Shown here piece after piece: positions 1 to 64,000 of a DNA stretch of 64,000 nucleotides. Each line of letters begins with the position of its first letter. The stretch's first letter is position 1. Origin of the DNA: Mechercharimyces sp. CAU 1602. Lineage in GTDB: Bacteria > Bacillota > Bacilli > Thermoactinomycetales > JANTPT01. Position numbers and translations under genes: made by a program. The notes below the pieces were generated by a model. The model was not told the origin of the DNA, did not search any database, and saw only the letters and a list, made by a program, of their open reading frames with translations. Location of the stretch: positions 124,001 to 188,000 of the forward strand of contig NZ_JANTPT010000002.1 in assembly GCF_024753565.1 (NCBI RefSeq), in the 5' to 3' direction.

Positions 1-123
1 TACCGATGGTAAATTATCGATACAAAAGAAGCCGATATCCTCAAGACTTTGCACGGCAACTGTTTTACCTGCACCTGACATACCTGTGATAACAACTAAA
101 TGAATATCTCGACCATTATCCAT
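1..123 (-). CDS. rapZ: RNase adapter protein RapZ (YvcJ), N-terminal fragment
   Basis: Only the first 41 codons are in the window; the gene runs off the left edge. The start is ATG at 123, with an in-frame TAG two codons upstream, so no earlier start is possible. The visible peptide has a P-loop, GMSGAGKT, at about residues 14-21, then a [14 protein letters not shown]-type stretch. Both are characteristic of the RapZ/YvcJ nucleotide-binding family. In Bacillus YvcJ is a GTP/ATP-binding protein linked to competence gene expression; in Enterobacteria RapZ controls GlmS through small RNAs. Position downstream of trxB matches the Bacillus trxB-yvcI-yvcJ-yvcK region. Family assignment is firm; the role here is inferred. 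Confidence 0.85.
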
Positions 124-213
124 CCCCTACTGCACCCACTTTCCGACCATCCCTTAAAAAATCTCAAGCATTCACCCTAGTCTGTTTCTGCTTTAGCCCT
201 TTAATCCTCACCT

Positions 214-238
214 GGGGTCGCTTTATAACGACGACCCC
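214..238 (-). terminator. Hairpin enclosing the darB-like stop codon
   Basis: A 7-bp inverted repeat, GGGGTCG/CGACCCC, with an 11-nt loop contains the TAA stop of the CBS-domain gene. No U-tract follows on the minus strand, so it may be a weak terminator or an mRNA-stabilising 3' hairpin ahead of rapZ. Confidence 0.35.
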
Positions 239-717
239 GTCACTTTGTGAGATACCTCCGATCCAGTAACCGCTCGCAAGAACTCTTTCTGAAAGTAATC
301 GGTTACTTGTTGCATCACTGCTTTACGCGTCAATACCCCTATAAACTGGTGGTGAATATCGGTCACAGGAATATACGATCGATCTGTCAATACCTCAAAT
401 GCGAATGAGAAGATAGAGTTGGGTAAGATTGCCCCATGATTTATATCCATCGCCTCATGGACAGCATGTTGTTTTAGCATCGAAAAATCAATCTCATGGT
501 TGGTCAACATAAAGTCGAGGATATGAGTTTTACTTATTATCCCCTCCACTGTACCAGCTGCACTGATGACAGGAACTGAGGAATACCCTCTTCTCGTCAA
601 CACTAACAATGCACGATCCAAGCTCCACTCCGGTCGTACTGTTACTGCTTGCTCTTTGCTTGTTACCAGGGGAGCGATCTCTTGGGAGAACAGATAGCGA
701 GCATCTTCGATCATCAT
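223..717 (-). CDS. CBS-domain protein, DarB/CbpB (YkuL)-like c-di-AMP receptor candidate
   Basis: A 164-residue protein consisting of two CBS motifs (about residues 20-75 and 85-145). It aligns in my memory with Bacillus DarB (YkuL) and Listeria CbpB through ALLVLTRRGYSSVPVI, the EIDFSMLKQHAVHEAM linker and a C-terminal IGVLTRKAVMQQV. In B. subtilis DarB binds cyclic di-AMP and, when free, activates Rel and pyruvate carboxylase. Start is ATG at 717 (a second ATG follows at 714), with AAAAGGGG upstream. It lies 44 bp after trxB on the same strand and 100 bp before rapZ. Neither neighbour is the usual Bacillus darB partner, so ligand and target are inferences from family only. Confidence 0.7.
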   Translation of the reverse strand: MMIEDARYLFSQEIAPLVTSKEQAVTVRPEWSLDRALLVLTRRGYSSVPVISAAGTVEGIISKTHILDFMLTNHEIDFSMLKQHAVHEAMDINHGAILPNSIFSFAFEVLTDRSYIPVTDIHHQFIGVLTRKAVMQQVTDYFQKEFLRAVTGSEVSHKVTGSSL

Positions 718-760
718 ACAAACCCCTTTTCCTGCTTACACAAAAGAATGGACATGCCCT

Positions 761-1780
<1,020 letters not shown>

Positions 1781-1839
1781 TCCTCTACCTTTACTTCCCG
1801 TTCTAGCGAGAGATAAATCCTCTACATTCGAAAAGAAAA

Positions 1840-1856
1840 GGAAGCACATGGCTTCC
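1840..1856 (-). terminator. Rho-independent terminator after thioredoxin gene
   Basis: On the minus strand GGAAGC-catgt-GCTTCC is followed by TTTTCTTTT. It begins two bases after the thioredoxin stop codon. Confidence 0.8.
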
Positions 1857-1857
1857 C

Positions 1858-2175
1858 CTATTCACTATATTTTTCTAGGAACAATGCTACTTCCTCTTGG
1901 GTTTTCGCCTCACGACTGGTGAGGCGAGCCACCTCTTTTCCAGCTTTAAAAATAATAAAAGTAGGAATACCCTTCACTTTATATTTTTCTGCAATCTGCC
2001 TTGATTCATCCACATCAATTTCCGCAAAGCGATAAGCATGACGGTACTCTTCTGTCAACACAGACATGGCAGGAGCCAGCCGTTTACAATCAACGCACCA
2101 ATCCGCTTTAAATTCAACAACAACAGGATCAGCCGCCACTACAGTAGCCAGCGTATGATGATCTACCCTCTCCAT
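1858..2175 (-). CDS. Thioredoxin-family protein
   Basis: A small thioredoxin-fold oxidoreductase with active site WCVDCK in place of the usual WCGPCK, and the cis-Pro motif KGIPTFIIF about 45 residues later. I chose the ATG at 2175 (105 residues, normal thioredoxin length) with AAGGAG 12 nt upstream. Several other ATGs exist up to 2211, and the longest form would overlap the TPR gene by 20 bp. The Val-Asp between the cysteines makes it unlike housekeeping TrxA (CGPC), so it may be a specialised thioredoxin. Adjacency to trxB suggests TrxB reduces it. Start is uncertain; family is certain. Confidence 0.88.
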   Translation of the reverse strand: MERVDHHTLATVVAADPVVVEFKADWCVDCKRLAPAMSVLTEEYRHAYRFAEIDVDESRQIAEKYKVKGIPTFIIFKAGKEVARLTSREAKTQEEVALFLEKYSE

Positions 2176-2191
2176 CCCGCCCATCATCTCC

Positions 2192-3880
2192 TTATGTGAA
2201 TACCCCTCCATCTATTGGTACATCACGCTCTATCACTTGAACTTTTTTACTGATCGTAGAGGAAGAAATTCGGTATTTTTGTGCCAGTTGAATTTGTGTT
2301 GCCGGTATCCCATGCTTTTTAGCAACTAGATATTCAATCGCTGCTGCCCATCCTTCTTCTTTACGGATAGGTGGCAGAGGGTCATGGTATTGTATAAGAG
2401 TAAACCAAAGCACTTGAGCATCACGGATTTGGCGCTTTGTATAGTCATTTTTCATGCGGGATAAGCAACAATCGAGTACTTTTTCCCACTGATAGGAAGC
2501 TTTGGCCATCGGTAGTGAATCAACGATATGTTCTTCGCCTTTATTCCATACACGATATGGGGCAGCTGCTCCCCCTTGAGTAAGGGCAAGCAACGCTGTC
2601 TGTTTTAATAACATATTTTCTTCTCTGCTGATAAGAAACTTTCGCAATATGTGCTCCGCTTCTTCATCTCCCATCCATCCATACAGGCGAATAATCCGCA
2701 GACGCTCATCTTCTTCACCGTTGTAAAGCAGCCATGCTGCCATTGCTCGGAATAATGGAAGTTCTGCTATCGCCATCGGAAGAGTATCAAAGGACTTATA
2801 TATCAACTCCATAAATGGAAGCTGATAGTGATACTCGATGTGTGGTCTCTTCTTTCTTTCCTTTGTCCATTGCGAAAGCATCTGCAAATAGAAGCGCGCA
2901 ACCTTGGAATTATTATCCACCGACAATAAGTGCGTCCAATATTGACGAGCTTTCTCTATCTCTCCGAGATGATAAGCTGCAACAGCGGCGTAATGATATA
3001 AACTGGGCTCAGGATCGCTCTCCACCCGTACGAGCCGACGAAATTCTCGGTAAGCAATATCGTGCTCGCCCAATACCCCCATGGTGGTAGCTAGTTTGTA
3101 CATATGTTCCTTGTGTAGAGGGACGATCTTCTTGAGGGAGGCAATAAGCTGCTTTTGTTGTTCTCCCTCTCTAGCTTGTTCATATAAGACAGCGAGGTTG
3201 CAAAGTGCATGTAGATTGGAAGCATCTATCGCCAATACTGCCTCCACCGTTTGAATCGCGTCTTCAAGCTTTCCCATATAATAATATGCTAACGCTAGGT
3301 TATTTCGTGCAGCCAAAAATTCTGGATAATCGCACACAATATCCTTAAGCACCGCAATCGCTTTGGCAAATCGTCCTTCTTCTAAGTCCAATCTTGCTTC
3401 TTCATGCCGCTTCACCCAATCTTCACGTGTCATCTGGGGCTGTCGCGCTTGCCGTCCTAGCTCAAAGCTGAGCATATCCAACATCTCTTCTGCTTCCTCT
3501 GCAAACTCACCATCTGGATCTTCTTCCAAATATGAGAGCAGATGCTCTTCTGCTTCCTCAAAATGATCCATATTCGCAGCATTATTGGCCATATAAAAGT
3601 GACACTCATATAAAGTCGAGTCTACATCAGCGAGCACTGTCTGCAACACTTCATTAGATTCCCGATACCGTCCCACTTCAGATAATATCCCTGCTAAATT
3701 ACAGTGATTCACAGCATTTTGCGGTTCTTTCTCCACTGCCAAACGAAAATATTTTAATGCTTTATCATAATGGTGTTTATCCAACGAGCGGACAGCGCGT
3801 TCGAAAAAGAACGCCGCATCCAAACGAAGCCGCACCACATTCGTCTTGTTCTCATCCCATTTTAGAGGTTGTCTCTTCAC
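2192..3880 (-). CDS. TPR-repeat protein with C-terminal helix-turn-helix
   Basis: A 562-residue soluble protein with tandem tetratricopeptide repeats over about residues 20-310 (for example ALKYFRLAVEKEPQNAVNHCNLA and a LAYYYMGKLEDAIQTVEAVL unit). Its end looks like a helix-turn-helix, TQIQLAQKYRISSSTISKKV, just before the C-terminus. The start is GTG at 3880, preceded by AGAGGTGGG; the nominal TTG frame start at 3916 lacks a ribosome site. It occupies the slot of Bacillus YvcD upstream of trxB. The repeat array implies a protein-interaction scaffold. The HTH suggests a possible regulatory role, but the target is unknown. Confidence 0.85.
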   Translation of the reverse strand: MKRQPLKWDENKTNVVRLRLDAAFFFERAVRSLDKHHYDKALKYFRLAVEKEPQNAVNHCNLAGILSEVGRYRESNEVLQTVLADVDSTLYECHFYMANNAANMDHFEEAEEHLLSYLEEDPDGEFAEEAEEMLDMLSFELGRQARQPQMTREDWVKRHEEARLDLEEGRFAKAIAVLKDIVCDYPEFLAARNNLALAYYYMGKLEDAIQTVEAVLAIDASNLHALCNLAVLYEQAREGEQQKQLIASLKKIVPLHKEHMYKLATTMGVLGEHDIAYREFRRLVRVESDPEPSLYHYAAVAAYHLGEIEKARQYWTHLLSVDNNSKVARFYLQMLSQWTKERKKRPHIEYHYQLPFMELIYKSFDTLPMAIAELPLFRAMAAWLLYNGEEDERLRIIRLYGWMGDEEAEHILRKFLISREENMLLKQTALLALTQGGAAAPYRVWNKGEEHIVDSLPMAKASYQWEKVLDCCLSRMKNDYTKRQIRDAQVLWFTLIQYHDPLPPIRKEEGWAAAIEYLVAKKHGIPATQIQLAQKYRISSSTISKKVQVIERDVPIDGGVFT

Positions 3881-3886
3881 ATGTAA

Positions 3887-3900
3887 CCCACCTCTCGGTG
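3887..3900 (-). promoter_or_regulatory. GNRA-capped hairpin covering the TPR-gene ribosome binding site
   Basis: The minus strand reads CCACC-GAGA-GGTGG immediately 5' of GGTTACAT and the GTG start at 3880. The 3' arm contains the AGAGGTGGG Shine-Dalgarno sequence, and the loop fits a GNRA tetraloop. It could lower initiation until opened. The stem is only 5 bp. Confidence 0.35.
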
Positions 3901-3940
3901 GTAAAGTACTTTGCAAAAGTATACCACACTTTTTTTTTAA

Positions 3941-4891
3941 TCACATCCCAGAACGAAACATCGTACTGAGCGATCCCCCCGTCTGAATAAGCCGAATCGC
4001 TTCACTTAACATCGGCGCGACCGATAATACTTTGAAGCGATCCCCTAATGACAAATGCCGAAGAGGGAGAGTATCTGTAATTACAACTTTTTCAATCCAG
4101 TGATGATCCAATCGCTGATGCGCCATTCCCGAAAAAATAGGGTGAGAAGCGCAGACAACCGCCTTCTTTGCCCCTTTTTCTCGTAAGTGATCCACTACAT
4201 TGACGATCGTTCCACCCGTATCGATCATATCCTCGATGATGATAGGTGTATGTCCTTTCACTTCCCCTATCACATGTGTAATACTGGCAACATGATGACT
4301 AGGCCTCTTTTTAAGCATAACCGCGAAAGGAGCATCTAAAGAGGTCGCCAGTTTTTCAGCTGTCTTGACCCGCCCCGCATCAGGGGAGACGACTACAGGG
4401 TGGTCAATCCGTTTTTGACGCAGGTAAGTAGTAATCTGACCCAATGCTGTTAAGTGATCGACCGGTATATGAAAAAAACCTTGAATAGCCGGGGCATGAA
4501 GATCAATCGTAATGACACGATCAATGCCCACTGTATGTAATAAGTCCGCAACAACTTTGGCAGAGATCGGCTCCCGCGGGGCATCCTTTTTCTCCTGCCG
4601 CGCATACCCGAAATAAGGGATAACAGCATTTACACTCCCTGCAGAAGCACGTCTTGCAGCATCCGCCATTATAAGTAGCTCCATCAAAATATCGTTGATG
4701 GGGTGAGACATCGTTTGAACCAAATAAACATCTGCGTTACGCACACTCTCTTCGTAATGAACATATACTTCTCCGCTTTGAAAGCGGTCAATCCGGGCAT
4801 CTCCCAATGTGGTCCCTAATTGATCAGCGATTGCACTCGCCAATTCCGGATTGGACGTTCCAGTAAAAATCATAGCCCGGTGCCCATCCAT
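3941..4891 (-). CDS. Ribose-phosphate diphosphokinase (PRPP synthase) family protein, divergent
   Basis: The 316-residue protein has the class I Prs layout: N-terminal RFQSGEVYV, YFGYARQEKKDAPREPI (ATP-binding loop), DLHAPAIQGFFHIPVDH (catalytic His region), SPDAGRVKTAEKLA, the KKR flexible loop and the PRPP loop EDMIDTGGT. Several signatures differ from housekeeping Prs: SGE for DGE, HAPAI for HAGQI, DAGRVKTAE for DHGGVTRAR, and E for D in the PRPP loop. This looks like a second, divergent copy; the housekeeping prs normally sits beside gcaD/glmU. ATG at 4891 follows GGAGGGG. It is flanked by a HisH-like gene, and PRPP feeds histidine synthesis. Activity is likely but not assured. Confidence 0.8.
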   Translation of the reverse strand: MDGHRAMIFTGTSNPELASAIADQLGTTLGDARIDRFQSGEVYVHYEESVRNADVYLVQTMSHPINDILMELLIMADAARRASAGSVNAVIPYFGYARQEKKDAPREPISAKVVADLLHTVGIDRVITIDLHAPAIQGFFHIPVDHLTALGQITTYLRQKRIDHPVVVSPDAGRVKTAEKLATSLDAPFAVMLKKRPSHHVASITHVIGEVKGHTPIIIEDMIDTGGTIVNVVDHLREKGAKKAVVCASHPIFSGMAHQRLDHHWIEKVVITDTLPLRHLSLGDRFKVLSVAPMLSEAIRLIQTGGSLSTMFRSGM

Positions 4892-4966
4892 CACGACCCC
4901 TCCAAACGGAATATTTATAACATTTTATCATTATTCAGGTGGTGTTGTCTGCCTTTTTCCACATCT

Positions 4967-5563
4967 TCACCCAACTTTGCATTGATTAATAAAGCGAGCA
5001 ACAAAAAGCGTGCTAAACTCTCCCTGCTGTAAAGTAGGTTGAATTCCCCAAATCTGCCGGCGCCGTACCACCGCAGCACTCTGTTCTCCCTGATCCCATA
5101 CAGCCACAATATCCTCACGATTTGCCGGGAATACCTGATGCCTAAGGCTGCGATAGATCTGTTTTTCTTGCAATCCCCATAGCATCGGATCAGGATCAAG
5201 CAGCTTAAGAGAATGCCAGCTGGGTTCGTTTAAACCTTCCTTATGTTGCACTTCTCCGGCAAAAAGATGGAGCCCCCGTTGATCGTTATACTCACCGCCA
5301 TGTGAAAAGAGCACTTCCATTCCAACACCCACAGCTAACAACGATTGCGTATTACGATCACATTGACGCAGATGATTGGTTAATTTATGGCGAGCTAGCT
5401 CTTTCATCACTTCCGCAAATGGAAGCTGGGGAGATAATATGATGGATTCGGCTCGTTCCACCCATTTCAATTCCTTACTCACCCTTACTTCTGCTGCCCA
5501 ATCTGCATGTTGCAGCAAACGTTGCTCTGATTCACCCAAGCCGATATCCAACCAGACGATCAT
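4967..5563 (-). CDS. HisH-like class I glutamine amidotransferase homolog lacking catalytic residues
   Basis: A 198-residue protein that aligns end to end with HisH (the glutaminase subunit of imidazole glycerol phosphate synthase). Shared landmarks are the N-terminal MIVWLDIGLG, the oxyanion region, LLAVGVGMEVLF in place of LLGICLGMQLLF, GLHLFAGEV, and WGIQPTLQQGE in place of FGAQFHPEKS. The nucleophilic Cys corresponds to Gly79, the catalytic His to Thr177 and the Glu to Gln179, so it cannot hydrolyse glutamine by the normal mechanism. The frame is intact and starts directly at the stop of the upstream ITPase gene (TAA then ATG), implying coupled translation. It is probably a repurposed pseudoenzyme; function unknown. 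Confidence 0.72.
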   Translation of the reverse strand: MIVWLDIGLGESEQRLLQHADWAAEVRVSKELKWVERAESIILSPQLPFAEVMKELARHKLTNHLRQCDRNTQSLLAVGVGMEVLFSHGGEYNDQRGLHLFAGEVQHKEGLNEPSWHSLKLLDPDPMLWGLQEKQIYRSLRHQVFPANREDIVAVWDQGEQSAAVVRRRQIWGIQPTLQQGEFSTLFVARFINQCKVG

Positions 5564-6130
5564 TTAAATTTCCCTCTCTTTCAACCATGTAGCTAACTGA
5601 TCTAGTGCCTTGCGTCGATAAGAATGGCTCAACTTACTCTCGATACTAAGCTGTGCTAATGTCTGCTTTTCCCCTGTGGGAATAAAAATTGGATCAAACG
5701 GAAAATCGGATACTTCCGGTAAGAGGTGAGGATCAATCTCTACAATCTCTCCATTCGTGCGCCCCGTAAAAATAGCGGTTTCACTATCCCATACAACAGC
5801 CACGGAACCGAGAAAGTACGCTTCCCGTGATTGATTATGAAGCAACTGCACAATCCCTTTATACCCAATGCGCTGAAACACTCTCTTTGTCAATACTCCT
5901 GGAAATTGATTGTAGGCGGCAAAAAAGATACCCGCATCATCTACAATTGCTCTATTCAATCCAGCTGTTTGCACCTGGCGTAATTTTTCTTGTGCCACTT
6001 CTTCCACCGTTTCTAAATCTGGCTCGACTAACGGAAGAGGATGAGAACAAACTTCTATTCCGTATGGACGCAGAGCATGGCTGGCTTCCTTCAATTTTTC
6101 TTCATTTTGTGTTACAAACGTTATCTGCAT
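5564..6130 (-). CDS. Ham1/ITPase-family non-canonical purine NTP pyrophosphatase
   Basis: The 188-residue protein has the Ham1 signatures: TQNEEKLKEA (T-x-N-x-x-K) at the N-terminus, a catalytic VDDAGIFF, PGVLTKRVFQRIG, GRTNGEIV, FPFDPIFIP and a C-terminal KLSHSYRRKAL. The family converts ITP/XTP (and deoxy forms) to monophosphates, keeping them out of nucleic acids. Wording such as PGVLTK, IGYKGIVQLL and FPFDPIFIPTG is closer in my memory to archaeal/eukaryotic ITPA than to Bacillus RdgB (YsnA). ATG at 6130 is preceded by AAAGGGGAGG and a -10 TATAAT at 6154-6159. It heads a run with the HisH-like and Prs genes. Confidence 0.85.
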   Translation of the reverse strand: MQITFVTQNEEKLKEASHALRPYGIEVCSHPLPLVEPDLETVEEVAQEKLRQVQTAGLNRAIVDDAGIFFAAYNQFPGVLTKRVFQRIGYKGIVQLLHNQSREAYFLGSVAVVWDSETAIFTGRTNGEIVEIDPHLLPEVSDFPFDPIFIPTGEKQTLAQLSIESKLSHSYRRKALDQLATWLKEREI

Positions 6131-6153
6131 CTCAGCCTCCCCTTTCTCTCCTC

Positions 6154-6159
6154 ATTATA
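6154..6159 (-). promoter_or_regulatory. -10 element of the ITPase/HisH-like/Prs unit
   Basis: A perfect TATAAT on the minus strand about 24 nt upstream of the ATG at 6130; no strong -35 is visible. It is divergent from the pyrD promoter. Confidence 0.45.
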
Positions 6160-6298
6160 CTATTTCATTACAGGAAGGAAACTTTTTCGTCGCTCGTTTT
6201 CCGTTGTTCTACATGATATGATAAGAACACCAGACAAATAAGGTAAGATAGTTACCCTACTTAATCAGCTGGGGTAAGTCACTTTGCATGGAAATATG

Positions 6299-6307
6299 TG
6301 ATATAAT
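6299..6307 (+). promoter_or_regulatory. Extended -10 promoter of pyrD
   Basis: The sequence TGATATAAT is an extended -10 (TGn plus a perfect TATAAT). No TTGACA-like -35 occurs at 17 nt, as is common with extended -10 promoters. The start site would be near 6314, about 40 nt before the GTG start. Confidence 0.6.
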
Positions 6308-6354
6308 TTAACACATAATAAAAAAGAATGTTCACGAAAGGAACCAAAAAATTC

Positions 6355-7440
6355 GTGTATACATCTCTCCAAAAATGGATCTTTCGCTTAGATCCAGAAA
6401 AAGCACACCATTGGACCGTCAAGAATTTGGCACATTTACAAACCTCTTCGCTCTTGTTATCATCGCTCCATCGCTACTTTGCGGTCGAGGACCCACGCCT
6501 ACATGTTCATTGCTTTCAGCAATCTTTCCCCAATCCAGTTGGGTTGGCTGCTGGCTTTGATAAGCATGCAAACATCTATCCAGCCTTAGCCGCCCTCGGT
6601 TATGGGTTTGTTGAGGTTGGGACACTAACACCCCGCCCTCAACCAGGGAATCCCATCCCTCGTTTGTTTCGCCTCCCAGAAGAAGAAGCGATTATTAACC
6701 GGATGGGCTTTAATAACGATGGGGTAGAACAGGCAACTCGTCATTTTGAACACCTTCCCCGTCCCAATACCCCCATTGGAATAAATTTGGGTAAAAATAA
6801 AGATACCTCTAATGAGGATGCTGCGGAAGATTATTGTACGGGTTTAAGAGCACTTTACCGCTTCGGTGATTATTTTGTCATTAATATTAGTTCCCCCAAT
6901 ACGGCAGGTCTACGTGACCTACATCAAACTCATGCGTTACGCCAACTACTTACCCGTATTATGGCGGAACGAACAGAGCTTATGGAAGGTTGCGGGGAAA
7001 AAAGACCTATTTTATTAAAATTATCACCTGATATTGCCGAAGAGCTACTTCCTAGCGTCATTGAGACCAGTCTTGAACTAGGTATTGACGGCTATATTGC
7101 TACTAACACTACCCTAGATCGTAGCCACATCACCCACCCATTACGGTCGGAACAGGGGGGACTTAGCGGTCGTCCATTAGCTGAGCGCTCAACGAAAATG
7201 ATTCGTGCAATCGCACAGCAGAGTGAAGGCCGCGTTCCCATCATTGGTGTAGGTGGAATTTTCACGGGACAAGACGCTTATGATAAAATCCGTGCTGGGG
7301 CTCACCTCGTACAAGTATATACGAGTATGATTTATAGAGGCCCCACGATCGCACGCCTCATTAATCAAGAATTACTCACACTCATAGCCAGAGATGGACT
7401 CTCTTCGATCAATGAGGCCATTGGAGCAGATATAAGATAG
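6355..7440 (+). CDS. pyrD: Dihydroorotate dehydrogenase (quinone), class 2
   Basis: Membrane-associated flavoenzyme of pyrimidine synthesis that oxidises dihydroorotate to orotate with quinone as acceptor. The 361-residue form starting at GTG 6355 begins VYTSLQKWIFRLDPEKAHHW, the family's amphipathic quinone-tunnel helix, with GAAAGGA 12 nt upstream. An ATG nine codons earlier lies almost at the predicted transcription start. Seen are NPVGLAAGFDK, VEVGTLTPRPQPGNP, NRMGFNNDG, NISSPNT (catalytic Ser loop of class 2), TNTT, and the FMN phosphate site IIGVGGI plus VQVYTSM. It stands alone on the plus strand, unlike Bacillus, where a class 1 PyrD is in the pyr operon. Confidence 0.95.
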   Translation: MYTSLQKWIFRLDPEKAHHWTVKNLAHLQTSSLLLSSLHRYFAVEDPRLHVHCFQQSFPNPVGLAAGFDKHANIYPALAALGYGFVEVGTLTPRPQPGNPIPRLFRLPEEEAIINRMGFNNDGVEQATRHFEHLPRPNTPIGINLGKNKDTSNEDAAEDYCTGLRALYRFGDYFVINISSPNTAGLRDLHQTHALRQLLTRIMAERTELMEGCGEKRPILLKLSPDIAEELLPSVIETSLELGIDGYIATNTTLDRSHITHPLRSEQGGLSGRPLAERSTKMIRAIAQQSEGRVPIIGVGGIFTGQDAYDKIRAGAHLVQVYTSMIYRGPTIARLINQELLTLIARDGLSSINEAIGADIR

Positions 7441-7465
7441 AGAGCCATCCCTCAGGGATGGCTCT
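7441..7465. terminator. Bidirectional hairpin between pyrD and the methyltransferase gene
   Basis: A perfect 11-bp stem, AGAGCCATCCC-TCA-GGGATGGCTCT, starts at the base after the pyrD stop and ends 8 bases before the stop of the convergent gene. U-tracts are poor on both sides. Confidence 0.7.
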
Positions 7466-7473
7466 TAACTATG

Positions 7474-8160
7474 CTATTGCTTCCGATCTTCAATACGCAC
7501 CAAGACCCAGCGGTTATATCGGCGCACATCCCGATAAATCTCCTCGTAACGATATAACCGTTCTAAATCTTGCAAATACGGGTGACGATCAAAATCATTT
7601 ATCAAGATTAAGCTACCTGCATCGAGTTTCGAATATAACAACGGGAACGCAAGTGAACGCCCATTACCATGGGGACCATTAACAATCAAGACATCGATCC
7701 TGTCACAAGATAGTGGGATCTCCTGATAAAAAGTATTGTTAATAGTAACAAAATCATAGCGAGAAGCTTTTAGCGGATGTCCGCACTCTCTCCACTTCTC
7801 TTCTGCCCTCTGCGGCTGGGAAAATAGCTCCTCCCACTCCTCTTCATTTACCTGCTTTAAGGCGCACCATTTGATTTGTATCTCTTCTCGATAAGCCGTA
7901 TTTTGTGCTAGCAAGCTCGCCCATTCACGGCGATGATCCATGGTAGTCACTCTTACTGGGATACTGCCATCTTCACATATCGTTTTCCAAAAGAGCGTCG
8001 ATGCTCCTCCCCCCAGCTCCAAAAACTGATAAGGTTCTTCCCTCTTTTCCAATCGCCGACAAATGTGAACCAACGCACTTTGACTAAGCTGCATATCATC
8101 TTTTGCCCAATTACTCTGTTCGAATTGACTTATCAGCGGTTCGATTTCTTTTACCAGCAT
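7474..8160 (-). CDS. Class I SAM-dependent methyltransferase-like protein
   Basis: A 228-residue protein with a glycine-rich SAM-binding motif I, FLELGGGASTLFW (about residues 46-58), an acidic motif-II position in TTMDHRREW, and a late DVLIVNGPHGNGRSLAFPLL followed by ILINDFDRHPY. The layout resembles the TylF/Methyltransf_24-like group that acts on sugars or small molecules. It is the last gene of a unit with two glycosyltransferases (20 bp gap), so glycan methylation is a reasonable guess. No substrate can be read from the sequence. Confidence 0.65.
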   Translation of the reverse strand: MLVKEIEPLISQFEQSNWAKDDMQLSQSALVHICRRLEKREEPYQFLELGGGASTLFWKTICEDGSIPVRVTTMDHRREWASLLAQNTAYREEIQIKWCALKQVNEEEWEELFSQPQRAEEKWRECGHPLKASRYDFVTINNTFYQEIPLSCDRIDVLIVNGPHGNGRSLAFPLLYSKLDAGSLILINDFDRHPYLQDLERLYRYEEIYRDVRRYNRWVLVRIEDRKQ

Positions 8161-8180
8161 AATACACCCTCCTCGTCTCT

Positions 8181-10019
8181 CTACTGTATACCCAATCGTT
8201 CAAATGCTTGCTTGTTCTGCACAATTGCGGGGTGATCCGGATGATATGAATGAGCAGCATCATTATGGAATTTGGCTTTTTTAAGATCTCCTAGACGTTC
8301 ATAACAGGCACACAATTGTAGATGTGGGTACCACGTCCATAAATCAACTTCCACGTTGGCATAACTATCTTCCGGTTGTGGAAGCTTAGTTACCATCTCA
8401 TACCAGAAGGCAGCTTCTGCATAGCGATTTTCCGCAAAGAAAAAGTGGGCGATCCGACTGCACGCCTCTCCTTGCGGGAGGTCGTATTCTAATGTTTTTA
8501 AAGCGTAGTATAAGGCTTGCTCCCGCTCATGCATCAAGTAATAACTTTCTGCCATCCGTAAACACGCATAGATCTGATTGGAACGATCTCCGTCCTTACA
8601 CTGCAAATATTGCTGATAAAAGCGGACAGCCTCTTCGTAACGCTCTTTATCTCTTAGCTCATTAGCATAAAAAAAGAGGTCGCGTGCTGACAGCGGGCTC
8701 CCATTTTCCATTTGTTTTTCAAAGATACGCAAGTTTCGATCCGTTCGCTGTTTCGCTTTTTTGTGCACAATGGCAATTTCACTATGGTACACATTACCTG
8801 CTACCAACAAGTTTTCATGTACCACACCTTCCCAATGAAATCCACATGAACGGCGCACCAAACGGTTACGTCTTAAAACTGTATTTACTTTGCCATGACT
8901 GTCAAAATACAGGTGATATGCCATGCTAACACTATCTACTGAGCGATCTAAACTGTTCTTCAAAGTGAGAAAGGTACTACGATCTTCCTCCCTTAACACA
9001 TCGTCAGCATCTAGCCATAAAATATATTCTTGGGTTGCATGACGAAAGGACTCATTTCTTGCTGCAGCAAAGTCATCAATCCACTTGAAATCTATGATTC
9101 GATCAGTAAACTGGCTAGCAATCTCTTTTGTTGCGTCAGTAGAGCCAGTATCAACGATGATGATTTCATCCACAATTCCTTCAACCGAACGAAGACAGCG
9201 CTCCAATACGCTCTCTTCATTTTTTACAATCATACAGAGACTAATCGTAATAGGCTCATTTCCCTCACCCTTCTTTTGCCTACTAGCACGCTTATAATCA
9301 ATAATTCCCTTCAAATCATGTATACGATGAATATGATACAGAGGAGCCCTTGTATCCACATAGAGGGAATAGCCTAATGTTTTTGCTTGTTGACTAAAGC
9401 CGAGATCCTCCCCTTGGGAAACATTCATTTCCGGAAAATGAACACCTTTTGCTAGAGCGGAATATGAAATCCAAATGCATCCCCCTACTCCATCTACTTG
9501 ATATATTCCTGGTTGTTGTAGTTGTGTTGTAAAATCAGCGGTAGCTGTCTCACGCCAAACTTGTGGCACGCGAGCAGCACCCACCTCCCATTCCACCCAA
9601 AAGAGAGGCGAGATGATTTCCTTCTTCGTCTCCAACAACAAGGAGATCGTCTGCGGATGCAAAATTAAATTGGGATTAACCAAGAGGACATAATCCACTT
9701 CTTGATCTCGAGCAATTTCTAACAGATCATTTTTCATTCTTGCCGCCTGTGCCATTTGTTCCTCTGTAGACAACTGTGTGCCGATCCAACGTGGATGTGC
9801 TAATGGGGATTGTGCCTGCACAATGCTAACTCGATCTGCCTTTTTCTTATAAAACTCCCACAGCAACTGACTCGCGTTACGATCACGGTTATTATCGTAA
9901 AATAGATAGCTAACTTCTACATTTGTTTCCTCTAATTCTAACAGTGAGAGCAAAAATTCTCGCAATACTTCTACATGCTGATCAATCGGACTTGCCACTA
10001 AGACATGCGGTACCGTCAT
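8181..10019 (-). CDS. Two-domain family 2 glycosyltransferase with TPR tail (copy B)
   Basis: A 612-residue protein in three parts. Residues 1-240 form a GT-A-like domain whose DxD position reads VNPNLIL. Residues about 250-430 form a canonical family 2 domain with LCMIVKNEE, IIIVDTGSTDAT, DFAAARN and LDADD (the metal-binding DxD). Residues about 440-610 carry TPR-like repeats. The C-terminal architecture recalls SunS-type glycosyltransferases. The ATG at 10019 has GGAGG at 7-nt spacing; the ORF's earlier ATG has none. Copy A lies 56 bp upstream and has the same architecture. Likely role: transfer of sugar to a protein or glycan; acceptor unknown. Confidence 0.8.
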   Translation of the reverse strand: MTVPHVLVASPIDQHVEVLREFLLSLLELEETNVEVSYLFYDNNRDRNASQLLWEFYKKKADRVSIVQAQSPLAHPRWIGTQLSTEEQMAQAARMKNDLLEIARDQEVDYVLLVNPNLILHPQTISLLLETKKEIISPLFWVEWEVGAARVPQVWRETATADFTTQLQQPGIYQVDGVGGCIWISYSALAKGVHFPEMNVSQGEDLGFSQQAKTLGYSLYVDTRAPLYHIHRIHDLKGIIDYKRASRQKKGEGNEPITISLCMIVKNEESVLERCLRSVEGIVDEIIIVDTGSTDATKEIASQFTDRIIDFKWIDDFAAARNESFRHATQEYILWLDADDVLREEDRSTFLTLKNSLDRSVDSVSMAYHLYFDSHGKVNTVLRRNRLVRRSCGFHWEGVVHENLLVAGNVYHSEIAIVHKKAKQRTDRNLRIFEKQMENGSPLSARDLFFYANELRDKERYEEAVRFYQQYLQCKDGDRSNQIYACLRMAESYYLMHEREQALYYALKTLEYDLPQGEACSRIAHFFFAENRYAEAAFWYEMVTKLPQPEDSYANVEVDLWTWYPHLQLCACYERLGDLKKAKFHNDAAHSYHPDHPAIVQNKQAFERLGIQ

Positions 10020-10075
10020 CTTCACGCCTCCATAACTTAGGGTCTCAACTTCTATATTATGATGGTGTTTCATAT

Positions 10076-11905
10076 TTATGATTGTGACAAGATAGCCAGT
10101 TTCGCCTCTACTGCCGCTTTGTTGCGCTGTAGCTGTGGATGATCGGGATAAATCTCGTCCACCCGTTTATAATGATGAAGGGCTTCACGCCATTTTTCAC
10201 AGCGCACATACTCATTTCCCAATTGGAGGTGCGGGTACCACGTCCATAAGCTTTCCTCTCTATTTGCGTACGGATTTGTAGGGATGGGAACTTGCGTCGC
10301 ACAGGTGAACCAAAAAATAGATTGTTCCTGTTCCCCCATCTCTCGTACTAGCTCCCCTATATAGCAACAGGCTTCCGCTCGGGGAACGTCATAGCGAAAG
10401 GTCATCACAACATAGTGAAGCGCTTGCTCCCACTCATGTAACTTCGCAAAACATTCCGCTACACGCAAGCAGGCAGCAATACTATCTTCTTCTGGACCTC
10501 TTGTATGTAAGTACGTCTGAAATGCTTCAATCGCTTCTTCATACTCGTGATGAGCTTGTAACTCGTTTCCAAAATAAAACCAATCCCGTTGTGGTAATTC
10601 TCCTTCTTCCTGAAGTTGCTTCCGATAAATCCTCAAATTACGTGTTCCTACTTCTTTTTCTTTCTGATGAACAACCATAATATCACTATGAATACAATGC
10701 CCCTTCACCCTCACATACTCATGAACACGTCCCTCCCAATAAAACCCCCGTTCACGACGAAGAAGACGGTTACGACGAACAACTGTCGTGGGTGTAGAAC
10801 GGTATAACATACTTACACTATCCGTCCTCCTGTCTAACGATTTCTTTAATTGCAGAAACTTATCCCTCTCTTCCTCTGGCAACACATCGTCGGCATCTAA
10901 CCATAAAATATACTCTTGTGTCGCTTGTTGAAAAGCAAAATTGCGAGCGGCAGCAAAATTATCTACCCAGTCAAATTGATAGAGACGATCCGTATAACGA
11001 GCAGCGATCTCCTGTGTCCGATCACACGAACCCGTATCAACAATGATCCATTCATCAGGAATTCCTTGCACAGATTGGAGACAGCGCTCTAATACGTCCT
11101 CCTCATCCCTTACAATCATACAGAGACTGATTGTTACGTTGCGCTTAAACCCTGGCGAGTGAGCCTTCTCCTTAAATGGCTTGATTCTTTCCAAATCATC
11201 TTGTACTTGCAGATGAAGCACTGGAGCGCGTGAATCCACTGCTATAGTTAGTCCTAGTCGCCGTGCATGCTGACACATAAGCGCATCTTCCCCTAGACCC
11301 CACGCCCCCTCGCTGTGAAAGAAAGAAAGCTGACTCCCCAATGCACGTGAGGAAAAAAGAAAACTTCCATTCACTACCTCCGCATCGTATACTCCCGGTT
11401 CCTGTAACTGTTTATCATATTGATGAAGTAATTGCTGGTTGCACAGCCACGCTTGTGCTAACGGCTGATTCTCCCCTTTCTGCCTCACCCAAAATAACGG
11501 TGACATAACATCGCGTTTCCCAGTTAAGAGAGTGGTGAGTAAATCAGCAGGAAGAACAAAGTGAGGAGCGGACAAAAACAAATAATCTGCCTGCTCATCT
11601 CGAACATACTGCATCACACGATCCTTAAGAAGGGCAACTCGTTTTTTTTCTCCTAAAGGAGTAATCTGTTTATGCACAGCCTGTGCCAATGGCAATTGAG
11701 TAGGTTGAATAATTTGTATATTTTCATGTTGATATGCGGTTCTATATAAAAGTCGTTGGGCTTCCCGCTCCACATTATCATCTATAAACAGATACTCTCT
11801 TTCTACATCCTCATCTATATCCAACTCAAATAATGATTGTAAAAACTCATGTAACACACCCGCTTCTTGTCGTATAAGCGATGCGAGTACTATTTTTAAC
11901 GCCAC
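10076..11905 (-). CDS. Two-domain family 2 glycosyltransferase with TPR tail (copy A)
   Basis: A 609-residue paralog of the gene just downstream, with the same order: N-terminal GT-A-like domain (DxD position reads LSAPHFVL), canonical GT2 domain with LCMIVRDEE, WIIVDTGSCDRT, DNFAAARN and LDADDVLPEE, then TPR repeats. The start is GTG at 11905 behind a purine-rich GAGGGGAGTGAGAAGG. It is first in a three-gene unit with copy B and a methyltransferase. A -10 TATAAT lies at 11939-11944, and palindromes further up may be operators for the adjacent TetR. Loss of DxD in the first domain of both copies implies that only the second domain is catalytic. Confidence 0.8.
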   Translation of the reverse strand: MALKIVLASLIRQEAGVLHEFLQSLFELDIDEDVEREYLFIDDNVEREAQRLLYRTAYQHENIQIIQPTQLPLAQAVHKQITPLGEKKRVALLKDRVMQYVRDEQADYLFLSAPHFVLPADLLTTLLTGKRDVMSPLFWVRQKGENQPLAQAWLCNQQLLHQYDKQLQEPGVYDAEVVNGSFLFSSRALGSQLSFFHSEGAWGLGEDALMCQHARRLGLTIAVDSRAPVLHLQVQDDLERIKPFKEKAHSPGFKRNVTISLCMIVRDEEDVLERCLQSVQGIPDEWIIVDTGSCDRTQEIAARYTDRLYQFDWVDNFAAARNFAFQQATQEYILWLDADDVLPEEERDKFLQLKKSLDRRTDSVSMLYRSTPTTVVRRNRLLRRERGFYWEGRVHEYVRVKGHCIHSDIMVVHQKEKEVGTRNLRIYRKQLQEEGELPQRDWFYFGNELQAHHEYEEAIEAFQTYLHTRGPEEDSIAACLRVAECFAKLHEWEQALHYVVMTFRYDVPRAEACCYIGELVREMGEQEQSIFWFTCATQVPIPTNPYANREESLWTWYPHLQLGNEYVRCEKWREALHHYKRVDEIYPDHPQLQRNKAAVEAKLAILSQS

Positions 11906-11938
11906 ACCTTCTCACTCCCCTCTCTCCTTCATTTCCCC

Positions 11939-11944
11939 ATTATA
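11939..11944 (-). promoter_or_regulatory. -10 element of the glycosyltransferase unit
   Basis: A perfect TATAAT on the minus strand, about 33 nt upstream of the GTG start. The -35 position (near TGTATA) is weak, which would suit a regulated promoter. Confidence 0.5.
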
Positions 11945-11960
11945 TGAAGCAAAAAAAAGA

Positions 11961-11985
11961 GTATACACCGGTGTTCTGATCAGAA
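11961..11985. promoter_or_regulatory. Cluster of abutting palindromes (possible TetR operators)
   Basis: Three perfect palindromes adjoin or overlap: GTATAC (11961-11966), ACACCGGTGT (11965-11974) and TTCTGATCAGAA (11974-11985). They sit at and upstream of the -35 position of the glycosyltransferase promoter, 60-90 nt downstream of the TetR gene. Operator function is an inference from symmetry and position. Confidence 0.4.
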
Positions 11986-12028
11986 AGAGAGTCCACTTTT
12001 GCATCTATCCAGCAACAGTGGACTCTCT
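11986..12028 (-). terminator. 12-bp inverted repeat after the tetR-family gene
   Basis: AGAGAGTCCACT and its exact complement are separated by a 19-nt loop, 19 nt past the TetR stop. No U-tract follows, so termination is uncertain; it could also bind a protein. Confidence 0.45.
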
Positions 12029-12047
12029 AACGAAACTCTTTCCTTCA

Positions 12048-12665
12048 TTAGCTTCTAACGGTTTCTCGCTCCACTAAACCATATAATACCCCGTCAATTA
12101 ACTGATCCATTGATTGTAAGAGTAACTCTTGTTCCATCCCTAATGTCCCCAACAATACACTGATATAGAGATTTTCTGCGATTTCTGGTTTCATTGTCCG
12201 CAACTCGCCCGTACGAATCCCTTCGTGAATCAAAGATCGTACTGGCTCCCACATCCCTTGATCATATTTATTTGTCACCCACTCCTCACGTTCCGGAAAC
12301 AACTTATGTAAGTCACGGGAAATGGTTTGGTGAAAATGTATCACATCTGGATGTTCGATCGCCATCAGACAAATTTCACGCAAATAGGCAGATAGCTTTT
12401 CAGGGATGGTAGCATTCATCTCTACAATCGGTTGTGAGCGTTCCTTCCACAAAGCGATTCGATACTCAATCAATTCTAAAAAAAGGTTTTGTTTGTTTTT
12501 GAAATAATAATATATAAGTCCACGACCCAACCCTGCTTCCTGTGCAATCTTGCCCATCTCTGCACCTGAATAGCCCCAATCACGGTATACACGCATGGCT
12601 GCATCCAATATCTGTGTTTTTCGATTGGTACGTATTTTGCTATTTTGCTCTGGTGATCGCGGCAT
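12048..12665 (-). CDS. TetR/AcrR-family transcriptional regulator
   Basis: A 205-residue regulator. The N-terminal HTH covers about residues 15-60, with ILDAAMRVYRDWGYSGAEM and KIAQEAGLGRGLIYYYFKNK, the classical TetR recognition helix. The rest is the variable ligand-binding domain. ATG at 12665 has GGAAGGAGGG at 9 nt; the longer frame would overlap yvoF and is rejected. It lies between yvoF and the glycosyltransferase unit, on the same strand. The palindromes at 11961-11985 are its most likely operator, but the ligand is unknown. Confidence 0.88.
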   Translation of the reverse strand: MPRSPEQNSKIRTNRKTQILDAAMRVYRDWGYSGAEMGKIAQEAGLGRGLIYYYFKNKQNLFLELIEYRIALWKERSQPIVEMNATIPEKLSAYLREICLMAIEHPDVIHFHQTISRDLHKLFPEREEWVTNKYDQGMWEPVRSLIHEGIRTGELRTMKPEIAENLYISVLLGTLGMEQELLLQSMDQLIDGVLYGLVERETVRS

Positions 12666-12735
12666 TCTTCTTTTCCCTCCTTCCATCATGTTTCTATTCT
12701 CATGATCGCGGACATCACAAAAGGAACACAAACTT

Positions 12736-13227
12736 TTATTTGTCCCGCGCTGTTCGAACCAGTCGAATCGGATTACCAGCGACAAAAGCATGTGCTGGCA
12801 CATCTTTATTTACAAGCGACCCCGCACCAATGATAGCATGGTCTCCTATGGTCACACCCGGCAAAATGGTTGAGTTTGCCCCTACCATCACATGATCACC
12901 AATAACAACATCCCCAATGCGATATTCATCAATGAGATATTCATGTGTCAAAATGGTCGTCTGAAAACCGATAATCGTATTTTTTCCGATGGTTATCCGC
13001 TCTGGATAGAGCACATCCATCATAACCATTAATGCGACCGCACTTTGATCACCCACTCTCATCCCTAACAACGTACGATAAAGGCTATTTTTTACACGCA
13101 GGGAAGGCGTAAAGCGGGCAATTAAATTGACGCAAACATTCCGAAATACTTTCCAGAATGGAACAAGGCGGTACATTTGCCACAGCGAGTTGCTATTCTT
13201 CACAGGGTACCGTTCCGTTCTCCTCAT
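12736..13227 (-). CDS. yvoF: Hexapeptide-repeat acyltransferase, YvoF-like
   Basis: A 163-residue protein whose second half is a left-handed beta-helix: repeated (I/V)GxxxxI steps such as ITIGKNTIIG, VVIGDHVMVGANSTI and TIGDHAIIGAGSLV, ending VAGNPIRLVR. This is the maltose/galactoside O-acetyltransferase-type fold, which transfers acetyl from acetyl-CoA. The first 60 residues are basic and hydrophobic. The start overlaps the ppaX stop by 4 bp (ATGA), so the two are translationally coupled, as in the B. subtilis hprK-lgt-ppaX-yvoF operon. The substrate is not known. Confidence 0.85.
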   Translation of the reverse strand: MRRTERYPVKNSNSLWQMYRLVPFWKVFRNVCVNLIARFTPSLRVKNSLYRTLLGMRVGDQSAVALMVMMDVLYPERITIGKNTIIGFQTTILTHEYLIDEYRIGDVVIGDHVMVGANSTILPGVTIGDHAIIGAGSLVNKDVPAHAFVAGNPIRLVRTARDK

Positions 13228-13871
13228 GAAAGTTTTACCCGGGGCTCATATTGTAAAATCGCATAAAGTTCACGCACATCCTTAATCACATAGTCTGGTG
13301 CAAAGGCATGTATATCATGCATACTCCACTCTACACCAACTGCTGTTACACCTGCTTGTTTCGCTGCCTCTATATCGGCAGCGCTATCCCCGACCATAAT
13401 CGCCTTATCCGGCGTTACATTCATCCTGTGAAGGGCTAGCTGCAATAAAGCAGGATCTGGCTTGGGCTCTGCATCTTCAACAAAAACAGCTGTTGTCAGG
13501 TATTGTTCCAATCGAAATAAGCGTAACCCTTTCTCAGCTGACTTACGATACTTATTTGTTACAACCGCCATCCTCATTCCTTGAGTCGCTAAATCCTCCA
13601 TCACTTCTTCCACATAAGGAAAAGCAGTCACCTCACGATCATGGTGATACAAATTATAGCGACGATACGTCTCCACCATTTTATTCGCCTGTGTGGAATC
13701 AAATTTCTCCATCTGTTTCCACAATGGCTCCCCTAAACGGGCAAGAATTTCTTCATCAGTAACGTGCTGTAGACCATGCACATCTAAAGCATGCCGAAAG
13801 GAAGAAAGAATCAGCTTGTTTGTGTTAATGAGTGTACCATCTAGATCAAATAAAATTGCTTCATAACGCAT
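13224..13871 (-). CDS. ppaX: Pyrophosphatase PpaX (HAD superfamily)
   Basis: A 215-residue HAD hydrolase with motif I FDLDGTL (residues 8-14; nucleophile Asp9), motif II VVTNK, Lys in the EDAEPKPDPALL region, and motif IV MVGDSAADIEAA. In B. subtilis PpaX hydrolyses the pyrophosphate released when HprK/P dephosphorylates HPr-Ser-P. Its place in the hprK-lgt-ppaX-yvoF operon supports this over other HAD phosphatases such as phosphoglycolate phosphatase. ATG at 13871; 24 bp follow lgt. Confidence 0.92.
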   Translation of the reverse strand: MRYEAILFDLDGTLINTNKLILSSFRHALDVHGLQHVTDEEILARLGEPLWKQMEKFDSTQANKMVETYRRYNLYHHDREVTAFPYVEEVMEDLATQGMRMAVVTNKYRKSAEKGLRLFRLEQYLTTAVFVEDAEPKPDPALLQLALHRMNVTPDKAIMVGDSAADIEAAKQAGVTAVGVEWSMHDIHAFAPDYVIKDVRELYAILQYEPRVKLS

Positions 13872-13895
13872 ATTCGGTCTCCTCTTTTCTAACTA

Positions 13896-14909
13896 TTAGC
13901 TGCTTTCCTTACCCTCTTCTGCGATCTCTTCTTTGCTGTTTTTATCGTCTTGCTCTTTATCACTAACTACTTCGGCCTTCTTCTGCGCATGGCTCTCTGT
14001 CACGGTTATGCCATGTGGTTCTACAGTGAGATAAGGGACATCGGCATACCCTTTTCCTCTGCGTACCGCCAATAATATGATACCCGCAAAAACTAAAATC
14101 AGGCTCATCAATTGTGCAATCCGCACGTTGCCATCCACCATCGCTCCTGGTTCAAAGATCGTCGCCATCGGCAACCAACATATCTCCATCACACTAACTA
14201 GCCAGTCTGGTCCTTGAAAAGCTAAACTATCCGTACGTAGCCCTTCGATATAGAAACGTCCGAGTGAATACCAAATCACATAGCTAATAAAAATCTCACC
14301 GCGACGCGGATTAAAGTGTCGTATCGCAAGTAAGAGTGCAAATCCTGCTATGTTCCACAATGATTCATATAAAAAGGTGGGGTGATAGTAACTTCCTTGA
14401 ATGTACATTTGCTCGATAATCCAGTCCGGTAAAAAAAGACCTTCTAAGAATGAGCGACTCACTTCTGAACCGTGAGCCTCTTGATTCATAAAGTTTCCCC
14501 ATCTTCCGATCGCTTGTCCCAAGATAATACTAGGAGCAACTATATCTGCAACCTGCATAAAAGGGACTCCTCGTTTCCGAACAAAAAAGTATCCCGCAAC
14601 TACTGCCCCAATCAAACCACCGTGAATAGCAAGACCGCCTTCCCAAACAGCAATCACTTTCCACGGCTCTTCAGCATACCATTGCCACTGAAAAAGAACA
14701 TAATATAGACGCGCGCCCACAATCGCCGCAGGCAAAACCCAGATCATCATATCTAGGAAAAGATCGCTATCAAATCCATGCTTTTTACCTTCCCGTGTCG
14801 CTAACCACAGCCCTACTAAAGCAGCTGTACCCAATATGATCCCATACCAGTGGATACTGATCGGTCCGAGCGAAAAAGCAACCGGATTAATTGTTTGTGA
14901 TAAATACAC
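13896..14909 (-). CDS. lgt: Prolipoprotein diacylglyceryl transferase
   Basis: A membrane enzyme that moves diacylglycerol from phosphatidylglycerol to the lipobox Cys of prolipoproteins; the window itself encodes lipoproteins (cccB product, amino-acid binding protein). It has about seven hydrophobic segments, the conserved HGGLIG (IHGGLIGA), [10 protein letters not shown] with GRWGNF before it, and the C-terminal [11 protein letters not shown] region. GTG at 14909 with GGGAGG at 8-nt spacing gives 337 residues beginning [16 protein letters not shown] charged tail of about 40 residues, rich in Lys, Glu and Asp, extends past the last membrane segment and is longer than usual. Confidence 0.95.
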
Positions 14910-15000
14910 TCCACTCGCCTCCCTCATACTCTCTTTTAACTCCCATCTTACCATGATCTTTAAGAGAATAGAAATCAAACTACCCTCCTATCTCTCTCCC

Positions 15001-15936
15001 TTAATCCCAGTCTTCATGGTCATCCAATGCTTCCCCTAATTTAGAGGTGAAATCTTGTACCGCATCAAAGCCCATCCTTTTTAAACGAAAGTTCATCGCC
15101 GCTACTTCAATGATGACAGCTAAGTTACGTCCTGGTCGAACGGGGATGGTCAATTGTGGCAAGCTGGTATCAATAACAGGGATGCGCTCTTCATCTAACC
15201 CTAAACGATCGTAAGCGCGATTTTCTTCCCACGATTCTAATCGAATAGCAAGTGAGATTTTCTTATGATCGCGTACGGCTCCTGCCCCAAATAAAGTCAT
15301 CACATTTATAATGCCTACTCCGCGTATTTCTAACAGATGGCGAATCAACTCTGGGGCACTTCCAATCAGTGTTTCTTCCTCCGTTTGTCTCAATTCGACT
15401 GCATCGTCAGCAATCAGGCGGTGACCCCTCTTTACTAACTCCAATGCCGTTTCACTCTTTCCGATCCCGCTCGTTCCCGTAATCAATACCCCGACTCCAT
15501 ATATATCAACCAGCACCCCGTGCATGGTAGTGCGTGGTGCCAAACGCTTCTCTAAATAGTTGGTCACTTTACTACCAAATTTAGTCGATGCTAGGGAGGT
15601 GCGCAATATAGGAATACCCGCTCTATCTGCCGCCTTAAACAGTTCACTAGGCACTTTAAGACCGTGGGTGATACAAATACAAGGCGTACGCTCTTGACAC
15701 AGCTTCTCTAATCGCTCTTGTCTCACTTCTGGCTCAAGTTGGCTTGCATAAGTCGTCTCTGTCCGTCCTAACATCTGTAAACGCTCTGACGGGTAGTAAG
15801 TAAAGAAGCCAGACATTTCGATTGCGGGGCGATAGAGGTCACTAACAACCAATTCTCGTTCCAATCCCGTAAAACCACAAACAATTTCTAGATCAAACTG
15901 TTGTACCAACTCTTTAACCGTCACTTTTGTCGTCAT
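15001..15936 (-). CDS. hprK: HPr kinase/phosphorylase
   Basis: Bifunctional enzyme that phosphorylates HPr (and Crh) at Ser46 or removes the phosphate, setting CcpA-dependent catabolite control. The 311-residue product has the Walker A GTSGIGKS (154-161) and the family signature [10 protein letters not shown], with a C-terminal [11 protein letters not shown] helix. ATG at 15936. It leads the hprK-lgt-ppaX-yvoF run. PpaX, two genes on, removes the pyrophosphate the phosphorylase makes. A terminator separates it from yvlD upstream. Confidence 0.97.
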
Positions 15937-15972
15937 TCGCTCATAACCCCTTTATCCCTTACCTGCAGAAAA

Positions 15973-15993
15973 AAGGCGACATAAAGTCGCCTT
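15973..15993 (-). terminator. Rho-independent terminator after yvlD
   Basis: On the minus strand AAGGCGAC-TTTAT-GTCGCCTT runs into TTTT. It lies 20 nt after the yvlD stop and before hprK. Confidence 0.8.
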
Positions 15994-16013
15994 CTTCATT
16001 CTTTATGCATCGT

Positions 16014-16364
16014 TTAATCGGCAATTCGTCCCCAGATCCCTTCTAATATCCAGGCAATTACACTAACTACGATGGAACCTAACAATGCCGCCACAAAGCC
16101 GTCTACTTCAAAACCGCTCACTAATGCTCCCGTTAACCAGAATAAGAGTGCATTAATCACGAAAGTAAACAAACCAAGCGTCAAAATTGTAATCGGGAGA
16201 GCGAACAACTTTAAGATCGGACGAATAAAGGTGTTGATTAATCCTAGTACAATTGCAACCAAAATTGCCGTTCCATATCCCGTGATTGAAATGGACGAGA
16301 TCAATTGTGCCGCTAAAAATACAGCTAGTCCATTCAGCAATAATCTTCCGATCCAACCGATCAT
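16014..16364 (-). CDS. yvlD: YvlD-type small membrane protein (phage holin family 4 / DUF360)
   Basis: A 116-residue hydrophobic protein with about four membrane segments: LLLNGLAVFLAAQLI, AILVAIVLGLINTF, ITILTLGLFTFVINALLFWL and a C-terminal AALLGSIVVSVIAWIL. The RPILKLFALPITILTLGLF core matches B. subtilis YvlD, which lies near uvrA/hprK. ATG at 16364 has GAGGAGGAG at 6 nt; the earlier ATG at 16406 lacks a site. YvlD has been associated with the envelope-stress regulon in Bacillus, but its biochemical role is unknown. Confidence 0.85.
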   Translation of the reverse strand: MIGWIGRLLLNGLAVFLAAQLISSISITGYGTAILVAIVLGLINTFIRPILKLFALPITILTLGLFTFVINALLFWLTGALVSGFEVDGFVAALLGSIVVSVIAWILEGIWGRIAD

Positions 16365-16427
16365 CTCTTTCTCCTCCTCATAAGTACCTGCACGATCCTC
16401 ATTCAAAAATCGTACCTTTCTCTATCT

Positions 16428-19298
16428 CTATTCTACCACTTGTTCAAGCTCATTAAACCACTTCTCCATCCGCTCGCGATCACGCAACAGCACTTGTTGC
16501 AGATAAGTCCCTGTATACGAGTCTGCTACCTGTGCTACCTCTTCTGGAGTCCCGGAAGCTACGAGGGTACCTCCACCGCTCCCTCCTTCCGGTCCCAGGT
16601 CAATAATATAATCAGCTGTTTTAATTACATCTAAATTATGTTCAATCACGAGTACAGAGTCTCCGTTTTCTACCAAGCGAGTCAATACACGAAGCAGACG
16701 GGACACATCTTCCATATGCAAACCGGTGGTAGGTTCGTCGAGGATGTAAAGCGTCTGGCCACGACTCCGCTTATACAGTTCAGACGCTAGTTTCACCCGC
16801 TGTGCTTCCCCACCTGATAACGTGGTCGCCGGCTGTCCCAAACGAATATAACCTAGCCCGACATCGTTGAGAGTATCTAGCTTTCGCTTAATACGAGGAA
16901 TGTTTTTAAAGAAGGTGCATCCATCTTCCACCGTCATCTCTAAAATATCAGAGATCGTTTTTCCTCTGTAAAGGATATCTAATGTTTCCCGATTATATCG
17001 CTTACCTTCACACTCCTCACACGGGACATACACATCAGGAAGAAAATGCATCTCGATTTTAATAATCCCATCCCCCCGACAAGCCTCGCACCGCCCACCT
17101 TTTACATTGAAGCTAAAGCGACCTTTTTTGTAGCCACGAACTTTCGCTTCGGGCACAGTGGCAAACACGTCACGAATATCATCAAAAACTCCCGTATAAG
17201 TTGCTGGATTAGAACGTGGCGTTCGTCCAATCGGTGATTGATCGATATCGATCACTTTCTTTAAATGCTCTGTCCCACTCAAGCTTTCGTGTGACCCAGG
17301 CACCACTTTACTACGATTTAATTCACGAGCTAGCGCTTTATGAAGAATCTCATTTACTAACGTACTCTTCCCCGAACCAGAAACACCTGTGACACAAGTA
17401 AATACTCCTAATGGGATCGACACATCCAATCCTTTTAGATTGTTTTCATCCGCACCCTTAATCTGGAGCCACTTACCATTAGCCTCCCGCCGTTCCTCTG
17501 GTAGCGGAATCATTTTACGCCCACTCAAATATTTACCCGTCAGTGAGTTCTCATCTTGCATAATTGCATTCGGAGACCCAGCGGCAACTACTTGTCCCCC
17601 ATGTATACCAGCTCCAGGCCCAATATCAATTAAATAGTCAGCCGCTAGCATCGTGTCTTCATCATGCTCCACCACAATTAAGGTGTTTCCTAAGTTACGC
17701 ATCCGTTTCAACGTCTCGATCAAGCGGTTGTTGTCTCGTTGGTGCAGTCCAATACTCGGTTCATCCAAAATGTAGAGTACCCCCATCAAACTGGAGCCTA
17801 CTTGGGTTGCCAAACGAATCCGTTGGGCCTCTCCCCCAGATAACGTACCCGCAGAACGGTTTAAGGTTAAATAATCAAGCCCTACATTGACGAGAAACCC
17901 TAATCGCTCTCGTATCTCTTTTAATACTTGTTGTGCGATTGTCTGCTCTTTTGTACTCAACTTAATCTCGCCAAAAAGGGTGTAGGCGTCTTGGATAGAC
18001 AAGCGTGTCACTTCGTCTATCGTATTTCCATCCACTTTCACATGAAGCGACTCCGCACGTAATCGTGCTCCCTGACAACTTGGACAAGCACTCGTGGTCA
18101 TATACGACTCAATAAGTTCACGCACGGCTTCCGATCCCGTCTCACGATAACGACGAGTCAAGTTATTTACAATTCCTTCAAAACGTGTCTCTGTCTCCCG
18201 CACTTGTCCAAGATCACTTGTATAGCGAAATGGGATGCGCACATCACTTCCATATAGAAGCGTTTCGCGCTCTGATTTTGCTAACTGAGAAAATGGAACC
18301 TCCATATCGATTCCAAAATGAGCGCAAACGGCGCGCAGCAGCTGTGGATAGTAGTTGGACGTCGGGTTGGACCAAGGCTCAATCGCCCCTTCACGCAGAC
18401 TGAGGCTCGGATTAGGCACAACCAGCTGCGCATCTACTTCTTGACGACTGCCCAACCCATCACATGATGAACAAGCACCGAAGGGGCTATTAAAAGAAAA
18501 CATTCGTGGGGAAAGCTCTTCGATACTATAACCACATTGCGGACATGCTAAATTTTGACTAAAGAGAAGTTCTTCACCATTAATTACATCAATAATCACA
18601 TTGCCATCCGCTAACCCTAATGCGGTCTCTAACGAATCCGTCAAACGAGCTTCAATCCCTGGTTTTACTAATAAGCGATCAACAATCACATCAATGGAAT
18701 GCTTCTTATTTTTCTCCAACTGGATATCGTCACTCAGATCTTGTACTTCCCCATCGATACGCGCACGCACATACCCTTGCTGACGAGCTTCTTCGATCAC
18801 TTTTACATGCGTACCCTTCCGACCACTGACAAGCGGTGCCAACACTTGAATACGGGTCCGCACAGGTAACTGCAGTATATGGTCCGTCATGTGTTGTACG
18901 GTTTGCGCCGAAATTTCAGTGCCGTGCTTAGGACAGTATGCACGGCCAACCCGGGCGTAAAGCAAACGCAAATAATCATAGATTTCCGTTACGGTTCCTA
19001 CAGTAGAGCGGGGATTACGACTTGTCGTTTTCTGATCGATCGAGATGGCAGGAGATAAACCTTCAATCCGATCCACATCTGGTTTATCCATCTGCCCAAG
19101 AAATTGACGAGCATAAGCAGAAAGAGACTCCACGTACCGCCTTTGCCCTTCGGCATAAATCGTATCAAAGGCGAGCGATGATTTCCCTGACCCAGACAAC
19201 CCTGTAAGCACAACAAACTGATCGCGAGGAATCGTAATATCAATGTTTTTTAAGTTATGAACACGTGCTCCACGAATCACAATATGGTTTTGCGGCAT
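16428..19298 (-). CDS. uvrA: Excinuclease ABC subunit A
   Basis: DNA-damage sensor of nucleotide excision repair; the dimer loads UvrB on lesions. The 956-residue protein has two ABC ATPase modules. The first has [14 protein letters not shown] at about 35 and an [12 protein letters not shown] signature near 490. The second has [13 protein letters not shown] at about 640 and [13 protein letters not shown] near 830. Cys-rich zinc modules are [11 protein letters not shown] and CEACRGDG...[12 protein letters not shown] at 19298 is preceded by GAGGGAG lying inside the uvrB end (4 bp between genes), so the two form an operon under the LexA box upstream of uvrB. Confidence 0.98.
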
Positions 19299-19302
19299 GT
19301 CG

Positions 19303-21282
19303 TTATACTCCCTCTGCTTTAATCTCAATAATCATATCGCGCAATTGTGCCGCTCGTTCAAAGTTTAACTCTCTAGCAGCATCTTTCATCTCTTTTTCCA
19401 ATTTCTCAGCTAGTGCTTTACGTTCCTTCTTCGTTAAACTTTTAGCGCCAGCAGCTACTCCATACTCTTCATTTTCTTCTGCAACTTTCGTTGCCTCAAT
19501 CACTTCCCGTACGGCTTTTCTAACTGTTTGAGGTGTAATCCCATGCTTTTCATTGTAAGCCATTTGCACAGCACGACGACGTTCTGTTTCTTCAATCGCT
19601 TTTGCCATCGATTTTGTGATGCGATCAGCATACATGACAACTTCCCCGTTCGCATTACGCGCAGCACGACCGATGGTTTGAATAAGAGAACGTTCTGCAC
19701 GCAAAAACCCTTCTTTATCTGCATCCAAGATTGCTACCAATGAAACCTCTGGTAAATCTAACCCTTCTCGTAATAGATTGATCCCAATCAATACATCAAA
19801 CTCTCCCAAACGAAGATCGCGTAATATTTGCATCCGTTCGATTGTCTTGATGTCAGAGTGCAGATAGCGAACGCTGATCCCTACTTCTTTCAAATAATCG
19901 GTTAAGTCCTCCGACATTTTTTTGGTTAGAGTGGTGACAAGTACCCGCTCGTTTCGCTTGAGACGCTGATTGATTTCACCGATCAAATCATCGATTTGAC
20001 CTTGAATCGGACGGACGTGAATCTTTGGATCAAGTAACCCTGTAGGACGAATAATTTGCTCGACAACTTCAGGGGCATGCTCCAATTCATACGGTCCGGG
20101 TGTAGCCGATACAAGAACCATCTGATTGACACGTTCTTCAAACTCAGTAAACGTTAAGGGACGATTATCTTTAGCTGAAGGCAAGCGAAAACCGTGCTCA
20201 ACTAACACCTTTTTACGAGCTTGGTCTCCGTTATACATCGCTCCGATCTGCGGAATAGTGATGTGAGATTCATCCACCACAATCAAATAGTCATCAGGAA
20301 AATAATCTAATAACGTGAACGGAGGATCTCCCTCCTTGTTGCCCACCAAATGGCGCGAGTAATTTTCAATCCCTGAACAAAACCCAACCTCGCGCATCAT
20401 CTCCATATCGTATCGGGTTCGCTGCTCCAAACGTTGCGCTTCCACTAGCTTACTTTCTGCCTCGAACTCTTTTAGTCTCCCTTCTAACTCCGCCTCAATG
20501 CTCTCCAGTGCACGCTGCAACACTGCTTCGCGTGTCACATAATGAGAAGCAGGAAAGACGGCCACATGCTCCCGTTCCCCTAAGATTTCCCCGGTCAAGG
20601 TGTCCACTTCACGAATCCGTTCGATTTCGTCACCAAAAAATTCAACCCGTACCGCTTGTTCGCTACGTGAGACCGGAAATATCTCCACTACATCACCACG
20701 AACACGAAACGTGCCCCGTGTAAAGTTGATATCATTCCGCTCATATTGAATATCAACTAGCTTACGCAAAATCTCATTACGATCCTTTTCCATTCCAACT
20801 CGTAAGGATAAAACCAAGTCACGGTACTCTTGTGGAGAACCTAACCCATATATACAAGAAACACTAGCGACCACAATCACATCTTTACGTTCAAATAAAG
20901 AGCTGGTAGCCGAATGTCGCAGTTTATCTATCTCATCATTGATAGATGAATCTTTTTCAATAAACGTATCTGATTGCGGCAAATACGCCTCCGGTTGATA
21001 GTAGTCATAATAACTTACAAAATACTCGACGGCATGATCAGGAAAAAATTCTTTCAATTCTCCACATAACTGTGCTGCCAAGGTTTTATTCGGAGCGATG
21101 ACGAGCGTAGGTCGATTTGTCTTCGCTATGGTATGGGCGATGGTAAACGTTTTGCCCGTTCCTGTTGCACCCAATAACGTCTGCATTCGTTTGCCCGCAT
21201 CGATACCACTCACTAGTTGTTCAATCGCCTTCGGTTGATCCCCTTGCGGTTGATATTCCGACACTAAAGTAAATCGATCCAC
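19303..21282 (-). CDS. uvrB: Excinuclease ABC subunit B
   Basis: Damage-verification helicase of nucleotide excision repair that recruits UvrC and UvrD. The 659-residue protein has Walker A GATGTGKT (about 39-46), the beta-hairpin [14 protein letters not shown] (motif II), helicase motifs [10 protein letters not shown] and IGRAARN, and the C-terminal UvrB/UvrC coiled-coil domain. The start is GTG at 21282 with GAGAGGTGA upstream. It is the first gene of uvrBA; an extended -10 and an exact SOS box precede it. Confidence 0.98.
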
Positions 21283-21318
21283 ACGTGATCACCTCTCACT
21301 TCTTCTATCTTCCATTCA

Positions 21319-21327
21319 ATTATAACA
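21319..21327 (-). promoter_or_regulatory. Extended -10 promoter of uvrBA
   Basis: The minus strand reads TGTTATAAT, an extended -10 with perfect TATAAT, 36 nt upstream of the GTG start. The -35 position falls inside the LexA box. Confidence 0.65.
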
Positions 21328-21343
21328 TATCTTCTCATCAAAA

Positions 21344-21357
21344 CGAACACACGTTTC
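21344..21357. promoter_or_regulatory. LexA (DinR) SOS box of uvrBA
   Basis: CGAACACACGTTTC matches the Bacillus SOS-box consensus CGAACRNRYGTTYC at every position. It overlaps the -35 region of the uvrB promoter, so LexA would block RNA polymerase. Confidence 0.85.
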
Positions 21358-21424
21358 TAATGAAGGGATGGAACACTTCTTTCCCTCCCTAGATATTCCC
21401 TTTTCATCATCTTTTACACTTTAT

Positions 21425-21466
21425 GAAAAGAAAAGGCCCCCTACGAAGAGGGGACCTTTTCTTTTC
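21425..21466. terminator. Terminator after ctpB
   Basis: An 18-bp stem with one mismatch, GAAAAGAAAAGGCCCCCT pairing to AGGGGACCTTTTCTTTTC, with a 6-nt loop. It has A/U-rich flanks in both directions and starts 7 nt past the ctpB stop. Confidence 0.85.
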
Positions 21467-21472
21467 ATCAAC

Positions 21473-22912
21473 TTATTTAGCTTTCTTTTTCAAGGTTTCA
21501 ATTGCTGTCTGTAGTTGGACATCATTATCCGGTTCTTTCAGATGCTCTATAAACGCTTCTTGCAAAGCGGCTGCCGTCTTTTCATCTACTTCACCTGTCA
21601 CTTTTAGATCTTGAAGCTTTTGAAATGCCTTCACTGCTGTTTCGGTTTGATCGCTATAATAGCCATCCACGCGGTCCGGTCTATACCCAAGTGTTTTTAG
21701 TATAAGTTGCACATTTTTCACTTCCGTAGAAGCCGTATCACGTTGTAGAGGCTTTTCCGGTTGAGGCGGAACCACTTGATAGTAATCAGGGCGTTTCACC
21801 TCAATATCTGGTTTTACCCCTTTCTTATGGATCCACTTCCCATTTGGTGTTAACCATTTGGCAATCGTCAACTTTAAGTTACTACCATCTGAAAAGTCAC
21901 GTGCCGTCTGAACCGTGCCTTTCCCGTATGAGTTCTCACCAATCACGAGGTAGCCACCCGATTCTTTCAAAGCTGCCGCCAGGATTTCCGAAGCACTTGC
22001 ACTCCCTTTATCTATAAGGATGGCTATCGGGTACTCTTTCTTCCCTTTCATCGTCGACTTGGTTTCCTGTGTATTCCCCTCTTTATCTTGTTTCATCACA
22101 ATGGTCTTCTCGTTCGGTATCAGCTGGTTACCGATTTCTTCAACCACATTTAAAAGTCCGCCGGGATTGCCACGCACATCAATAACGAGGCCTTTCATCC
22201 CATCCTTTTCTAACTGATCCAATGCTTTTGTAAAATCGGTCGCTGTCTCTTGTGAGAACTGCGTAATTTCTATCCGTCCAATTTTTCCTGACATCATTTC
22301 AGAGTGAATGGTTTCGATAGGAATCTCATCACGAACAACGGTTACAGTCATCAGTTCTGACTGACCTGGGCGCATAATCGCAAGTTTAGCTTTACTTCCT
22401 TTAGGTCCGCGAATTTTTTCAACTGCACCGCGCAAGTCTAATCCTTCTAGACTCTCGCCATTCACCTTTAAAATTTGATCTTCTGGCCGCAGACCGGCTT
22501 TTTCTGCTGGCGATCCCTTAATCGGTGAAACGATGGTAACAAGACCGTTTTTCATCGTCACTTCTGCACCGATTCCTTCAAAAGAGGAATCTAAACTGGA
22601 ATGGAACTGTTGCGCCGCTTCTTTGTCCATATAGGCAGAATAAGGGTCATCCAGCGCTCCCACCATACCCTCGATCGCACCATCTACAAGTGCTTCATCC
22701 TTTACATCGCCGATGTATTGCGATTTTATCATCGAGTATGCTTGCTCGATCTTACTCTGATTCTCCATTTCAATATTGGATCCCTGACCTGTAGCGACCC
22801 CAACAACACGTGCCAGAATCCCCCCATCTCCTGCCAGCATCACTGTCGTCAAGCTACTAAATAAGACAGCCACAATAACGATTAAGGTAACTGTACGACC
22901 ACGTAAATACAT
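21473..22912 (-). CDS. ctpB: S41 carboxy-terminal processing protease with peptidoglycan-binding domain (CtpB-like)
   Basis: A 479-residue exported serine protease. It has an N-terminal membrane anchor (TLIVIVAVLFSSLTTVML), a PDZ domain around residues 95-185 (GIGAEV, SPAEKAGLRPEDQILKVNG), and the S41 core with nucleophile in GSASASEI and general-base Lys in NSYGKGTVQ. A C-terminal PG_binding_1 domain is visible as VQLILKTLGYRPDRVDGYYSDQTETAVKAFQ. In B. subtilis CtpB cleaves SpoIVFA during sporulation; the same gene follows ftsEX there. ATG at 22912 has AAGGTGG at 7 nt. Confidence 0.92.
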   Translation of the reverse strand: MYLRGRTVTLIVIVAVLFSSLTTVMLAGDGGILARVVGVATGQGSNIEMENQSKIEQAYSMIKSQYIGDVKDEALVDGAIEGMVGALDDPYSAYMDKEAAQQFHSSLDSSFEGIGAEVTMKNGLVTIVSPIKGSPAEKAGLRPEDQILKVNGESLEGLDLRGAVEKIRGPKGSKAKLAIMRPGQSELMTVTVVRDEIPIETIHSEMMSGKIGRIEITQFSQETATDFTKALDQLEKDGMKGLVIDVRGNPGGLLNVVEEIGNQLIPNEKTIVMKQDKEGNTQETKSTMKGKKEYPIAILIDKGSASASEILAAALKESGGYLVIGENSYGKGTVQTARDFSDGSNLKLTIAKWLTPNGKWIHKKGVKPDIEVKRPDYYQVVPPQPEKPLQRDTASTEVKNVQLILKTLGYRPDRVDGYYSDQTETAVKAFQKLQDLKVTGEVDEKTAAALQEAFIEHLKEPDNDVQLQTAIETLKKKAK

Positions 22913-23119
22913 TTTGACACCACCTTCACCAACTGTTCATCATATATATGACAGGCTATTGCTCGATAGTCGTCCTCTGCTATAAACTCACTCTAGCAAA
23001 ACCATATTGGGAAAACAAGTTATACCCTCATACAAAAGAAACGCCGAAAAGGAGATTGTCGTTTCGGTCGACCTTCCCTTTCGACTTCTCTATGTCTTAT
23101 ATTTACTAACCTTGATTGC

Positions 23120-24226
23120 TCAGTAATAATTCATCGGGTTTTGTGCAACCCCGTTTTTCAATAGTTCAAAGTGGAGGTGAGGTCCAGTAGTTTGCCCGTA
23201 CAATCCAATTTTCGCAATCATTTGCCCTGCACGAACGGTCTGCCCTACTTTTACTGTTACATCTCCTGGATACATATGTGCATATAAGGTGGTTAATCCA
23301 CTGCCATGTGATAATACCACAATATGTCCATACCCACTTGAAGCTCGTGAAGCAATCACTTTCCCATCATTAGCAGCAAAAATGGGATCTCCCAAATTAC
23401 CGCCAATATCTAATCCTTTATGCATGCCACCGCTACGCGGTCCAAATGGAGAGTTAATCCTCTTACTAGGAACGGGCCATGTCCAACCACTACTAGAAGG
23501 TGTTCCTTCATATTGGTCCTTTGCCGTCTCGCGGGCGATCATTTCACGAATCTCTTGGCTCTCTTTTTCATTAATCTCTTCGAGATGATCCTTCTCTTTC
23601 TCAATCGCTTTCAGTTCCTTCTCATTCTCCTTATACTTTTCCATCACTTTTTTGTACAATTTATTCGCATCTTTTTGTTGCTCTTTATTCTTCTCTAACT
23701 TCGGTTTCAACTCTTCCGTCTCTTCTTTTAGCTTCTGTTGGTCTTTTTCGTATCCAGTTGCGATTTTATGATTACTTTCTGCCAACGCTTGAATTCCTTC
23801 TAATGTAGCAAAGAATTCACTTAAATCATTCGCCTCGATCAAGGTACGCAAGTAAAACATATCTCCTTGCTTATATACACGTTGTAGTTGCTTATGATAA
23901 GCTACCTTTTTTTTGCTGATTGATTTTTCGAGCTCCTCGATCTTCTTTTCGCTCTTTTCAATCTCCTTCGTTTGGGTAGCAATCGTATCCGTTAATGTAT
24001 CCAGCTTCGCTTTTTCCTTCTTCAAATCCTCTTCCACTTTTTTTAATGCTTCTTTCTGCTGTTCCGCTTCTTTTTCCTTTTCTTGAATTTCCTTATCCCG
24101 TTCCTTTACATCTTTCTTTTTCTCATCCACTGTCCCCTCAGCCTGTACCAGCAGGGAAAGAGGGGGAACCGCTGATGAAAGAGTGAGAATTGCGGTAAGT
24201 ATTAAAACAAACGATATTTTTCTCAT
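23120..24226 (-). CDS. Murein hydrolase (activator): coiled coil plus M23 LytM peptidase
   Basis: A 368-residue exported protein. It has a signal peptide (FVLILTAILTLSSAVPPLSLL, cut near VQA), a long charged coiled coil over about residues 30-235, then an M23 domain with zinc ligands in HKGLDIGG (HxxxD) and HLHFE (HxH). The layout is that of EnvC/PcsB-type partners of FtsEX, and it follows ftsX directly with a terminator in the 68-bp gap. Because HxxxD and HxH are intact it may itself cut peptide cross-links, unlike EnvC, which lacks them. Start ATG 24226 with GAGGAGGAG. FtsEX control is inferred from layout. Confidence 0.88.
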   Translation of the reverse strand: MRKISFVLILTAILTLSSAVPPLSLLVQAEGTVDEKKKDVKERDKEIQEKEKEAEQQKEALKKVEEDLKKEKAKLDTLTDTIATQTKEIEKSEKKIEELEKSISKKKVAYHKQLQRVYKQGDMFYLRTLIEANDLSEFFATLEGIQALAESNHKIATGYEKDQQKLKEETEELKPKLEKNKEQQKDANKLYKKVMEKYKENEKELKAIEKEKDHLEEINEKESQEIREMIARETAKDQYEGTPSSSGWTWPVPSKRINSPFGPRSGGMHKGLDIGGNLGDPIFAANDGKVIASRASSGYGHIVVLSHGSGLTTLYAHMYPGDVTVKVGQTVRAGQMIAKIGLYGQTTGPHLHFELLKNGVAQNPMNYY

Positions 24227-24269
24227 TAATTCCGACTCCTCCTCATATTACATTTATTTTTAAATAAGA

Positions 24270-24287
24270 GGGGGCAAATGCTCCCCC
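24270..24287 (-). terminator. Hairpin after ftsX
   Basis: On the minus strand GGGGG-AG-CA-TT-TG-CCCCC (2-nt bulge) is followed by TCTTATTT. It lies 7 nt past the ftsX stop and would reduce read-through into the M23 gene. Confidence 0.55.
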
Positions 24288-24294
24288 CTATTCG

Positions 24295-25197
24295 TTATAC
24301 ACGTAAGAAACGACGAATCGACATTACACTTCCCCATACTCCGATAAAAGCACCTAGCATAATCGTAATCGAAGCAACATATAAAGCAAGCGGCCAAACA
24401 TCGAGGAAATTAAGGAAGCTAAATGATGATGTCCCCATATCAAGGATATCAATCACCGCTGCATAAGTTATCAGGACGATCGAAACAGGCACAATCGCAC
24501 CAATCACTCCGATAACGGCTCCTTCAATCAAAAACGGCCAACGAATAAACCAGTTACTCGCGCCCACAAGGCGCATAATTTCGATTTCACCTCGACGCGC
24601 AAACACAGTTAATTTAATCGTATTGGAGATCAGGAAGGCGGCTAATACCGCAAGCCCTGTTCCAAAGAAGAAAACGACAACCGAGATCCAGGTGGAAAAC
24701 TTAATCAACTGGTCGGCAACACCTTTACCGTACTCCACGCTCTCCGTCAGGTTATACTTTTCTTCCAAATCTTTTACTAACCCTTGAATTTCTTGTGAAT
24801 TGGATGGTTCCACTTTCAACATATCTGGCAATGGATTTTCCCCGTCTTCCAACCCTTTGAGAAAGTCTGAATCCGCACCCAGTTTACTCTTCAACTCTTT
24901 CAATCCGTCTTCCTTTGATATAAACGTCACTTCGTTTACTCTCGGATCCTTTTCTACCTTCTTCTCCATATCTTCGATCGCATCAGCTGATGCTCCCGCC
25001 TGCAAAGAGACTCGAATTGCCATTTGCTTGTCCAGCTCTTCTGCTAGATGAAGAATATTAAAGCTGAAGATCAGAAAAATACCAAAGATCAAGAGGGTTA
25101 CTCCAACAGCACTGCTTGCTGCAAACGTCATCCATGTATTTCGTTTTAAGCTCTTAATCGCCTCTTTCAGGTGGCGAATCATGACGTTAATCTTCAT
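24295..25197 (-). CDS. ftsX: Cell-division ABC transporter permease FtsX
   Basis: A 300-residue permease with a short cytoplasmic N-terminus, a first membrane helix (TFAASSAVGVTLLIFGIFLI), an extracellular domain of about 110 residues (DAIEDMEKKVEKDPRVNEV...), and three more helices in the C-terminal half. The motif FARRGEIEIMRLVGAS precedes helix 3. With FtsE it transmits ATP-driven changes to an extracellular hydrolase, here probably the adjacent M23 protein. ATG at 25197 has GGGGGA at about 8 nt and overlaps the ftsE end by 11 bp. Confidence 0.95.
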   Translation of the reverse strand: MKINVMIRHLKEAIKSLKRNTWMTFAASSAVGVTLLIFGIFLIFSFNILHLAEELDKQMAIRVSLQAGASADAIEDMEKKVEKDPRVNEVTFISKEDGLKELKSKLGADSDFLKGLEDGENPLPDMLKVEPSNSQEIQGLVKDLEEKYNLTESVEYGKGVADQLIKFSTWISVVVFFFGTGLAVLAAFLISNTIKLTVFARRGEIEIMRLVGASNWFIRWPFLIEGAVIGVIGAIVPVSIVLITYAAVIDILDMGTSSFSFLNFLDVWPLALYVASITIMLGAFIGVWGSVMSIRRFLRV

Positions 25198-25873
25198 AGA
25201 TGTATTCCCCCTGCTCTTGATCACGCACAATGGTTCCCCGCTCTACTTGCAATACACGCTTTCTCATCGTGTTTACAATTTCTTTATCATGTGTTGCCAT
25301 CACGATGGTCGTTCCACGTGCATTAATCTCCTCTAATAGATACATAATATCCCATGAGTTTTCTGGATCCAAGTTACCCGTAGGCTCATCGGCAATAATA
25401 AATTTAGGATTATTTACGATTGCTCGTGCAATAGAGACACGTTGTTGCTCCCCACCTGATAGTTGCCGCGGGTACGCATGCATACGATCATGCAGCCCAA
25501 CCAATTCTAGTACTTCTTGTACACGCCGTTCAATTTTACGTGGTGTCTCTTCGATCGCTTCCATGGCGAAAGCGACGTTTTCATATGCGGTCATATTGGG
25601 TAATAGTTTATAATCTTGAAATACAATGCCGATGGTGCGACGCAAAAACGGAATCTTCCAGTCACGCACCCTTTTAATATTGACACCATTAATAAGAATA
25701 ATGCCGCTTGTCGCTTGCTCTTCACGATACATAAGTTTAATAAAGGTACTTTTCCCTGCACCACTAGGGCCCACGACATAAACGAATTCTCCTTGGTCTA
25801 TTTTGACGTCTACTCCCCTAAGCGCTTCGACGCCATTGCTATATACTTTACACACGTCGTGCATTTCGATCAT
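25187..25873 (-). CDS. ftsE: Cell-division ABC transporter ATPase FtsE
   Basis: A 228-residue ABC ATPase with Walker A GPSGAGKST, Q-loop in FQDYKLLPNMTAYENV, signature LSGGEQQRVSIARA, Walker B FIIADEPTGNLDP and H-loop MATHD. The KVYSNGVEALRGVDV opening and YRE around the P-loop are FtsE-typical. ATG at 25873 has GGAGGG at 7 nt. It is first in ftsE-ftsX(-M23), with an extended -10 promoter about 125 nt upstream. Confidence 0.96.
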   Translation of the reverse strand: MIEMHDVCKVYSNGVEALRGVDVKIDQGEFVYVVGPSGAGKSTFIKLMYREEQATSGIILINGVNIKRVRDWKIPFLRRTIGIVFQDYKLLPNMTAYENVAFAMEAIEETPRKIERRVQEVLELVGLHDRMHAYPRQLSGGEQQRVSIARAIVNNPKFIIADEPTGNLDPENSWDIMYLLEEINARGTTIVMATHDKEIVNTMRKRVLQVERGTIVRDQEQGEYIYED

Positions 25874-25997
25874 GCCATCACCCTCCAATGTCTGTCTTTA
25901 TTTATACTCTATGAGAAACTTATATACGATGAGGAACCTGCGAACGATACTCAAATTAGATGACTGTGATAGAAAATATCGTATAACTTGCATTGTT

Positions 25998-26006
25998 ATT
26001 ATAACA
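25998..26006 (-). promoter_or_regulatory. Extended -10 promoter of ftsEX
   Basis: The minus strand reads TGTTATAAT, with TTGGGA 18 nt upstream of TATAAT as a possible -35. The leader would be about 120 nt. Confidence 0.5.
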
Positions 26007-26304
26007 TGTCAAATATGAATTTCCCAATAAAATTAACGGAAAATGTCGATATTCTGACAGCGATCTCTCCATTGCCACCGTTGTCGCATATGCCAGAATA
26101 ACCGATCCCATTTAAGATAGAGCGCTCAATCCGTGCTTTACGCTCTTTTTCATATGGTTAAACTTACTAAACCTAAAGCATTCTTTCCTCTTTAGTAGCC
26201 AAGTTTCTCTCTCTTATCCACACCTACTTGAACGAAAGAGGCGGAAGGTTTGTTTCATTCCACCCTCCACCTCTCTGCCTTAGACAATTACGACTATATT
26301 CGTC

Positions 26305-26338
26305 TATCCTACAAGCAAAGGTATCCTACAAGCAAAGG
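26305..26338. repeat. Perfect 17-bp tandem duplication
   Basis: TATCCTACAAGCAAAGG occurs twice head to tail with no gap, ending one base before the cccB stop codon on the opposite strand. It looks like a recent slippage or duplication event. Confidence 0.9.
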
Positions 26339-26339
26339 G

Positions 26340-26669
26340 CTATTTCGTTTTCTCTATTAGCCACTTCGCTAGCTCTTTACGATCCTCCTCTTTCACTTGC
26401 TTTTGTGCTGGCATTCTACCCACACCATCGGTAATCACTTTTTGCACCTCTTCTTCCGAATAGGTTAAACCGACATTTTGCAGGGAGGGTCCAAAGCCAC
26501 CACCAAAAGAACGCCCGTGGCAAGAAGAGCAGTTATCAAGGTATACTTTCCGCGCTGGGTCCACTTCTTCTTTATTACCACTCGTGTCTGTATTTGTCTC
26601 TGCGCAACCTGCTAGTATGAAGAGAATGGTTATTGCGACGGCTATAAGCGTACGACGCCAAGTCATCAT
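26340..26669 (-). CDS. cccB: Membrane-anchored cytochrome c-551 (CccB-type lipoprotein)
   Basis: A 109-residue c-type cytochrome. A lipoprotein signal ends in ILAGC (lipobox), followed by a Thr/Asn/Asp-rich linker, a heme-binding CSSCH at about residues 46-50, and a distal Met ligand in GRMPAQ. It would sit outside the cell as a one-electron carrier to a terminal oxidase. Location next to ftsE matches B. subtilis cccB-ftsEX. Two ATGs (26669, 26666) compete; neither has an ideal ribosome site (AAAGGA is 13-16 nt away). Confidence 0.92.
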   Translation of the reverse strand: MMTWRRTLIAVAITILFILAGCAETNTDTSGNKEEVDPARKVYLDNCSSCHGRSFGGGFGPSLQNVGLTYSEEEVQKVITDGVGRMPAQKQVKEEDRKELAKWLIEKTK

Positions 26670-26750
26670 GTTGCTACACCGATCCTTTCGTTCTATCAAC
26701 CCGTTATTTCCATTCTCACTTTACCTCATTTACTACCCGATCTGCAATAA

Positions 26751-26877
26751 AGAGCAGAATGTGTCATGGGTTGATCATATCTGCGGTGAATGGACATGAA
26801 TTGCATGAGAGCGCAATTTTCGATTTTCCCATTCATCATTTCCCGGGAAACGACAAATGTCTGCTCTATTCCACTAA
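26751..26877. ncRNA. 127-nt nested inverted structure upstream of cccB (candidate structured RNA or MITE)
   Basis: Five stems nest inside one another around a single axis. They are AGAGCAGA/TCTGCTCT (26751-26758/26870-26877), TGTC/GACA (26762-26765/26862-26865), GGG/CCC (26768-26770/26852-26854), GGTGAATGG/CCATTCATC (26785-26793/26829-26837, one G-U), and AATTGC/GCAATT (26799-26804/26813-26818) with an 8-nt loop. It fills the spacer between the echA terminator and cccB. It could be the cccB 5' leader, an independent RNA, or the remnant of a small mobile repeat. No transcript evidence is available. Confidence 0.4.
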
Positions 26878-26913
26878 CATGATGAAAGCACCCTTCTATA
26901 TCAAAGAAAATAC

Positions 26914-26947
26914 AAAAAGCACCGGAGAGAGTTCTCCGGTGCTTTTT
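26914..26947 (-). terminator. Terminator after the enoyl-CoA hydratase gene
   Basis: A perfect 15-bp stem, AAAAAGCACCGGAGA with its complement and a 4-nt loop, is followed by U residues in either direction. It lies 14 nt past the stop. Confidence 0.92.
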
Positions 26948-26960
26948 AACCCTATCTTCC

Positions 26961-27743
26961 TTATTCACCGCGGAATTGCGGTTTTCGTTTTTCAATAAAG
27001 GCATCCATGCCTTCCATCCGATCGTTAGAATCGAAAGAAAGTCCGAAATAAGAAGCTTCCAGGAGGAGACCACTGTGAAGATCAGACTCCGTTCCTTGAT
27101 TTACAGCTTGCTTAATGTAATTTAATGCTAAAGGAGCTTTCTGAGCTAACATATGCGCTAACTTTTTCGCCTCATCCAATAAGTCGGTGTGTGGTACTAC
27201 CTTTTCAACAAGTCCTATTTGTAAGGCTTGCTCCGCTGTAATTATCTCACCTGTGAAACAGAGTAACTTGGCTCGTCCATTCCCAATACGACGGGCAAGA
27301 CGTTGCGTGCCACCATAGCCAGGAATCACTCCTAGATTTACTTCTGGTTGGCCAAACTTCGCTTGTTCTGAAGCTAAAATAACATCACCACTCATCGCCA
27401 GTTCACAGCCCCCACCAAGTGCAAACCCGTTTACTGCCATGATGACGGGGATTGGAAGTTCTTCTAACCTGGTAAACAAACGCTGACCTCGCTTAGCTAG
27501 TCGTTCTGCTTGACTTGCAGTAGCCACTTCGCGCAATTCTTTAATATCGGCTCCAGCAACAAATGCCTTTTCCCCAGCCCCAGTCAAGATGAGGGCACGA
27601 ACATCACTTTGTTGTTCTACCCAGTTTAGCGCCTCTTCTAATTCCGCTAGGAGATCACGATTAAGAGCGTTGAGCGCTTGGGGTCTTGTCAGAGTTAATA
27701 TAACATAACCCTCATGCCTTTCTACCTGTACAATCTTATCCAT
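26961..27743 (-). CDS. Enoyl-CoA hydratase/isomerase (crotonase) family protein
   Basis: A 260-residue crotonase with AFVAGADIKEL (oxyanion-hole and CoA-binding segment), the second oxyanion block GFALGGGCELAMSGD, and both catalytic glutamates, Glu in GGGCELA and Glu in GQPEVNLGVIPGYGGTQRL. This pair marks true hydratases that interconvert 2-enoyl-CoA and 3-hydroxyacyl-CoA. ATG at 27743 has GGGAGGGG at 7 nt. It is inserted between prfB and cccB, which are neighbours in B. subtilis, and no other fatty-acid gene is nearby. Its exact pathway (butyryl, branched-chain or beta-oxidation) cannot be told from context. Confidence 0.92.
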   Translation of the reverse strand: MDKIVQVERHEGYVILTLTRPQALNALNRDLLAELEEALNWVEQQSDVRALILTGAGEKAFVAGADIKELREVATASQAERLAKRGQRLFTRLEELPIPVIMAVNGFALGGGCELAMSGDVILASEQAKFGQPEVNLGVIPGYGGTQRLARRIGNGRAKLLCFTGEIITAEQALQIGLVEKVVPHTDLLDEAKKLAHMLAQKAPLALNYIKQAVNQGTESDLHSGLLLEASYFGLSFDSNDRMEGMDAFIEKRKPQFRGE

Positions 27744-27772
27744 CAATAAGCCCCTCCCTTGGGTGATGACCG

Positions 27773-28880
27773 TTATTTTTGATTCATTTTAAAGCGCAAG
27801 TATGCATCGATGAAGGAAGTGATCTCACCATCCATCACAGCTTGAATATTGCCCACTTCAACATTGGTACGGTGATCTTTTGCCATCGAGTATGGATGGA
27901 ACACATAGGAACGAATTTGACTGCCCCAACCAATATCCGCCTGCTCTCCTTGGATTTCAGCTAGCTTTTGTTGACGCTCTTCTAAGCGCTTCTCCAAGAT
28001 ACGCGCTTTCAATATCTTCATCGCTTTTTCTCTGTTTTTAATCTGCGACCGTTCTGATTGGCACGTAACGACGATATTGGTCGGCAAATGGGTAATACGA
28101 ACAGCAGAATCGGTCGTATTAACATGTTGACCGCCTGCACCACTAGAACGATAGGTATCAATTTTGAGATCATCCTGCTTAATATCTACCTCTACGTCAT
28201 CTGTAATCTCCGGCATCACATTTGTAGAGACGAAGGAAGTATGACGACGACCGGAAGAATCAAAAGGAGAGATCCTCACCAAGCGGTGCACACCTTTTTC
28301 CGCTTTGAGATAACCATATGCGTTGCGCCCGCTGATAAGTAGAGTAACACTTTTTACCCCAGCTTCATCACCTGGAAGATAGTCCAATGTCTCCACTTTA
28401 AAACCTTGACGCTCTGCCCAACGCGTATACATCCGTAAAAGCATTTCAGCCCAGTCTTGCGACTCCGTTCCACCTGCACCTGGATGAAGCTCCAAGATCG
28501 CATTATTGCGATCGTACGGCTCATCCAATAATAATTGGAGTTCAAAGGTATCCAGACGATTTTTTAGCTTTTTAAGCGCAACTTGCGCTTCTGCTTCTAA
28601 TGAATCCTCGCCTTCTTCTACCATCAGCTCCAACAGAACATCCAATTCTTCATTCTCTTCCTCTAACTCTTCCATGAAGTGAACCACGTCTTTTAACCCA
28701 TTCACTTCTTGGATTACTTTTTGGGCCGTCTCTTGATCGTCCCAAAATCCGGGTGAAGACATCTTCTCTTCTAGTTCTTGGATACGAACTTTCTTTTGGT
28801 CGAGGTCAAAGAGACCCCCTGATATCAGCCAATCGTTGGGCTGTATTTGCACTTTCTTGTCGCATTTCGTTTACTTCCAT
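27773..28880 (-). CDS. prfB: Peptide chain release factor 2 with programmed +1 frameshift
   Basis: RF2 recognises UGA/UAA and releases the finished chain. The frame from ATG 28880 (GGAG 8 nt upstream) reads [20 protein letters not shown] then RGSL, reaching an in-frame UGA at 28806-28808. The site AGGGGG-TCT-CTT-TGA-C has the internal Shine-Dalgarno, the slippery CUU and the UGA-C context of the classical autoregulatory shift. Skipping one base gives [12 protein letters not shown] and the full protein (about 368 residues). It has the GGQ loop GAGGQHVN and the SPF stop-codon recognition motif in [11 protein letters not shown]. secA lies 47 bp upstream, the conserved pairing. Confidence 0.97.
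28801..28825 (-). promoter_or_regulatory. RF2 programmed frameshift site
   Basis: An anti-Shine-Dalgarno-like AGGGGG lies three bases ahead of CTTTGAC. The ribosome slips from CUU to UUU at a poorly terminated UGA, so low RF2 raises its own synthesis. Confidence 0.95.
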
Positions 28881-28927
28881 AACCTTCACTCCATCGTTAT
28901 TATCTCTTTATCCCCATGGGACACTAG

Positions 28928-31447
28928 TTAGCTATGGGCACAACAATTCTTATACTTCTTCCCACTTCCACACGGACAAGGCTCATTACGTCCAATTTTA
29001 TCATTACGCCGCAAGGGCTGCTTCTTTTTCTCTTCTTTATCCGTTCCACCGGAGGTAGCAGTTTGACGCACCGCTACTTGTTCACGCTTAAGCTCTTCGC
29101 CTTCTCCTATCTCCGATTGCAACACATACTTAACTACTTCCTCTTGGATTTCCGCTACGAGCTCTGAAAACATTTCAAAGCCCTCAAATTGATACTCCCG
29201 CAACGGATTAATCTGACCATATGCCCGTAAGTGAATTCCTTGACGCAAGTGTTCCATCGCATCAATATGATCCATCCACTTACGGTCCACTGTGCGCAGC
29301 GTAATCGTCTTACTAAATTCATGCAGACGCTCTTCTCCGATCTGCGCACGGCGCTCATCATAATACTGCGCTAATTGCTCATAAAGATAAGCGCTTATTG
29401 CTGTAGCAGATTCTAATTGCTCCACATGCTCTTCGTCAATTCGCTCCGCTGGCACAAAGTTAGCGGTTACGTACTCTAGCAGGGACGTAAGATCCCACTC
29501 TTCTGGCATTTCCTCTTTATCAATATGGGCATCGACCAACCGCTCCATCAGCTCTTTTGCCATGAGCAAGATCACATCACGCAAATCATCACTTAAGATC
29601 ACATCGCGGCGCTGCTTATAAATAATTTCACGCTGTTGATTTAATACATCGTCGTATTGCAATACCCATCGACGAGCGTCAAAGTTATTGCCTTCCACCT
29701 TCTTCTGTGCATTTGCAACTGCTTTCGAAAAAAACTTTCCTTCAATCGGTTGATCATCTTCCAAACCAAGTCGTTCCATCATAGAGCTCAAATTATCCGA
29801 ACCAAAACGGCGCATTAATTCATCTTGAAAAGAAAGGAAAAACTGAGAGGAACCAGGATCTCCTTGTCGACCCGAACGTCCACGCAACTGATTATCAATT
29901 CGTCTGCTCTCATGTCGTTCCGTTCCAATTACATGGAGACCGCCAAGCTTGTCGACGCCTTCTCCTAAAACGATGTCGGTTCCCCGCCCTGCCATATTGG
30001 TAGCAATTGTCACCGCATTCTTTTGCCCTGCCTGCGAAATAATTTCTGCTTCACGCTCATGGTTTTTCGCATTAAGAACTTGATGCGTGATTCCCTCTTT
30101 TTTTAACATGCGAGATAATATTTCTGACCTTTCAATCGAAACCGTACCTACAAGAATAGGTTGACCCGTACGATGCTTCTCCTTAATTTCGCTTACCACA
30201 CGGCGAAACTTTGCCTCTTCTGTCTTATAGAGAATATCAGACATATCTTGACGAACCATAGGTTTGTTCGTTGGAATTTGTACAACGTCCATCCCATAAA
30301 TTTTGCGAAACTCTTCTTCTTCCGTTTTTGCCGTCCCTGTCATGCCAGCTAGCTTGTCGTACATACGGAAATAATTTTGAAGGGTAACCGTAGCTAACGT
30401 CATGCTTTCACGCTGAACTTGCAACCCTTCCTTTGCTTCAATCGCTTGGTGCAAACCATCCGAATAGCGTCTGCCTGTCATTAATCGTCCTGTAAATTCG
30501 TCTACAATAACAACTCCTTCTTCATTTACTACATAGTCGGAGTCGCGCTTCATTGTCACGTGTGCTTTTAACGCTTGTTGCACATGATGATTTAAGGTAA
30601 TATGCTTCGCATCATATACGTTTTCAATACCAAAGAAGGATTCCACCTTATCGACACCTTCTTCTGTCAAGGAAACCGCTTTTGTCTTTTCATCTAGAGT
30701 GTAATCATCTTCTGCACGTAAACGCCGCACCATTTTATCGGCTGCATAATAAAGATCTGTCGCTTTGTTTGCTTGTCCACTAATAATAAGTGGGGTACGT
30801 GCTTCATCGATCAAGATACTATCCACTTCGTCAATAATGGCATAATGAATGCGCTGAGCCATTTGCTCAGGGTAAAGTGCCATATTATCGCGCAAATAGT
30901 CAAAACCGAATTCGTTATTTGTACCGAAGGTAATATCAGCAGCATAAGCTTGTTTCTTCTCTTCCGGTGACATCCCCGATAAATTAAGCCCCACCGTTAA
31001 GCCAAGAAATTCAAACAGCTGTCCCATCCATTCACGGTCACGTTTTGCTAAGTAATCATTCACGGTGATGACATGAACACCTTTACCGCTTAATGCATTC
31101 AGATATGCTGGTAATGTGGAGACCAGGGTCTTCCCTTCACCCGTACGCATCTCAGCGATTTCTCCCCGATGAAGTGCCACCCCACCCACCAATTGTACAC
31201 GGAAATGGCGCATCCCCAGAACTCGTTTCCCTGCTTCTCTAACAACTGCAAATGCTTCTGGTAATAACTCGTCCAGACAACTTTCTTGCAATCGATTTTT
31301 AAACTCTTCCGTCTTTGCTCGCAATTCATTATCCGTTAGCTTAGATACCTGCGGTTCTAACTCTTCTACTTGATCCGCAACGCGGAACAATTTGCGTAGT
31401 TGGCGCTCATTAGAATCGGGCATCCATTGGCGAAGCATTTTTAACAT
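28928..31447 (-). CDS. secA: Preprotein translocase ATPase SecA
   Basis: Motor of the Sec export pathway; it pushes unfolded preproteins through SecYEG. The 839-residue protein has Walker A MRTGEGKT (about residue 100), [19 protein letters not shown], the PPXD region, GRAGRGTDI-type motif [28 protein letters not shown], and the C-terminal zinc and SecB/lipid-binding tail [13 protein letters not shown]. The ATG at 31447 has AAAAGGAG at 9 nt; a nearer ATG at 31456 abuts the ribosome site and is rejected. Followed by prfB as in other Bacillota. Confidence 0.98.
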
Positions 31448-31781
31448 GCGCGTCATCTCCTTTTCCTAAGACGCATTCTATCGAAGCGCTTTACATTGCT
31501 TACACCCACCCATGGCAGGTTAATAAACAGTCTCTTATCTTCTAGTTTAACAAAAACAGCGCGATATTTTCACTTCATCGGGAAAAAACCTAAAAGAAGA
31601 GTTTTCGAGGAAGTGATCCTTCTATATAATAAGGTCATCTTGTTTTCATACACTTATGTATAATGATAACATTTTGCCTCGACAGAAAGCAGTGGATGAA
31701 AGTCTCACCCACTGCTTCTATATCTATATTTAGCTTTAAAATATGATTCATATTCTAACCTGCCGTCGTTAGTTACTATCT
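31448..31781. other. Non-coding spacer between hpf and secA
   Basis: No supported gene. Apart from the inverted repeat at 31687-31717 I see only A/T-rich sequence that must hold the secA promoter. No clear -35/-10 pair could be assigned. Confidence 0.6.
31687..31717 (-). terminator. Inverted repeat after hpf
   Basis: A 9-bp stem, AAGCAGTGG/CCACTGCTT, with a 13-nt loop lies 64 nt past the hpf stop. The U-tract is short (TTTC). Confidence 0.5.
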
Positions 31782-32339
31782 TTACTCGGGTTCAATCAAG
31801 CCATAGCGACCGTCATGTCGTTTATATACAACACTTGTTTGATCGCTATTCGCATTGGCAAAGACGAAAAAATTATGTCCCAACATATTCATCTGCAGAA
31901 TCGCCTCTTCTACGTCCATCGGTTTAAAGCTAAAACGCTTTGTACGTACCACTTCAAAACGATCATCATCGTCTAACTCGTCTTCTTCAACTAACAAAGA
32001 GGAGCCATTCCCGTTTAACGCTGGTTGCAAGCTAGCGTCTTGACGGAATTTCCGGTTCACTTTCGTTTTATATTTACGGATTTGGCGTTCGAGTTTCTCC
32101 TCCACTTTACTGATCGACGTATACATATCGGTCGTGGTTTCCTCTGCTCGTACAAGTAATTCTGGAAAAGGAATGGTTACCTCAACCTTGTGATCATCAC
32201 CAAACACACTTAAGACAGCATGAACCTCAGTTTTCGGAGTGGTTTCGAAATATTTCTCCAAACGCCCAATCTTCTTCTCTGTATACTGTTTCAACGCATC
32301 TGTAACTTCAATGTTTTGTCCGCGAATGTGAAAATGCAT
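31782..32339 (-). CDS. hpf: Ribosome hibernation promoting factor, long form (YvyD)
   Basis: The 185-residue long-HPF has an N-terminal ribosome-binding domain (MHFHIRGQNIEVTDALKQYTEKKIGRLEKY) and, after an acidic linker, the C-terminal dimerisation domain RTKRFSFKPMDVEEAI...LGHNFFVFAN. The latter joins two 70S ribosomes into inactive 100S dimers. ATG at 32339 has GGGAGGG at 8 nt; the longer frame start at 32414 has no site. Placement ahead of secA-prfB matches B. subtilis yvyD. Stress promoters are usual for the family, but none was resolved here. Confidence 0.95.
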   Translation of the reverse strand: MHFHIRGQNIEVTDALKQYTEKKIGRLEKYFETTPKTEVHAVLSVFGDDHKVEVTIPFPELLVRAEETTTDMYTSISKVEEKLERQIRKYKTKVNRKFRQDASLQPALNGNGSSLLVEEDELDDDDRFEVVRTKRFSFKPMDVEEAILQMNMLGHNFFVFANANSDQTSVVYKRHDGRYGLIEPE

Positions 32340-32483
32340 CAAGTGAACCCTCCCTAACGTCATGATCATCTTCTTACCTTTAGCCAACGTACAAAGAAGC
32401 GAAAATGCCTTCAACTTCTATACAATTCTTTTACCACTTATTTATGCAAATGAAACCTCGATCTGTACAAAAATAAATGAAAA

Positions 32484-32501
32484 CCCCTCCAAAAGGAGGG
32501 G
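32484..32501 (-). terminator. Terminator after the cold-shock gene
   Basis: On the minus strand CCCCTCC-TTTT-GGAGGGG is followed by TTTTCATTTATTTT. It lies 17 nt past the stop. Confidence 0.9.
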
Positions 32502-32517
32502 AAAGACGTTTTTGTTA

Positions 32518-32718
32518 TTAACCTAATTTAACTACATTAGCCGCTTGTGGTCCACGCGCACCGTCCACAATTTCAAACTCTACGCTTTGCCCTTCATCTA
32601 AGGTTTTAAAGCCCTCATCTTGAATAGCGGAGTAGTGAACGAATACATCGTCTCCTTCTTCGCGCTCGATAAAACCATAGCCTTTTTCTGCATTGAACCA
32701 CTTAACATTCCCTTGCAT
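32518..32718 (-). CDS. Cold-shock-domain RNA chaperone (Csp family)
   Basis: A 66-residue single cold-shock domain with RNP1 KGYGFIE and RNP2 VFVHYSA flanking a five-stranded OB fold ([17 protein letters not shown]). Such proteins bind single-stranded RNA and melt secondary structure. The usual length is 65-70, and ATG at 32718 with AAAGGG at 9 nt fits better than the ATG at 32736. The leader upstream has small hairpins (CGCTC/GAGCG at 32752-32769; GCCTA/TAGGC at 32778-32793), in keeping with the structured leaders of csp mRNAs. Confidence 0.95.
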
Positions 32719-32751
32719 ATCATACAACCCTTTCATAGTAAAGATAACGAC

Positions 32752-32793
32752 TCGCTCATTAAAAGAGCGAATATCAGGCCTAGTGCCTTAGGC
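32752..32793. repeat. Two short inverted repeats in the csp / orphan-ORF spacer
   Basis: CGCTC-attaaaa-GAGCG is followed by GCCTA-gtgcct-TAGGC. They lie between the divergent starts at 32718 (minus) and 32856 (plus) and may belong to either leader. Confidence 0.4.
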
Positions 32794-32855
32794 GATACTC
32801 TCTCATCCTTAGGAGGGATTGACGAGGGATCCAACTTTAGGGAAGGAGACATCCC

Positions 32856-33116
32856 ATGATGAATCTACACCTTACCCCATCCTTCTCAGAAGAGGTGAGA
32901 GGATCTAACCATCGGTATAACTGCCTATCCTATGCACAGCAATTTGTGTTAAAGCACTGTGTTAGTCTAGCTTCACACGACTTTTTGCTCACACCCATCT
33001 ATTTGGATGAAATGGGAGTTTGCAACACCGAATTGGTTAAAGTCACTATATCATTTGAAAAAAAGGAAGTCAACGCTGAACAAGCGCAGCGCTACATGAC
33101 CACTTTACCCCGATAG
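32856..33116 (+). CDS. Orphan 86-residue hypothetical protein
   Basis: I do not recognise this protein. It deserves listing because GGAAGGAG precedes the tandem ATGs at a 7-nt spacing, and it is the only plus-strand gene within a long minus-strand stretch. The product is soluble, with no signal or membrane segment, four Cys (CLSYAQ, KHC, GVCNTE among them) and a basic/acidic tail (FEKKEVNAEQAQRY). The stop lies 17 bp from the stop of the convergent ABC ATPase gene. Its leader contains three CTTTAGG/CCTTAGG-like steps. It may be real or a fortuitous frame. Confidence 0.5.
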   Translation: MMNLHLTPSFSEEVRGSNHRYNCLSYAQQFVLKHCVSLASHDFLLTPIYLDEMGVCNTELVKVTISFEKKEVNAEQAQRYMTTLPR

Positions 33117-33133
33117 GTGCGTAAAAAGCTCGC

Positions 33134-33856
33134 TTATAACACCTTGCCTAAGAAGTTTTGAGTGCGCTCTTCTCGAGGGGCTTGGAACAGCTGCTGCGGC
33201 TTCCCTTCTTCCACGATCTCACCAAAATCCATAAAAAGTACCCGTTGACACACTTCACGTGCGAAGCCCATCTCATGTGTAACGATTACCATGGTCATCC
33301 CTTCTTCCGCTAAGTTACGCATTACCGTCAACACTTCTCCTACCATCTCCGGATCCAAAGCGGAAGTGGGTTCATCAAACAACATAACCTTAGGGCCCAT
33401 TGCCAATGCTCGCGCAATTGCTACCCGCTGCATTTGCCCTCCCGACAGCTGTTCTGGATAAGCGGATTCCTTCTCCTCCAATCCCACTTTCTTAAGGAGT
33501 TGACGAGCTTCTTCTTCCGCTTCCGTTCGCGTTTTCTTCAATACCTTAATTGGAGCCATCGTGATATTATCTATCACCCGGCGATGCGGAAATAAATTAA
33601 ATTGTTGAAAAACCATCCCTACCTCTGTCCGCACATGATCAATATTGGTTCGCGGATCAGTTAAATCATGTTCACCAATCCTCACACTACCGCTCGTAAC
33701 AGGTTCCAACAGGTTGAGACAGCGTAAAAAAGTGCTCTTTCCCGATCCACTCGGTCCAATCACACTAACCACTTCTTTTTCCGCTATCGATGTAGTAATC
33801 CCCTTCAAAACCTCTATTTTGCCAAAGTTTTTATACAGATTCTCTACTTTAATCAT
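33134..33856 (-). CDS. Polar amino-acid ABC transporter ATPase (GlnQ/TcyC-like)
   Basis: A 240-residue ABC ATPase with Walker [11 protein letters not shown]-loop [15 protein letters not shown], signature [14 protein letters not shown], Walker [17 protein letters not shown] and switch His in VTHEMGF. The EVLKGI opening and LFPH are typical of the polar amino-acid uptake (PAAT) class. It is the third gene of a binding protein-permease-ATPase unit, 50 bp after the permease. Substrate cannot be fixed from the ATPase. Confidence 0.94.
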
Positions 33857-33906
33857 AGGTCTATTTCACATTCCCTTCATCAAGATCCTCATGGCGCCCC
33901 TGCTCC

Positions 33907-34602
33907 CTATGAATGTTCAGTTGAGGTACGAACACGTTTTTCTAAATAGAACACCAGTCGGGATAGTAGATAAGTAAGAAATAAGTATAAAACCGCACCT
34001 AATATATAGGGCGGAAAGCGGACAAATGTACTTTTAGCCACACTAAAAGCCCCATACGTAATATCATTTACCGCGATAATAGCTAGCAGAGAGGAGTCCT
34101 TAAGCAAAGCAATAAACTCATTTCCCAATGGAGGTAACATGCGCTTAAACGCTTGCGGCAAAATCACTTCTCGCATCGCCATACCGTAGCTCATCCCTAA
34201 TGAACGTGCAGCTTCCATCTGCCCCTTCTCGATTGATTGAATTCCACCGCGAAAAATTTCAGCTATATATGCTCCCGCATTAAGGGATAAGGCTACAAAA
34301 CCGGAGAAGAGGGCTCCTGGAGCTTGCGAAAACCCCAGCACATCAATCACAAGAGTCGGAATAATAACAAAATGAATAAATAAGATCTGCAACATAAGGG
34401 GCGTCCCACGAAATACATCAATATAGAGCGTAGCTGGGATTGTAAAAATCTTTTTGCGTGAAATCTTTAGCAAACCCAGTATTAAGCCTAGTATTGTCCC
34501 AAAGGTAATCCCTACAATGGTAAGTAGTGCGCTATTAATCACACCTTGGATAAAAAACTCGCGGTATTCCCACAAGACACTCCATTTCCATTCCACCAAC
34601 AC
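33907..34602 (-). CDS. Polar amino-acid ABC transporter permease
   Basis: A 231-residue membrane protein with about five helices and the family EAA loop, EAARSLGMSYGMAMREVILPQAFKRMLPP, which docks with the ATPase. The opening GVINSALLTIVGITFGTILGLILGLL is typical of HisM/GlnP-type subunits. Start is one of GTG 34602, TTG 34599 or GTG 34596 downstream of AAAGGAG; I list the first. A strong terminator at 34691-34723 lies between it and the binding-protein gene, so it is probably expressed at lower level. Confidence 0.93.
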   Translation of the reverse strand: MLVEWKWSVLWEYREFFIQGVINSALLTIVGITFGTILGLILGLLKISRKKIFTIPATLYIDVFRGTPLMLQILFIHFVIIPTLVIDVLGFSQAPGALFSGFVALSLNAGAYIAEIFRGGIQSIEKGQMEAARSLGMSYGMAMREVILPQAFKRMLPPLGNEFIALLKDSSLLAIIAVNDITYGAFSVAKSTFVRFPPYILGAVLYLFLTYLLSRLVFYLEKRVRTSTEHS

Positions 34603-34690
34603 TTCACTCCTTTATACACTACTTACTATCGGTCATCGCTCTTTCAATGTCGAGAGCTTGTACACTTTTTCACACCAGCGTCTTTCAGGC

Positions 34691-34723
34691 AAAAAAAGGG
34701 GCGGCTATTTATTCACCGTCCCC
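34691..34723 (-). terminator. Internal terminator between binding-protein and permease genes
   Basis: On the minus strand GGGGACGG pairs with CCGCCCC (one bulged A) and is followed directly by TTTTTTT. It lies 27 nt past the binding-protein stop and would trim transcription into the permease and ATPase. Confidence 0.85.
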
Positions 34724-34749
34724 ATTTACACGTCTAGGCACATATCCGT

Positions 34750-35556
34750 TTATTTGGACTCTCCAAAGTATTTTGCGAATATCTCATCGTACGTTCCGTT
34801 TTCTTTGATTTTCTTTAATCCTTCATTAACCTGCTCTAATGTTTCCCCGTTTCCCTTCTTCACCATAATCCCGTATTGTTCAGGAGCAAAGTGAGGATCT
34901 TCAATCTTTTTAAATTTATCCTCGGATAACGTTTTGATATACTCCAACACTACTGCATTATCGGCAACCACAGCATCCACACGCCCATTTACCAAATCAT
35001 CCATTGCAGCAGGTGTATCATCGTAAGATTTCAAACCACTGTAAGTCGTACCGTACTCCTCTTTTACAGCTTCCTCCCCCGTCGTACCCGCTTGCACACC
35101 AATCTTTTTGTCTTTTAGATCTTTAAAAGAAGATATATTAGAGCCTTCAGGTACAAGAATAAATTGTTTCGCATCAAAGTAAGGGTCGGAAAAATCGTAC
35201 AATTCTTTGCGTTCATCTGTAATTGTGATAGCAGAAATAGCAACATCAGCGCTCCCATTTTTGATTGCTTCAAAAAGAGGGTCCCAGCCTGTATGTTTCA
35301 TTTCCACCTCAGCATCATTCACCTCAGCAATCGCCTTTATCACATCCACATCAAAACCTGTAATATCTCCAGAACCCTCTTGCTTTTCAAATGGGGGGTA
35401 TGCAGCATCCGTCGCAACCACCCATTTGGCTTTCTTCGCCTCATCAGCAGAGTCTGACCCACTCTCTTTCTTTGTATCTGCATCTGTCCCGCAAGCAACC
35501 AATAGCAAACAGAAGAGGGCCATTACGCCCCAAAAGGTTAGTACTTGCTTCTTCAC
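34750..35556 (-). CDS. Amino-acid ABC transporter substrate-binding lipoprotein
   Basis: A 268-residue SBP_bac_3 protein. The lipoprotein signal ends in LLLVAC, and the body starts WVVATDAAYPPFEKQEGSG with GFDVDVIKAIAEV, the family N-terminal signature. DVAISAITITDERKELYDFSDPYF is the ligand-cleft region. It captures a polar amino acid outside the membrane for the permease and ATPase that follow. The start is GTG at 35556 with GGGAGG upstream, so export and expression depend on a non-ATG codon. Confidence 0.94.
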   Translation of the reverse strand: MKKQVLTFWGVMALFCLLLVACGTDADTKKESGSDSADEAKKAKWVVATDAAYPPFEKQEGSGDITGFDVDVIKAIAEVNDAEVEMKHTGWDPLFEAIKNGSADVAISAITITDERKELYDFSDPYFDAKQFILVPEGSNISSFKDLKDKKIGVQAGTTGEEAVKEEYGTTYSGLKSYDDTPAAMDDLVNGRVDAVVADNAVVLEYIKTLSEDKFKKIEDPHFAPEQYGIMVKKGNGETLEQVNEGLKKIKENGTYDEIFAKYFGESK

Positions 35557-35573
35557 TCAAAACAACCTCCCTT

Positions 35574-35588
35574 AATTTTCTAAAACAT
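35574..35588 (-). promoter_or_regulatory. CodY-box-like sequence ahead of the amino-acid transporter
   Basis: The minus strand reads ATGTTTTAGAAAATT, matching 12 of 15 positions of the CodY consensus AATTTTCWGAAAATT. It sits just 5' of the ribosome site. CodY often controls amino-acid uptake, so the position is sensible, but the match is imperfect. Confidence 0.35.
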
Positions 35589-35685
35589 ACCATTCTGAAT
35601 CATCATATATATATTGTATTTATTCTAAATCTACTAGCTTAATTCCTGCTTTTCACCACTCTTCATACAACATCTACACACTAAG

Positions 35686-35717
35686 GAACCCCCTGCAGCA
35701 ATATGGCAAGGGGGTTC
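35686..35717 (-). terminator. Hairpin after the HU gene
   Basis: GAACCCCCT pairs with AGGGGGTTC across a 14-nt loop that can add three more pairs. It lies 90 nt past the HU stop. The U-tract is weak. Confidence 0.6.
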
Positions 35718-35807
35718 TATATCAAACGGCACATAGGAAGATCCTCTCCTAACGTGCACGAAAAGCTTCTCTTTAGGCTAATTAATTGAACATCTTTTAA
35801 GACAACT

Positions 35808-36083
35808 TTACTTATTCACTGCTTCTTTCAATTGTTTACCCGGCTTAAATGCGGGAATCCGACTTGCCTTAATTTCAATTGCTTCCCCAGTCTGTGGATT
35901 TCTACCTTGTCTAGCTGCACGTTCGCGTACCTCAAAGTTTCCAAACCCAATTAACGAAACCTTTTCTCCATTACGCAAAGCTCCTGAAATTGCGTCTAAG
36001 ACTGCATCTACAAATAATGTTGCCTCTTTTTTTGTGGTATCTGTCGATGTTGCTACCTTCTCTACCAATTCACTCTTATTCAT
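35808..36083 (-). CDS. hup: DNA-binding protein HU
   Basis: The 91-residue HU/IHF-fold protein starts [11 protein letters not shown] and has the DNA-bending arm region [24 protein letters not shown] with the conserved Pro at the tip, then [19 protein letters not shown]. It compacts the nucleoid as a homodimer. Bacillus Hbs is similar in length. ATG at 36083 with AAGGAGTGA upstream. It sits alone between comFC and the amino-acid transporter, where B. subtilis has flagellar genes. Confidence 0.95.
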
Positions 36084-36207
36084 TCCAGATCACTCCTTAG
36101 CTCATTTAGCTTTCTTTATCCCCACTGTTGCCCGTTTTTATTCCTTTTATACTCCTTTTTGTCTCTATCATTATCTACTATACAACGTTGGTTAGTAAAA
36201 ATCCCCC

Positions 36208-36951
36208 TTACCGTGCAAATGTAACTGACTCCATCTTCTTCGGATCACACGCTGCTATAGTCTGAGCACAAGCGTGCAATGTAGCTCCCGTGGTATACAC
36301 ATCATCTACAATCACAATTCGTTTCTGTTTTAACTTATCTTGCACTCGTCCAGAGTATAACGAATAAAGATGTCCCGATCCTTGTAAGCGCGCATAACGG
36401 GAACGTGAACTTTGTACCTGTTCTGAGTGTAAACGCCGTAAAGTGGAAACCATAGGCACACGTAAGCGCCGCGCTATCACCTGAGCTAACAGCTCTGCTT
36501 GGTTATAGCCACGCATTTCCCACCTTGCCGGGGATAGTGGAACATAGGTAATCAGGTCTATGAGCTTCTGATGCTCCCACAAGAGCTCTGCCATCATTTC
36601 GCCCAAAGGTGTTGCCCACTCTCTTTTTCCTTGAAACTTATACATACGTATGATGTGCTTCGCCCATCCTTGATACTGCGTTACACTTCGGTTTCGCACA
36701 AATGTGCGATTTTTGCTACGGCGTTTACACTCCCCACATATTTCCCCATGCCCCATTGCACGACCACAGCGCCAGCAGGATGGGGGCGTGATCCTCTTCA
36801 TTCGTCCTTGACAGCGTCGACACACTTGCTCCCATACCGACGAAAAGCGATGTCCAGCCACTATCGCTGGACAGAACCAACACGTCCTTCCTCGATAAAA
36901 GACTGATTCCCACTTCAACGGTTCCACGCTCCCTCTACTTTTCGCTGTCAT
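36208..36951 (-). CDS. comFC: Competence-associated phosphoribosyltransferase ComFC
   Basis: A 247-residue protein with an N-terminal Cys-rich zinc module (CWFC, CRRC, CWRC, CGEC within the first 75 residues). A C-terminal type I PRTase domain carries the PRPP loop IVIVDDVYTTGAT and the PLSPARWEMRGYNQAELLA segment. ComFC/GntX proteins assist uptake of transforming DNA in competent bacteria. The first base of its ATG is the last base of the comFA stop (TAATG), so they are translationally coupled. Unlike its ComFA neighbour, the key motifs here are intact. Confidence 0.93.
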   Translation of the reverse strand: MTAKSRGSVEPLKWESVFYRGRTCWFCPAIVAGHRFSSVWEQVCRRCQGRMKRITPPSCWRCGRAMGHGEICGECKRRSKNRTFVRNRSVTQYQGWAKHIIRMYKFQGKREWATPLGEMMAELLWEHQKLIDLITYVPLSPARWEMRGYNQAELLAQVIARRLRVPMVSTLRRLHSEQVQSSRSRYARLQGSGHLYSLYSGRVQDKLKQKRIVIVDDVYTTGATLHACAQTIAACDPKKMESVTFAR

Positions 36952-38633
36952 TATAAAGAAGAGATGACACCTCTTTTCTGAGCAAGTCGATTAAGTGAGT
37001 TGATCGTATTCCTCGCTCTTCTTACCTGCCAACTATGTTCTGCCACGATAAAACACACCTCACCCTGCCGGTAGCTAGATGAATGCCCCACATGTTCGGC
37101 TGCATGTACCAATGTGCACCAATCATATTGTGGATCATCTGCGCCTACGACTAATACATGTACTTTTGGCAAGGTGATTGCTCGTCCCAACAGCCGGGTC
37201 GTCAATAAAATGCGTCTTTTCCCCTCCCTAAAGTGTTCCACCTCAATATCTTCTTCTAAATGGGAGGTTACAACAATCCCAAGTTCATCTTCATTCACAT
37301 CCATCCTTCGCATCATCCACTTTCGTAAATTATAGGCTGCGCTTATTCGCGGAACCAATATAAGCGCTTGTCCCTCTGTAGCTCGCACTCTCTCTAAAAA
37401 GCGGCTGATACCCGCTACCTTCCTTCCCGCTCGCATGTGCTCCCACAACCCATGCTTTCGAGATATGCGCGGAACCGCTAGGGGGTGCTGATGGTGACGA
37501 ACTGGAATAATAAGAGAAGCCATTTTCCCTTGCTGAACACGAGCTTGCCAGTATGGTGCAGGGGTGAGCGACAAGATCACTTGCTTTCCTCCGGGGCGTG
37601 TTACCCTATCCATCTTTCTTTCCCTTAAAGCAACCTCTTCTAGCCCCACGCTCTCTCTTTCGTCCATAATAACAAGGGTAAAAAACTGACAAAACCGAAG
37701 CAGTTGTGCCACTGTAGCAACCATGATCTCCCCCTGCTCCCACACTTGAGACCTTTCACCTACCAAATGAACAACCCTGGTCTGGGGAAAATACTGAGCC
37801 AGCTCAGCAGCAATCCCCTCTACATTCCCTCTGTAGGAGGATAGCCACAGTACTCGACCTCCGCTACCCACTACCTCTCTCATTGCAGGTGCCAATAACT
37901 TAATATTGTGGTTCCCTGCAACTGTCCACACCAACAACTTAGTTTGGGTTGCTGCTATAAATTGTCTGCACTGCTCTGCTCCTGCACGCTCCACACTTCC
38001 CCACTGGGACTGCCCAACCTCAATCCATACTTTATTTGCTGGTTGCCCGCTCTCCCACCGTTCCTCCACTTTTCCCGTCGGAAAACGGAGCAGCAACTGA
38101 CAAGAAATGGATTTTCCCATATGTAAGCAAGCACGACACATCAGGCAATCCTTTTTGCAAGAAGCACAATACACTTGCTGCAACTCTTTTCCATCGTGAA
38201 AGCAGCGGTTACACATTCCTCTAACCTGGCTGTATAACGTTATCGCAGGCAAAACCTCGACCTTCCCAGCACAATATAATGCCTGCACTACCTTTCTCAT
38301 CTGTTTTTGTTCCTCGGTACATTGATAATAGGTGAGCAAAGAAGAAAGTTCATGCCACAGCAGCGATCGCCCTTGTGCCCGTTGCCACAACCGCAAGGCC
38401 GATGGCCGCCAAACATCCCATATTGAAGAGTGGGTAAAAGACTGAGCAGAAATAAAATCTACGCTTGTCGTTAGGTGTGACTCACTCACCAAAGCTTGTC
38501 CAAAAGAAGCATATGTACGAACATCCCTTATCTCTATCTGATGTTCCTCCCAATATGCATAATCTAGTTCCATAGCTAGTGAAAAATAGGAGCTCCCTCT
38601 TTTTTTCTGCAATCGATATACTGCCACCTTCAT
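36951..38633 (-). CDS. comFA: ComFA-like helicase homolog with all ATPase motifs degenerate
   Basis: In B. subtilis ComFA is the DEAD-box ATPase that helps pull single-stranded DNA into the cell. This 560-residue protein aligns with it from an extended N-terminus, through a Cys cluster (CNRC, CASC, CLMCRAC, residues 141-170), to the C-terminal helicase lobe. Every catalytic motif is changed. Walker A GAGKTE reads AGNHNIK (about 239-245), DEVD reads DERE (324-327), SAT reads SLT, and the arginine-finger GRTGR reads EHVGH. The frame is uninterrupted. ATG at 38633 has AAAGGAG at 8 nt, just after a large hairpin. It is probably a non-hydrolysing structural descendant; DNA binding through the zinc module may remain. 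Confidence 0.8.
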   Translation of the reverse strand: MKVAVYRLQKKRGSSYFSLAMELDYAYWEEHQIEIRDVRTYASFGQALVSESHLTTSVDFISAQSFTHSSIWDVWRPSALRLWQRAQGRSLLWHELSSLLTYYQCTEEQKQMRKVVQALYCAGKVEVLPAITLYSQVRGMCNRCFHDGKELQQVYCASCKKDCLMCRACLHMGKSISCQLLLRFPTGKVEERWESGQPANKVWIEVGQSQWGSVERAGAEQCRQFIAATQTKLLVWTVAGNHNIKLLAPAMREVVGSGGRVLWLSSYRGNVEGIAAELAQYFPQTRVVHLVGERSQVWEQGEIMVATVAQLLRFCQFFTLVIMDERESVGLEEVALRERKMDRVTRPGGKQVILSLTPAPYWQARVQQGKMASLIIPVRHHQHPLAVPRISRKHGLWEHMRAGRKVAGISRFLERVRATEGQALILVPRISAAYNLRKWMMRRMDVNEDELGIVVTSHLEEDIEVEHFREGKRRILLTTRLLGRAITLPKVHVLVVGADDPQYDWCTLVHAAEHVGHSSSYRQGEVCFIVAEHSWQVRRARNTINSLNRLAQKRGVISSL

Positions 38634-38649
38634 CGTCTCAGCTCCTTTA

Positions 38650-38703
38650 CGGGCAGTCACTTCTCTCTCCCATGTGCATACAGTTGAGAGAAATGACTGC
38701 CCG
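38650..38703. repeat. 54-nt hairpin between the GT-A-like gene and comFA
   Basis: CGGGCAGTCA plus TTCTCTC pair with GAGAGAA plus TGACTGCCCG around one C/A mismatch (17 bp; 18-nt loop). Its base lies one nucleotide from the comFA AAAGGAG ribosome site, and neither strand has a U-tract. This favours a regulatory or processing element over a terminator. Confidence 0.75.
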
Positions 38704-38712
38704 AACTTTCCA

Positions 38713-39135
38713 TCACTGCGCAAACAGGCGTGGGGGATCTTTTCCTTCGTTAGAGATACGTAAATCTAAAACCAACGTTCGCTTCTCTTCTTTCCACACG
38801 CGCTGACACTCTTCTTCTATCTCTTTTATCAGCGACTTTTCTACCAGTTTATACGTAAGTGAAGAATGTTTTAGATCTAATCTTCTGATAATATCTAGGG
38901 TATCGTCTGTTGAGGGATAGTGAACACAGGTTACCCCACATGACCTTCCCTGGAGACGATTCATTGTATAAAAAGAGCGTATCATCCACTCAACAGAATG
39001 TTGGCTATTTTCTGTTATCAATACCAGATGATCCGCCTCTGGCTGTTCCACTTGAAACCAACAAAGTCGAGAAAGAGTAAGCAGTAGCTCAAACAACCCA
39101 TACATTGCCAAAAGTGACAATACCCACTGCTCCAT
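38713..39135 (-). CDS. Small membrane-anchored GT-A-like hypothetical protein
   Basis: A 140-residue protein with one N-terminal membrane helix (VLSLLAMYGLFELLLTLSRL), then a cytoplasmic domain. HLVLITENSQHSVEWMIRSF, followed by VHYPSTDDTLDIIRRL, is reminiscent of the start of a family 2 glycosyltransferase (S-x-E-w-x-x-R...DDGSTDDTLxIL). It is too short to hold a full GT-A catalytic domain and lacks a DxD, so it is not an enzyme of that type. The ribosome site is GGAGGGG. It is upstream of comFA. Function unknown. Confidence 0.65.
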   Translation of the reverse strand: MEQWVLSLLAMYGLFELLLTLSRLCWFQVEQPEADHLVLITENSQHSVEWMIRSFYTMNRLQGRSCGVTCVHYPSTDDTLDIIRRLDLKHSSLTYKLVEKSLIKEIEEECQRVWKEEKRTLVLDLRISNEGKDPPRLFAQ

Positions 39136-39203
39136 TCATCCCCCCTCCTTTTCCCCAGTATATGCGCCTTCAGGGAATGGAGTTCATCGCTACGATTGAA
39201 ACA

Positions 39204-39239
39204 AAATACCCGGTTTCCTTATAGGAGAACCGGGTATTT
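39204..39239 (-). terminator. Terminator after metK
   Basis: AAATACCCGGTT pairs with AACCGGGTATTT and is followed by TTTTG on the minus strand; the apex is partly unpaired. It lies 7 nt past the metK stop. Confidence 0.9.
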
Positions 39240-39245
39240 ACTGTT

Positions 39246-40448
39246 TTAAGCTCCCCTCGCCGCTTGACGAAGGATATCGGCTTTATTTGTTTGCTCCCAT
39301 GGCAATTCGATGTCCGTACGACCGAAGTGCCCATAGGCGGCTGTCTGCTTATAAAGTGGGCGTTTAAGATCAAGGTCACGAATAATTGCTGCTGGGCGTA
39401 AATCGAAATTATCTCGTACCAATTGCACCAGTTCATGCTCAGCTAAATTGCTTGTACCAAAGGCCTCGACACGGATGGAGACAGGGTGAGCCACCCCAAT
39501 CGCATATGCTAATTGTACTTCACACTGTTCAGCTAAACCAGCTGCAACAATATTTTTAGCTACATAACGGGCTGCATAAGCGGCTGAGCGATCCACTTTT
39601 GTCGGATCCTTACCGGAAAATGCTCCTCCACCGTGACGAGCATAACCTCCATAAGTGTCGACAATAATTTTGCGACCGGTCAAACCGGCATCTCCCATCG
39701 GTCCACCAATCACAAAGCGTCCTGTTGGATTGATAAAATACTTTGTTTCACTATCTAACATATCATCTGCAACAACAGGCATAATCACTTCTTTCATAAT
39801 ATCAGCCTGTACTTGTTCCAATGTGATCTCTTCAGCATGCTGAGTGGAGATCACAATCGCATCGACACGCACAGGACGATCCCCATCATACTCAATTGTA
39901 ACCTGAGTCTTACCGTCTGGACGTAAATACGGTAAGGTACCATTGACGCGCACTTCATGTAGTCGTCGGGATAAGCGATGGGATAGCGAAATCGGCAATG
40001 GCATCAATTCAGGGGTTTCTGTACAAGCATACCCAAACATAATCCCTTGATCTCCTGCTCCAATCGCTTCCAATTCCTGTTCAGAATACGATCCTTCCCG
40101 CTTTTCCAAAGCCTCGTCCACACCCGCTGCAATGTCGGATGATTGCTCATCGATTGAGGTTAATACCGCACAAGTAGCTGCATCAAAGCCATATTTCGCT
40201 CTGGTATACCCTATATCTTGAATCGTCTCACGAACGATTTTTGGAATATCGACATAGCAATTGGTTGAGATTTCACCTGTTACCAGCACCAGTCCGGTCG
40301 TTACAGTTGTTTCACATGCCACGCGCCCATTCGGATCTTGCTCAAGAATAGCATCAAGAATGGCATCGGAAACTTGGTCACACACTTTATCTGGGTGACC
40401 TGCAGTAACTGACTCTGATGTGAAGAGGTGGCGTTGTTCGGATGACAT
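39246..40448 (-). CDS. metK: S-adenosylmethionine synthetase
   Basis: Makes S-adenosylmethionine from methionine and ATP. The 400-residue protein has [19 protein letters not shown] (N-terminal nucleotide/methionine loop), [12 protein letters not shown], the ATP-binding [21 protein letters not shown] and [23 protein letters not shown] at 40448 has GGAGG at 7 nt. Bacillus metK normally follows an S-box (SAM-I) riboswitch. None is visible in the 172-nt leader, which instead has a promoter and a terminator-like hairpin. Confidence 0.98.
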
Positions 40449-40475
40449 AGCGACTCCTCCTTCTCCTAAACAAAC

Positions 40476-40503
40476 AAAAAATATCACGTGCGGCACTCGC
40501 ACG
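40476..40503 (-). terminator. Terminator-like hairpin in the metK leader
   Basis: On the minus strand CGTGCG-AGTGC-CGCACG is followed after 5 nt by TTTTTT. It lies between the metK promoter and start, so it would act as an attenuator, or it could end transcripts from the protease gene. Confidence 0.5.
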
Positions 40504-40533
40504 ACGGCTATCAAATCATAGTCGATAGTGAAT

Positions 40534-40562
40534 AGAATACCTTAATCACACTTAGATTGCAA
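40534..40562 (-). promoter_or_regulatory. Likely sigma-A promoter of metK
   Basis: TTGCAA, a 17-nt spacer, then TATTCT on the minus strand. This matches 4 of 6 consensus bases in each hexamer at ideal spacing. Confidence 0.45.
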
Positions 40563-40620
40563 CGAAACGAATGTCGTTTATTCAAAGCAACACTACGCGT
40601 TACACATCCAACTCTCTTTA

Positions 40621-42915
40621 CTAACGCCAGCCCATCCGCAGACGGTAATTTCGTCCACTCTGATCATCGGGCGGTCGCACACGAATGTAGTATTTCCCAG
40701 GAGAAAGCGCTGGCTTTAACTTCTCTCTTTTTTCCCCTTTCCATTTCCACTGCATGACTGTATCCAAACGTTGATCATATATGATGACGGATAAGGGGGC
40801 CTTCTCTCCATCCGTTTTAAAATAGATCGTACTCAGTTCTTGCCTGTCCGAAACCTCAAACTCGTACCAGTCAACATCAAAGGGGTAATCAACTGCACCC
40901 ACTACTTCTTCATTAGCTTTAAGTGGTGCTGCTTGCTTTGAATGATTATTAGGTTCATACTCATCCTCTAATATAGGTTCATACTCAAGAAGAAGCTGGT
41001 ATGTACCTGCTACTTGGTTTGCACCATAATCACTAATACGTAGATGTAGTGTTCCATCGACCTCTTTAAACTGATAAGTTTCATCCCTACCATAGGAGGC
41101 CTCATCCACCTTGATCCCTTTCGCTCCTCCTTCGCGCTGGACATAGAGCACTGGATCTGCACGTGGTGTAAATACATTGGCATGTATGGTGAGCTTTCCC
41201 GTCCGAGGGATTTCCACTTGGTACCAATCAACATCTTGGTTTTTATGGAAAGATCCTTTGATCACAGTATATGCGTCCACTACTTCTACCTGATACGCAT
41301 TCCATTGATAATCGTTATTTTCATACTGGTCGGGCATCGGTTGAAAGCTATTGCTAAAAGTATAGGGTGTTTGACGATCTCCCTTTTCCAACGAAGAAAT
41401 CTTCACCTGCACCGAACCTCTAGGAACCGTCACGTAGATCGTCCGCTTTGATTCGACACGATACGATTTCTCCTCACTGTCACCTATTTTAACGGTGACG
41501 CGGGAAAGTGCTGGACTAATATGGTCCATTGACAGTTTCAACGTACCTTCATTAGGCACATCGATACGGAAGCCATCCACATCTTCTTCCCCCGCTAAAA
41601 CAGCTGTTACTTGCTGATCCAGCGATAATGGCATTACCGTATCTTCCGTATTATTAGGTTCAAAAATATCTTCTACTAATGTTTTGGTCAATGCATCACG
41701 AATATTGAAAATTCCAAATCCATCCGCCTCGTTCCAACGTTCTTCCATCGGAGTGGCTGTTTGCCGAATTAAGTTTCTAACCTGCTCCGGGGACCAATCA
41801 GGGTACATTTTCAAAATGAGTGCAGCACCTGCCGCTACTTGAGGGGCAGCAAATGAGGTTCCTGAATCGTAGACATAGCCGCCCTCCAATTTGGTAGAAC
41901 GAATGGATTCTCCTGGTGCTACAACATCAATACCAGGACCATAGTTGGATGTGATTTCATGCTTTCCTTGTTCATTAACTGATCCCACACCTAGTACGGT
42001 TGGAAGGGCAGCCGGATAGTAAAGAGGATAGCTATATAAAATATTGCCCTCTTCATCATGCATTGCATTCCCTGCTGCTCCTACTACGACCACACCTGCC
42101 TTTTCAGCAGCCTGACACGCATCTGCAATCGTATCAGAATATGTCCAACTCCCCTGTGACAACACAATCACATCTGCTCGTCTCTCTATCGCCTTCCGTA
42201 TTCCTTCAGCTGTATGAAATACATCTCCATCTTTTCCATCGTCCATCACCTTGATCGGCATAATATGAAACGTGTCCTTATACGGATCCTGCTTGGCGGT
42301 CCCGCGCCAAACAGAGGCAAGGACACCCGCTACTTGTGTCCCGTGCCCCATTCGATCCTGAGTTGATTCCCCGGTAGACTTAATATTGACTCCCGGAACG
42401 AGATACGGCTTTAAAAACGAATGACTTAAATCAACCCCCGTATCAACCACCGCCACTGTAATCTCTTGTTTATAACGAGCATCGTGCGGAAGATACTCGA
42501 ATGCATGTTCAGCACCGATCCGTGGGAGAAAATTGGTCTTCGAGCGTGGATCAGGAACTCGTTGCCCACGCTCCTCTACCTTATATTTGTGATTGGGCTC
42601 GAGAAAGAGTACATTGCGGTGAGCAGACCACCGCTTCACCCAACCCTCTTCCTCTACCTTATTATCTAGCCGCACCAATAAAGTTTGGGTACTCCCATCT
42701 GCGGGTTGTTGATTCATTACCTCTACCGTTTCCAAAAATTCAGGATCCACCCTCCCTTTCCATTTAATCACCCACTGCTTTTCTTCATACGATTTTAACG
42801 GGACTGATGGATTATAATCTTGATCTGTCTTTCCTTCCGGCGAGACAATCATCCCCAAGACAGCCATAAATGAAATCAGAAAAAAGGCCAACCAACGATT
42901 ATTTAATAGCTTCAT
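40621..42915 (-). CDS. Exported subtilisin-family serine protease with C-terminal PPC-like domains
   Basis: A 764-residue S8 peptidase. It has an N-terminal membrane signal (WLAFFLISFMAVLGMIV) and an inhibitor-like propeptide to about residue 125. The catalytic domain has Asp158 (VAVVDTGVD), His191 (GHGTQVAG), oxyanion Asn283 and Ser354 (SGTSFAAP). Three PPC-like beta domains follow, marked by VDGFRIDV, DVDWYQVEI and DVDWYEFEV, each after an EPNN or YENN box. It is probably a surface or secreted protease. ATG at 42915 is only about 19 nt past a perfect TATAAT, so the mRNA is nearly leaderless and has no clear ribosome site. Transcribed divergently from the LCP gene. Confidence 0.9.
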   Translation of the reverse strand: MKLLNNRWLAFFLISFMAVLGMIVSPEGKTDQDYNPSVPLKSYEEKQWVIKWKGRVDPEFLETVEVMNQQPADGSTQTLLVRLDNKVEEEGWVKRWSAHRNVLFLEPNHKYKVEERGQRVPDPRSKTNFLPRIGAEHAFEYLPHDARYKQEITVAVVDTGVDLSHSFLKPYLVPGVNIKSTGESTQDRMGHGTQVAGVLASVWRGTAKQDPYKDTFHIMPIKVMDDGKDGDVFHTAEGIRKAIERRADVIVLSQGSWTYSDTIADACQAAEKAGVVVVGAAGNAMHDEEGNILYSYPLYYPAALPTVLGVGSVNEQGKHEITSNYGPGIDVVAPGESIRSTKLEGGYVYDSGTSFAAPQVAAGAALILKMYPDWSPEQVRNLIRQTATPMEERWNEADGFGIFNIRDALTKTLVEDIFEPNNTEDTVMPLSLDQQVTAVLAGEEDVDGFRIDVPNEGTLKLSMDHISPALSRVTVKIGDSEEKSYRVESKRTIYVTVPRGSVQVKISSLEKGDRQTPYTFSNSFQPMPDQYENNDYQWNAYQVEVVDAYTVIKGSFHKNQDVDWYQVEIPRTGKLTIHANVFTPRADPVLYVQREGGAKGIKVDEASYGRDETYQFKEVDGTLHLRISDYGANQVAGTYQLLLEYEPILEDEYEPNNHSKQAAPLKANEEVVGAVDYPFDVDWYEFEVSDRQELSTIYFKTDGEKAPLSVIIYDQRLDTVMQWKWKGEKREKLKPALSPGKYYIRVRPPDDQSGRNYRLRMGWR

Positions 42916-42934
42916 ACCACAATTATACCCACGC

Positions 42935-42963
42935 ATTATACTGAATACAACGACCTTGTACAA
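42935..42963 (-). promoter_or_regulatory. Promoter of the subtilase gene
   Basis: TTGTAC, a 17-nt spacer, then TATAAT on the minus strand. The -35 is one half of the palindrome CTTGTACAAG (42955-42964), shared with the divergent promoter. Confidence 0.6.
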
Positions 42964-42984
42964 GCTGTCAGAAAATGATACTAT
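42956..42984 (+). promoter_or_regulatory. Promoter of the first LCP gene
   Basis: TTGTAC (42956-42961), a 17-nt spacer, then TACTAT (42979-42984). It shares its -35 with the subtilase promoter on the opposite strand, so the two polymerases would exclude each other. Confidence 0.55.
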
Positions 42985-43047
42985 GGTGAAAGGGAAATTC
43001 GTCGAAATTGATTGTCGAAAAATAGGATCGAGTTAGGGGATTCATCT

Positions 43048-44157
43048 ATGGATAAAATCGATCAATCTCGTATTGATAGAGTAAAAAAGAAAAAACGAAA
43101 AAAAAGAATTATACGTATCGTTGCTGTTATTTCCTTGGTGCTCATCATAGGTGCTACCTATTATGGCATCACCTTAGCCAATGCGGTAAACAAGAGCTTT
43201 GTGCCGCTTGAGCGCGATACGTCCGATCATAAAGAAGAAGCAAAAGAAATGAAAGAACCCTTTAGCATCTTGCTTATCGGTGCCGATGTAAAAAGCATGG
43301 AGAAGAGTTGGCGCCCTGACGTCCTCATGCTGATCACCGTTAATCCGGAAAAGAAAACAATGAAAACACTTAGTATCCCACGCGATACACTGGTGGATAT
43401 CGCCAATACCAATGGCAAAGATAAAATTAATCACGCTGCCGTATATGGCACGCAAAATAATGTAGATCCGATTCAAAACACCATTGAAACCGTAGAAAAT
43501 TACTTTAACGTACCTATCTATTACTACTCCTTTATCAACTTCCAGGGATTTGTCGATGTTGTTGATAAGCTTGGAGGGGTCGAAGTTAACCCATCATTCT
43601 CCTTCAGTATTAAGCAGTTCGGTAAATATCACACCTATACTGAGGGTGTTCCTACACAACTAAATGGGGAAGAAGCCCTTGCCTATGTACGTATGCGCAA
43701 ACAAGACCCTGATGGAGATGCGGGAAGAAACAGACGACAACAAGAAGTCTTAGACCAACTAGTAGACAAACTAACCTCGTTTGAAAGTGTTACTAAAGCT
43801 GATGATATCATAAGTTCTATAGGGAATAATTTCCAAAGAGATATCGCAATAAAAGATATCCCTAAACTAAAGGAGATATATAGCTCAATTCCCGACACTC
43901 AGAAAGAAACCTTAGAATTAAAAGGGAAAAATCAAAAACTAAACCTATATGGACAGTACATTTACTACTACATCGTATCAGAGGAAGAGCGACAGCGCGT
44001 CAGCGATAACTTCCGAGATCATCTCAACGAAGAACCGCAAACCGTAGATGGACAACCGAAACCAGAAGAAACAGAACCTGAAATGAACGACCCCAGCGGG
44101 AGCAGTGGTACCAACACCCCCGGCGATACCAACGGAGCCAATACGACATCACCTTAA
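43048..44157 (+). CDS. tagU: LytR-CpsA-Psr family glycopolymer transferase (TagU-like)
   Basis: LCP enzymes attach teichoic acid or capsule chains from a lipid carrier to peptidoglycan. The 369-residue protein has a basic cytoplasmic tail (KKKKRKKR), one membrane helix (IVAVISLVLIIGATYYGITL) and an extracellular LCP domain. The domain has LLIGAD, RPDVLMLITV, LSIPRDTLVDI with its phosphate-binding Arg, NFQGFVDVVDKLGGVEV and AYVRMRKQDPDGDAGRNRRQQEVL. The C-terminus is a Pro/Glu/Gly/Asn tail. ATG at 43048 has AGGGGA at 7 nt. The order tagU-yvyE-tagV is that of B. subtilis lytR-yvyE-yvhJ. Confidence 0.92.
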   Translation: MDKIDQSRIDRVKKKKRKKRIIRIVAVISLVLIIGATYYGITLANAVNKSFVPLERDTSDHKEEAKEMKEPFSILLIGADVKSMEKSWRPDVLMLITVNPEKKTMKTLSIPRDTLVDIANTNGKDKINHAAVYGTQNNVDPIQNTIETVENYFNVPIYYYSFINFQGFVDVVDKLGGVEVNPSFSFSIKQFGKYHTYTEGVPTQLNGEEALAYVRMRKQDPDGDAGRNRRQQEVLDQLVDKLTSFESVTKADDIISSIGNNFQRDIAIKDIPKLKEIYSSIPDTQKETLELKGKNQKLNLYGQYIYYYIVSEEERQRVSDNFRDHLNEEPQTVDGQPKPEETEPEMNDPSGSSGTNTPGDTNGANTTSP

Positions 44158-44210
44158 GGGAAGGTTAACGTTAGCACCCCTCGCAAGCTAAAAACGTAAA
44201 CAAACCAACC

Positions 44211-44237
44211 AGGTCGACTACACCAGTCGACCTCTTT
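44211..44237 (+). terminator. Terminator after tagU
   Basis: A perfect 9-bp stem, AGGTCGACT-acacc-AGTCGACCT, followed by CTTTT. It separates tagU from yvyE. Confidence 0.8.
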
Positions 44238-44259
44238 TACATGAAGGAGAGAACCACAC

Positions 44260-44919
44260 ATGAAATCAGCCCAGTCATACTGGACCGTCAGTGGCTATGC
44301 GGAAACAGAACTCATCATTCAAAAATCTCGTTTTATTGGGTATGCCACTCGAGTGGAAACAGAAGGAGAAGCGCAACTGTTTATTGAAAAGATCAGAAAG
44401 AACCATTGGAGTGCTTCCCATAATTGCTTCGCCTACTACCTAACGAAAGAGGGCGGCGGACCTGAAGCGCAAAAAGCTTCTGACGATGGTGAGCCAGCAG
44501 GAACAGCAGGAAAACCTATCTTAGAAACCATCCATGCCCATCACCTCTGGGATACCGTCATTGTCGTCACGCGCTACTTCGGAGGCGTCAAGTTGGGCTC
44601 TGGTGGATTGGTACGAGCATACGGTCAAACCGCATCAGCAGTAATACAGACAGCTGGTATTAGCCACTTCACACTTCAGCAATGTCTTACTATTACTGTT
44701 TCCTACGAACAGATGGGAAAAATAGAATATGACTTACACCGATCCCCTTTTGAAGTTTCTGCTCCTGCCTTTGCGGCAGCGGTTACATGGAATGTCTGGA
44801 TTCCCTGTGGGAAGGAAAGACCGTTACTTGACCAACTCTCACAACATACCAACGGACAGGCTCACATTACCTGGGGTGAAATTAAATATCGTCCATCTCA
44901 CTCCCCATCTACTGACTAA
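44260..44919 (+). CDS. yvyE: YigZ/IMPACT family protein YvyE
   Basis: The 219-residue protein has the full UPF0029 N-terminal signature: KSRFIGYA, SASHNCFAYYL, SDDGEPAGTAGKPILE and VTRYFGGVKLGSGGLVRAYG. A smaller ferredoxin-like C-terminal domain follows. Eukaryotic IMPACT binds GCN1; the bacterial role is unproven, although a proline-peptidase or translation-factor link has been suggested. ATG at 44260 with GAAGGAGAG upstream. It lies between two LCP genes as in B. subtilis. A 6-bp hairpin overlaps its stop. Confidence 0.93.
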   Translation: MKSAQSYWTVSGYAETELIIQKSRFIGYATRVETEGEAQLFIEKIRKNHWSASHNCFAYYLTKEGGGPEAQKASDDGEPAGTAGKPILETIHAHHLWDTVIVVTRYFGGVKLGSGGLVRAYGQTASAVIQTAGISHFTLQQCLTITVSYEQMGKIEYDLHRSPFEVSAPAFAAAVTWNVWIPCGKERPLLDQLSQHTNGQAHITWGEIKYRPSHSPSTD

Positions 44920-45009
44920 TCCTCTCTTCTAGGATTCTATCGAGATAAAAAAGGGTATAATTCATCATATCCCATTTATTCGCCAACCATTGTTAGAGGA
45001 GGGATCTAA

Positions 45010-46068
45010 ATGCCGGACTCAAGGGATCACAGCCGTGGAAATCGTATAAAAAAAGAGAAGCGTAAGCGAATAATCCTCCTCGCTTCTTCTCTTTTTCTGC
45101 TAGCAGTCATTGCGTTTGCTCTCTACTCCCTCTATGTATTATTTGATGCTGTAAATGAAGCCCATGAACCTTTATGGGAAAAGTCAGATCTCCGAGAAGA
45201 GAAAGCAACATTAGATGAGCCCTTCACCGTTTTACTCCTTGGTAAAGATGCAGAAGCAGGACTGGCTGATGTGATCCTCGTCGCCTCGATCGACCCACAG
45301 GGGCAAAGTATGAAAATGTTAAGCATTCCTCGCGATACGGTCGTCGATATCGCAAATACAGATGGCCATCGCGACAAAATCAATTCCTCTGTCACGTATG
45401 GCGTTGAGGATCTCTCCGACGACAATGCCCGCACCAAGAATGCAGTTGAAACCGTACAACAATACCTGAATATCCCTATTGATTACTATGCCACTGTTAA
45501 TTTCCAGGGTTTTGTCGACACCATTGATGCTATTGATGGTATTGAAGTAAACCCATTACTTAGTTTCAGCATTACTCAATTTGGAAAAACCCACACTTTT
45601 ACTGCTGGACAACCTGTTCATCTCAACGGAGAAGAAGCACTCGCCTATGTGCGTATGCGCAAAGAGGACCCAGACCAAGATGCTGGTCGTAACAAACGTC
45701 AGCAACAAGTGATTGATGTCATGGTGAGCAAGATGTCACAGTTTAATCAACTATCAAAAATAGATAATATGTTGAGTGCAGTGGGTGACAATGTACGGAT
45801 GCAGTTTTCTGCAAGTGAACTCCTTGAAATCCAAGGAGTCTATCAAGATATTCCCGATAACAAAAAGGAGACTTTGCAATTGCAAGGGAGTAATCAGACC
45901 CTTCAGCTTCCAGGCAAAGCACGTCCTTATGATTACTTTGTCGTGGCCTTAGAAGAGCGTCAACGTGTAAGCAACCTCCTCCGTTCCCATCTCCAGCTCC
46001 CTGCCCAATCTGTCGAGGGAACAGCGACCGGAGAAGTTGAAAGGGAGGAAGTTGCTGTTGACGATTAA
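45010..46068 (+). CDS. tagV: LytR-CpsA-Psr family glycopolymer transferase (TagV-like)
   Basis: A second LCP protein, 352 residues, with the same plan as TagU: basic tail (KKEKRKR), membrane helix IILLASSLFLLAVIAFALYS, and LCP domain with LLLGKD, LADVILVASIDP, LSIPRDTVVDI, YATVNFQGFVDTIDAIDGIEV and AYVRMRKEDPDQDAGRNKRQQQVI. ATG at 45010 has GAGGAGGGA upstream and TATAAT at 44955-44960. Its stop overlaps the stop of the convergent PhoD gene by 4 bp and no terminator separates them. Shared motifs suggest overlapping roles with TagU. Confidence 0.92.
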   Translation: MPDSRDHSRGNRIKKEKRKRIILLASSLFLLAVIAFALYSLYVLFDAVNEAHEPLWEKSDLREEKATLDEPFTVLLLGKDAEAGLADVILVASIDPQGQSMKMLSIPRDTVVDIANTDGHRDKINSSVTYGVEDLSDDNARTKNAVETVQQYLNIPIDYYATVNFQGFVDTIDAIDGIEVNPLLSFSITQFGKTHTFTAGQPVHLNGEEALAYVRMRKEDPDQDAGRNKRQQQVIDVMVSKMSQFNQLSKIDNMLSAVGDNVRMQFSASELLEIQGVYQDIPDNKKETLQLQGSNQTLQLPGKARPYDYFVVALEERQRVSNLLRSHLQLPAQSVEGTATGEVEREEVAVDD

Positions 46069-48071
46069 TCTTTTAGCACATCTAGTTTCACTTGATCCCG
46101 TGGAACTTCACATTGAAAGAGGAGCTTCTTCCTTGGGCTCTTCTTTTTTCGTACATCTTCCACTCCATATGCGGACCACGTTGCCTTCCGATGGCTCAGC
46201 TCCAAGATGGCATATCCATGTGTCGTACTATCAAACCATTTGATCCATGGATTAGCTGCATATATTGCTCCTGCCAATATTCTTTTGACGATAAAACGAA
46301 TAATTTTCTCTAAAAACTCCTCTCCAAAAATTTGTTCCCGCCCTTCTTTCATCGCTCGTTTGCGTTGATCTTCAATCTCATCTTCAATCTCTTTTCTCAT
46401 CTCCGGTTGTACTAAAATCTCTTCAACCACTGTCAGAGGAAGAGGACTAGAGGCTGGTGAATACTTCTTACTCCCCTTCTTTCCTCTTAGTAATTCAAAG
46501 AGCCTCTTCCAATTGGGAAGAATCAACGTCACGATATCCGCTAAATGATAGGAGGTGATAGAGCCTACCATAAACTCAACCCCGACGGCATCTCGATCGT
46601 GATCATGCTTATAATCTTCCTTGATCAATCCCGCTTCATAAGTATGCAGATCTCCCGTGATCGTAATCCAGTTTTTCACACCCGCTCGCTTGATCTCAGA
46701 AGTGATATACTCTCGTTCACTACTATAACCATCCCAAGCATCCAGATTGAGATAGCGTCCTAACAGCTTAAGTGGAGTAAACTGAACTTCGTTCGCCCAT
46801 ACCTTCCACACCCTCTTTGAAGTTATCATCTGTTGTAAAAACCAATCTCGCTGTCCACTGTGAGGATGCCCTAACATACTTTGATCCTCTGCAAAAATTT
46901 GTTCACATCCACGTGTAAAGTGGATATCTAACACATCATTCCCACAAGGTAGAGCACTGCGAAAGAGACGCTGATCCGTTAAGATCAACTCAAGAAGATC
47001 CCCTACTTTAAATGAACGATAGATACGAAAATCCGAAAAGTTACGCTCCATCTCAAAAGTAACACGAGCAGGCATATATTCAAACCAAGCCTGGTTTGCA
47101 CAACGGCGCCGCGTTGGATTTGAAGAAGACTCATCATCAGGGGCAACTGCTGGAAAATAAGAGTTATTAGCAAACTCATGATCATCCCAGATTGCTATCA
47201 TCGCATGTTGCTCATGCAAACGCTGGAGATCATTATCTGCACGCATTGTGCGATAAACTGTACGATAGTCCTCCAAGGAGTAGGCTTTTACCTCTCCACT
47301 AGGCAACTGGATTTGTCGATCTGGAAGTGGGTTTTGATATGACGGATCACTTACTGATTCATAAATATAATCACCTAGATGCACGACAAAATCCAATTCT
47401 TCCTCCGCTAGCATTCGATATGGGTAATAATACCCACTGGTATAATCCTGACAACTCACATACGCAAATTTAGTGGAAGAAAGTGAAGCACCCTCTGGCG
47501 GTAGTGTTTTAAAACGTCCAGTCTGACTTACATGACCAGACTTTGTGATAAACCGATAATAATACGTTTGGTTGGGATCGAGGTGACCATCCACATCTAC
47601 TTTCACCACTTGGTCAAAATCGCCCCAAATGGGAGTAAAGCACTGAAACTCCACCTGTGAAAACGATGGTTGTGTCGATACTTCAAGTTGCACGAACTGC
47701 CCATCCATAATCGCATTTCTGATTGTCTCCGTCGGTGGAGAAGATGAATGATCTAACCACTGTACCCACTGCGCATCGTACGATCGCTCCCTCACTCCAC
47801 CAGCGATAGCAGGATCTACTCTCGTCCACAGTACGGCACCGCTCGATGTAGGATCACCTGATGCAACCGATTGTTCAAACCCTACGCCTTCAATAAAACG
47901 TGCTTGAAACTGCGGAAGATCATACCTTTTTACTCCCCCTTGACCCGTCTGAGCAAATACTTGTGTCAACAGCCCGCCACCCATACTTTGTGCCACAACA
48001 ATTGCCGAGCCGGTTAATAAAGATTTAAGAAAGACTCTCCTACCACGGTTAACACTCTCTTGACGATTCAT
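46065..48071 (-). CDS. phoD: PhoD-type alkaline phosphatase/phosphodiesterase, Tat-exported (copy 1)
   Basis: A 668-residue PhoD-family metallophosphoesterase. A twin-arginine signal (RGRRVFLKSLLTG, residues 9-21) precedes a hydrophobic stretch ending at AQ. The catalytic core shows AYVSCQDYTSGYYYP, HLGDYIYES, WDDHEFANNSY and ITGDLHTYEAG, the Fe/Ca ligand motifs of the family. It differs from B. subtilis PhoD (about 580 residues) by an extra basic/acidic region near residues 540-610 (KKGSKKYSPASS...). It probably releases phosphate from teichoic acid or phosphodiesters outside the cell. ATG at 48071 has AAGGGGGG. Confidence 0.92.
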   Translation of the reverse strand: MNRQESVNRGRRVFLKSLLTGSAIVVAQSMGGGLLTQVFAQTGQGGVKRYDLPQFQARFIEGVGFEQSVASGDPTSSGAVLWTRVDPAIAGGVRERSYDAQWVQWLDHSSSPPTETIRNAIMDGQFVQLEVSTQPSFSQVEFQCFTPIWGDFDQVVKVDVDGHLDPNQTYYYRFITKSGHVSQTGRFKTLPPEGASLSSTKFAYVSCQDYTSGYYYPYRMLAEEELDFVVHLGDYIYESVSDPSYQNPLPDRQIQLPSGEVKAYSLEDYRTVYRTMRADNDLQRLHEQHAMIAIWDDHEFANNSYFPAVAPDDESSSNPTRRRCANQAWFEYMPARVTFEMERNFSDFRIYRSFKVGDLLELILTDQRLFRSALPCGNDVLDIHFTRGCEQIFAEDQSMLGHPHSGQRDWFLQQMITSKRVWKVWANEVQFTPLKLLGRYLNLDAWDGYSSEREYITSEIKRAGVKNWITITGDLHTYEAGLIKEDYKHDHDRDAVGVEFMVGSITSYHLADIVTLILPNWKRLFELLRGKKGSKKYSPASSPLPLTVVEEILVQPEMRKEIEDEIEDQRKRAMKEGREQIFGEEFLEKIIRFIVKRILAGAIYAANPWIKWFDSTTHGYAILELSHRKATWSAYGVEDVRKKKSPRKKLLFQCEVPRDQVKLDVLKD

Positions 48072-48124
48072 CTAATCCCCCCTTAAGTTACTAGCATAGA
48101 TTAGCAGAATAGTGTAAATTCTAA

Positions 48125-48138
48125 TGCGTATATACGCA
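48125..48138. promoter_or_regulatory. Perfect 14-bp palindrome upstream of phoD copy 1
   Basis: TGCGTATATACGCA sits 54 nt upstream of the ATG. On the minus strand TTGCGT (overlapping the palindrome), a 17-nt spacer and TACACT form a possible promoter, so the palindrome could be an operator. Confidence 0.4.
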
Positions 48139-48252
48139 AATTTTTTATAAGCTCTCCTTAAAGGTACGAGAAACTTCTCCCCATTTCCTCTCCGTTCCTC
48201 ATATTTAAAAGTGAATTTTTTATAAAATTAGAAAACATATTTGTCTCTTTGC

Positions 48253-48278
48253 AAAAAAAAAGACCCCGCGGAGGGGTC
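48253..48278 (-). terminator. Terminator after phoD copy 2
   Basis: On the minus strand GACCCC-TCCGC-GGGGTC is followed by TTTTTTTTT. It lies 14 nt past the stop and isolates the two paralogs transcriptionally. Confidence 0.92.
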
Positions 48279-48291
48279 CTTTACTTGTTCA

Positions 48292-50259
48292 TCAATCTTT
48301 TAGCACATGTATTTCCGCTTGGTCACGCGGTACTTCACACTGGAATAATAACTTTTTCTCATTGCCACTGCGCTTGCGAATATTTTTCACATGGTAGGCA
48401 GACCAAATCGTTTTGTTTTTGCTTACTTCCATAATACAATAACCGTGCGTTGTGCTATCGAAAAACTTGAGCCATGGATTCTCATCATAAATTTTGTCAG
48501 AGATCACTTCTCTCATCAGCCATTCCGTGGTAAGGAAATCTGTCCCAAAAATCTTTTGCGGACCTTGCTTCTCTCTTTTTGCTTTTTCGATTTCAACCTT
48601 CCGCTTCACTTCTGGATCCGCTAAGATTTTATCCATAATCTCTTTCGGGATGGGACTGGAGACAGGCTCTTTCATTTCCTTCCTGTTCCTACCTTCTTTA
48701 GATGAAACACCAAAAAATGTACCCGCTAAATTATTATCAATCGTGTCTTGAATCGTTGCAGAAGAGATGGAACCTACCATAAACTCCACTCCTACCGCTT
48801 CTTTATCCTTGTCCTTCTTATAATTCTCTTTAATTAAACCAACTTCGTACGTATGCAAATCACCTGTAATGGTGAGCCAGTTCTTAACCCCCGCGCGCTT
48901 AATTTCACTTGTAATATACTCTCGTTCTGCATTAAACCCATCCCAGGCATCCAAATTCAATTCCTTGCCCAAAATTTTAAGTGGAGTAAATTGCACAGCA
49001 TTGGCCCATATTTTCCAAGTATTATTTGATGATGTCATTTTGTCGATAAACCAATCGCGTTGGCTCCCATCACCCTTACCGAGCATCGTACGATTTTCTT
49101 TATCTTTCTCTTTACAATTACCCAAAAAACGCTCTAAGTAGCTATCTCCACACGGTGGAGCACTACGGAACAGGCGCTGATCTGTTACTACAATATCTGC
49201 CAGATTACCTACACTGAGCGAACGATATATTTTAAAGGACGAATAGTCTTGATCCGCTTGAAAAGTTACACGAGCAGGCATATACTCAAACCACACCTGG
49301 TTAGCAATTATTCGCCTTTTCGCATTAGGTTTTCCACTCTCATCAGGAGCGATATCACCGTAACCATTATTAGAAAACTCATGATCATCCCATGTAGCGA
49401 TCATTGCGTGATTTTCATGAAGGAGCTGTAAGTCGGCATCCGCTTTCACCGTGCGGTACAATGTACGATAATCTTCAATAGTAATGGCGGCTTTCCCTCC
49501 GCTCGGTAACTTGATGCGACGATCATCCATCGGATTATTATCTTGATACCCTACGTTCTCATAAATATAATCACCTAAATGAATAACAAAATCCAACTCT
49601 TCACTCGCTACATGTTGCATTGCATGGTAATATCCGTTAGTGTAGTCCTGACAACTCACATACGCAAATTTTAAAGAGGAAACCTCCGCTCCCTGCGTGG
49701 GTAAGGTTTTAAATTTACCCGTTTTACTTACATAACCGTTATGAGTTATAAAACGGTAAAAATATGTTTTGTTTGCGTCCAGGTGACCGTCTACGTCCAC
49801 CTTAGCAATATTATCAAACATACTCCACAATGGGGTAAAGCAGCGCATTGTATTAGCTGTAAAATCATTTCCTTCTGAAATTTCCACCATAAGGAACTTT
49901 CCTGCTTCAATTGCTTGACGCACTTGCGCATTAGGTTTGGTTGAACCCTGATCTAACCATTGTACGAGCTTAGAATCAAAATGCTCCTCTTCAATCCCAG
50001 TTGCAATACTGGGATCGACACGTGCCCACAGGACAGCTCCTGACGGTGTCGGATCTCCCGCAGCAATCGATTGCGGAAATCCGATCCCCACCTCTTCTTT
50101 CGCCTCAAAAAGAGGCAAACCGTATGTTTTTACCCCTTTTTCGCTTTGCGCCAACACTTTCGAAAAAAATCCACCACTTAATGTTTCTGCCATCACGAGG
50201 GCAGAACCTGTAATCAACGATTTAACAAAAATCCTTCTTCCTTTATCCATCCCATCCAT
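48292..50259 (-). CDS. PhoD-type alkaline phosphatase/phosphodiesterase, Tat-exported (copy 2)
   Basis: A 655-residue tandem paralog of the gene downstream, alike over the whole length. It has a twin-arginine signal KGRRIFVKSLITG, then AYVSCQDYTNGYYH, HLGDYIYENVG, TWDDHEFSNNGY and ITGDLHTYEVG. Both copies end in LLFQCEVPRDQ. It carries the same insertion near residues 520-600. No tatA/tatC genes follow, unlike the B. subtilis phoD-tatAd-tatCd locus, so export must use Tat genes elsewhere. Start ATG 50259 has AGGGGAG 14 nt away (ATG 50250 is an alternative). Confidence 0.92.
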   Translation of the reverse strand: MDGMDKGRRIFVKSLITGSALVMAETLSGGFFSKVLAQSEKGVKTYGLPLFEAKEEVGIGFPQSIAAGDPTPSGAVLWARVDPSIATGIEEEHFDSKLVQWLDQGSTKPNAQVRQAIEAGKFLMVEISEGNDFTANTMRCFTPLWSMFDNIAKVDVDGHLDANKTYFYRFITHNGYVSKTGKFKTLPTQGAEVSSLKFAYVSCQDYTNGYYHAMQHVASEELDFVIHLGDYIYENVGYQDNNPMDDRRIKLPSGGKAAITIEDYRTLYRTVKADADLQLLHENHAMIATWDDHEFSNNGYGDIAPDESGKPNAKRRIIANQVWFEYMPARVTFQADQDYSSFKIYRSLSVGNLADIVVTDQRLFRSAPPCGDSYLERFLGNCKEKDKENRTMLGKGDGSQRDWFIDKMTSSNNTWKIWANAVQFTPLKILGKELNLDAWDGFNAEREYITSEIKRAGVKNWLTITGDLHTYEVGLIKENYKKDKDKEAVGVEFMVGSISSATIQDTIDNNLAGTFFGVSSKEGRNRKEMKEPVSSPIPKEIMDKILADPEVKRKVEIEKAKREKQGPQKIFGTDFLTTEWLMREVISDKIYDENPWLKFFDSTTHGYCIMEVSKNKTIWSAYHVKNIRKRSGNEKKLLFQCEVPRDQAEIHVLKD

Positions 50260-50429
50260 ACTAATCTATAACACTCCCCTTTTTCTTCTTTTACACTACA
50301 TTCATCACTTTTTCTTTATATAGCGATTAAAACGGCATCACCTCCCTAAAACAGCGAATATTAATACCCTTCATTTTTCTTATATCCCTCGATGAATGGC
50401 GAAATCCACATGTGAACCTAGAAAAAGCA

Positions 50430-50462
50430 AAAGGAGCCTATACCTTCCTACCAGGCTCCTTT
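50430..50462. terminator. Hairpin with poly-U on the minus strand
   Basis: AAAGGAGCCT pairs with AGGCTCCTTT across a 13-nt loop. On the minus strand it is followed by TGCTTTTTC. It probably stops read-through from the polysaccharide cluster before phoD. Confidence 0.7.
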
Positions 50463-50568
50463 AATCAGATTAGATGTACCTGAACAGGGACACGTTGACG
50501 AACGTTACTCCTACATTACATTTCGTTTACATTTGGCGTTTTGCGCACAATTTACTGAGCGATTGGCG

Positions 50569-50574
50569 TATAAT
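50569..50574 (+). promoter_or_regulatory. -10 element of the sORF
   Basis: A perfect TATAAT, 23 nt before GGAGG. The -35 is poor (CACAAT at 17 nt). Confidence 0.4.
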
Positions 50575-50609
50575 AAGTATCATCAAGGAAGTACATGGAG
50601 GTGCCCGAT

Positions 50610-50720
50610 ATGCAAACCCTTTTGGTTGGAAAAGCGTTTTGGTTTGGCATCATGAATGCAGCGTTGATGAGCATCCCATTCTGGGTTCTCTTTTACTGGT
50701 CCCTCCGTTGGGCTTTTTAA
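50610..50720 (+). CDS. 36-residue putative membrane microprotein
   Basis: ATG at 50610 follows GGAGG (50597-50601) at exactly 8 nt. The product starts MQTLLVGKAFWFGIMNAALM and ends SLRWAF before TAA. It is hydrophobic almost throughout, rich in Trp and Phe, with one Lys and one Arg, so it would form one membrane helix. It has a complete unit: -10 TATAAT, ribosome site, short ORF and the 50781 terminator. I do not recognise a family. It may be a toxin-like or regulatory microprotein; function unknown. Confidence 0.5.
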   Translation: MQTLLVGKAFWFGIMNAALMSIPFWVLFYWSLRWAF

Positions 50721-50780
50721 TCTCTGTGTGCTTCGCCCGTACGGATCAAGCTCAAAACCAACCATATGTGGTCATAGCAA

Positions 50781-50804
50781 AATAGGTTGCCGGGGCAACC
50801 TATT
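50781..50804. terminator. Bidirectional terminator between sORF and polysaccharide cluster
   Basis: AATAGGTTGCC pairs with GGCAACCTATT (11 bp at most). Minus tail TTTTGC; plus tail GTTTGTC. It lies 12 nt past the sugar-transferase stop. Confidence 0.85.
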
Positions 50805-50816
50805 GTTTGTCTGTTC

Positions 50817-51440
50817 TTATCGTGCACCAGTTCCCGACAAAACCACCCAGACAGTACGATATAAAATCACTATATCTAGACCGATCGATCGACGCTGGAC
50901 ATAATACATGTCTAACTCAAACTTTTCTTTCGGCGTAATATCATATCCACCATTTACTTGTGCCCACCCGGTCAATCCTGGCTTAACTAACAAGCGTTTA
51001 CGAAAATCAGGAATTTCTTCCGAAAATCGTTCAATAAAGACATCCCGCTCTGGACGTGGTCCGATCAAGCTCATCTCTCCACGCAAAATGTTGAGTAGCT
51101 GCGGAACTTCATCGATACGAGTCTTACGTATAAAACGACCTATACGTGTAACTCGAGGATCATTTTTAGCTGCCCATTGTGGTCCGTTTTTCTCCGCATC
51201 TGTACGCATCGACCGAAACTTCACAATCGAGAATGGCTTTCCGTCTAAACCTACTCGTTCTTGTTTATATAATACCGGGCCTCTTGATTCCAACTTAATC
51301 AAAAGCGCCGTGATAAGCAAAACAGGAAGTGTGAGAATAAGGAAGGAAATAGAAAAGACTAGTTCCAAACTCCGTTTCCACACATCATATACCCACTGTT
51401 GCCACAGGTATGTCTCTTGTTTTAATACCTTGGAACGCAT
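50817..51440 (-). CDS. Undecaprenyl-phosphate sugar phosphotransferase (bacterial sugar transferase family)
   Basis: The enzyme that starts a polysaccharide repeat by moving sugar-1-phosphate onto undecaprenyl phosphate. The 207-residue protein has one N-terminal membrane segment (LVFSISFLILTLPVLLITALL), then the conserved YKQERVGLDGKPFSIVKFRSMR, KTRIDEVPQLLNILRGEMSLIGPRPE and KPGLTGWAQVNG. It is the short form (like EpsL/CapM) without extra N-terminal domains. ATG at 51440 with AGGGGTGGG upstream. It is last in a pair with the epimerase gene, at the promoter-distal end of the cluster. Confidence 0.94.
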   Translation of the reverse strand: MRSKVLKQETYLWQQWVYDVWKRSLELVFSISFLILTLPVLLITALLIKLESRGPVLYKQERVGLDGKPFSIVKFRSMRTDAEKNGPQWAAKNDPRVTRIGRFIRKTRIDEVPQLLNILRGEMSLIGPRPERDVFIERFSEEIPDFRKRLLVKPGLTGWAQVNGGYDITPKEKFELDMYYVQRRSIGLDIVILYRTVWVVLSGTGAR

Positions 51441-51533
51441 CAATTCAACCCACCCCTACCAATTCACTCCGTACGTTTTTTCGCTAACCAACTTCTAACT
51501 AGTATACTGTACTCACATCTATTTGACAACCAC

Positions 51534-52466
51534 TTATCCTTGATATTCCTGTTGTTTCTGGCGATAATAAGCAAACGCTCGTTCCAATCCTTGGCGTAAA
51601 TTAATGTTGGCAGACCAGTTTAATACCTGCTCTGCACGATCGACCGCAAAATAACTATGACGAATATCACCTACACGTGCAGATACGTGTTTAATCTCCA
51701 TCTCCATCGCTGTTACTTCACTTATTTCCTTCACTAATTGATTAAGTGAAGTTTGAACTCCAGTCCCAATGTTTAAGATATGTTGATCGCCATATTCTAA
51801 TGCAAGTATATTGGCTGCTGCAACATCTTCCACATATATATAATCTCTGGTCTGTTCACCATCCCCTTCAATCCGCAGTGTTTCGCCATGCAACAATTTA
51901 TCCATAAAAATAGGGATCACCGCTCCCTCACCTTTCAGATCTTGACGCGCTCCAAACACGTTGGCATACCGCAATGAAGTCCAAGCTAACCCATACAGTT
52001 CTCCAAACACCTGCAAATAATCTTCGGCTGTTCGTTTAGAAATGCCATAGGGAGAAAGTGGGGAAACCGGATGATCCTCATCAATAGGGAGATATGCTGG
52101 GTTGCCGTATAGAGCAGCCGAAGAAGCATATACTATCTTCCTTACATCTGCCTGCCGGCAAGCCTCTAACAAATGTATCGTCCCCATAATATTTACCTTG
52201 GCATCATAAGAAGTATCTGCTATAGAATCGGGAACATTATTTTGTGCCGCCTGATGGATAACAGCATCTACTTTTTCTCTATTTAACACGTCCACCAAGC
52301 GCGGATCGCCAATATCCATATTATAAAAAGCACTCTCTGCTCGCACACGTCGCTCATCACCGGTAATCAGGTTATCAATTACGACTACCTGATCACCCCG
52401 GGTCAATAATTGATCTACAATATGAGAACCGATAAATCCAGCCCCACCTGTAACCAAAACCTTCAT
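51534..52466 (-). CDS. NAD-dependent sugar epimerase/dehydratase (GalE/WbpP-like)
   Basis: A 310-residue extended SDR with NAD motif GGAGFIGSH (residues 7-15), the catalytic YGISK (Tyr/Lys) and S in YASSAALYG upstream, and RYANVFG. Such proteins interconvert UDP-hexoses (C4 epimerases) or act as dehydratases. The lack of a dehydratase DExx pair and the RYANVFGARQD segment favour a UDP-GlcNAc/Glc 4-epimerase. ATG at 52466 lies behind a purine-rich GGAGGAGAGGAGAAGGAG. A sigma-A promoter precedes it. Confidence 0.85.
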   Translation of the reverse strand: MKVLVTGGAGFIGSHIVDQLLTRGDQVVVIDNLITGDERRVRAESAFYNMDIGDPRLVDVLNREKVDAVIHQAAQNNVPDSIADTSYDAKVNIMGTIHLLEACRQADVRKIVYASSAALYGNPAYLPIDEDHPVSPLSPYGISKRTAEDYLQVFGELYGLAWTSLRYANVFGARQDLKGEGAVIPIFMDKLLHGETLRIEGDGEQTRDYIYVEDVAAANILALEYGDQHILNIGTGVQTSLNQLVKEISEVTAMEMEIKHVSARVGDIRHSYFAVDRAEQVLNWSANINLRQGLERAFAYYRQKQQEYQG

Positions 52467-52508
52467 TCTCCTTCTCCTCTCCTCCTGTACGCTCTAAACC
52501 TTAATTAA

Positions 52509-52537
52509 GTTGTACACCTACTACCTATTTTTTTCAA
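52509..52537 (-). promoter_or_regulatory. Likely promoter of the epimerase-sugar transferase pair
   Basis: TTGAAA, a 17-nt spacer, then TACAAC on the minus strand. It lies 43 nt upstream of the epimerase ATG, next to the palindrome CTTAATTAAG (52500-52509). Confidence 0.5.
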
Positions 52538-52678
52538 TTAACGCGACATCATCCGTAATGGTTTCATTATGATCTTCTTCCTACAGTTGCTTCAAGGCAT
52601 ACTTTACCATACATTTGTGATTAAAGTCATACTTAATTACAGGAAAGATGCTCCCCTTACAAGGAACCACTCATCTAG

Positions 52679-53920
52679 CTACTTCCTCTTGTTCGAGCGT
52701 ATAACAAGACGCTTTAAATCTAGTAACAAACGCTCAGCTAACTTACGACGATCGCCCTGGTTATTAATATAGGCTTTCCCATTCTCTTTCATCTGTTGTA
52801 ACCGTGCAGGTGAGTATTTCTTAACCTGCTGTATCGTTTCTGCTAACGCTTCTGCATCTTCTGCACCCGCAAATACACCAAGATCGTAAGTGCGTAAGAT
52901 GCTCTCCACTTCTCCTCCGACGGTCGTAACAATAGGATGACCTACATATATATAGTCAAACAACTTATTGGGACGTGCACCCCGAAACGTCTCATTATTA
53001 GCTAAGGAGATTATTCCACAGTCGGCTGCGTATAAATAACGGTACACCTCTTTTTTGGGAACCGGATCGAGAAACAATACGTTTTTTAATCCTTTCTCCT
53101 CCTTTAATTGTTGCAATTGTTTTTTTTCGGAACCATCTCCGATGAGAACAATTTTAAACCCTTCTGGAATATATGCACCCGCTTTCACTACATGGTGTAA
53201 TGCATTGGCAGGTCCATGAGCTCCGGCATAAATAGCGATAAACTCTGCCTCTTCTGCACCCATACGCTTGCGATATGACTCTCTATGCATCTGCACCGAG
53301 TGCAGATCCCCCTGAACAATCCCGTTGGGAATTAAGACGATTTGATCGATACACACACCTTTATGCGCAATGTATTGGCGTTGGTGCTCCGTCAATACCA
53401 CGATCTGGTCAGCTTGAAAGTATAGGAAGTGCTCTATTCTCTCCAAAAGATGGACAAGCAGGGTTTTACGCTTTAAACCCCTCATCTTAATAAGTGAATC
53501 TGGCCACAAATCCCGCACCTCTAATACAAAGGGACAATTTTTTAAACGTGCCAACGCCCAACCTGTAAGCGCCGTAAATAGATGAGGAGAAGAAGCAAGT
53601 ATTACATCGGGACGCCGTTGCCACATTCCTACTAATCCAAACAGAAGGGCAAAACTAAGCATATTTAACATACGAAAAAGATTATTTCCCCGATAGGGCA
53701 AGCTCCATAACCAACGCATATGCAGGCGAGGAAGATTCTCTGTTTGCGCTTGTTGTGCTGGCGTTACATACTGATGGCTACTATGTAGAAATTGCGAGAG
53801 CCACAGCGTTACCTCCACCTCATCGTCTTGTTCCACCCATGCTTGTGCCAACTCATAATGCCTTGTAATTCCTCCGATGTGTGGTGGTACCGCATAATGG
53901 TTCGCAACCCAAATGCGCAT
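52679..53920 (-). CDS. Glycosyltransferase family 4 (WbuB-like)
   Basis: A 413-residue GT-B enzyme. The N-terminus reads ANHYAVPPHIGGITRHYELA, the family-4 acceptor-domain opening, and PFVLEVRDLWPDSL is the conserved WbuB-type block. The C-terminal donor domain has IAIYAGAHGPANALHHVV, LIGDGSEKKQL and RGARPNKLFDYIYVGHPIVTT in place of the E-x7-E helix. The WbuB group transfers GlcNAc- or FucNAc-type residues to lipid-linked intermediates; the sugar here is unknown. It is adjacent (0 bp) to the next upstream gene and last of that operon arm. Confidence 0.88.
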   Translation of the reverse strand: MRIWVANHYAVPPHIGGITRHYELAQAWVEQDDEVEVTLWLSQFLHSSHQYVTPAQQAQTENLPRLHMRWLWSLPYRGNNLFRMLNMLSFALLFGLVGMWQRRPDVILASSPHLFTALTGWALARLKNCPFVLEVRDLWPDSLIKMRGLKRKTLLVHLLERIEHFLYFQADQIVVLTEHQRQYIAHKGVCIDQIVLIPNGIVQGDLHSVQMHRESYRKRMGAEEAEFIAIYAGAHGPANALHHVVKAGAYIPEGFKIVLIGDGSEKKQLQQLKEEKGLKNVLFLDPVPKKEVYRYLYAADCGIISLANNETFRGARPNKLFDYIYVGHPIVTTVGGEVESILRTYDLGVFAGAEDAEALAETIQQVKKYSPARLQQMKENGKAYINNQGDRRKLAERLLLDLKRLVIRSNKRK

Positions 53921-55057
53921 CTAATTCACGTCCCTTTTTGAAATAAGTGAGGAATATAGGGTGATCAACTTATTTGCTTCCTGCTTCCAATTAAACTCTC
54001 TTTGATACGCTCTCTTTCCATTTTCACCCATGCGATTGCGCAAGCCTTTATCCTGCAGCAATTTTAGTACTTCTTCTGCCATCTCCTCTGGATTAAGGGG
54101 ATCAACGACTACTCCACATTGATTTCCCACTACGATGTCACGCCACAGCGGAAAATCAGTTGCCACCACAGGGATGCCAGCTGCCATATATTCAAATAGT
54201 TTAATGGGTAATGATTCACGGTAATTTTCAAGCGGATGCAGACAAACCATTCCTACTGCCCCTGATGCAAGCCAATTCTGTACTTCATCAAAGGGAATGC
54301 GTCCATGTAGGTAAATCCCCTGTTGCCGTAACTTCTCTATTTCCTCCACACTCACCTCAATATGCTGTAAAGGGCCAATCAGGTGTAAGGTAGGTGCTAG
54401 GTCGGCCGGCAGTCGTTCCATCATGGCGATCATTTCCCTATACCCACGCAGATAGGAGATTCCACCCACATAGAGAAGGGCGTTCTCTCCACTCATCTCC
54501 AACATCGGTTTCCCTTTAAATGGTAGTGGATAGTTTTTGATTACTGTCACTTGGGAGACACCTTCCATCTGAAAAGATGCTGCGATCGAGTTAGTAGCAG
54601 TAACAACGGCCGACATGTGACGCGCTAATCGTTTCTCCACTCTTTTTACCCATGTAGAAACCCATGGACGAAGCCATAAAGGAATCCAAGGTTTGGTATG
54701 TATTTGCTTAGGCAAATCTTCATGAGCGTCATATATTACAGGCCTGCCGCTCTTTTGCCCCAATTTCCATCCCCAATAAAGTAATTCTGGATCATGAAAG
54801 TGAAATAAGTCTGCCTTACTAGATAAACCCCTTCGATACAATTGCCATCCCTGCCATAACCGATGACAGCGGTTACGAGCTGGCTTCATTCCTTTGACAT
54901 ATACACCTTGAATAAACTGTTCGTCAAAATCTGCCGGTGCGTGTATTTCCACACAATATCCAGCCTGAACTAATGAGAGCGCTTGTTTATGAAAGATACG
55001 CACATCGTCATATCGATGTACAGAGCTAAAGATAAATACTTTTCCCTTATCTCTCAC
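53921..55057 (-). CDS. Glycosyltransferase family 4
   Basis: The 378-residue protein has FSSVHRYDDVRIFHKQALSL at the N-terminus, FHFHDPELLYWGWKL (the acceptor-side HDxE region) and VIYDAHEDLPKQI. The C-terminal ALLYVGGISYLRGYREMI and ESLPIKLFEYMAAGIPVVAT contain the donor-binding E-x7-E-like motif. It begins at GTG 55057 with GGGGGG at 8 nt and ends one base before the next gene starts. Likely one linkage of the repeat unit; donor unknown. Confidence 0.88.
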   Translation of the reverse strand: MRDKGKVFIFSSVHRYDDVRIFHKQALSLVQAGYCVEIHAPADFDEQFIQGVYVKGMKPARNRCHRLWQGWQLYRRGLSSKADLFHFHDPELLYWGWKLGQKSGRPVIYDAHEDLPKQIHTKPWIPLWLRPWVSTWVKRVEKRLARHMSAVVTATNSIAASFQMEGVSQVTVIKNYPLPFKGKPMLEMSGENALLYVGGISYLRGYREMIAMMERLPADLAPTLHLIGPLQHIEVSVEEIEKLRQQGIYLHGRIPFDEVQNWLASGAVGMVCLHPLENYRESLPIKLFEYMAAGIPVVATDFPLWRDIVVGNQCGVVVDPLNPEEMAEEVLKLLQDKGLRNRMGENGKRAYQREFNWKQEANKLITLYSSLISKRDVN

Positions 55058-55075
55058 TTAGATTTCCCCCCTTCC

Positions 55076-56473
55076 TCACTCTGATCCAACTATGACATCT
55101 TTATCACCCCGTCGGTACAGCAGCAACATTGCCAACCCCAGCCCAATTACAGTCCACATAGGAGTAAAGTGAATCACTGTGCTGGGAGCCATTCCCCCAA
55201 GGAGAAATCCAGTTAACGAGAGCGCCGATGAGAGCAGACCCCAGCGTAACCACGATGAAGTTTGTGCACGCTTGCCCGCTCTTCGATAAAGAGAGAGGAG
55301 AAAGTGAAAATAAAATAGCAAATAGAGCAGAAAAATAAAAACACCAAAGTTTACGAGGATCTCCATCCACCAATTGTGCATGTTAGACTTCTCGTTAACA
55401 TTGTTCATCTTGCTCATATATGGTTCTACATTACCTGCCCCGACCCCAACACCTGCGCTTTCTTTTAAGAAGAAGACTCCGTTGAGAATCAACATTTTCC
55501 TCGTTTCAACACTGCGATCGCCACCACCAGCAATCATCTCTTCTGCCTGTGCGGGCATCTCCCACGCTTGCGGTTTTAGATCCTCATATAAGCCAAATGT
55601 TGTTCCGATCTTGGTTTTAACAAAGTCGGGCAATAACAAATGACATGACAAACCCGTCACGATCAGCACTGAAGCTGCTATTACTCCCGCATTTCGCCAC
55701 ATTTTCCAATCACCCAACACACTCTTTTTTACTGTAAAGGGTAAGCTTATCAGCCATACTGCTACCACCAATGGAAAGACGATCAAATTGTTGATACGAG
55801 ATCCCGTCCCGATCAAACAGTACAGGCTGAGCACAAGTAATAGATATGCCCACGCTTTCCCACGCCAACCTAAGGGAAGCAGATAAAAACTGGTTAAGAT
55901 AAAAGGGATCAAAAGAGTAATAAACGTTGCTAGATCGTTCTGATTGGTGAATACAGAAGTGATAAAAGGAATGCCCTCTATCTTCCAGTAACGCGAAGTA
56001 GGAAGGTGAAAATAAGTAATCGATTCAATAAATGCGAAGCTTAAAATGACCGTAACCGTCATCGCTATCACCCGGACCATTGCTCGCACACTCTTCTCAG
56101 AGCGTAACAACAAGGGAAACAACCATGCGTACCCCATCATCATGCTTAAATACAGCACGTAACGCACTCCTGCAACGATATCTCTACTCCATAACAATGA
56201 AAGAACTGCATACCCAAGCCACACAAGAAAAATGAATCCGTAAGAGGAAAGAAGAGACAAGTTGGAATTTATATTCCTCTGCCACCCTTCCCATACCAAG
56301 AGCAGGATCAAACCGAATAGGGAGAGACGAAACAAGGTGATCACCATCGTTTGTTCACCTGATAGCGGAATCTCAATCCCGATAACTGGCCCCAATAATG
56401 CCGCTATCACCACACATATAAACAAATACTCCCCATAGGGATTTCGCAGGCCTGTTCCCAATCGTGTCTTCAT
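55076..56473 (-). CDS. wzy: O-antigen ligase/polymerase family membrane protein (Wzy-like)
   Basis: A 465-residue polytopic membrane protein with about ten or eleven hydrophobic helices and one large outer loop between residues about 285 and 365. It contains GVGAGN and MHNWWMEILVNFG, the Wzy_C (O-antigen ligase-like) motif. An earlier GTGSRINNLIV fits the helix-loop of the family. Within a Wzx cluster it is best read as the repeat-unit polymerase. ATG at 56473 follows GGGGGATAG. The ligase alternative cannot be excluded on sequence. Confidence 0.85.
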   Translation of the reverse strand: MKTRLGTGLRNPYGEYLFICVVIAALLGPVIGIEIPLSGEQTMVITLFRLSLFGLILLLVWEGWQRNINSNLSLLSSYGFIFLVWLGYAVLSLLWSRDIVAGVRYVLYLSMMMGYAWLFPLLLRSEKSVRAMVRVIAMTVTVILSFAFIESITYFHLPTSRYWKIEGIPFITSVFTNQNDLATFITLLIPFILTSFYLLPLGWRGKAWAYLLLVLSLYCLIGTGSRINNLIVFPLVVAVWLISLPFTVKKSVLGDWKMWRNAGVIAASVLIVTGLSCHLLLPDFVKTKIGTTFGLYEDLKPQAWEMPAQAEEMIAGGGDRSVETRKMLILNGVFFLKESAGVGVGAGNVEPYMSKMNNVNEKSNMHNWWMEILVNFGVFIFLLYLLFYFHFLLSLYRRAGKRAQTSSWLRWGLLSSALSLTGFLLGGMAPSTVIHFTPMWTVIGLGLAMLLLYRRGDKDVIVGSE

Positions 56474-56488
56474 CTTTGCTATCCCCCT

Positions 56489-57946
56489 TTATCTCATCCA
56501 CGTCTGCACTACTTTACGCATCTGAGCGAGGGAATGGAGGCGAAAAAGCCTTGTCACAAATATCGAACTGATATAAAGGAGTACCACAAAACCATAGTAA
56601 AGCCACGCATCACGCCACCCTTCAACCTGAATCCACGTTACAAAAGAGAGTAATCCAACATATATCATTAAAAAGGAAAGCATCGACGCTATCCGGAAAT
56701 CTATCGGATATATCTTTTGCGCACGGGCATACACCCATACCATGATGAGAAAATAAGTGACAACCGTCATCACACCTACCGCCCAAAATCCCCAGAAAGG
56801 TATGAGAAACAAGTTCCCTCCCAGGTATAATAATGATGCACACAAAAATATCGGTGTGAGCACTCGTGTTCTCTTCCGGATAAAGAGTCCGATTCCAATA
56901 ATAGCGTGAAACGTATTTAAGACGGTTCCTAATGAGAGCATCCAGACGATCGGATACCCTTCGACAAAAGCAGGGTCTCCTGTAAGTGCCTGCATTATAG
57001 GCCGAATCACGAAAGAGAGGAATAAGATTCCACAGGTAGTGATCAGCAAATATAGACGTGCCACTGAACTGTACAGACGAGGAGCATGTTCCTCATCTTT
57101 AAGCGACATAGAAAAGGGTCGCCACGCCAGTTGAAACGCACCCGTCACCAAAGCGACCACGCTAGCAAAACGAACCGCCGTTCCTAATATACCCGCCTCA
57201 CCTACCGTCCCCATCACTGTAAGAAGCGGCCGTGAAAGAGAGTTGAGGACCCAGAAAGACATGAGGGTAGGCAACAATGGCAGGCCATAGAACAAAAGGT
57301 CTTTACAATATCTCCATTGTAATCGCCAGGTAAGTTCACTGCGAAATAGAATGAGCAGTACGACAACAATCACTAGTTGCCACAACCATTGTCCTAAAAA
57401 AATTCCTTCCACTCCGCGCTTGTCCACAACCAGAAAATAAATACTAGCAAGTGAAGATCCGATCACATACATCATGGTCATGCTATTAAATACCCATACA
57501 CGGCGGCTATAACGAGCATAGGCGAGCAGATGTTGAATAACGACCGTAGTCAAATTTACGCCCATCGCATACAGGAGAATTTGAGGATAGGTAGCTTGCC
57601 CCTCGTACAAAAAGGAAAGCCACCATCTCCCTCCGATGCCCACGATCAAGAAGTAACATATAGAGAGGACGATACCGAGCACAATCGCTGTCGACAAGTA
57701 TCGTCGCCGCTCATTTAACGTTGCCGCATCATGATAGTAAAAGGCCATTGCCACATCCGTACCCATCATACTTAGATAGGTAACAATAAGTAACACTGAA
57801 GTGGTGATATCCCAGTATCCGTACTGTTGTACAGAAAGATAGGTTGTATACACCGGGACTAGTAAAAACGCCACCAACTTATTTCCCATCAATGCCAGTG
57901 AAAATGCAGCTGAATCAGAGAATAGCTGTTTAAGGTTAGTTTTCAT
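56489..57946 (-). CDS. wzx: Polysaccharide flippase (Wzx, MOP/MVF superfamily)
   Basis: A 485-residue protein with about 14 membrane segments, opening LKQLFSDSAAFSLALMGNKLVAFLLVPVYTTYL. The MOP flippase topology (two six-helix bundles plus tail) is evident. It moves undecaprenyl-linked repeat units across the membrane. The start is ATG at 57946 with TAGGTG at 7 nt; the TTG-initiated longer frame is rejected. The gap to the Wzy gene is 15 bp. Confidence 0.88.
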   Translation of the reverse strand: MKTNLKQLFSDSAAFSLALMGNKLVAFLLVPVYTTYLSVQQYGYWDITTSVLLIVTYLSMMGTDVAMAFYYHDAATLNERRRYLSTAIVLGIVLSICYFLIVGIGGRWWLSFLYEGQATYPQILLYAMGVNLTTVVIQHLLAYARYSRRVWVFNSMTMMYVIGSSLASIYFLVVDKRGVEGIFLGQWLWQLVIVVVLLILFRSELTWRLQWRYCKDLLFYGLPLLPTLMSFWVLNSLSRPLLTVMGTVGEAGILGTAVRFASVVALVTGAFQLAWRPFSMSLKDEEHAPRLYSSVARLYLLITTCGILFLSFVIRPIMQALTGDPAFVEGYPIVWMLSLGTVLNTFHAIIGIGLFIRKRTRVLTPIFLCASLLYLGGNLFLIPFWGFWAVGVMTVVTYFLIMVWVYARAQKIYPIDFRIASMLSFLMIYVGLLSFVTWIQVEGWRDAWLYYGFVVLLYISSIFVTRLFRLHSLAQMRKVVQTWMR

Positions 57947-57989
57947 TCCATAACACCTATACAAACCTTTCCTTCATGTTTCCATCATC

Positions 57990-58748
57990 TCATTTGCCAA
58001 GCGCCCTACTAGTACTCTCACTTTGAATCTTTTCTGCAGCTGGAACTGCCCGTACGGGTTTAGCTGGAACCCCCATATACACCATTCCAGACTCCGTATC
58101 GCGAGTGACAACTGCTCCTGCGGCAATAAAGCTCTCCTCAGCCACAGTTACTCCTGGTAACAGTGTCACCCCTCCTCCCACCCGTGCTCCTCTTTTGATA
58201 TGTGGCCCTTTCACAAATTGAAAGCGTTCCTCTGTTCTACCCATATAATCATCATTGGTTGTAATCACACAGGGAGCGATAAACACATAATCTTCTACAC
58301 TTGTGTACGCTGTAATATATGCATTGCTCTGGATTTTACTATGTGCTCCGATCGATACGTCATTCTCCAATGTCACGCCTCTTCCCACCGTTACCCGCTC
58401 TCCTACCTCACACCGCTCACGAATCGTAGCTAAATCCCCCACCATTACATCTTGTGCCAACAAGCTGCCACGGTACAGAACTGAACCACTTCCGATGATT
58501 ACTCCATTTCCAATCTTCAACGTAGGTAGATCTGCATCCTGACGAGCTGTACTCGTCTTACTCGGTCTAGGATAACGACCAAGCACAGTATGATCAGCGA
58601 TCGTTACCCCTTCTCCTATCTTAGTACCGGCCAAAATGACTACATGATGACCAATCGAAGTGTGAGCACCAATCACCACCCCTTCTTCGATCACTACATG
58701 CTCTCCATATGAAACCTCTTCACCCATATGAACGGATGAGTGAATCAT
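57990..58748 (-). CDS. Left-handed beta-helix N-acetyltransferase (WbpD/WlbB-like)
   Basis: A 252-residue hexapeptide-repeat protein: repeated V(I/V)IGxx steps such as VVIEEGVVIGAHTSIG, TLKIGNGVIIGSGSV and VSIGAHSKIQSNAYI. A loop TNDDYMGRTEERF and a C-terminal AAGAVVTRDTESGMVYMGVPAKPVR follow. In this cluster it is the likely acetyl-CoA-dependent acetylation step at the 3-amino group. ATG at 58748 has GGGGAG at 7 nt; earlier ATGs would run into the dehydrogenase gene. It is longer than typical WbpD (about 190 residues), with an extra N-terminal helix-repeat section. Confidence 0.75.
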   Translation of the reverse strand: MIHSSVHMGEEVSYGEHVVIEEGVVIGAHTSIGHHVVILAGTKIGEGVTIADHTVLGRYPRPSKTSTARQDADLPTLKIGNGVIIGSGSVLYRGSLLAQDVMVGDLATIRERCEVGERVTVGRGVTLENDVSIGAHSKIQSNAYITAYTSVEDYVFIAPCVITTNDDYMGRTEERFQFVKGPHIKRGARVGGGVTLLPGVTVAEESFIAAGAVVTRDTESGMVYMGVPAKPVRAVPAAEKIQSESTSRALGK

Positions 58749-58782
58749 TTCCATTCTCCCCTTCCTCATCCCATTCTCCCCA

Positions 58783-60111
58783 TTACAGCTTTTCATAATC
58801 GGCGTATATTGTCGGAACATCTTTTAACGCATTACGCGTATCAAAAATTACACGCGCATACGTAGCGATCGCTTCCTTATCGAATTGGGTATGATCGGTT
58901 GTGATAAGCACCAAGTCCGCTTTTTGGATCATCTCTTGGCTCCATGGTAGAGTGGCGTACTTCTTACCTTTATATGAAAAGGTATCAATATGAGGGTCGT
59001 GTATCTGTAGATCAGCTCCATATGATTCCAATTCATGTATAATCTCCAAAACGGGGGATTCTCGATAGTCGTCAATATCTTTCTTATATGCTACCCCTAA
59101 AATGCAAATACGGGCCTGATTAACTGCCTTGCCGTAGCGATTTAAGATTTTCATCAAGCGCTCTATCACAAACTGCGGCATATAGTGATTAATTTCACCT
59201 GCTAATTCAATCAGACGTGTATGATAGTTATACTCCCTCGCTTTCCAGGTCAGATAGAATGGATCAATGGGAATGCAATGCCCCCCTAGACCTGGACCAG
59301 GATAAAAAGCCATAAACCCATATGGTTTGGTTTTTGCTGCTTCAATCACTTCCCATACGTCAATCCCCATCTTATAACAGAGGATAGCCATTTCATTGGC
59401 TAACGCGATGTTAATATTACGAAACGTGTTTTCTAATATTTTTTCCATTTCGGCAACGGAAGGGGTGGAAACCTCAAACACCTCTCCATCTAATACATGA
59501 CGATACATTTGTGCCGCAATCTTCGTACATTCTGGCGTTACTCCCCCTACTACCTTCGGAGTGTTTTTCGTCCTAAATACCTTATTACCCGGATCAACTC
59601 GCTCGGGAGAAAAAGCGAGAAAGACATCCTTGCCGATGATTAGCCCTGACTGTTCGATAATGGGACGCACTACTTCCTCCGTTGTGCCCGGATAGGTGGT
59701 GCTCTCCAAGACCACTAACATACCCGCATGCAGATATTTAGTAATCTCCGTAGTAGATGCCTCCACGTAGGAGGTATCCGGCTGTTGATAATTATCCAGA
59801 GGAGTGGGGACACAAATCATGACGGCATCCACTCTTGATATCTCGGCATAATCCACAGTCGCGCGAAAGCGGCCGCTTTCTACCATCGAGACTAGATCGT
59901 TATCCACGACATCACCGATATAATTGATGCCCTCATTTACCATATCAACGCGCCCGGGCTGAATATCGAACCCGATCACTTCATAACCAGCTTTTGCTTT
60001 TTCAACAGCGAGCGGCAAACCGACATAACCCAATCCAACCACACCGATAACCGCACAACGATCATTAATTTTTGCGAGTAGCTGTGAATCACTTGCAACC
60101 GATTCCATCAT
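58783..60111 (-). CDS. UDP-N-acetylglucosamine 6-dehydrogenase (WbpA-like nucleotide-sugar dehydrogenase)
   Basis: Oxidises UDP-GlcNAc to UDP-GlcNAcA with NAD. The 442-residue protein has N-terminal VVGLGYVGLPLAVEKA, ESTTYPGTTEE (substrate loop), ENTFRNINIALANE, the catalytic Cys in PGPGLGGHCIPIDPFYL and ILGVAYKKDIDDYRESP. WbpA/WecC-type rather than UDP-glucose dehydrogenase is inferred from the FRNINIALANE and PGPGLGGHC phrases and the neighbours. ATG at 60111 abuts the aminotransferase stop. Confidence 0.9.
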   Translation of the reverse strand: MMESVASDSQLLAKINDRCAVIGVVGLGYVGLPLAVEKAKAGYEVIGFDIQPGRVDMVNEGINYIGDVVDNDLVSMVESGRFRATVDYAEISRVDAVMICVPTPLDNYQQPDTSYVEASTTEITKYLHAGMLVVLESTTYPGTTEEVVRPIIEQSGLIIGKDVFLAFSPERVDPGNKVFRTKNTPKVVGGVTPECTKIAAQMYRHVLDGEVFEVSTPSVAEMEKILENTFRNINIALANEMAILCYKMGIDVWEVIEAAKTKPYGFMAFYPGPGLGGHCIPIDPFYLTWKAREYNYHTRLIELAGEINHYMPQFVIERLMKILNRYGKAVNQARICILGVAYKKDIDDYRESPVLEIIHELESYGADLQIHDPHIDTFSYKGKKYATLPWSQEMIQKADLVLITTDHTQFDKEAIATYARVIFDTRNALKDVPTIYADYEKL

Positions 60112-61260
60112 TTATCCACCCTTTACATGATGTCGTGTAGAGATTTCAATCGACGAAGCAGTGAAAAACAGCCTAATCTTAGCAGCAACCCGCTCTACTT
60201 CTTCGCTTTTCAGTTCTGGGTATAAGGGAAGAGCCAGTGTTTCCTCTGCCAGTCGTTCAGCCTGAGGAAAACTCCCCTCTGTATATTCCAATGAACGATA
60301 AACCTCTTGCAGATGAAGGGGAACGGGGTAGTAAATCCCTGTCGCAATTCCCTCTCGTTTAAGAAAATTCCGTAAAGAATCGCGTTGTTCACAAGCAATT
60401 ACATAGAGATGATGAGCAGATATTCTCTCTGAAGCCACATGAGGTGTTTTAAGAGGCAAATCTGCCAGCAATGAGTTATACAACTGCACTCGTTCACGCC
60501 GTTGCTTATTCCAACGATCAAGGTGGGGCAATTTCACTCGTAACATAGCTGCCTGTATGGGATCTAGCCGACTGTTATGCCCGATAAGTTGATGATGGTA
60601 TTTGTACTTACTCCCATGCGCACGCAGAAGACGAATCGTCTGCGCTAGCTCCTCATTATCGGTTACTACCATTCCTGCATCACCGTATCCGCCCAAATTT
60701 TTAGTCGGGAAAAAAGAGAAGCAGGCTACATCCCCTAATGATCCTACTTTTTGCCCTTGGTAATGAGCACCGATCGCTTGTGCCGCATCCTCTATCACAT
60801 GCAGGTCATATTCTGTTGCCACCTGCCGTATCTGCTCCATCGCTGCTGGCTGTCCAAACAGATGGACAGCTAAGATCGCTTTCGTACGTGGCGTGATTTG
60901 CGCGCGTAGCTGTGTTACATCCATATTATAGGTTAGGGGCTCAATATCAACAAAGACAGGTGTCGCCCCCACCAGTGAAATCACTTCCGCGGTGGCAAAA
61001 AAGGTGAATGGCGTCGTAATAACTTCATCTCCAGCACCAATCCCAAGTGCCTCTAACGACAGCAACAGCGCATCTGTACCATTGGCAACTCCAATCCCAT
61101 GCTCCACTCCTATATAGCTTGCCACCTCTTTTTCAAATTGCGTTACTTCTGGCCCCATAATATATTGTCCACTTTCCAACACACGTTCAATCGCTGCCTG
61201 AATATCTCCCTTCAATCCTTTGTACTGAGCATGCAAGTCCATTAATGGAATCTCATTCAT
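60112..61260 (-). CDS. DegT/DnrJ/EryC1/StrS sugar aminotransferase (WbpE-like)
   Basis: PLP enzyme that would aminate the 3-keto sugar made by the oxidoreductase. The 382-residue protein has [19 protein letters not shown] (cofactor pocket), [14 protein letters not shown] (the Asp for pyridine N), and the Schiff-base Lys in [16 protein letters not shown]. It starts [20 protein letters not shown]. The start overlaps the oxidoreductase stop by 4 bp. The C-terminus ends at TRHHVKGG, just before the dehydrogenase ATG. Confidence 0.9.
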
Positions 61261-62294
61261 AAGTGCACCTCTTTCCCTGGTTTAGAAAGACGTATCGTTT
61301 GTTTTTGTGCATGTGATTGGTAACATGCGACAATGAGCTGAAGCGCTTTACGACCTTCTTCCCCAGAAATCAGAGGTGAACGATGATCACGAATTGCGGC
61401 TGTCATGTCTTCAATGATATGCAAATGACCCGGTTTACCGTAAGGATCCACTTGGACCTGATCTAAAAGAGATTGTTGCTCAGACTCTGGAATATTACAA
61501 AACTGCCATGTGTGTAAGTAATGGGCTGTCGGTCCTCCTACTTGTGCTGTCCCATCTGAACCGAAAAGATGAATCGATTCTTCTAAATTGCGTGGATAAA
61601 CAGTGACTGCTGCTTCAACAATTCCCAGTACCCCGTTTTGAAAACGTAAAATGGATACTGCTGTATCTTCCGCCTCTATATCACGCACTTGCGTGGCTTG
61701 AAACGAACTTACTTCTTCCACATCCCCCACCAACCATAAAAGCAAATCTATGTTATGAATAGCTTGATTCATCAACACTCCACCATCAAGCTCTTTTGTT
61801 CCTCGCCACTGCGCCTGGTCATAATAATCTTGATTCCGGTTCCAGCGTAAAGTGGCGTTCACATGACTGAGTGAACCAAATCCCCCTCGCTCTATCATCT
61901 GTTTGAGCACCACCATCGCAGGACGAAACCGATGGGGATGAACCACCGCCAGTTTCACTTCTTTTTGCTTGCATATGGAAATCATTCGATCTGCATCCGC
62001 CAATGTTAGTGCCATCGGCTTTTCCACAATCACATGCTTCCCTGCCTCTGCCGCTATAACCGTCTGCTCTGCGTGCAGACCACTGGGTGTACAGATATTG
62101 ATTACATCAACCGGGGCTGTGCGCACCATCTCTTCAAAATCAGTGTAAAGGGCGACCCCCTCGTCTTTATACACTGCGAGTCTCTTTGGATCACGATCAC
62201 AAAGAGCCGTTAAGACAGCTCCTTTCGCTTTAGTGATCGCCTGTATATGTGCGCTTGCAATATGACCACATCCCACAATGCCATATCGAATCAT
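61257..62294 (-). CDS. Gfo/Idh/MocA oxidoreductase (WbpB-like UDP-GlcNAcA 3-dehydrogenase)
   Basis: The 345-residue protein has an N-terminal NAD-binding domain [15 protein letters not shown], the signature [10 protein letters not shown] and the catalytic-lobe [22 protein letters not shown], typical of the WbpB/WlbA group. Here it probably oxidises C3 of UDP-GlcNAcA, followed by transamination by the next gene. ATG at 62294 with GGGGGG upstream. The 186-bp gap before it contains an imperfect GCCAC/GTGGC inverted repeat and no clear promoter. Confidence 0.88.
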
Positions 62295-62480
62295 AACGTG
62301 TTCCCCCCAAGATTTAAGCTACGATGAGTTCGATCAAGTACCATCATCTTGCCACGATCAATATTGTGGTGCAATCGTTGTGGCAAAAAGAGAACAAGAA
62401 GATTACATGGTTTACAATAACCCCATCTATTCTTATTAAAATTAATAGTCTGATAATAATGAGCAGTGCTTATCCTGGAT

Positions 62481-63674
62481 TTAAGTTAATTTTTCATATA
62501 GTGCTATCAATTGGCTAGCACTTTTTTCCCAGCGAAAAGATTGAGAGAAGCGATAAGCCCGCTGTGCATATGCACACTTATCCTCCCCCGACAACCGCAA
62601 CATCTCTACAACCTTCCCTGCCAATGCCTGTTCATCTTGAGCAGCCACCAACATCCCTGTTTCCCCCTCGCGCACGATTTCAGGAATTCCACCCACTCGA
62701 GTGGCGACGACGGGAATAGCACAACCCATGGCTTCAAGGAGCACCCCACCCAGTCCCTCGTGCAAACTAGGCAAACATATAAGATGGCTCGCATTCATCC
62801 AAGTTGCGATCTCTTCATGTGGACGACGACCCACAAAGCTGATTGCATGCGTCATTGTCAGTGCTTCTACCTGTGCTTGGAGTCGCTTCCGTAGTGGTCC
62901 CTCTCCTACAATCCATAAAGAGGCTTGGGGACGTTCTCTATATACCTGTCGCATTGCACGAATTAAATACTCCAGTCCTTTTACTGAATAGAGATTTCCA
63001 ACGAATAAGATAACCTCTTGCTCCAGAGGAAGTCCCAATCTAATTTTCATTTCCCTACCTTCACGCGGATAGAAACGCTCTGCATCAAAGCCATTATAAA
63101 TAGTATGAACCATTACATCTTTATCCACACGGCGAACAGCTTCCGCTAGCCCGTCACTTACCGCAATAATCGCATCATTTGTCGCCAGAGTCTCTTCTAC
63201 ATGACGGGCCACACACCTATTCTTCTCAGGATATACAAGAATATCGGAACCATGAACCGTACTTACAACAGGGACTCGTAATTTTTGCCTGAGGGAGGCA
63301 CCTACATGTCCATCGGGAAAGAGTGTGTGGCAGTGAATGAGGTCAATCGGATGAGTACGATGAAAAGCAGTAATCACCGCTTGCAGGGATTGCAGGTAAT
63401 ATTGACTGTAGAAAGAGAATCCCAGTCCCGCAGGAAACATCCTTGTTGGAACATATTGAACAAATACACCATCCATGACCGTTTTCTTCTCTTCTTGCCG
63501 ATATTTTTTCCACTTCGGATAGAACGGAAAAGATGGGGTAGGAACAAAGACACTACACTTGACCCCTCTATCTTGTAATGCCCGCACTTGTTGATGCACA
63601 AATAATCCTGACATCGGGTTGGCAGGATGGGGGTACATATGTGAGATGATCGCAACATGTAACATCTTACTCAT
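62481..63674 (-). CDS. Glycosyltransferase family 4
   Basis: A 397-residue GT-B enzyme: ISHMYPHPANPMSGLFVHQQVRAL opening, LIHCHTLFPDG, VVSTVHGSDI, and donor domain FVGNLYSVKGLEYLIRAM, LWIVGEGPLRKRL, SLHEGLGGVLLEAMG (the E-x7-E) and GGIPEIVREGETGML. It begins at ATG 63674 with GGGAG at about 9 nt and follows the epimerase-like gene by 20 bp. An imperfect inverted repeat at 62390-62358 may end this transcript. Confidence 0.9.
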   Translation of the reverse strand: MSKMLHVAIISHMYPHPANPMSGLFVHQQVRALQDRGVKCSVFVPTPSFPFYPKWKKYRQEEKKTVMDGVFVQYVPTRMFPAGLGFSFYSQYYLQSLQAVITAFHRTHPIDLIHCHTLFPDGHVGASLRQKLRVPVVSTVHGSDILVYPEKNRCVARHVEETLATNDAIIAVSDGLAEAVRRVDKDVMVHTIYNGFDAERFYPREGREMKIRLGLPLEQEVILFVGNLYSVKGLEYLIRAMRQVYRERPQASLWIVGEGPLRKRLQAQVEALTMTHAISFVGRRPHEEIATWMNASHLICLPSLHEGLGGVLLEAMGCAIPVVATRVGGIPEIVREGETGMLVAAQDEQALAGKVVEMLRLSGEDKCAYAQRAYRFSQSFRWEKSASQLIALYEKLT

Positions 63675-63694
63675 CTACGGTTACTCCCTCTTTT

Positions 63695-64000
63695 CTAACC
63701 TTTTGCAAGTACATGAATAATCTGATCTGCCGTCCGTCCTGCTCCGTATAATGGTGGGATTTTATCAAAATGAATGACTGAGCGCTCGTGAGCCGCTTCT
63801 ACTATTTGACGTTCATCTGCACCAACAAGCCGATTCGCTCGCCACTTCACTGTTTCCACCCACTCGGTTTCATCACGCATGGTTATACAAGGGGTCTGTA
63901 ATAAAAAAGCTTCCTTCTGCACTCCTCCAGAATCCGTAAGAATCTTAGCCGCCGCGGCTTCCAGTTGTAGCATATCCAAATAACCGATAGGGGCAATCAT
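63695..64000 (-). CDS. UDP-GlcNAc 2-epimerase family (WbpI/WecB-like), C-terminal fragment
   Basis: Only the last 101 residues are present; the start lies beyond the right edge. GYLDMLQLEAAAAKILTDSG, then GGVQKEAFLLQTPCITMRDETEWVETV, is the non-hydrolysing UDP-GlcNAc 2-epimerase C-terminus, with the T-x-R-DETEW wording typical of WbpI (UDP-2,3-diacetamido-glucuronate 2-epimerase) as well as some WecB. With the WbpA, B, D and E homologs downstream, WbpI is the better guess, giving a mannuronic acid derivative. Assignment to the pathway is inference. Confidence 0.8.
   Translation of the reverse strand: MIAPIGYLDMLQLEAAAAKILTDSGGVQKEAFLLQTPCITMRDETEWVETVKWRANRLVGADERQIVEAAHERSVIHFDKIPPLYGAGRTADQIIHVLAKG

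Follow-up and report, generated by a model that had tools for sequence, protein, structure and literature searches.

The comFA locus

The window, which is the whole stretch of 64,000 nucleotides analysed from Mechercharimyces sp. CAU 1602, carries on its minus strand a comFA orthologue encoding 560 amino acids (36951..38633), characterized by alignment, a single-copy search and conserved columns as a pseudoenzyme by sequence. The frame starts with an ATG at 38633, 8 nt after a ribosome-binding site AAAGGAG (38642..38648, minus), and runs through 560 codons with no internal stop, in agreement with the preliminary description of this DNA. The translational coupling that had been described was likewise seen, the TAA of comFA overlapping the ATG of comFC (TAATG). 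The comFC gene (36208..36951, minus) was found to be intact, encoding a protein of 247 amino acids with a zinc ribbon and a phosphoribosyltransferase domain (VDDVYTTGAT).

The encoded protein matched live ComFA, the form that retains its catalytic motifs, over nearly the full length, with E values down to 2e-99. This similarity, together with a single best match, a cysteine zinc site and the coupling to comFC, identifies it as the ComFA orthologue. Across the genome of 2.93 Mb it was the single ComFA match, and no second, intact ComFA was found elsewhere in those 2.93 Mb, which excludes the spare copy that the preliminary description had raised as an objection to its own reading.

Directly upstream of comFA, and with a ribosome-binding site of its own, lies a gene for an uncharacterised protein of 140 amino acids (38713..39135, minus), which has a hydrophobic N-terminus that looks like one membrane segment and gave no Pfam or NCBIfam match over the cut-off. 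In almost all genomes of the order a homologue was present in the stretch that carries comFA, beside dead and live comFA alike, and homologues also occur in some other Bacilli. Its position and its own ribosome-binding site make it a candidate for an uncharacterised competence-operon protein. Upstream of both metK and this gene, a 780-amino acid subtilisin-like secreted protease related to the mycosins of type VII secretion is encoded at 40621-42963 (minus).

State of the helicase motifs

Alignment with relatives revealed that Walker A (motif I, residues 239-245, 37899..37919, minus) reads AGNHNIK in place of TGAGKTE, that motif Ia is lost (SYRGNV for PRKDVV) and that the motif III position (residues 355-358, 37560..37571, minus) holds SLTP for TATP/SATP. 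The motif V position (37167..37208, minus) reads LLTTRLLGRAITLP where live relatives have LVTTTILERGVTVP, with a core of TTRLLGRAIT for TTTILERGVT. Motif VI, which provides the arginine fingers (37083..37112, minus), is LVHAAEHVGH for LVQIAGRVGR, with both arginines gone (HAAEHVGH for QIAGRVGR). The earlier statements on Walker A, on the change of SAT to SLT and on the replacement of GRVGR by EHVGH were thus confirmed. The broader claim that every ATPase motif had been destroyed was correct for Walker A and motifs III, V and VI, but not for Walker B (residues 324-327, 37653..37664, minus), where the D and the E are kept in DERE (DEAD/DEVD in live relatives) and the change is limited to the residues after them. 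Among the features expected of an active ComFA, the Walker B DE is therefore present, and the P-loop GxGKT and the GRxGR are absent.

Other parts of the protein were found to be retained. The zinc-site cluster (residues 141-178, 38100..38213, minus), previously described as four or more cysteines, is indeed kept, but this was an understatement, since all eight cysteines are present (C141, C144, C156, C159, C163, C166, C169 and C178). The inter-domain segment RHHQHPLAVP (residues 379-388, 37470..37499, minus) corresponds to the ComFA signature RxHxxPLPxP, in which R, H, P and P are invariant in all dead copies, and the C-terminal tail (residues 521-556, ending in LNRLAQKRG, 36966..37073, minus) is conserved at a live-like level. 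Judged by its sequence, the ComFA of the window is a pseudoenzyme that has lost its ATP- and DNA-translocation motifs. The loss of helicase motifs in a conserved protein is the pattern of a pseudohelicase, and with Walker A and motifs Ia, III, V and VI destroyed, ATP-driven translocation would not be expected. An AlphaFold2 prediction built from four sequences only gave a model too weak to be relied on (mean pLDDT 57, pTM 0.39), for which the SF2 helicases UvrB and Dbp5 and the Snf2-type remodeller Chd1 were among the best Foldseek matches, with E values of about 1e-7 to 1e-9 and TM values of only about 0.25.

Distribution and number of origins

ComFA proteins were read across the class (n = 88), the order being represented by the window genome and 41 further genomes. 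Six of the 88 copies lack the catalytic motifs, namely those of the window, of Shimazuella kribbensis, S. soli and S. alba (NCBI family Thermoactinomycetaceae), and of the genomes G034 and G017, which belong to two other genera of the order, so that related genomes do share the dead motifs, as the preliminary description had proposed to check. Each of the six retains all eight zinc-site cysteines. The window genome has no close relatives in the genome set, and a first contig scan with the window protein as query found no relative. A profile search of 399 genomes of the class placed ComFA in roughly 300 genomes outside the order (counted by hand), and the 26 lowest-scoring of these, picked from the survey, all possessed Walker A and Walker B. 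The idea that motif loss is a general trait of divergent ComFA was rejected on this basis. The higher-scoring ComFA proteins outside the order are, from their scores, probably intact, only the 26 low-scoring ones having been read individually. As far as sampled, dead ComFA thus appears to be confined to one order and to be recurrent within it.

Several of the 26 low-scoring proteins were short, and in the related genomes G238 and G270 ComFA was split between two sites: a 340-amino acid reading frame with intact helicase motifs (L168, L170) and, at a distant site, a reading frame of 351-369 amino acids with an N-terminal zinc domain (L192, L193). In the profile search, no sampled member of families f12, f19, f26, f39 and f50 gave a match at the level of ComFA (best E only about 1e-13 to 1e-23). 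The class members L074, L078, L081, L084, L087 and L091-L094 have intact ATPase motifs and have lost the middle zinc-site cysteine pairs, the reverse of the dead copies.

A tree of ComEC and ComFC, in which ComFA was not used, required four changes between live and dead states, at least three of them forced by well-supported branches. The clearest separate loss was that of G017, which is dead while its congener and sister G011 is fully live, and a single ancestral loss was rejected by this placement. The ComFA motor appears from these sequences to have been lost independently at least three, and probably four, times in the order. In the tree of ComFA itself G034 grouped with Shimazuella, which we read as long-branch attraction of fast-evolving sequences; if the grouping were real, the losses would number three and not four.

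Selection on the dead copies

Columns conserved in at least 90% of the live members of the order comprised 36 motif columns and 59 others. The window copy keeps 14 of the 36 motif columns versus 49 of the 59 others (Fisher p = 1.6e-5), which excludes chance as the source of its motif loss, and across the six dead copies the corresponding ranges were 7-20 of 36 and 34-53 of 59 (Fisher p 6e-3 to 2e-5). Live outgroups kept on average 95% of the motif columns and 74% of the others, and every live ComFA compared, within or outside the order, retained at least 86% of the motif columns. When live relatives were mutated neutrally until an equal number of motif residues had been lost (300 runs), the mean number of stops was 13-25 and the minimum 4, against none in the real dead genes. 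The comparison of synonymous and non-synonymous change that had been called for was made by the GY94 method for the two dead copies of S. soli and S. kribbensis, and gave an omega of 0.080 (likelihood-ratio statistic 175 versus neutrality); as dS for this pair is near saturation, the omega is approximate and the rejection of neutrality firm. Pairwise YN00 was mostly unusable owing to saturation, and the dS of distant Shimazuella pairs was too large to be trusted.

Constraint was found to differ along the protein. Identity in RecA1 was 0.37-0.53 for Shimazuella pairs versus 0.69-0.80 for live pairs, whereas the RxHxxPLPxP segment (0.78-0.83 versus 0.61-0.89) and the C-terminal tail (0.69-0.75 versus 0.67-0.76) were at the level of live pairs and the zinc domain was close to it (0.58-0.64 versus 0.62-0.78). 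In Shimazuella, constraint was also weaker in the N-terminal region preceding the zinc site and in a short stretch ahead of motif I; the relaxation is thus centred on the motor core and not perfectly limited to it. Relative to ComEC, the branches of dead ComFA are about twice as long as those of live ones, with ComFA and ComEC lengths of 1.67 versus 0.96 in G000 (dead) and 0.71 versus 0.94 in G015 (live). This twofold faster evolution implies that part of the dead protein is under relaxed selection. That ComFA in these lineages is a pseudoenzyme and that its full length is selectively maintained are together well supported, and both are held with high confidence.

Competence partners in the dead-ComFA genomes

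In the six genomes with dead ComFA, ComEC retains 77-81 of 81 highly conserved residues and ComFC 46-49 of 51, and the Walker and nucleotide-binding motifs of ComGA are intact, with the prepilin genes adjoining. The genes comEA, dprA and comFC are present, and PriA is intact and of full length in all of them. The presence of comEA, comEC and comK had been suggested as a test. The first two were found, with comGA, dprA and comFC also present and conserved, but comK is missing, as in nearly the whole order (not found in 41 of 42 genomes, and found in one). Its absence was accordingly rejected as a sign of lost competence. Another genome of the order, G038, presents a different picture: comFA, comFC and dprA were not found, while ComEC, ComEA and ComGA remain, and this is how decay of the system looks in the order.

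Such decay offers an alternative account of the dead copies, in which competence is no longer used and comFA, as the most dispensable part, is degrading first. The roughly twofold faster evolution of ComFA relative to ComEC agrees with it, as does G038, which demonstrates that the system does decay in the order. Nevertheless, slow decay is improbable given the absence of stops from six copies where neutral drift gave 13-25, an omega of about 0.08, partners as conserved as in live lineages and a loss selective for the motifs, with cysteines, inter-domain segment and C-terminal tail kept; in G038 itself, moreover, the genes were lost together and no dead full-length ComFA is left.

An equally improbable alternative places the comFA-comFC pair outside DNA import altogether, for example in a phosphoribosyl or DNA-handling function linked to ComFC that needs no motor. 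ComFC-type proteins are widespread beyond the known transformable species and the translational coupling of the two genes is kept in the window, both as this account would have it, but comEC, comEA, the comG operon and dprA are also kept and conserved, which would be unexpected if the pathway had been abandoned.

Very unlikely is a third possibility, that ATP binding or hydrolysis persists through the altered motifs. Both G017 and the window copy keep the Walker B DE, AGAGK survives in S. alba (G024), and the window copy passes the Pfam cut-off for Helicase_C, albeit weakly and as its only domain (24.8 bits, cut-off 23.5), whereas DEAD, ResIII and Helicase_C all give good matches in live relatives. 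Against these remnants, the window copy is without the P-loop lysine-threonine, the SAT and the arginine fingers, and the Walker B glutamate is also gone from the three Shimazuella copies and G034. Finally, a sequencing or assembly error, named in the preliminary description as a way in which its reading could fail, can be dismissed, since the many separate substitutions leave the frame open and the same pattern recurs in six independent genomes, three named Shimazuella isolates included.

Comparison with known systems

The window protein resembles the ComFA of B. subtilis and S. pneumoniae, an ssDNA-dependent ATPase/translocase, as an orthologue with the eight-cysteine site, the RxHxxPLPxP segment and the C-terminal tail, encoded by a single-copy gene coupled to comFC in a genome with comEC, comEA, comG and dprA. 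It differs from known ComFA in the destruction of Walker A and motifs Ia, III, V and VI. In B. subtilis, ComFA stabilises ComGA without needing its ATPase, a function that the Walker A mutant K152E retains; in this mutant ComGA and periplasmic uptake are normal, yet it is described as inactivating for transformation (PMC8262900). K152E is a ComFA without catalysis, as that of the window is predicted to be, although it is a laboratory point mutant and the loss in the window is natural, extensive and fixed. Pneumococcal ComFA was reported to bind ComFC and DprA (Diallo 2017, as cited in PMC8262900 and PMC12236230).

A parallel is found in the PriA of D. radiodurans, a biochemically proven pseudohelicase that has lost Walker A and B and kept its binding to DNA and to a partner (PMC4504706). 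Both are proteins kept after the loss of SF2 helicase motifs, the ComFA of the window being known from sequence alone, and ComFA has been described as analogous to PriA. The D. radiodurans protein acts in replication restart and its state is reported as a phylum-level trait, whereas the loss in ComFA has occurred repeatedly inside a single order that also contains live relatives. In Gram-negative bacteria DNA import takes place in the absence of ComFA (PMC9005727, PMC12455585), and PriA has been proposed for its role there (PMC12455585). The dead-ComFA genomes share with those systems ComEC, ComFC/ComF and DprA and the lack of an active ComFA, but they retain a dead copy where the Gram-negative systems have none at all. 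No report of a naturally dead ComFA was found in the open-access literature, subscription papers lying outside the scope of the search.

Interpretation and significance

The presence of dead ComFA beside an otherwise intact uptake system suggests a structural rather than a motor role. Selection for a non-catalytic function, proposed in the preliminary description, gains support from the recurrence of the loss, the low omega, the simulations of stops and the conserved partners, while the exact scaffold function is one that we infer. It is considered probable, with moderate confidence, that the pseudoenzyme is kept as a scaffold, through its zinc domain and C-terminal tail, for ComFC and the uptake machine. 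The dead protein would still fold and sit at the membrane, where it would keep ComFC, perhaps together with DprA, at the cytoplasmic opening of the ComEC channel; it may also stabilise the pilus ATPase ComGA. Import of the strand without the ComFA ATPase could then proceed by a ratchet of ComEC strand degradation and capture of ssDNA by ComFC, DprA or SSB; alternatively, another motor such as PriA may drive it, as proposed for Gram-negative bacteria without ComFA. Counting against this scaffold reading are the relaxed selection on part of the protein and the Walker B DE that the sequence of the window copy keeps. Furthermore, as the Walker A lesion of B. subtilis blocks transformation, loss of the ATPase should be costly unless it is replaced, and no replacement has been identified.

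In Gram-positive bacteria, ComFA is regarded as the motor by which transforming DNA is pulled into the cell. A more far-reaching proposal, advanced only tentatively, is that ATP-driven pulling by ComFA is not essential in Gram-positive import, and that these lineages transform with ComFA purely as a platform for ComEC, ComFC and ComGA, import being achieved by ComEC degradation and capture or by a recruited motor (PriA). Lineages that have the whole uptake machine and have repeatedly lost the catalytic site of its motor are in effect a separation-of-function experiment performed by nature. They suggest that ComFA has a role independent of ATP, which would involve its zinc domain, RxHxxPLPxP segment and C-terminal tail, they raise the question of what truly powers strand import, and they include named species in which dead ComFA may be tested, Shimazuella kribbensis, S. 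soli and S. alba.
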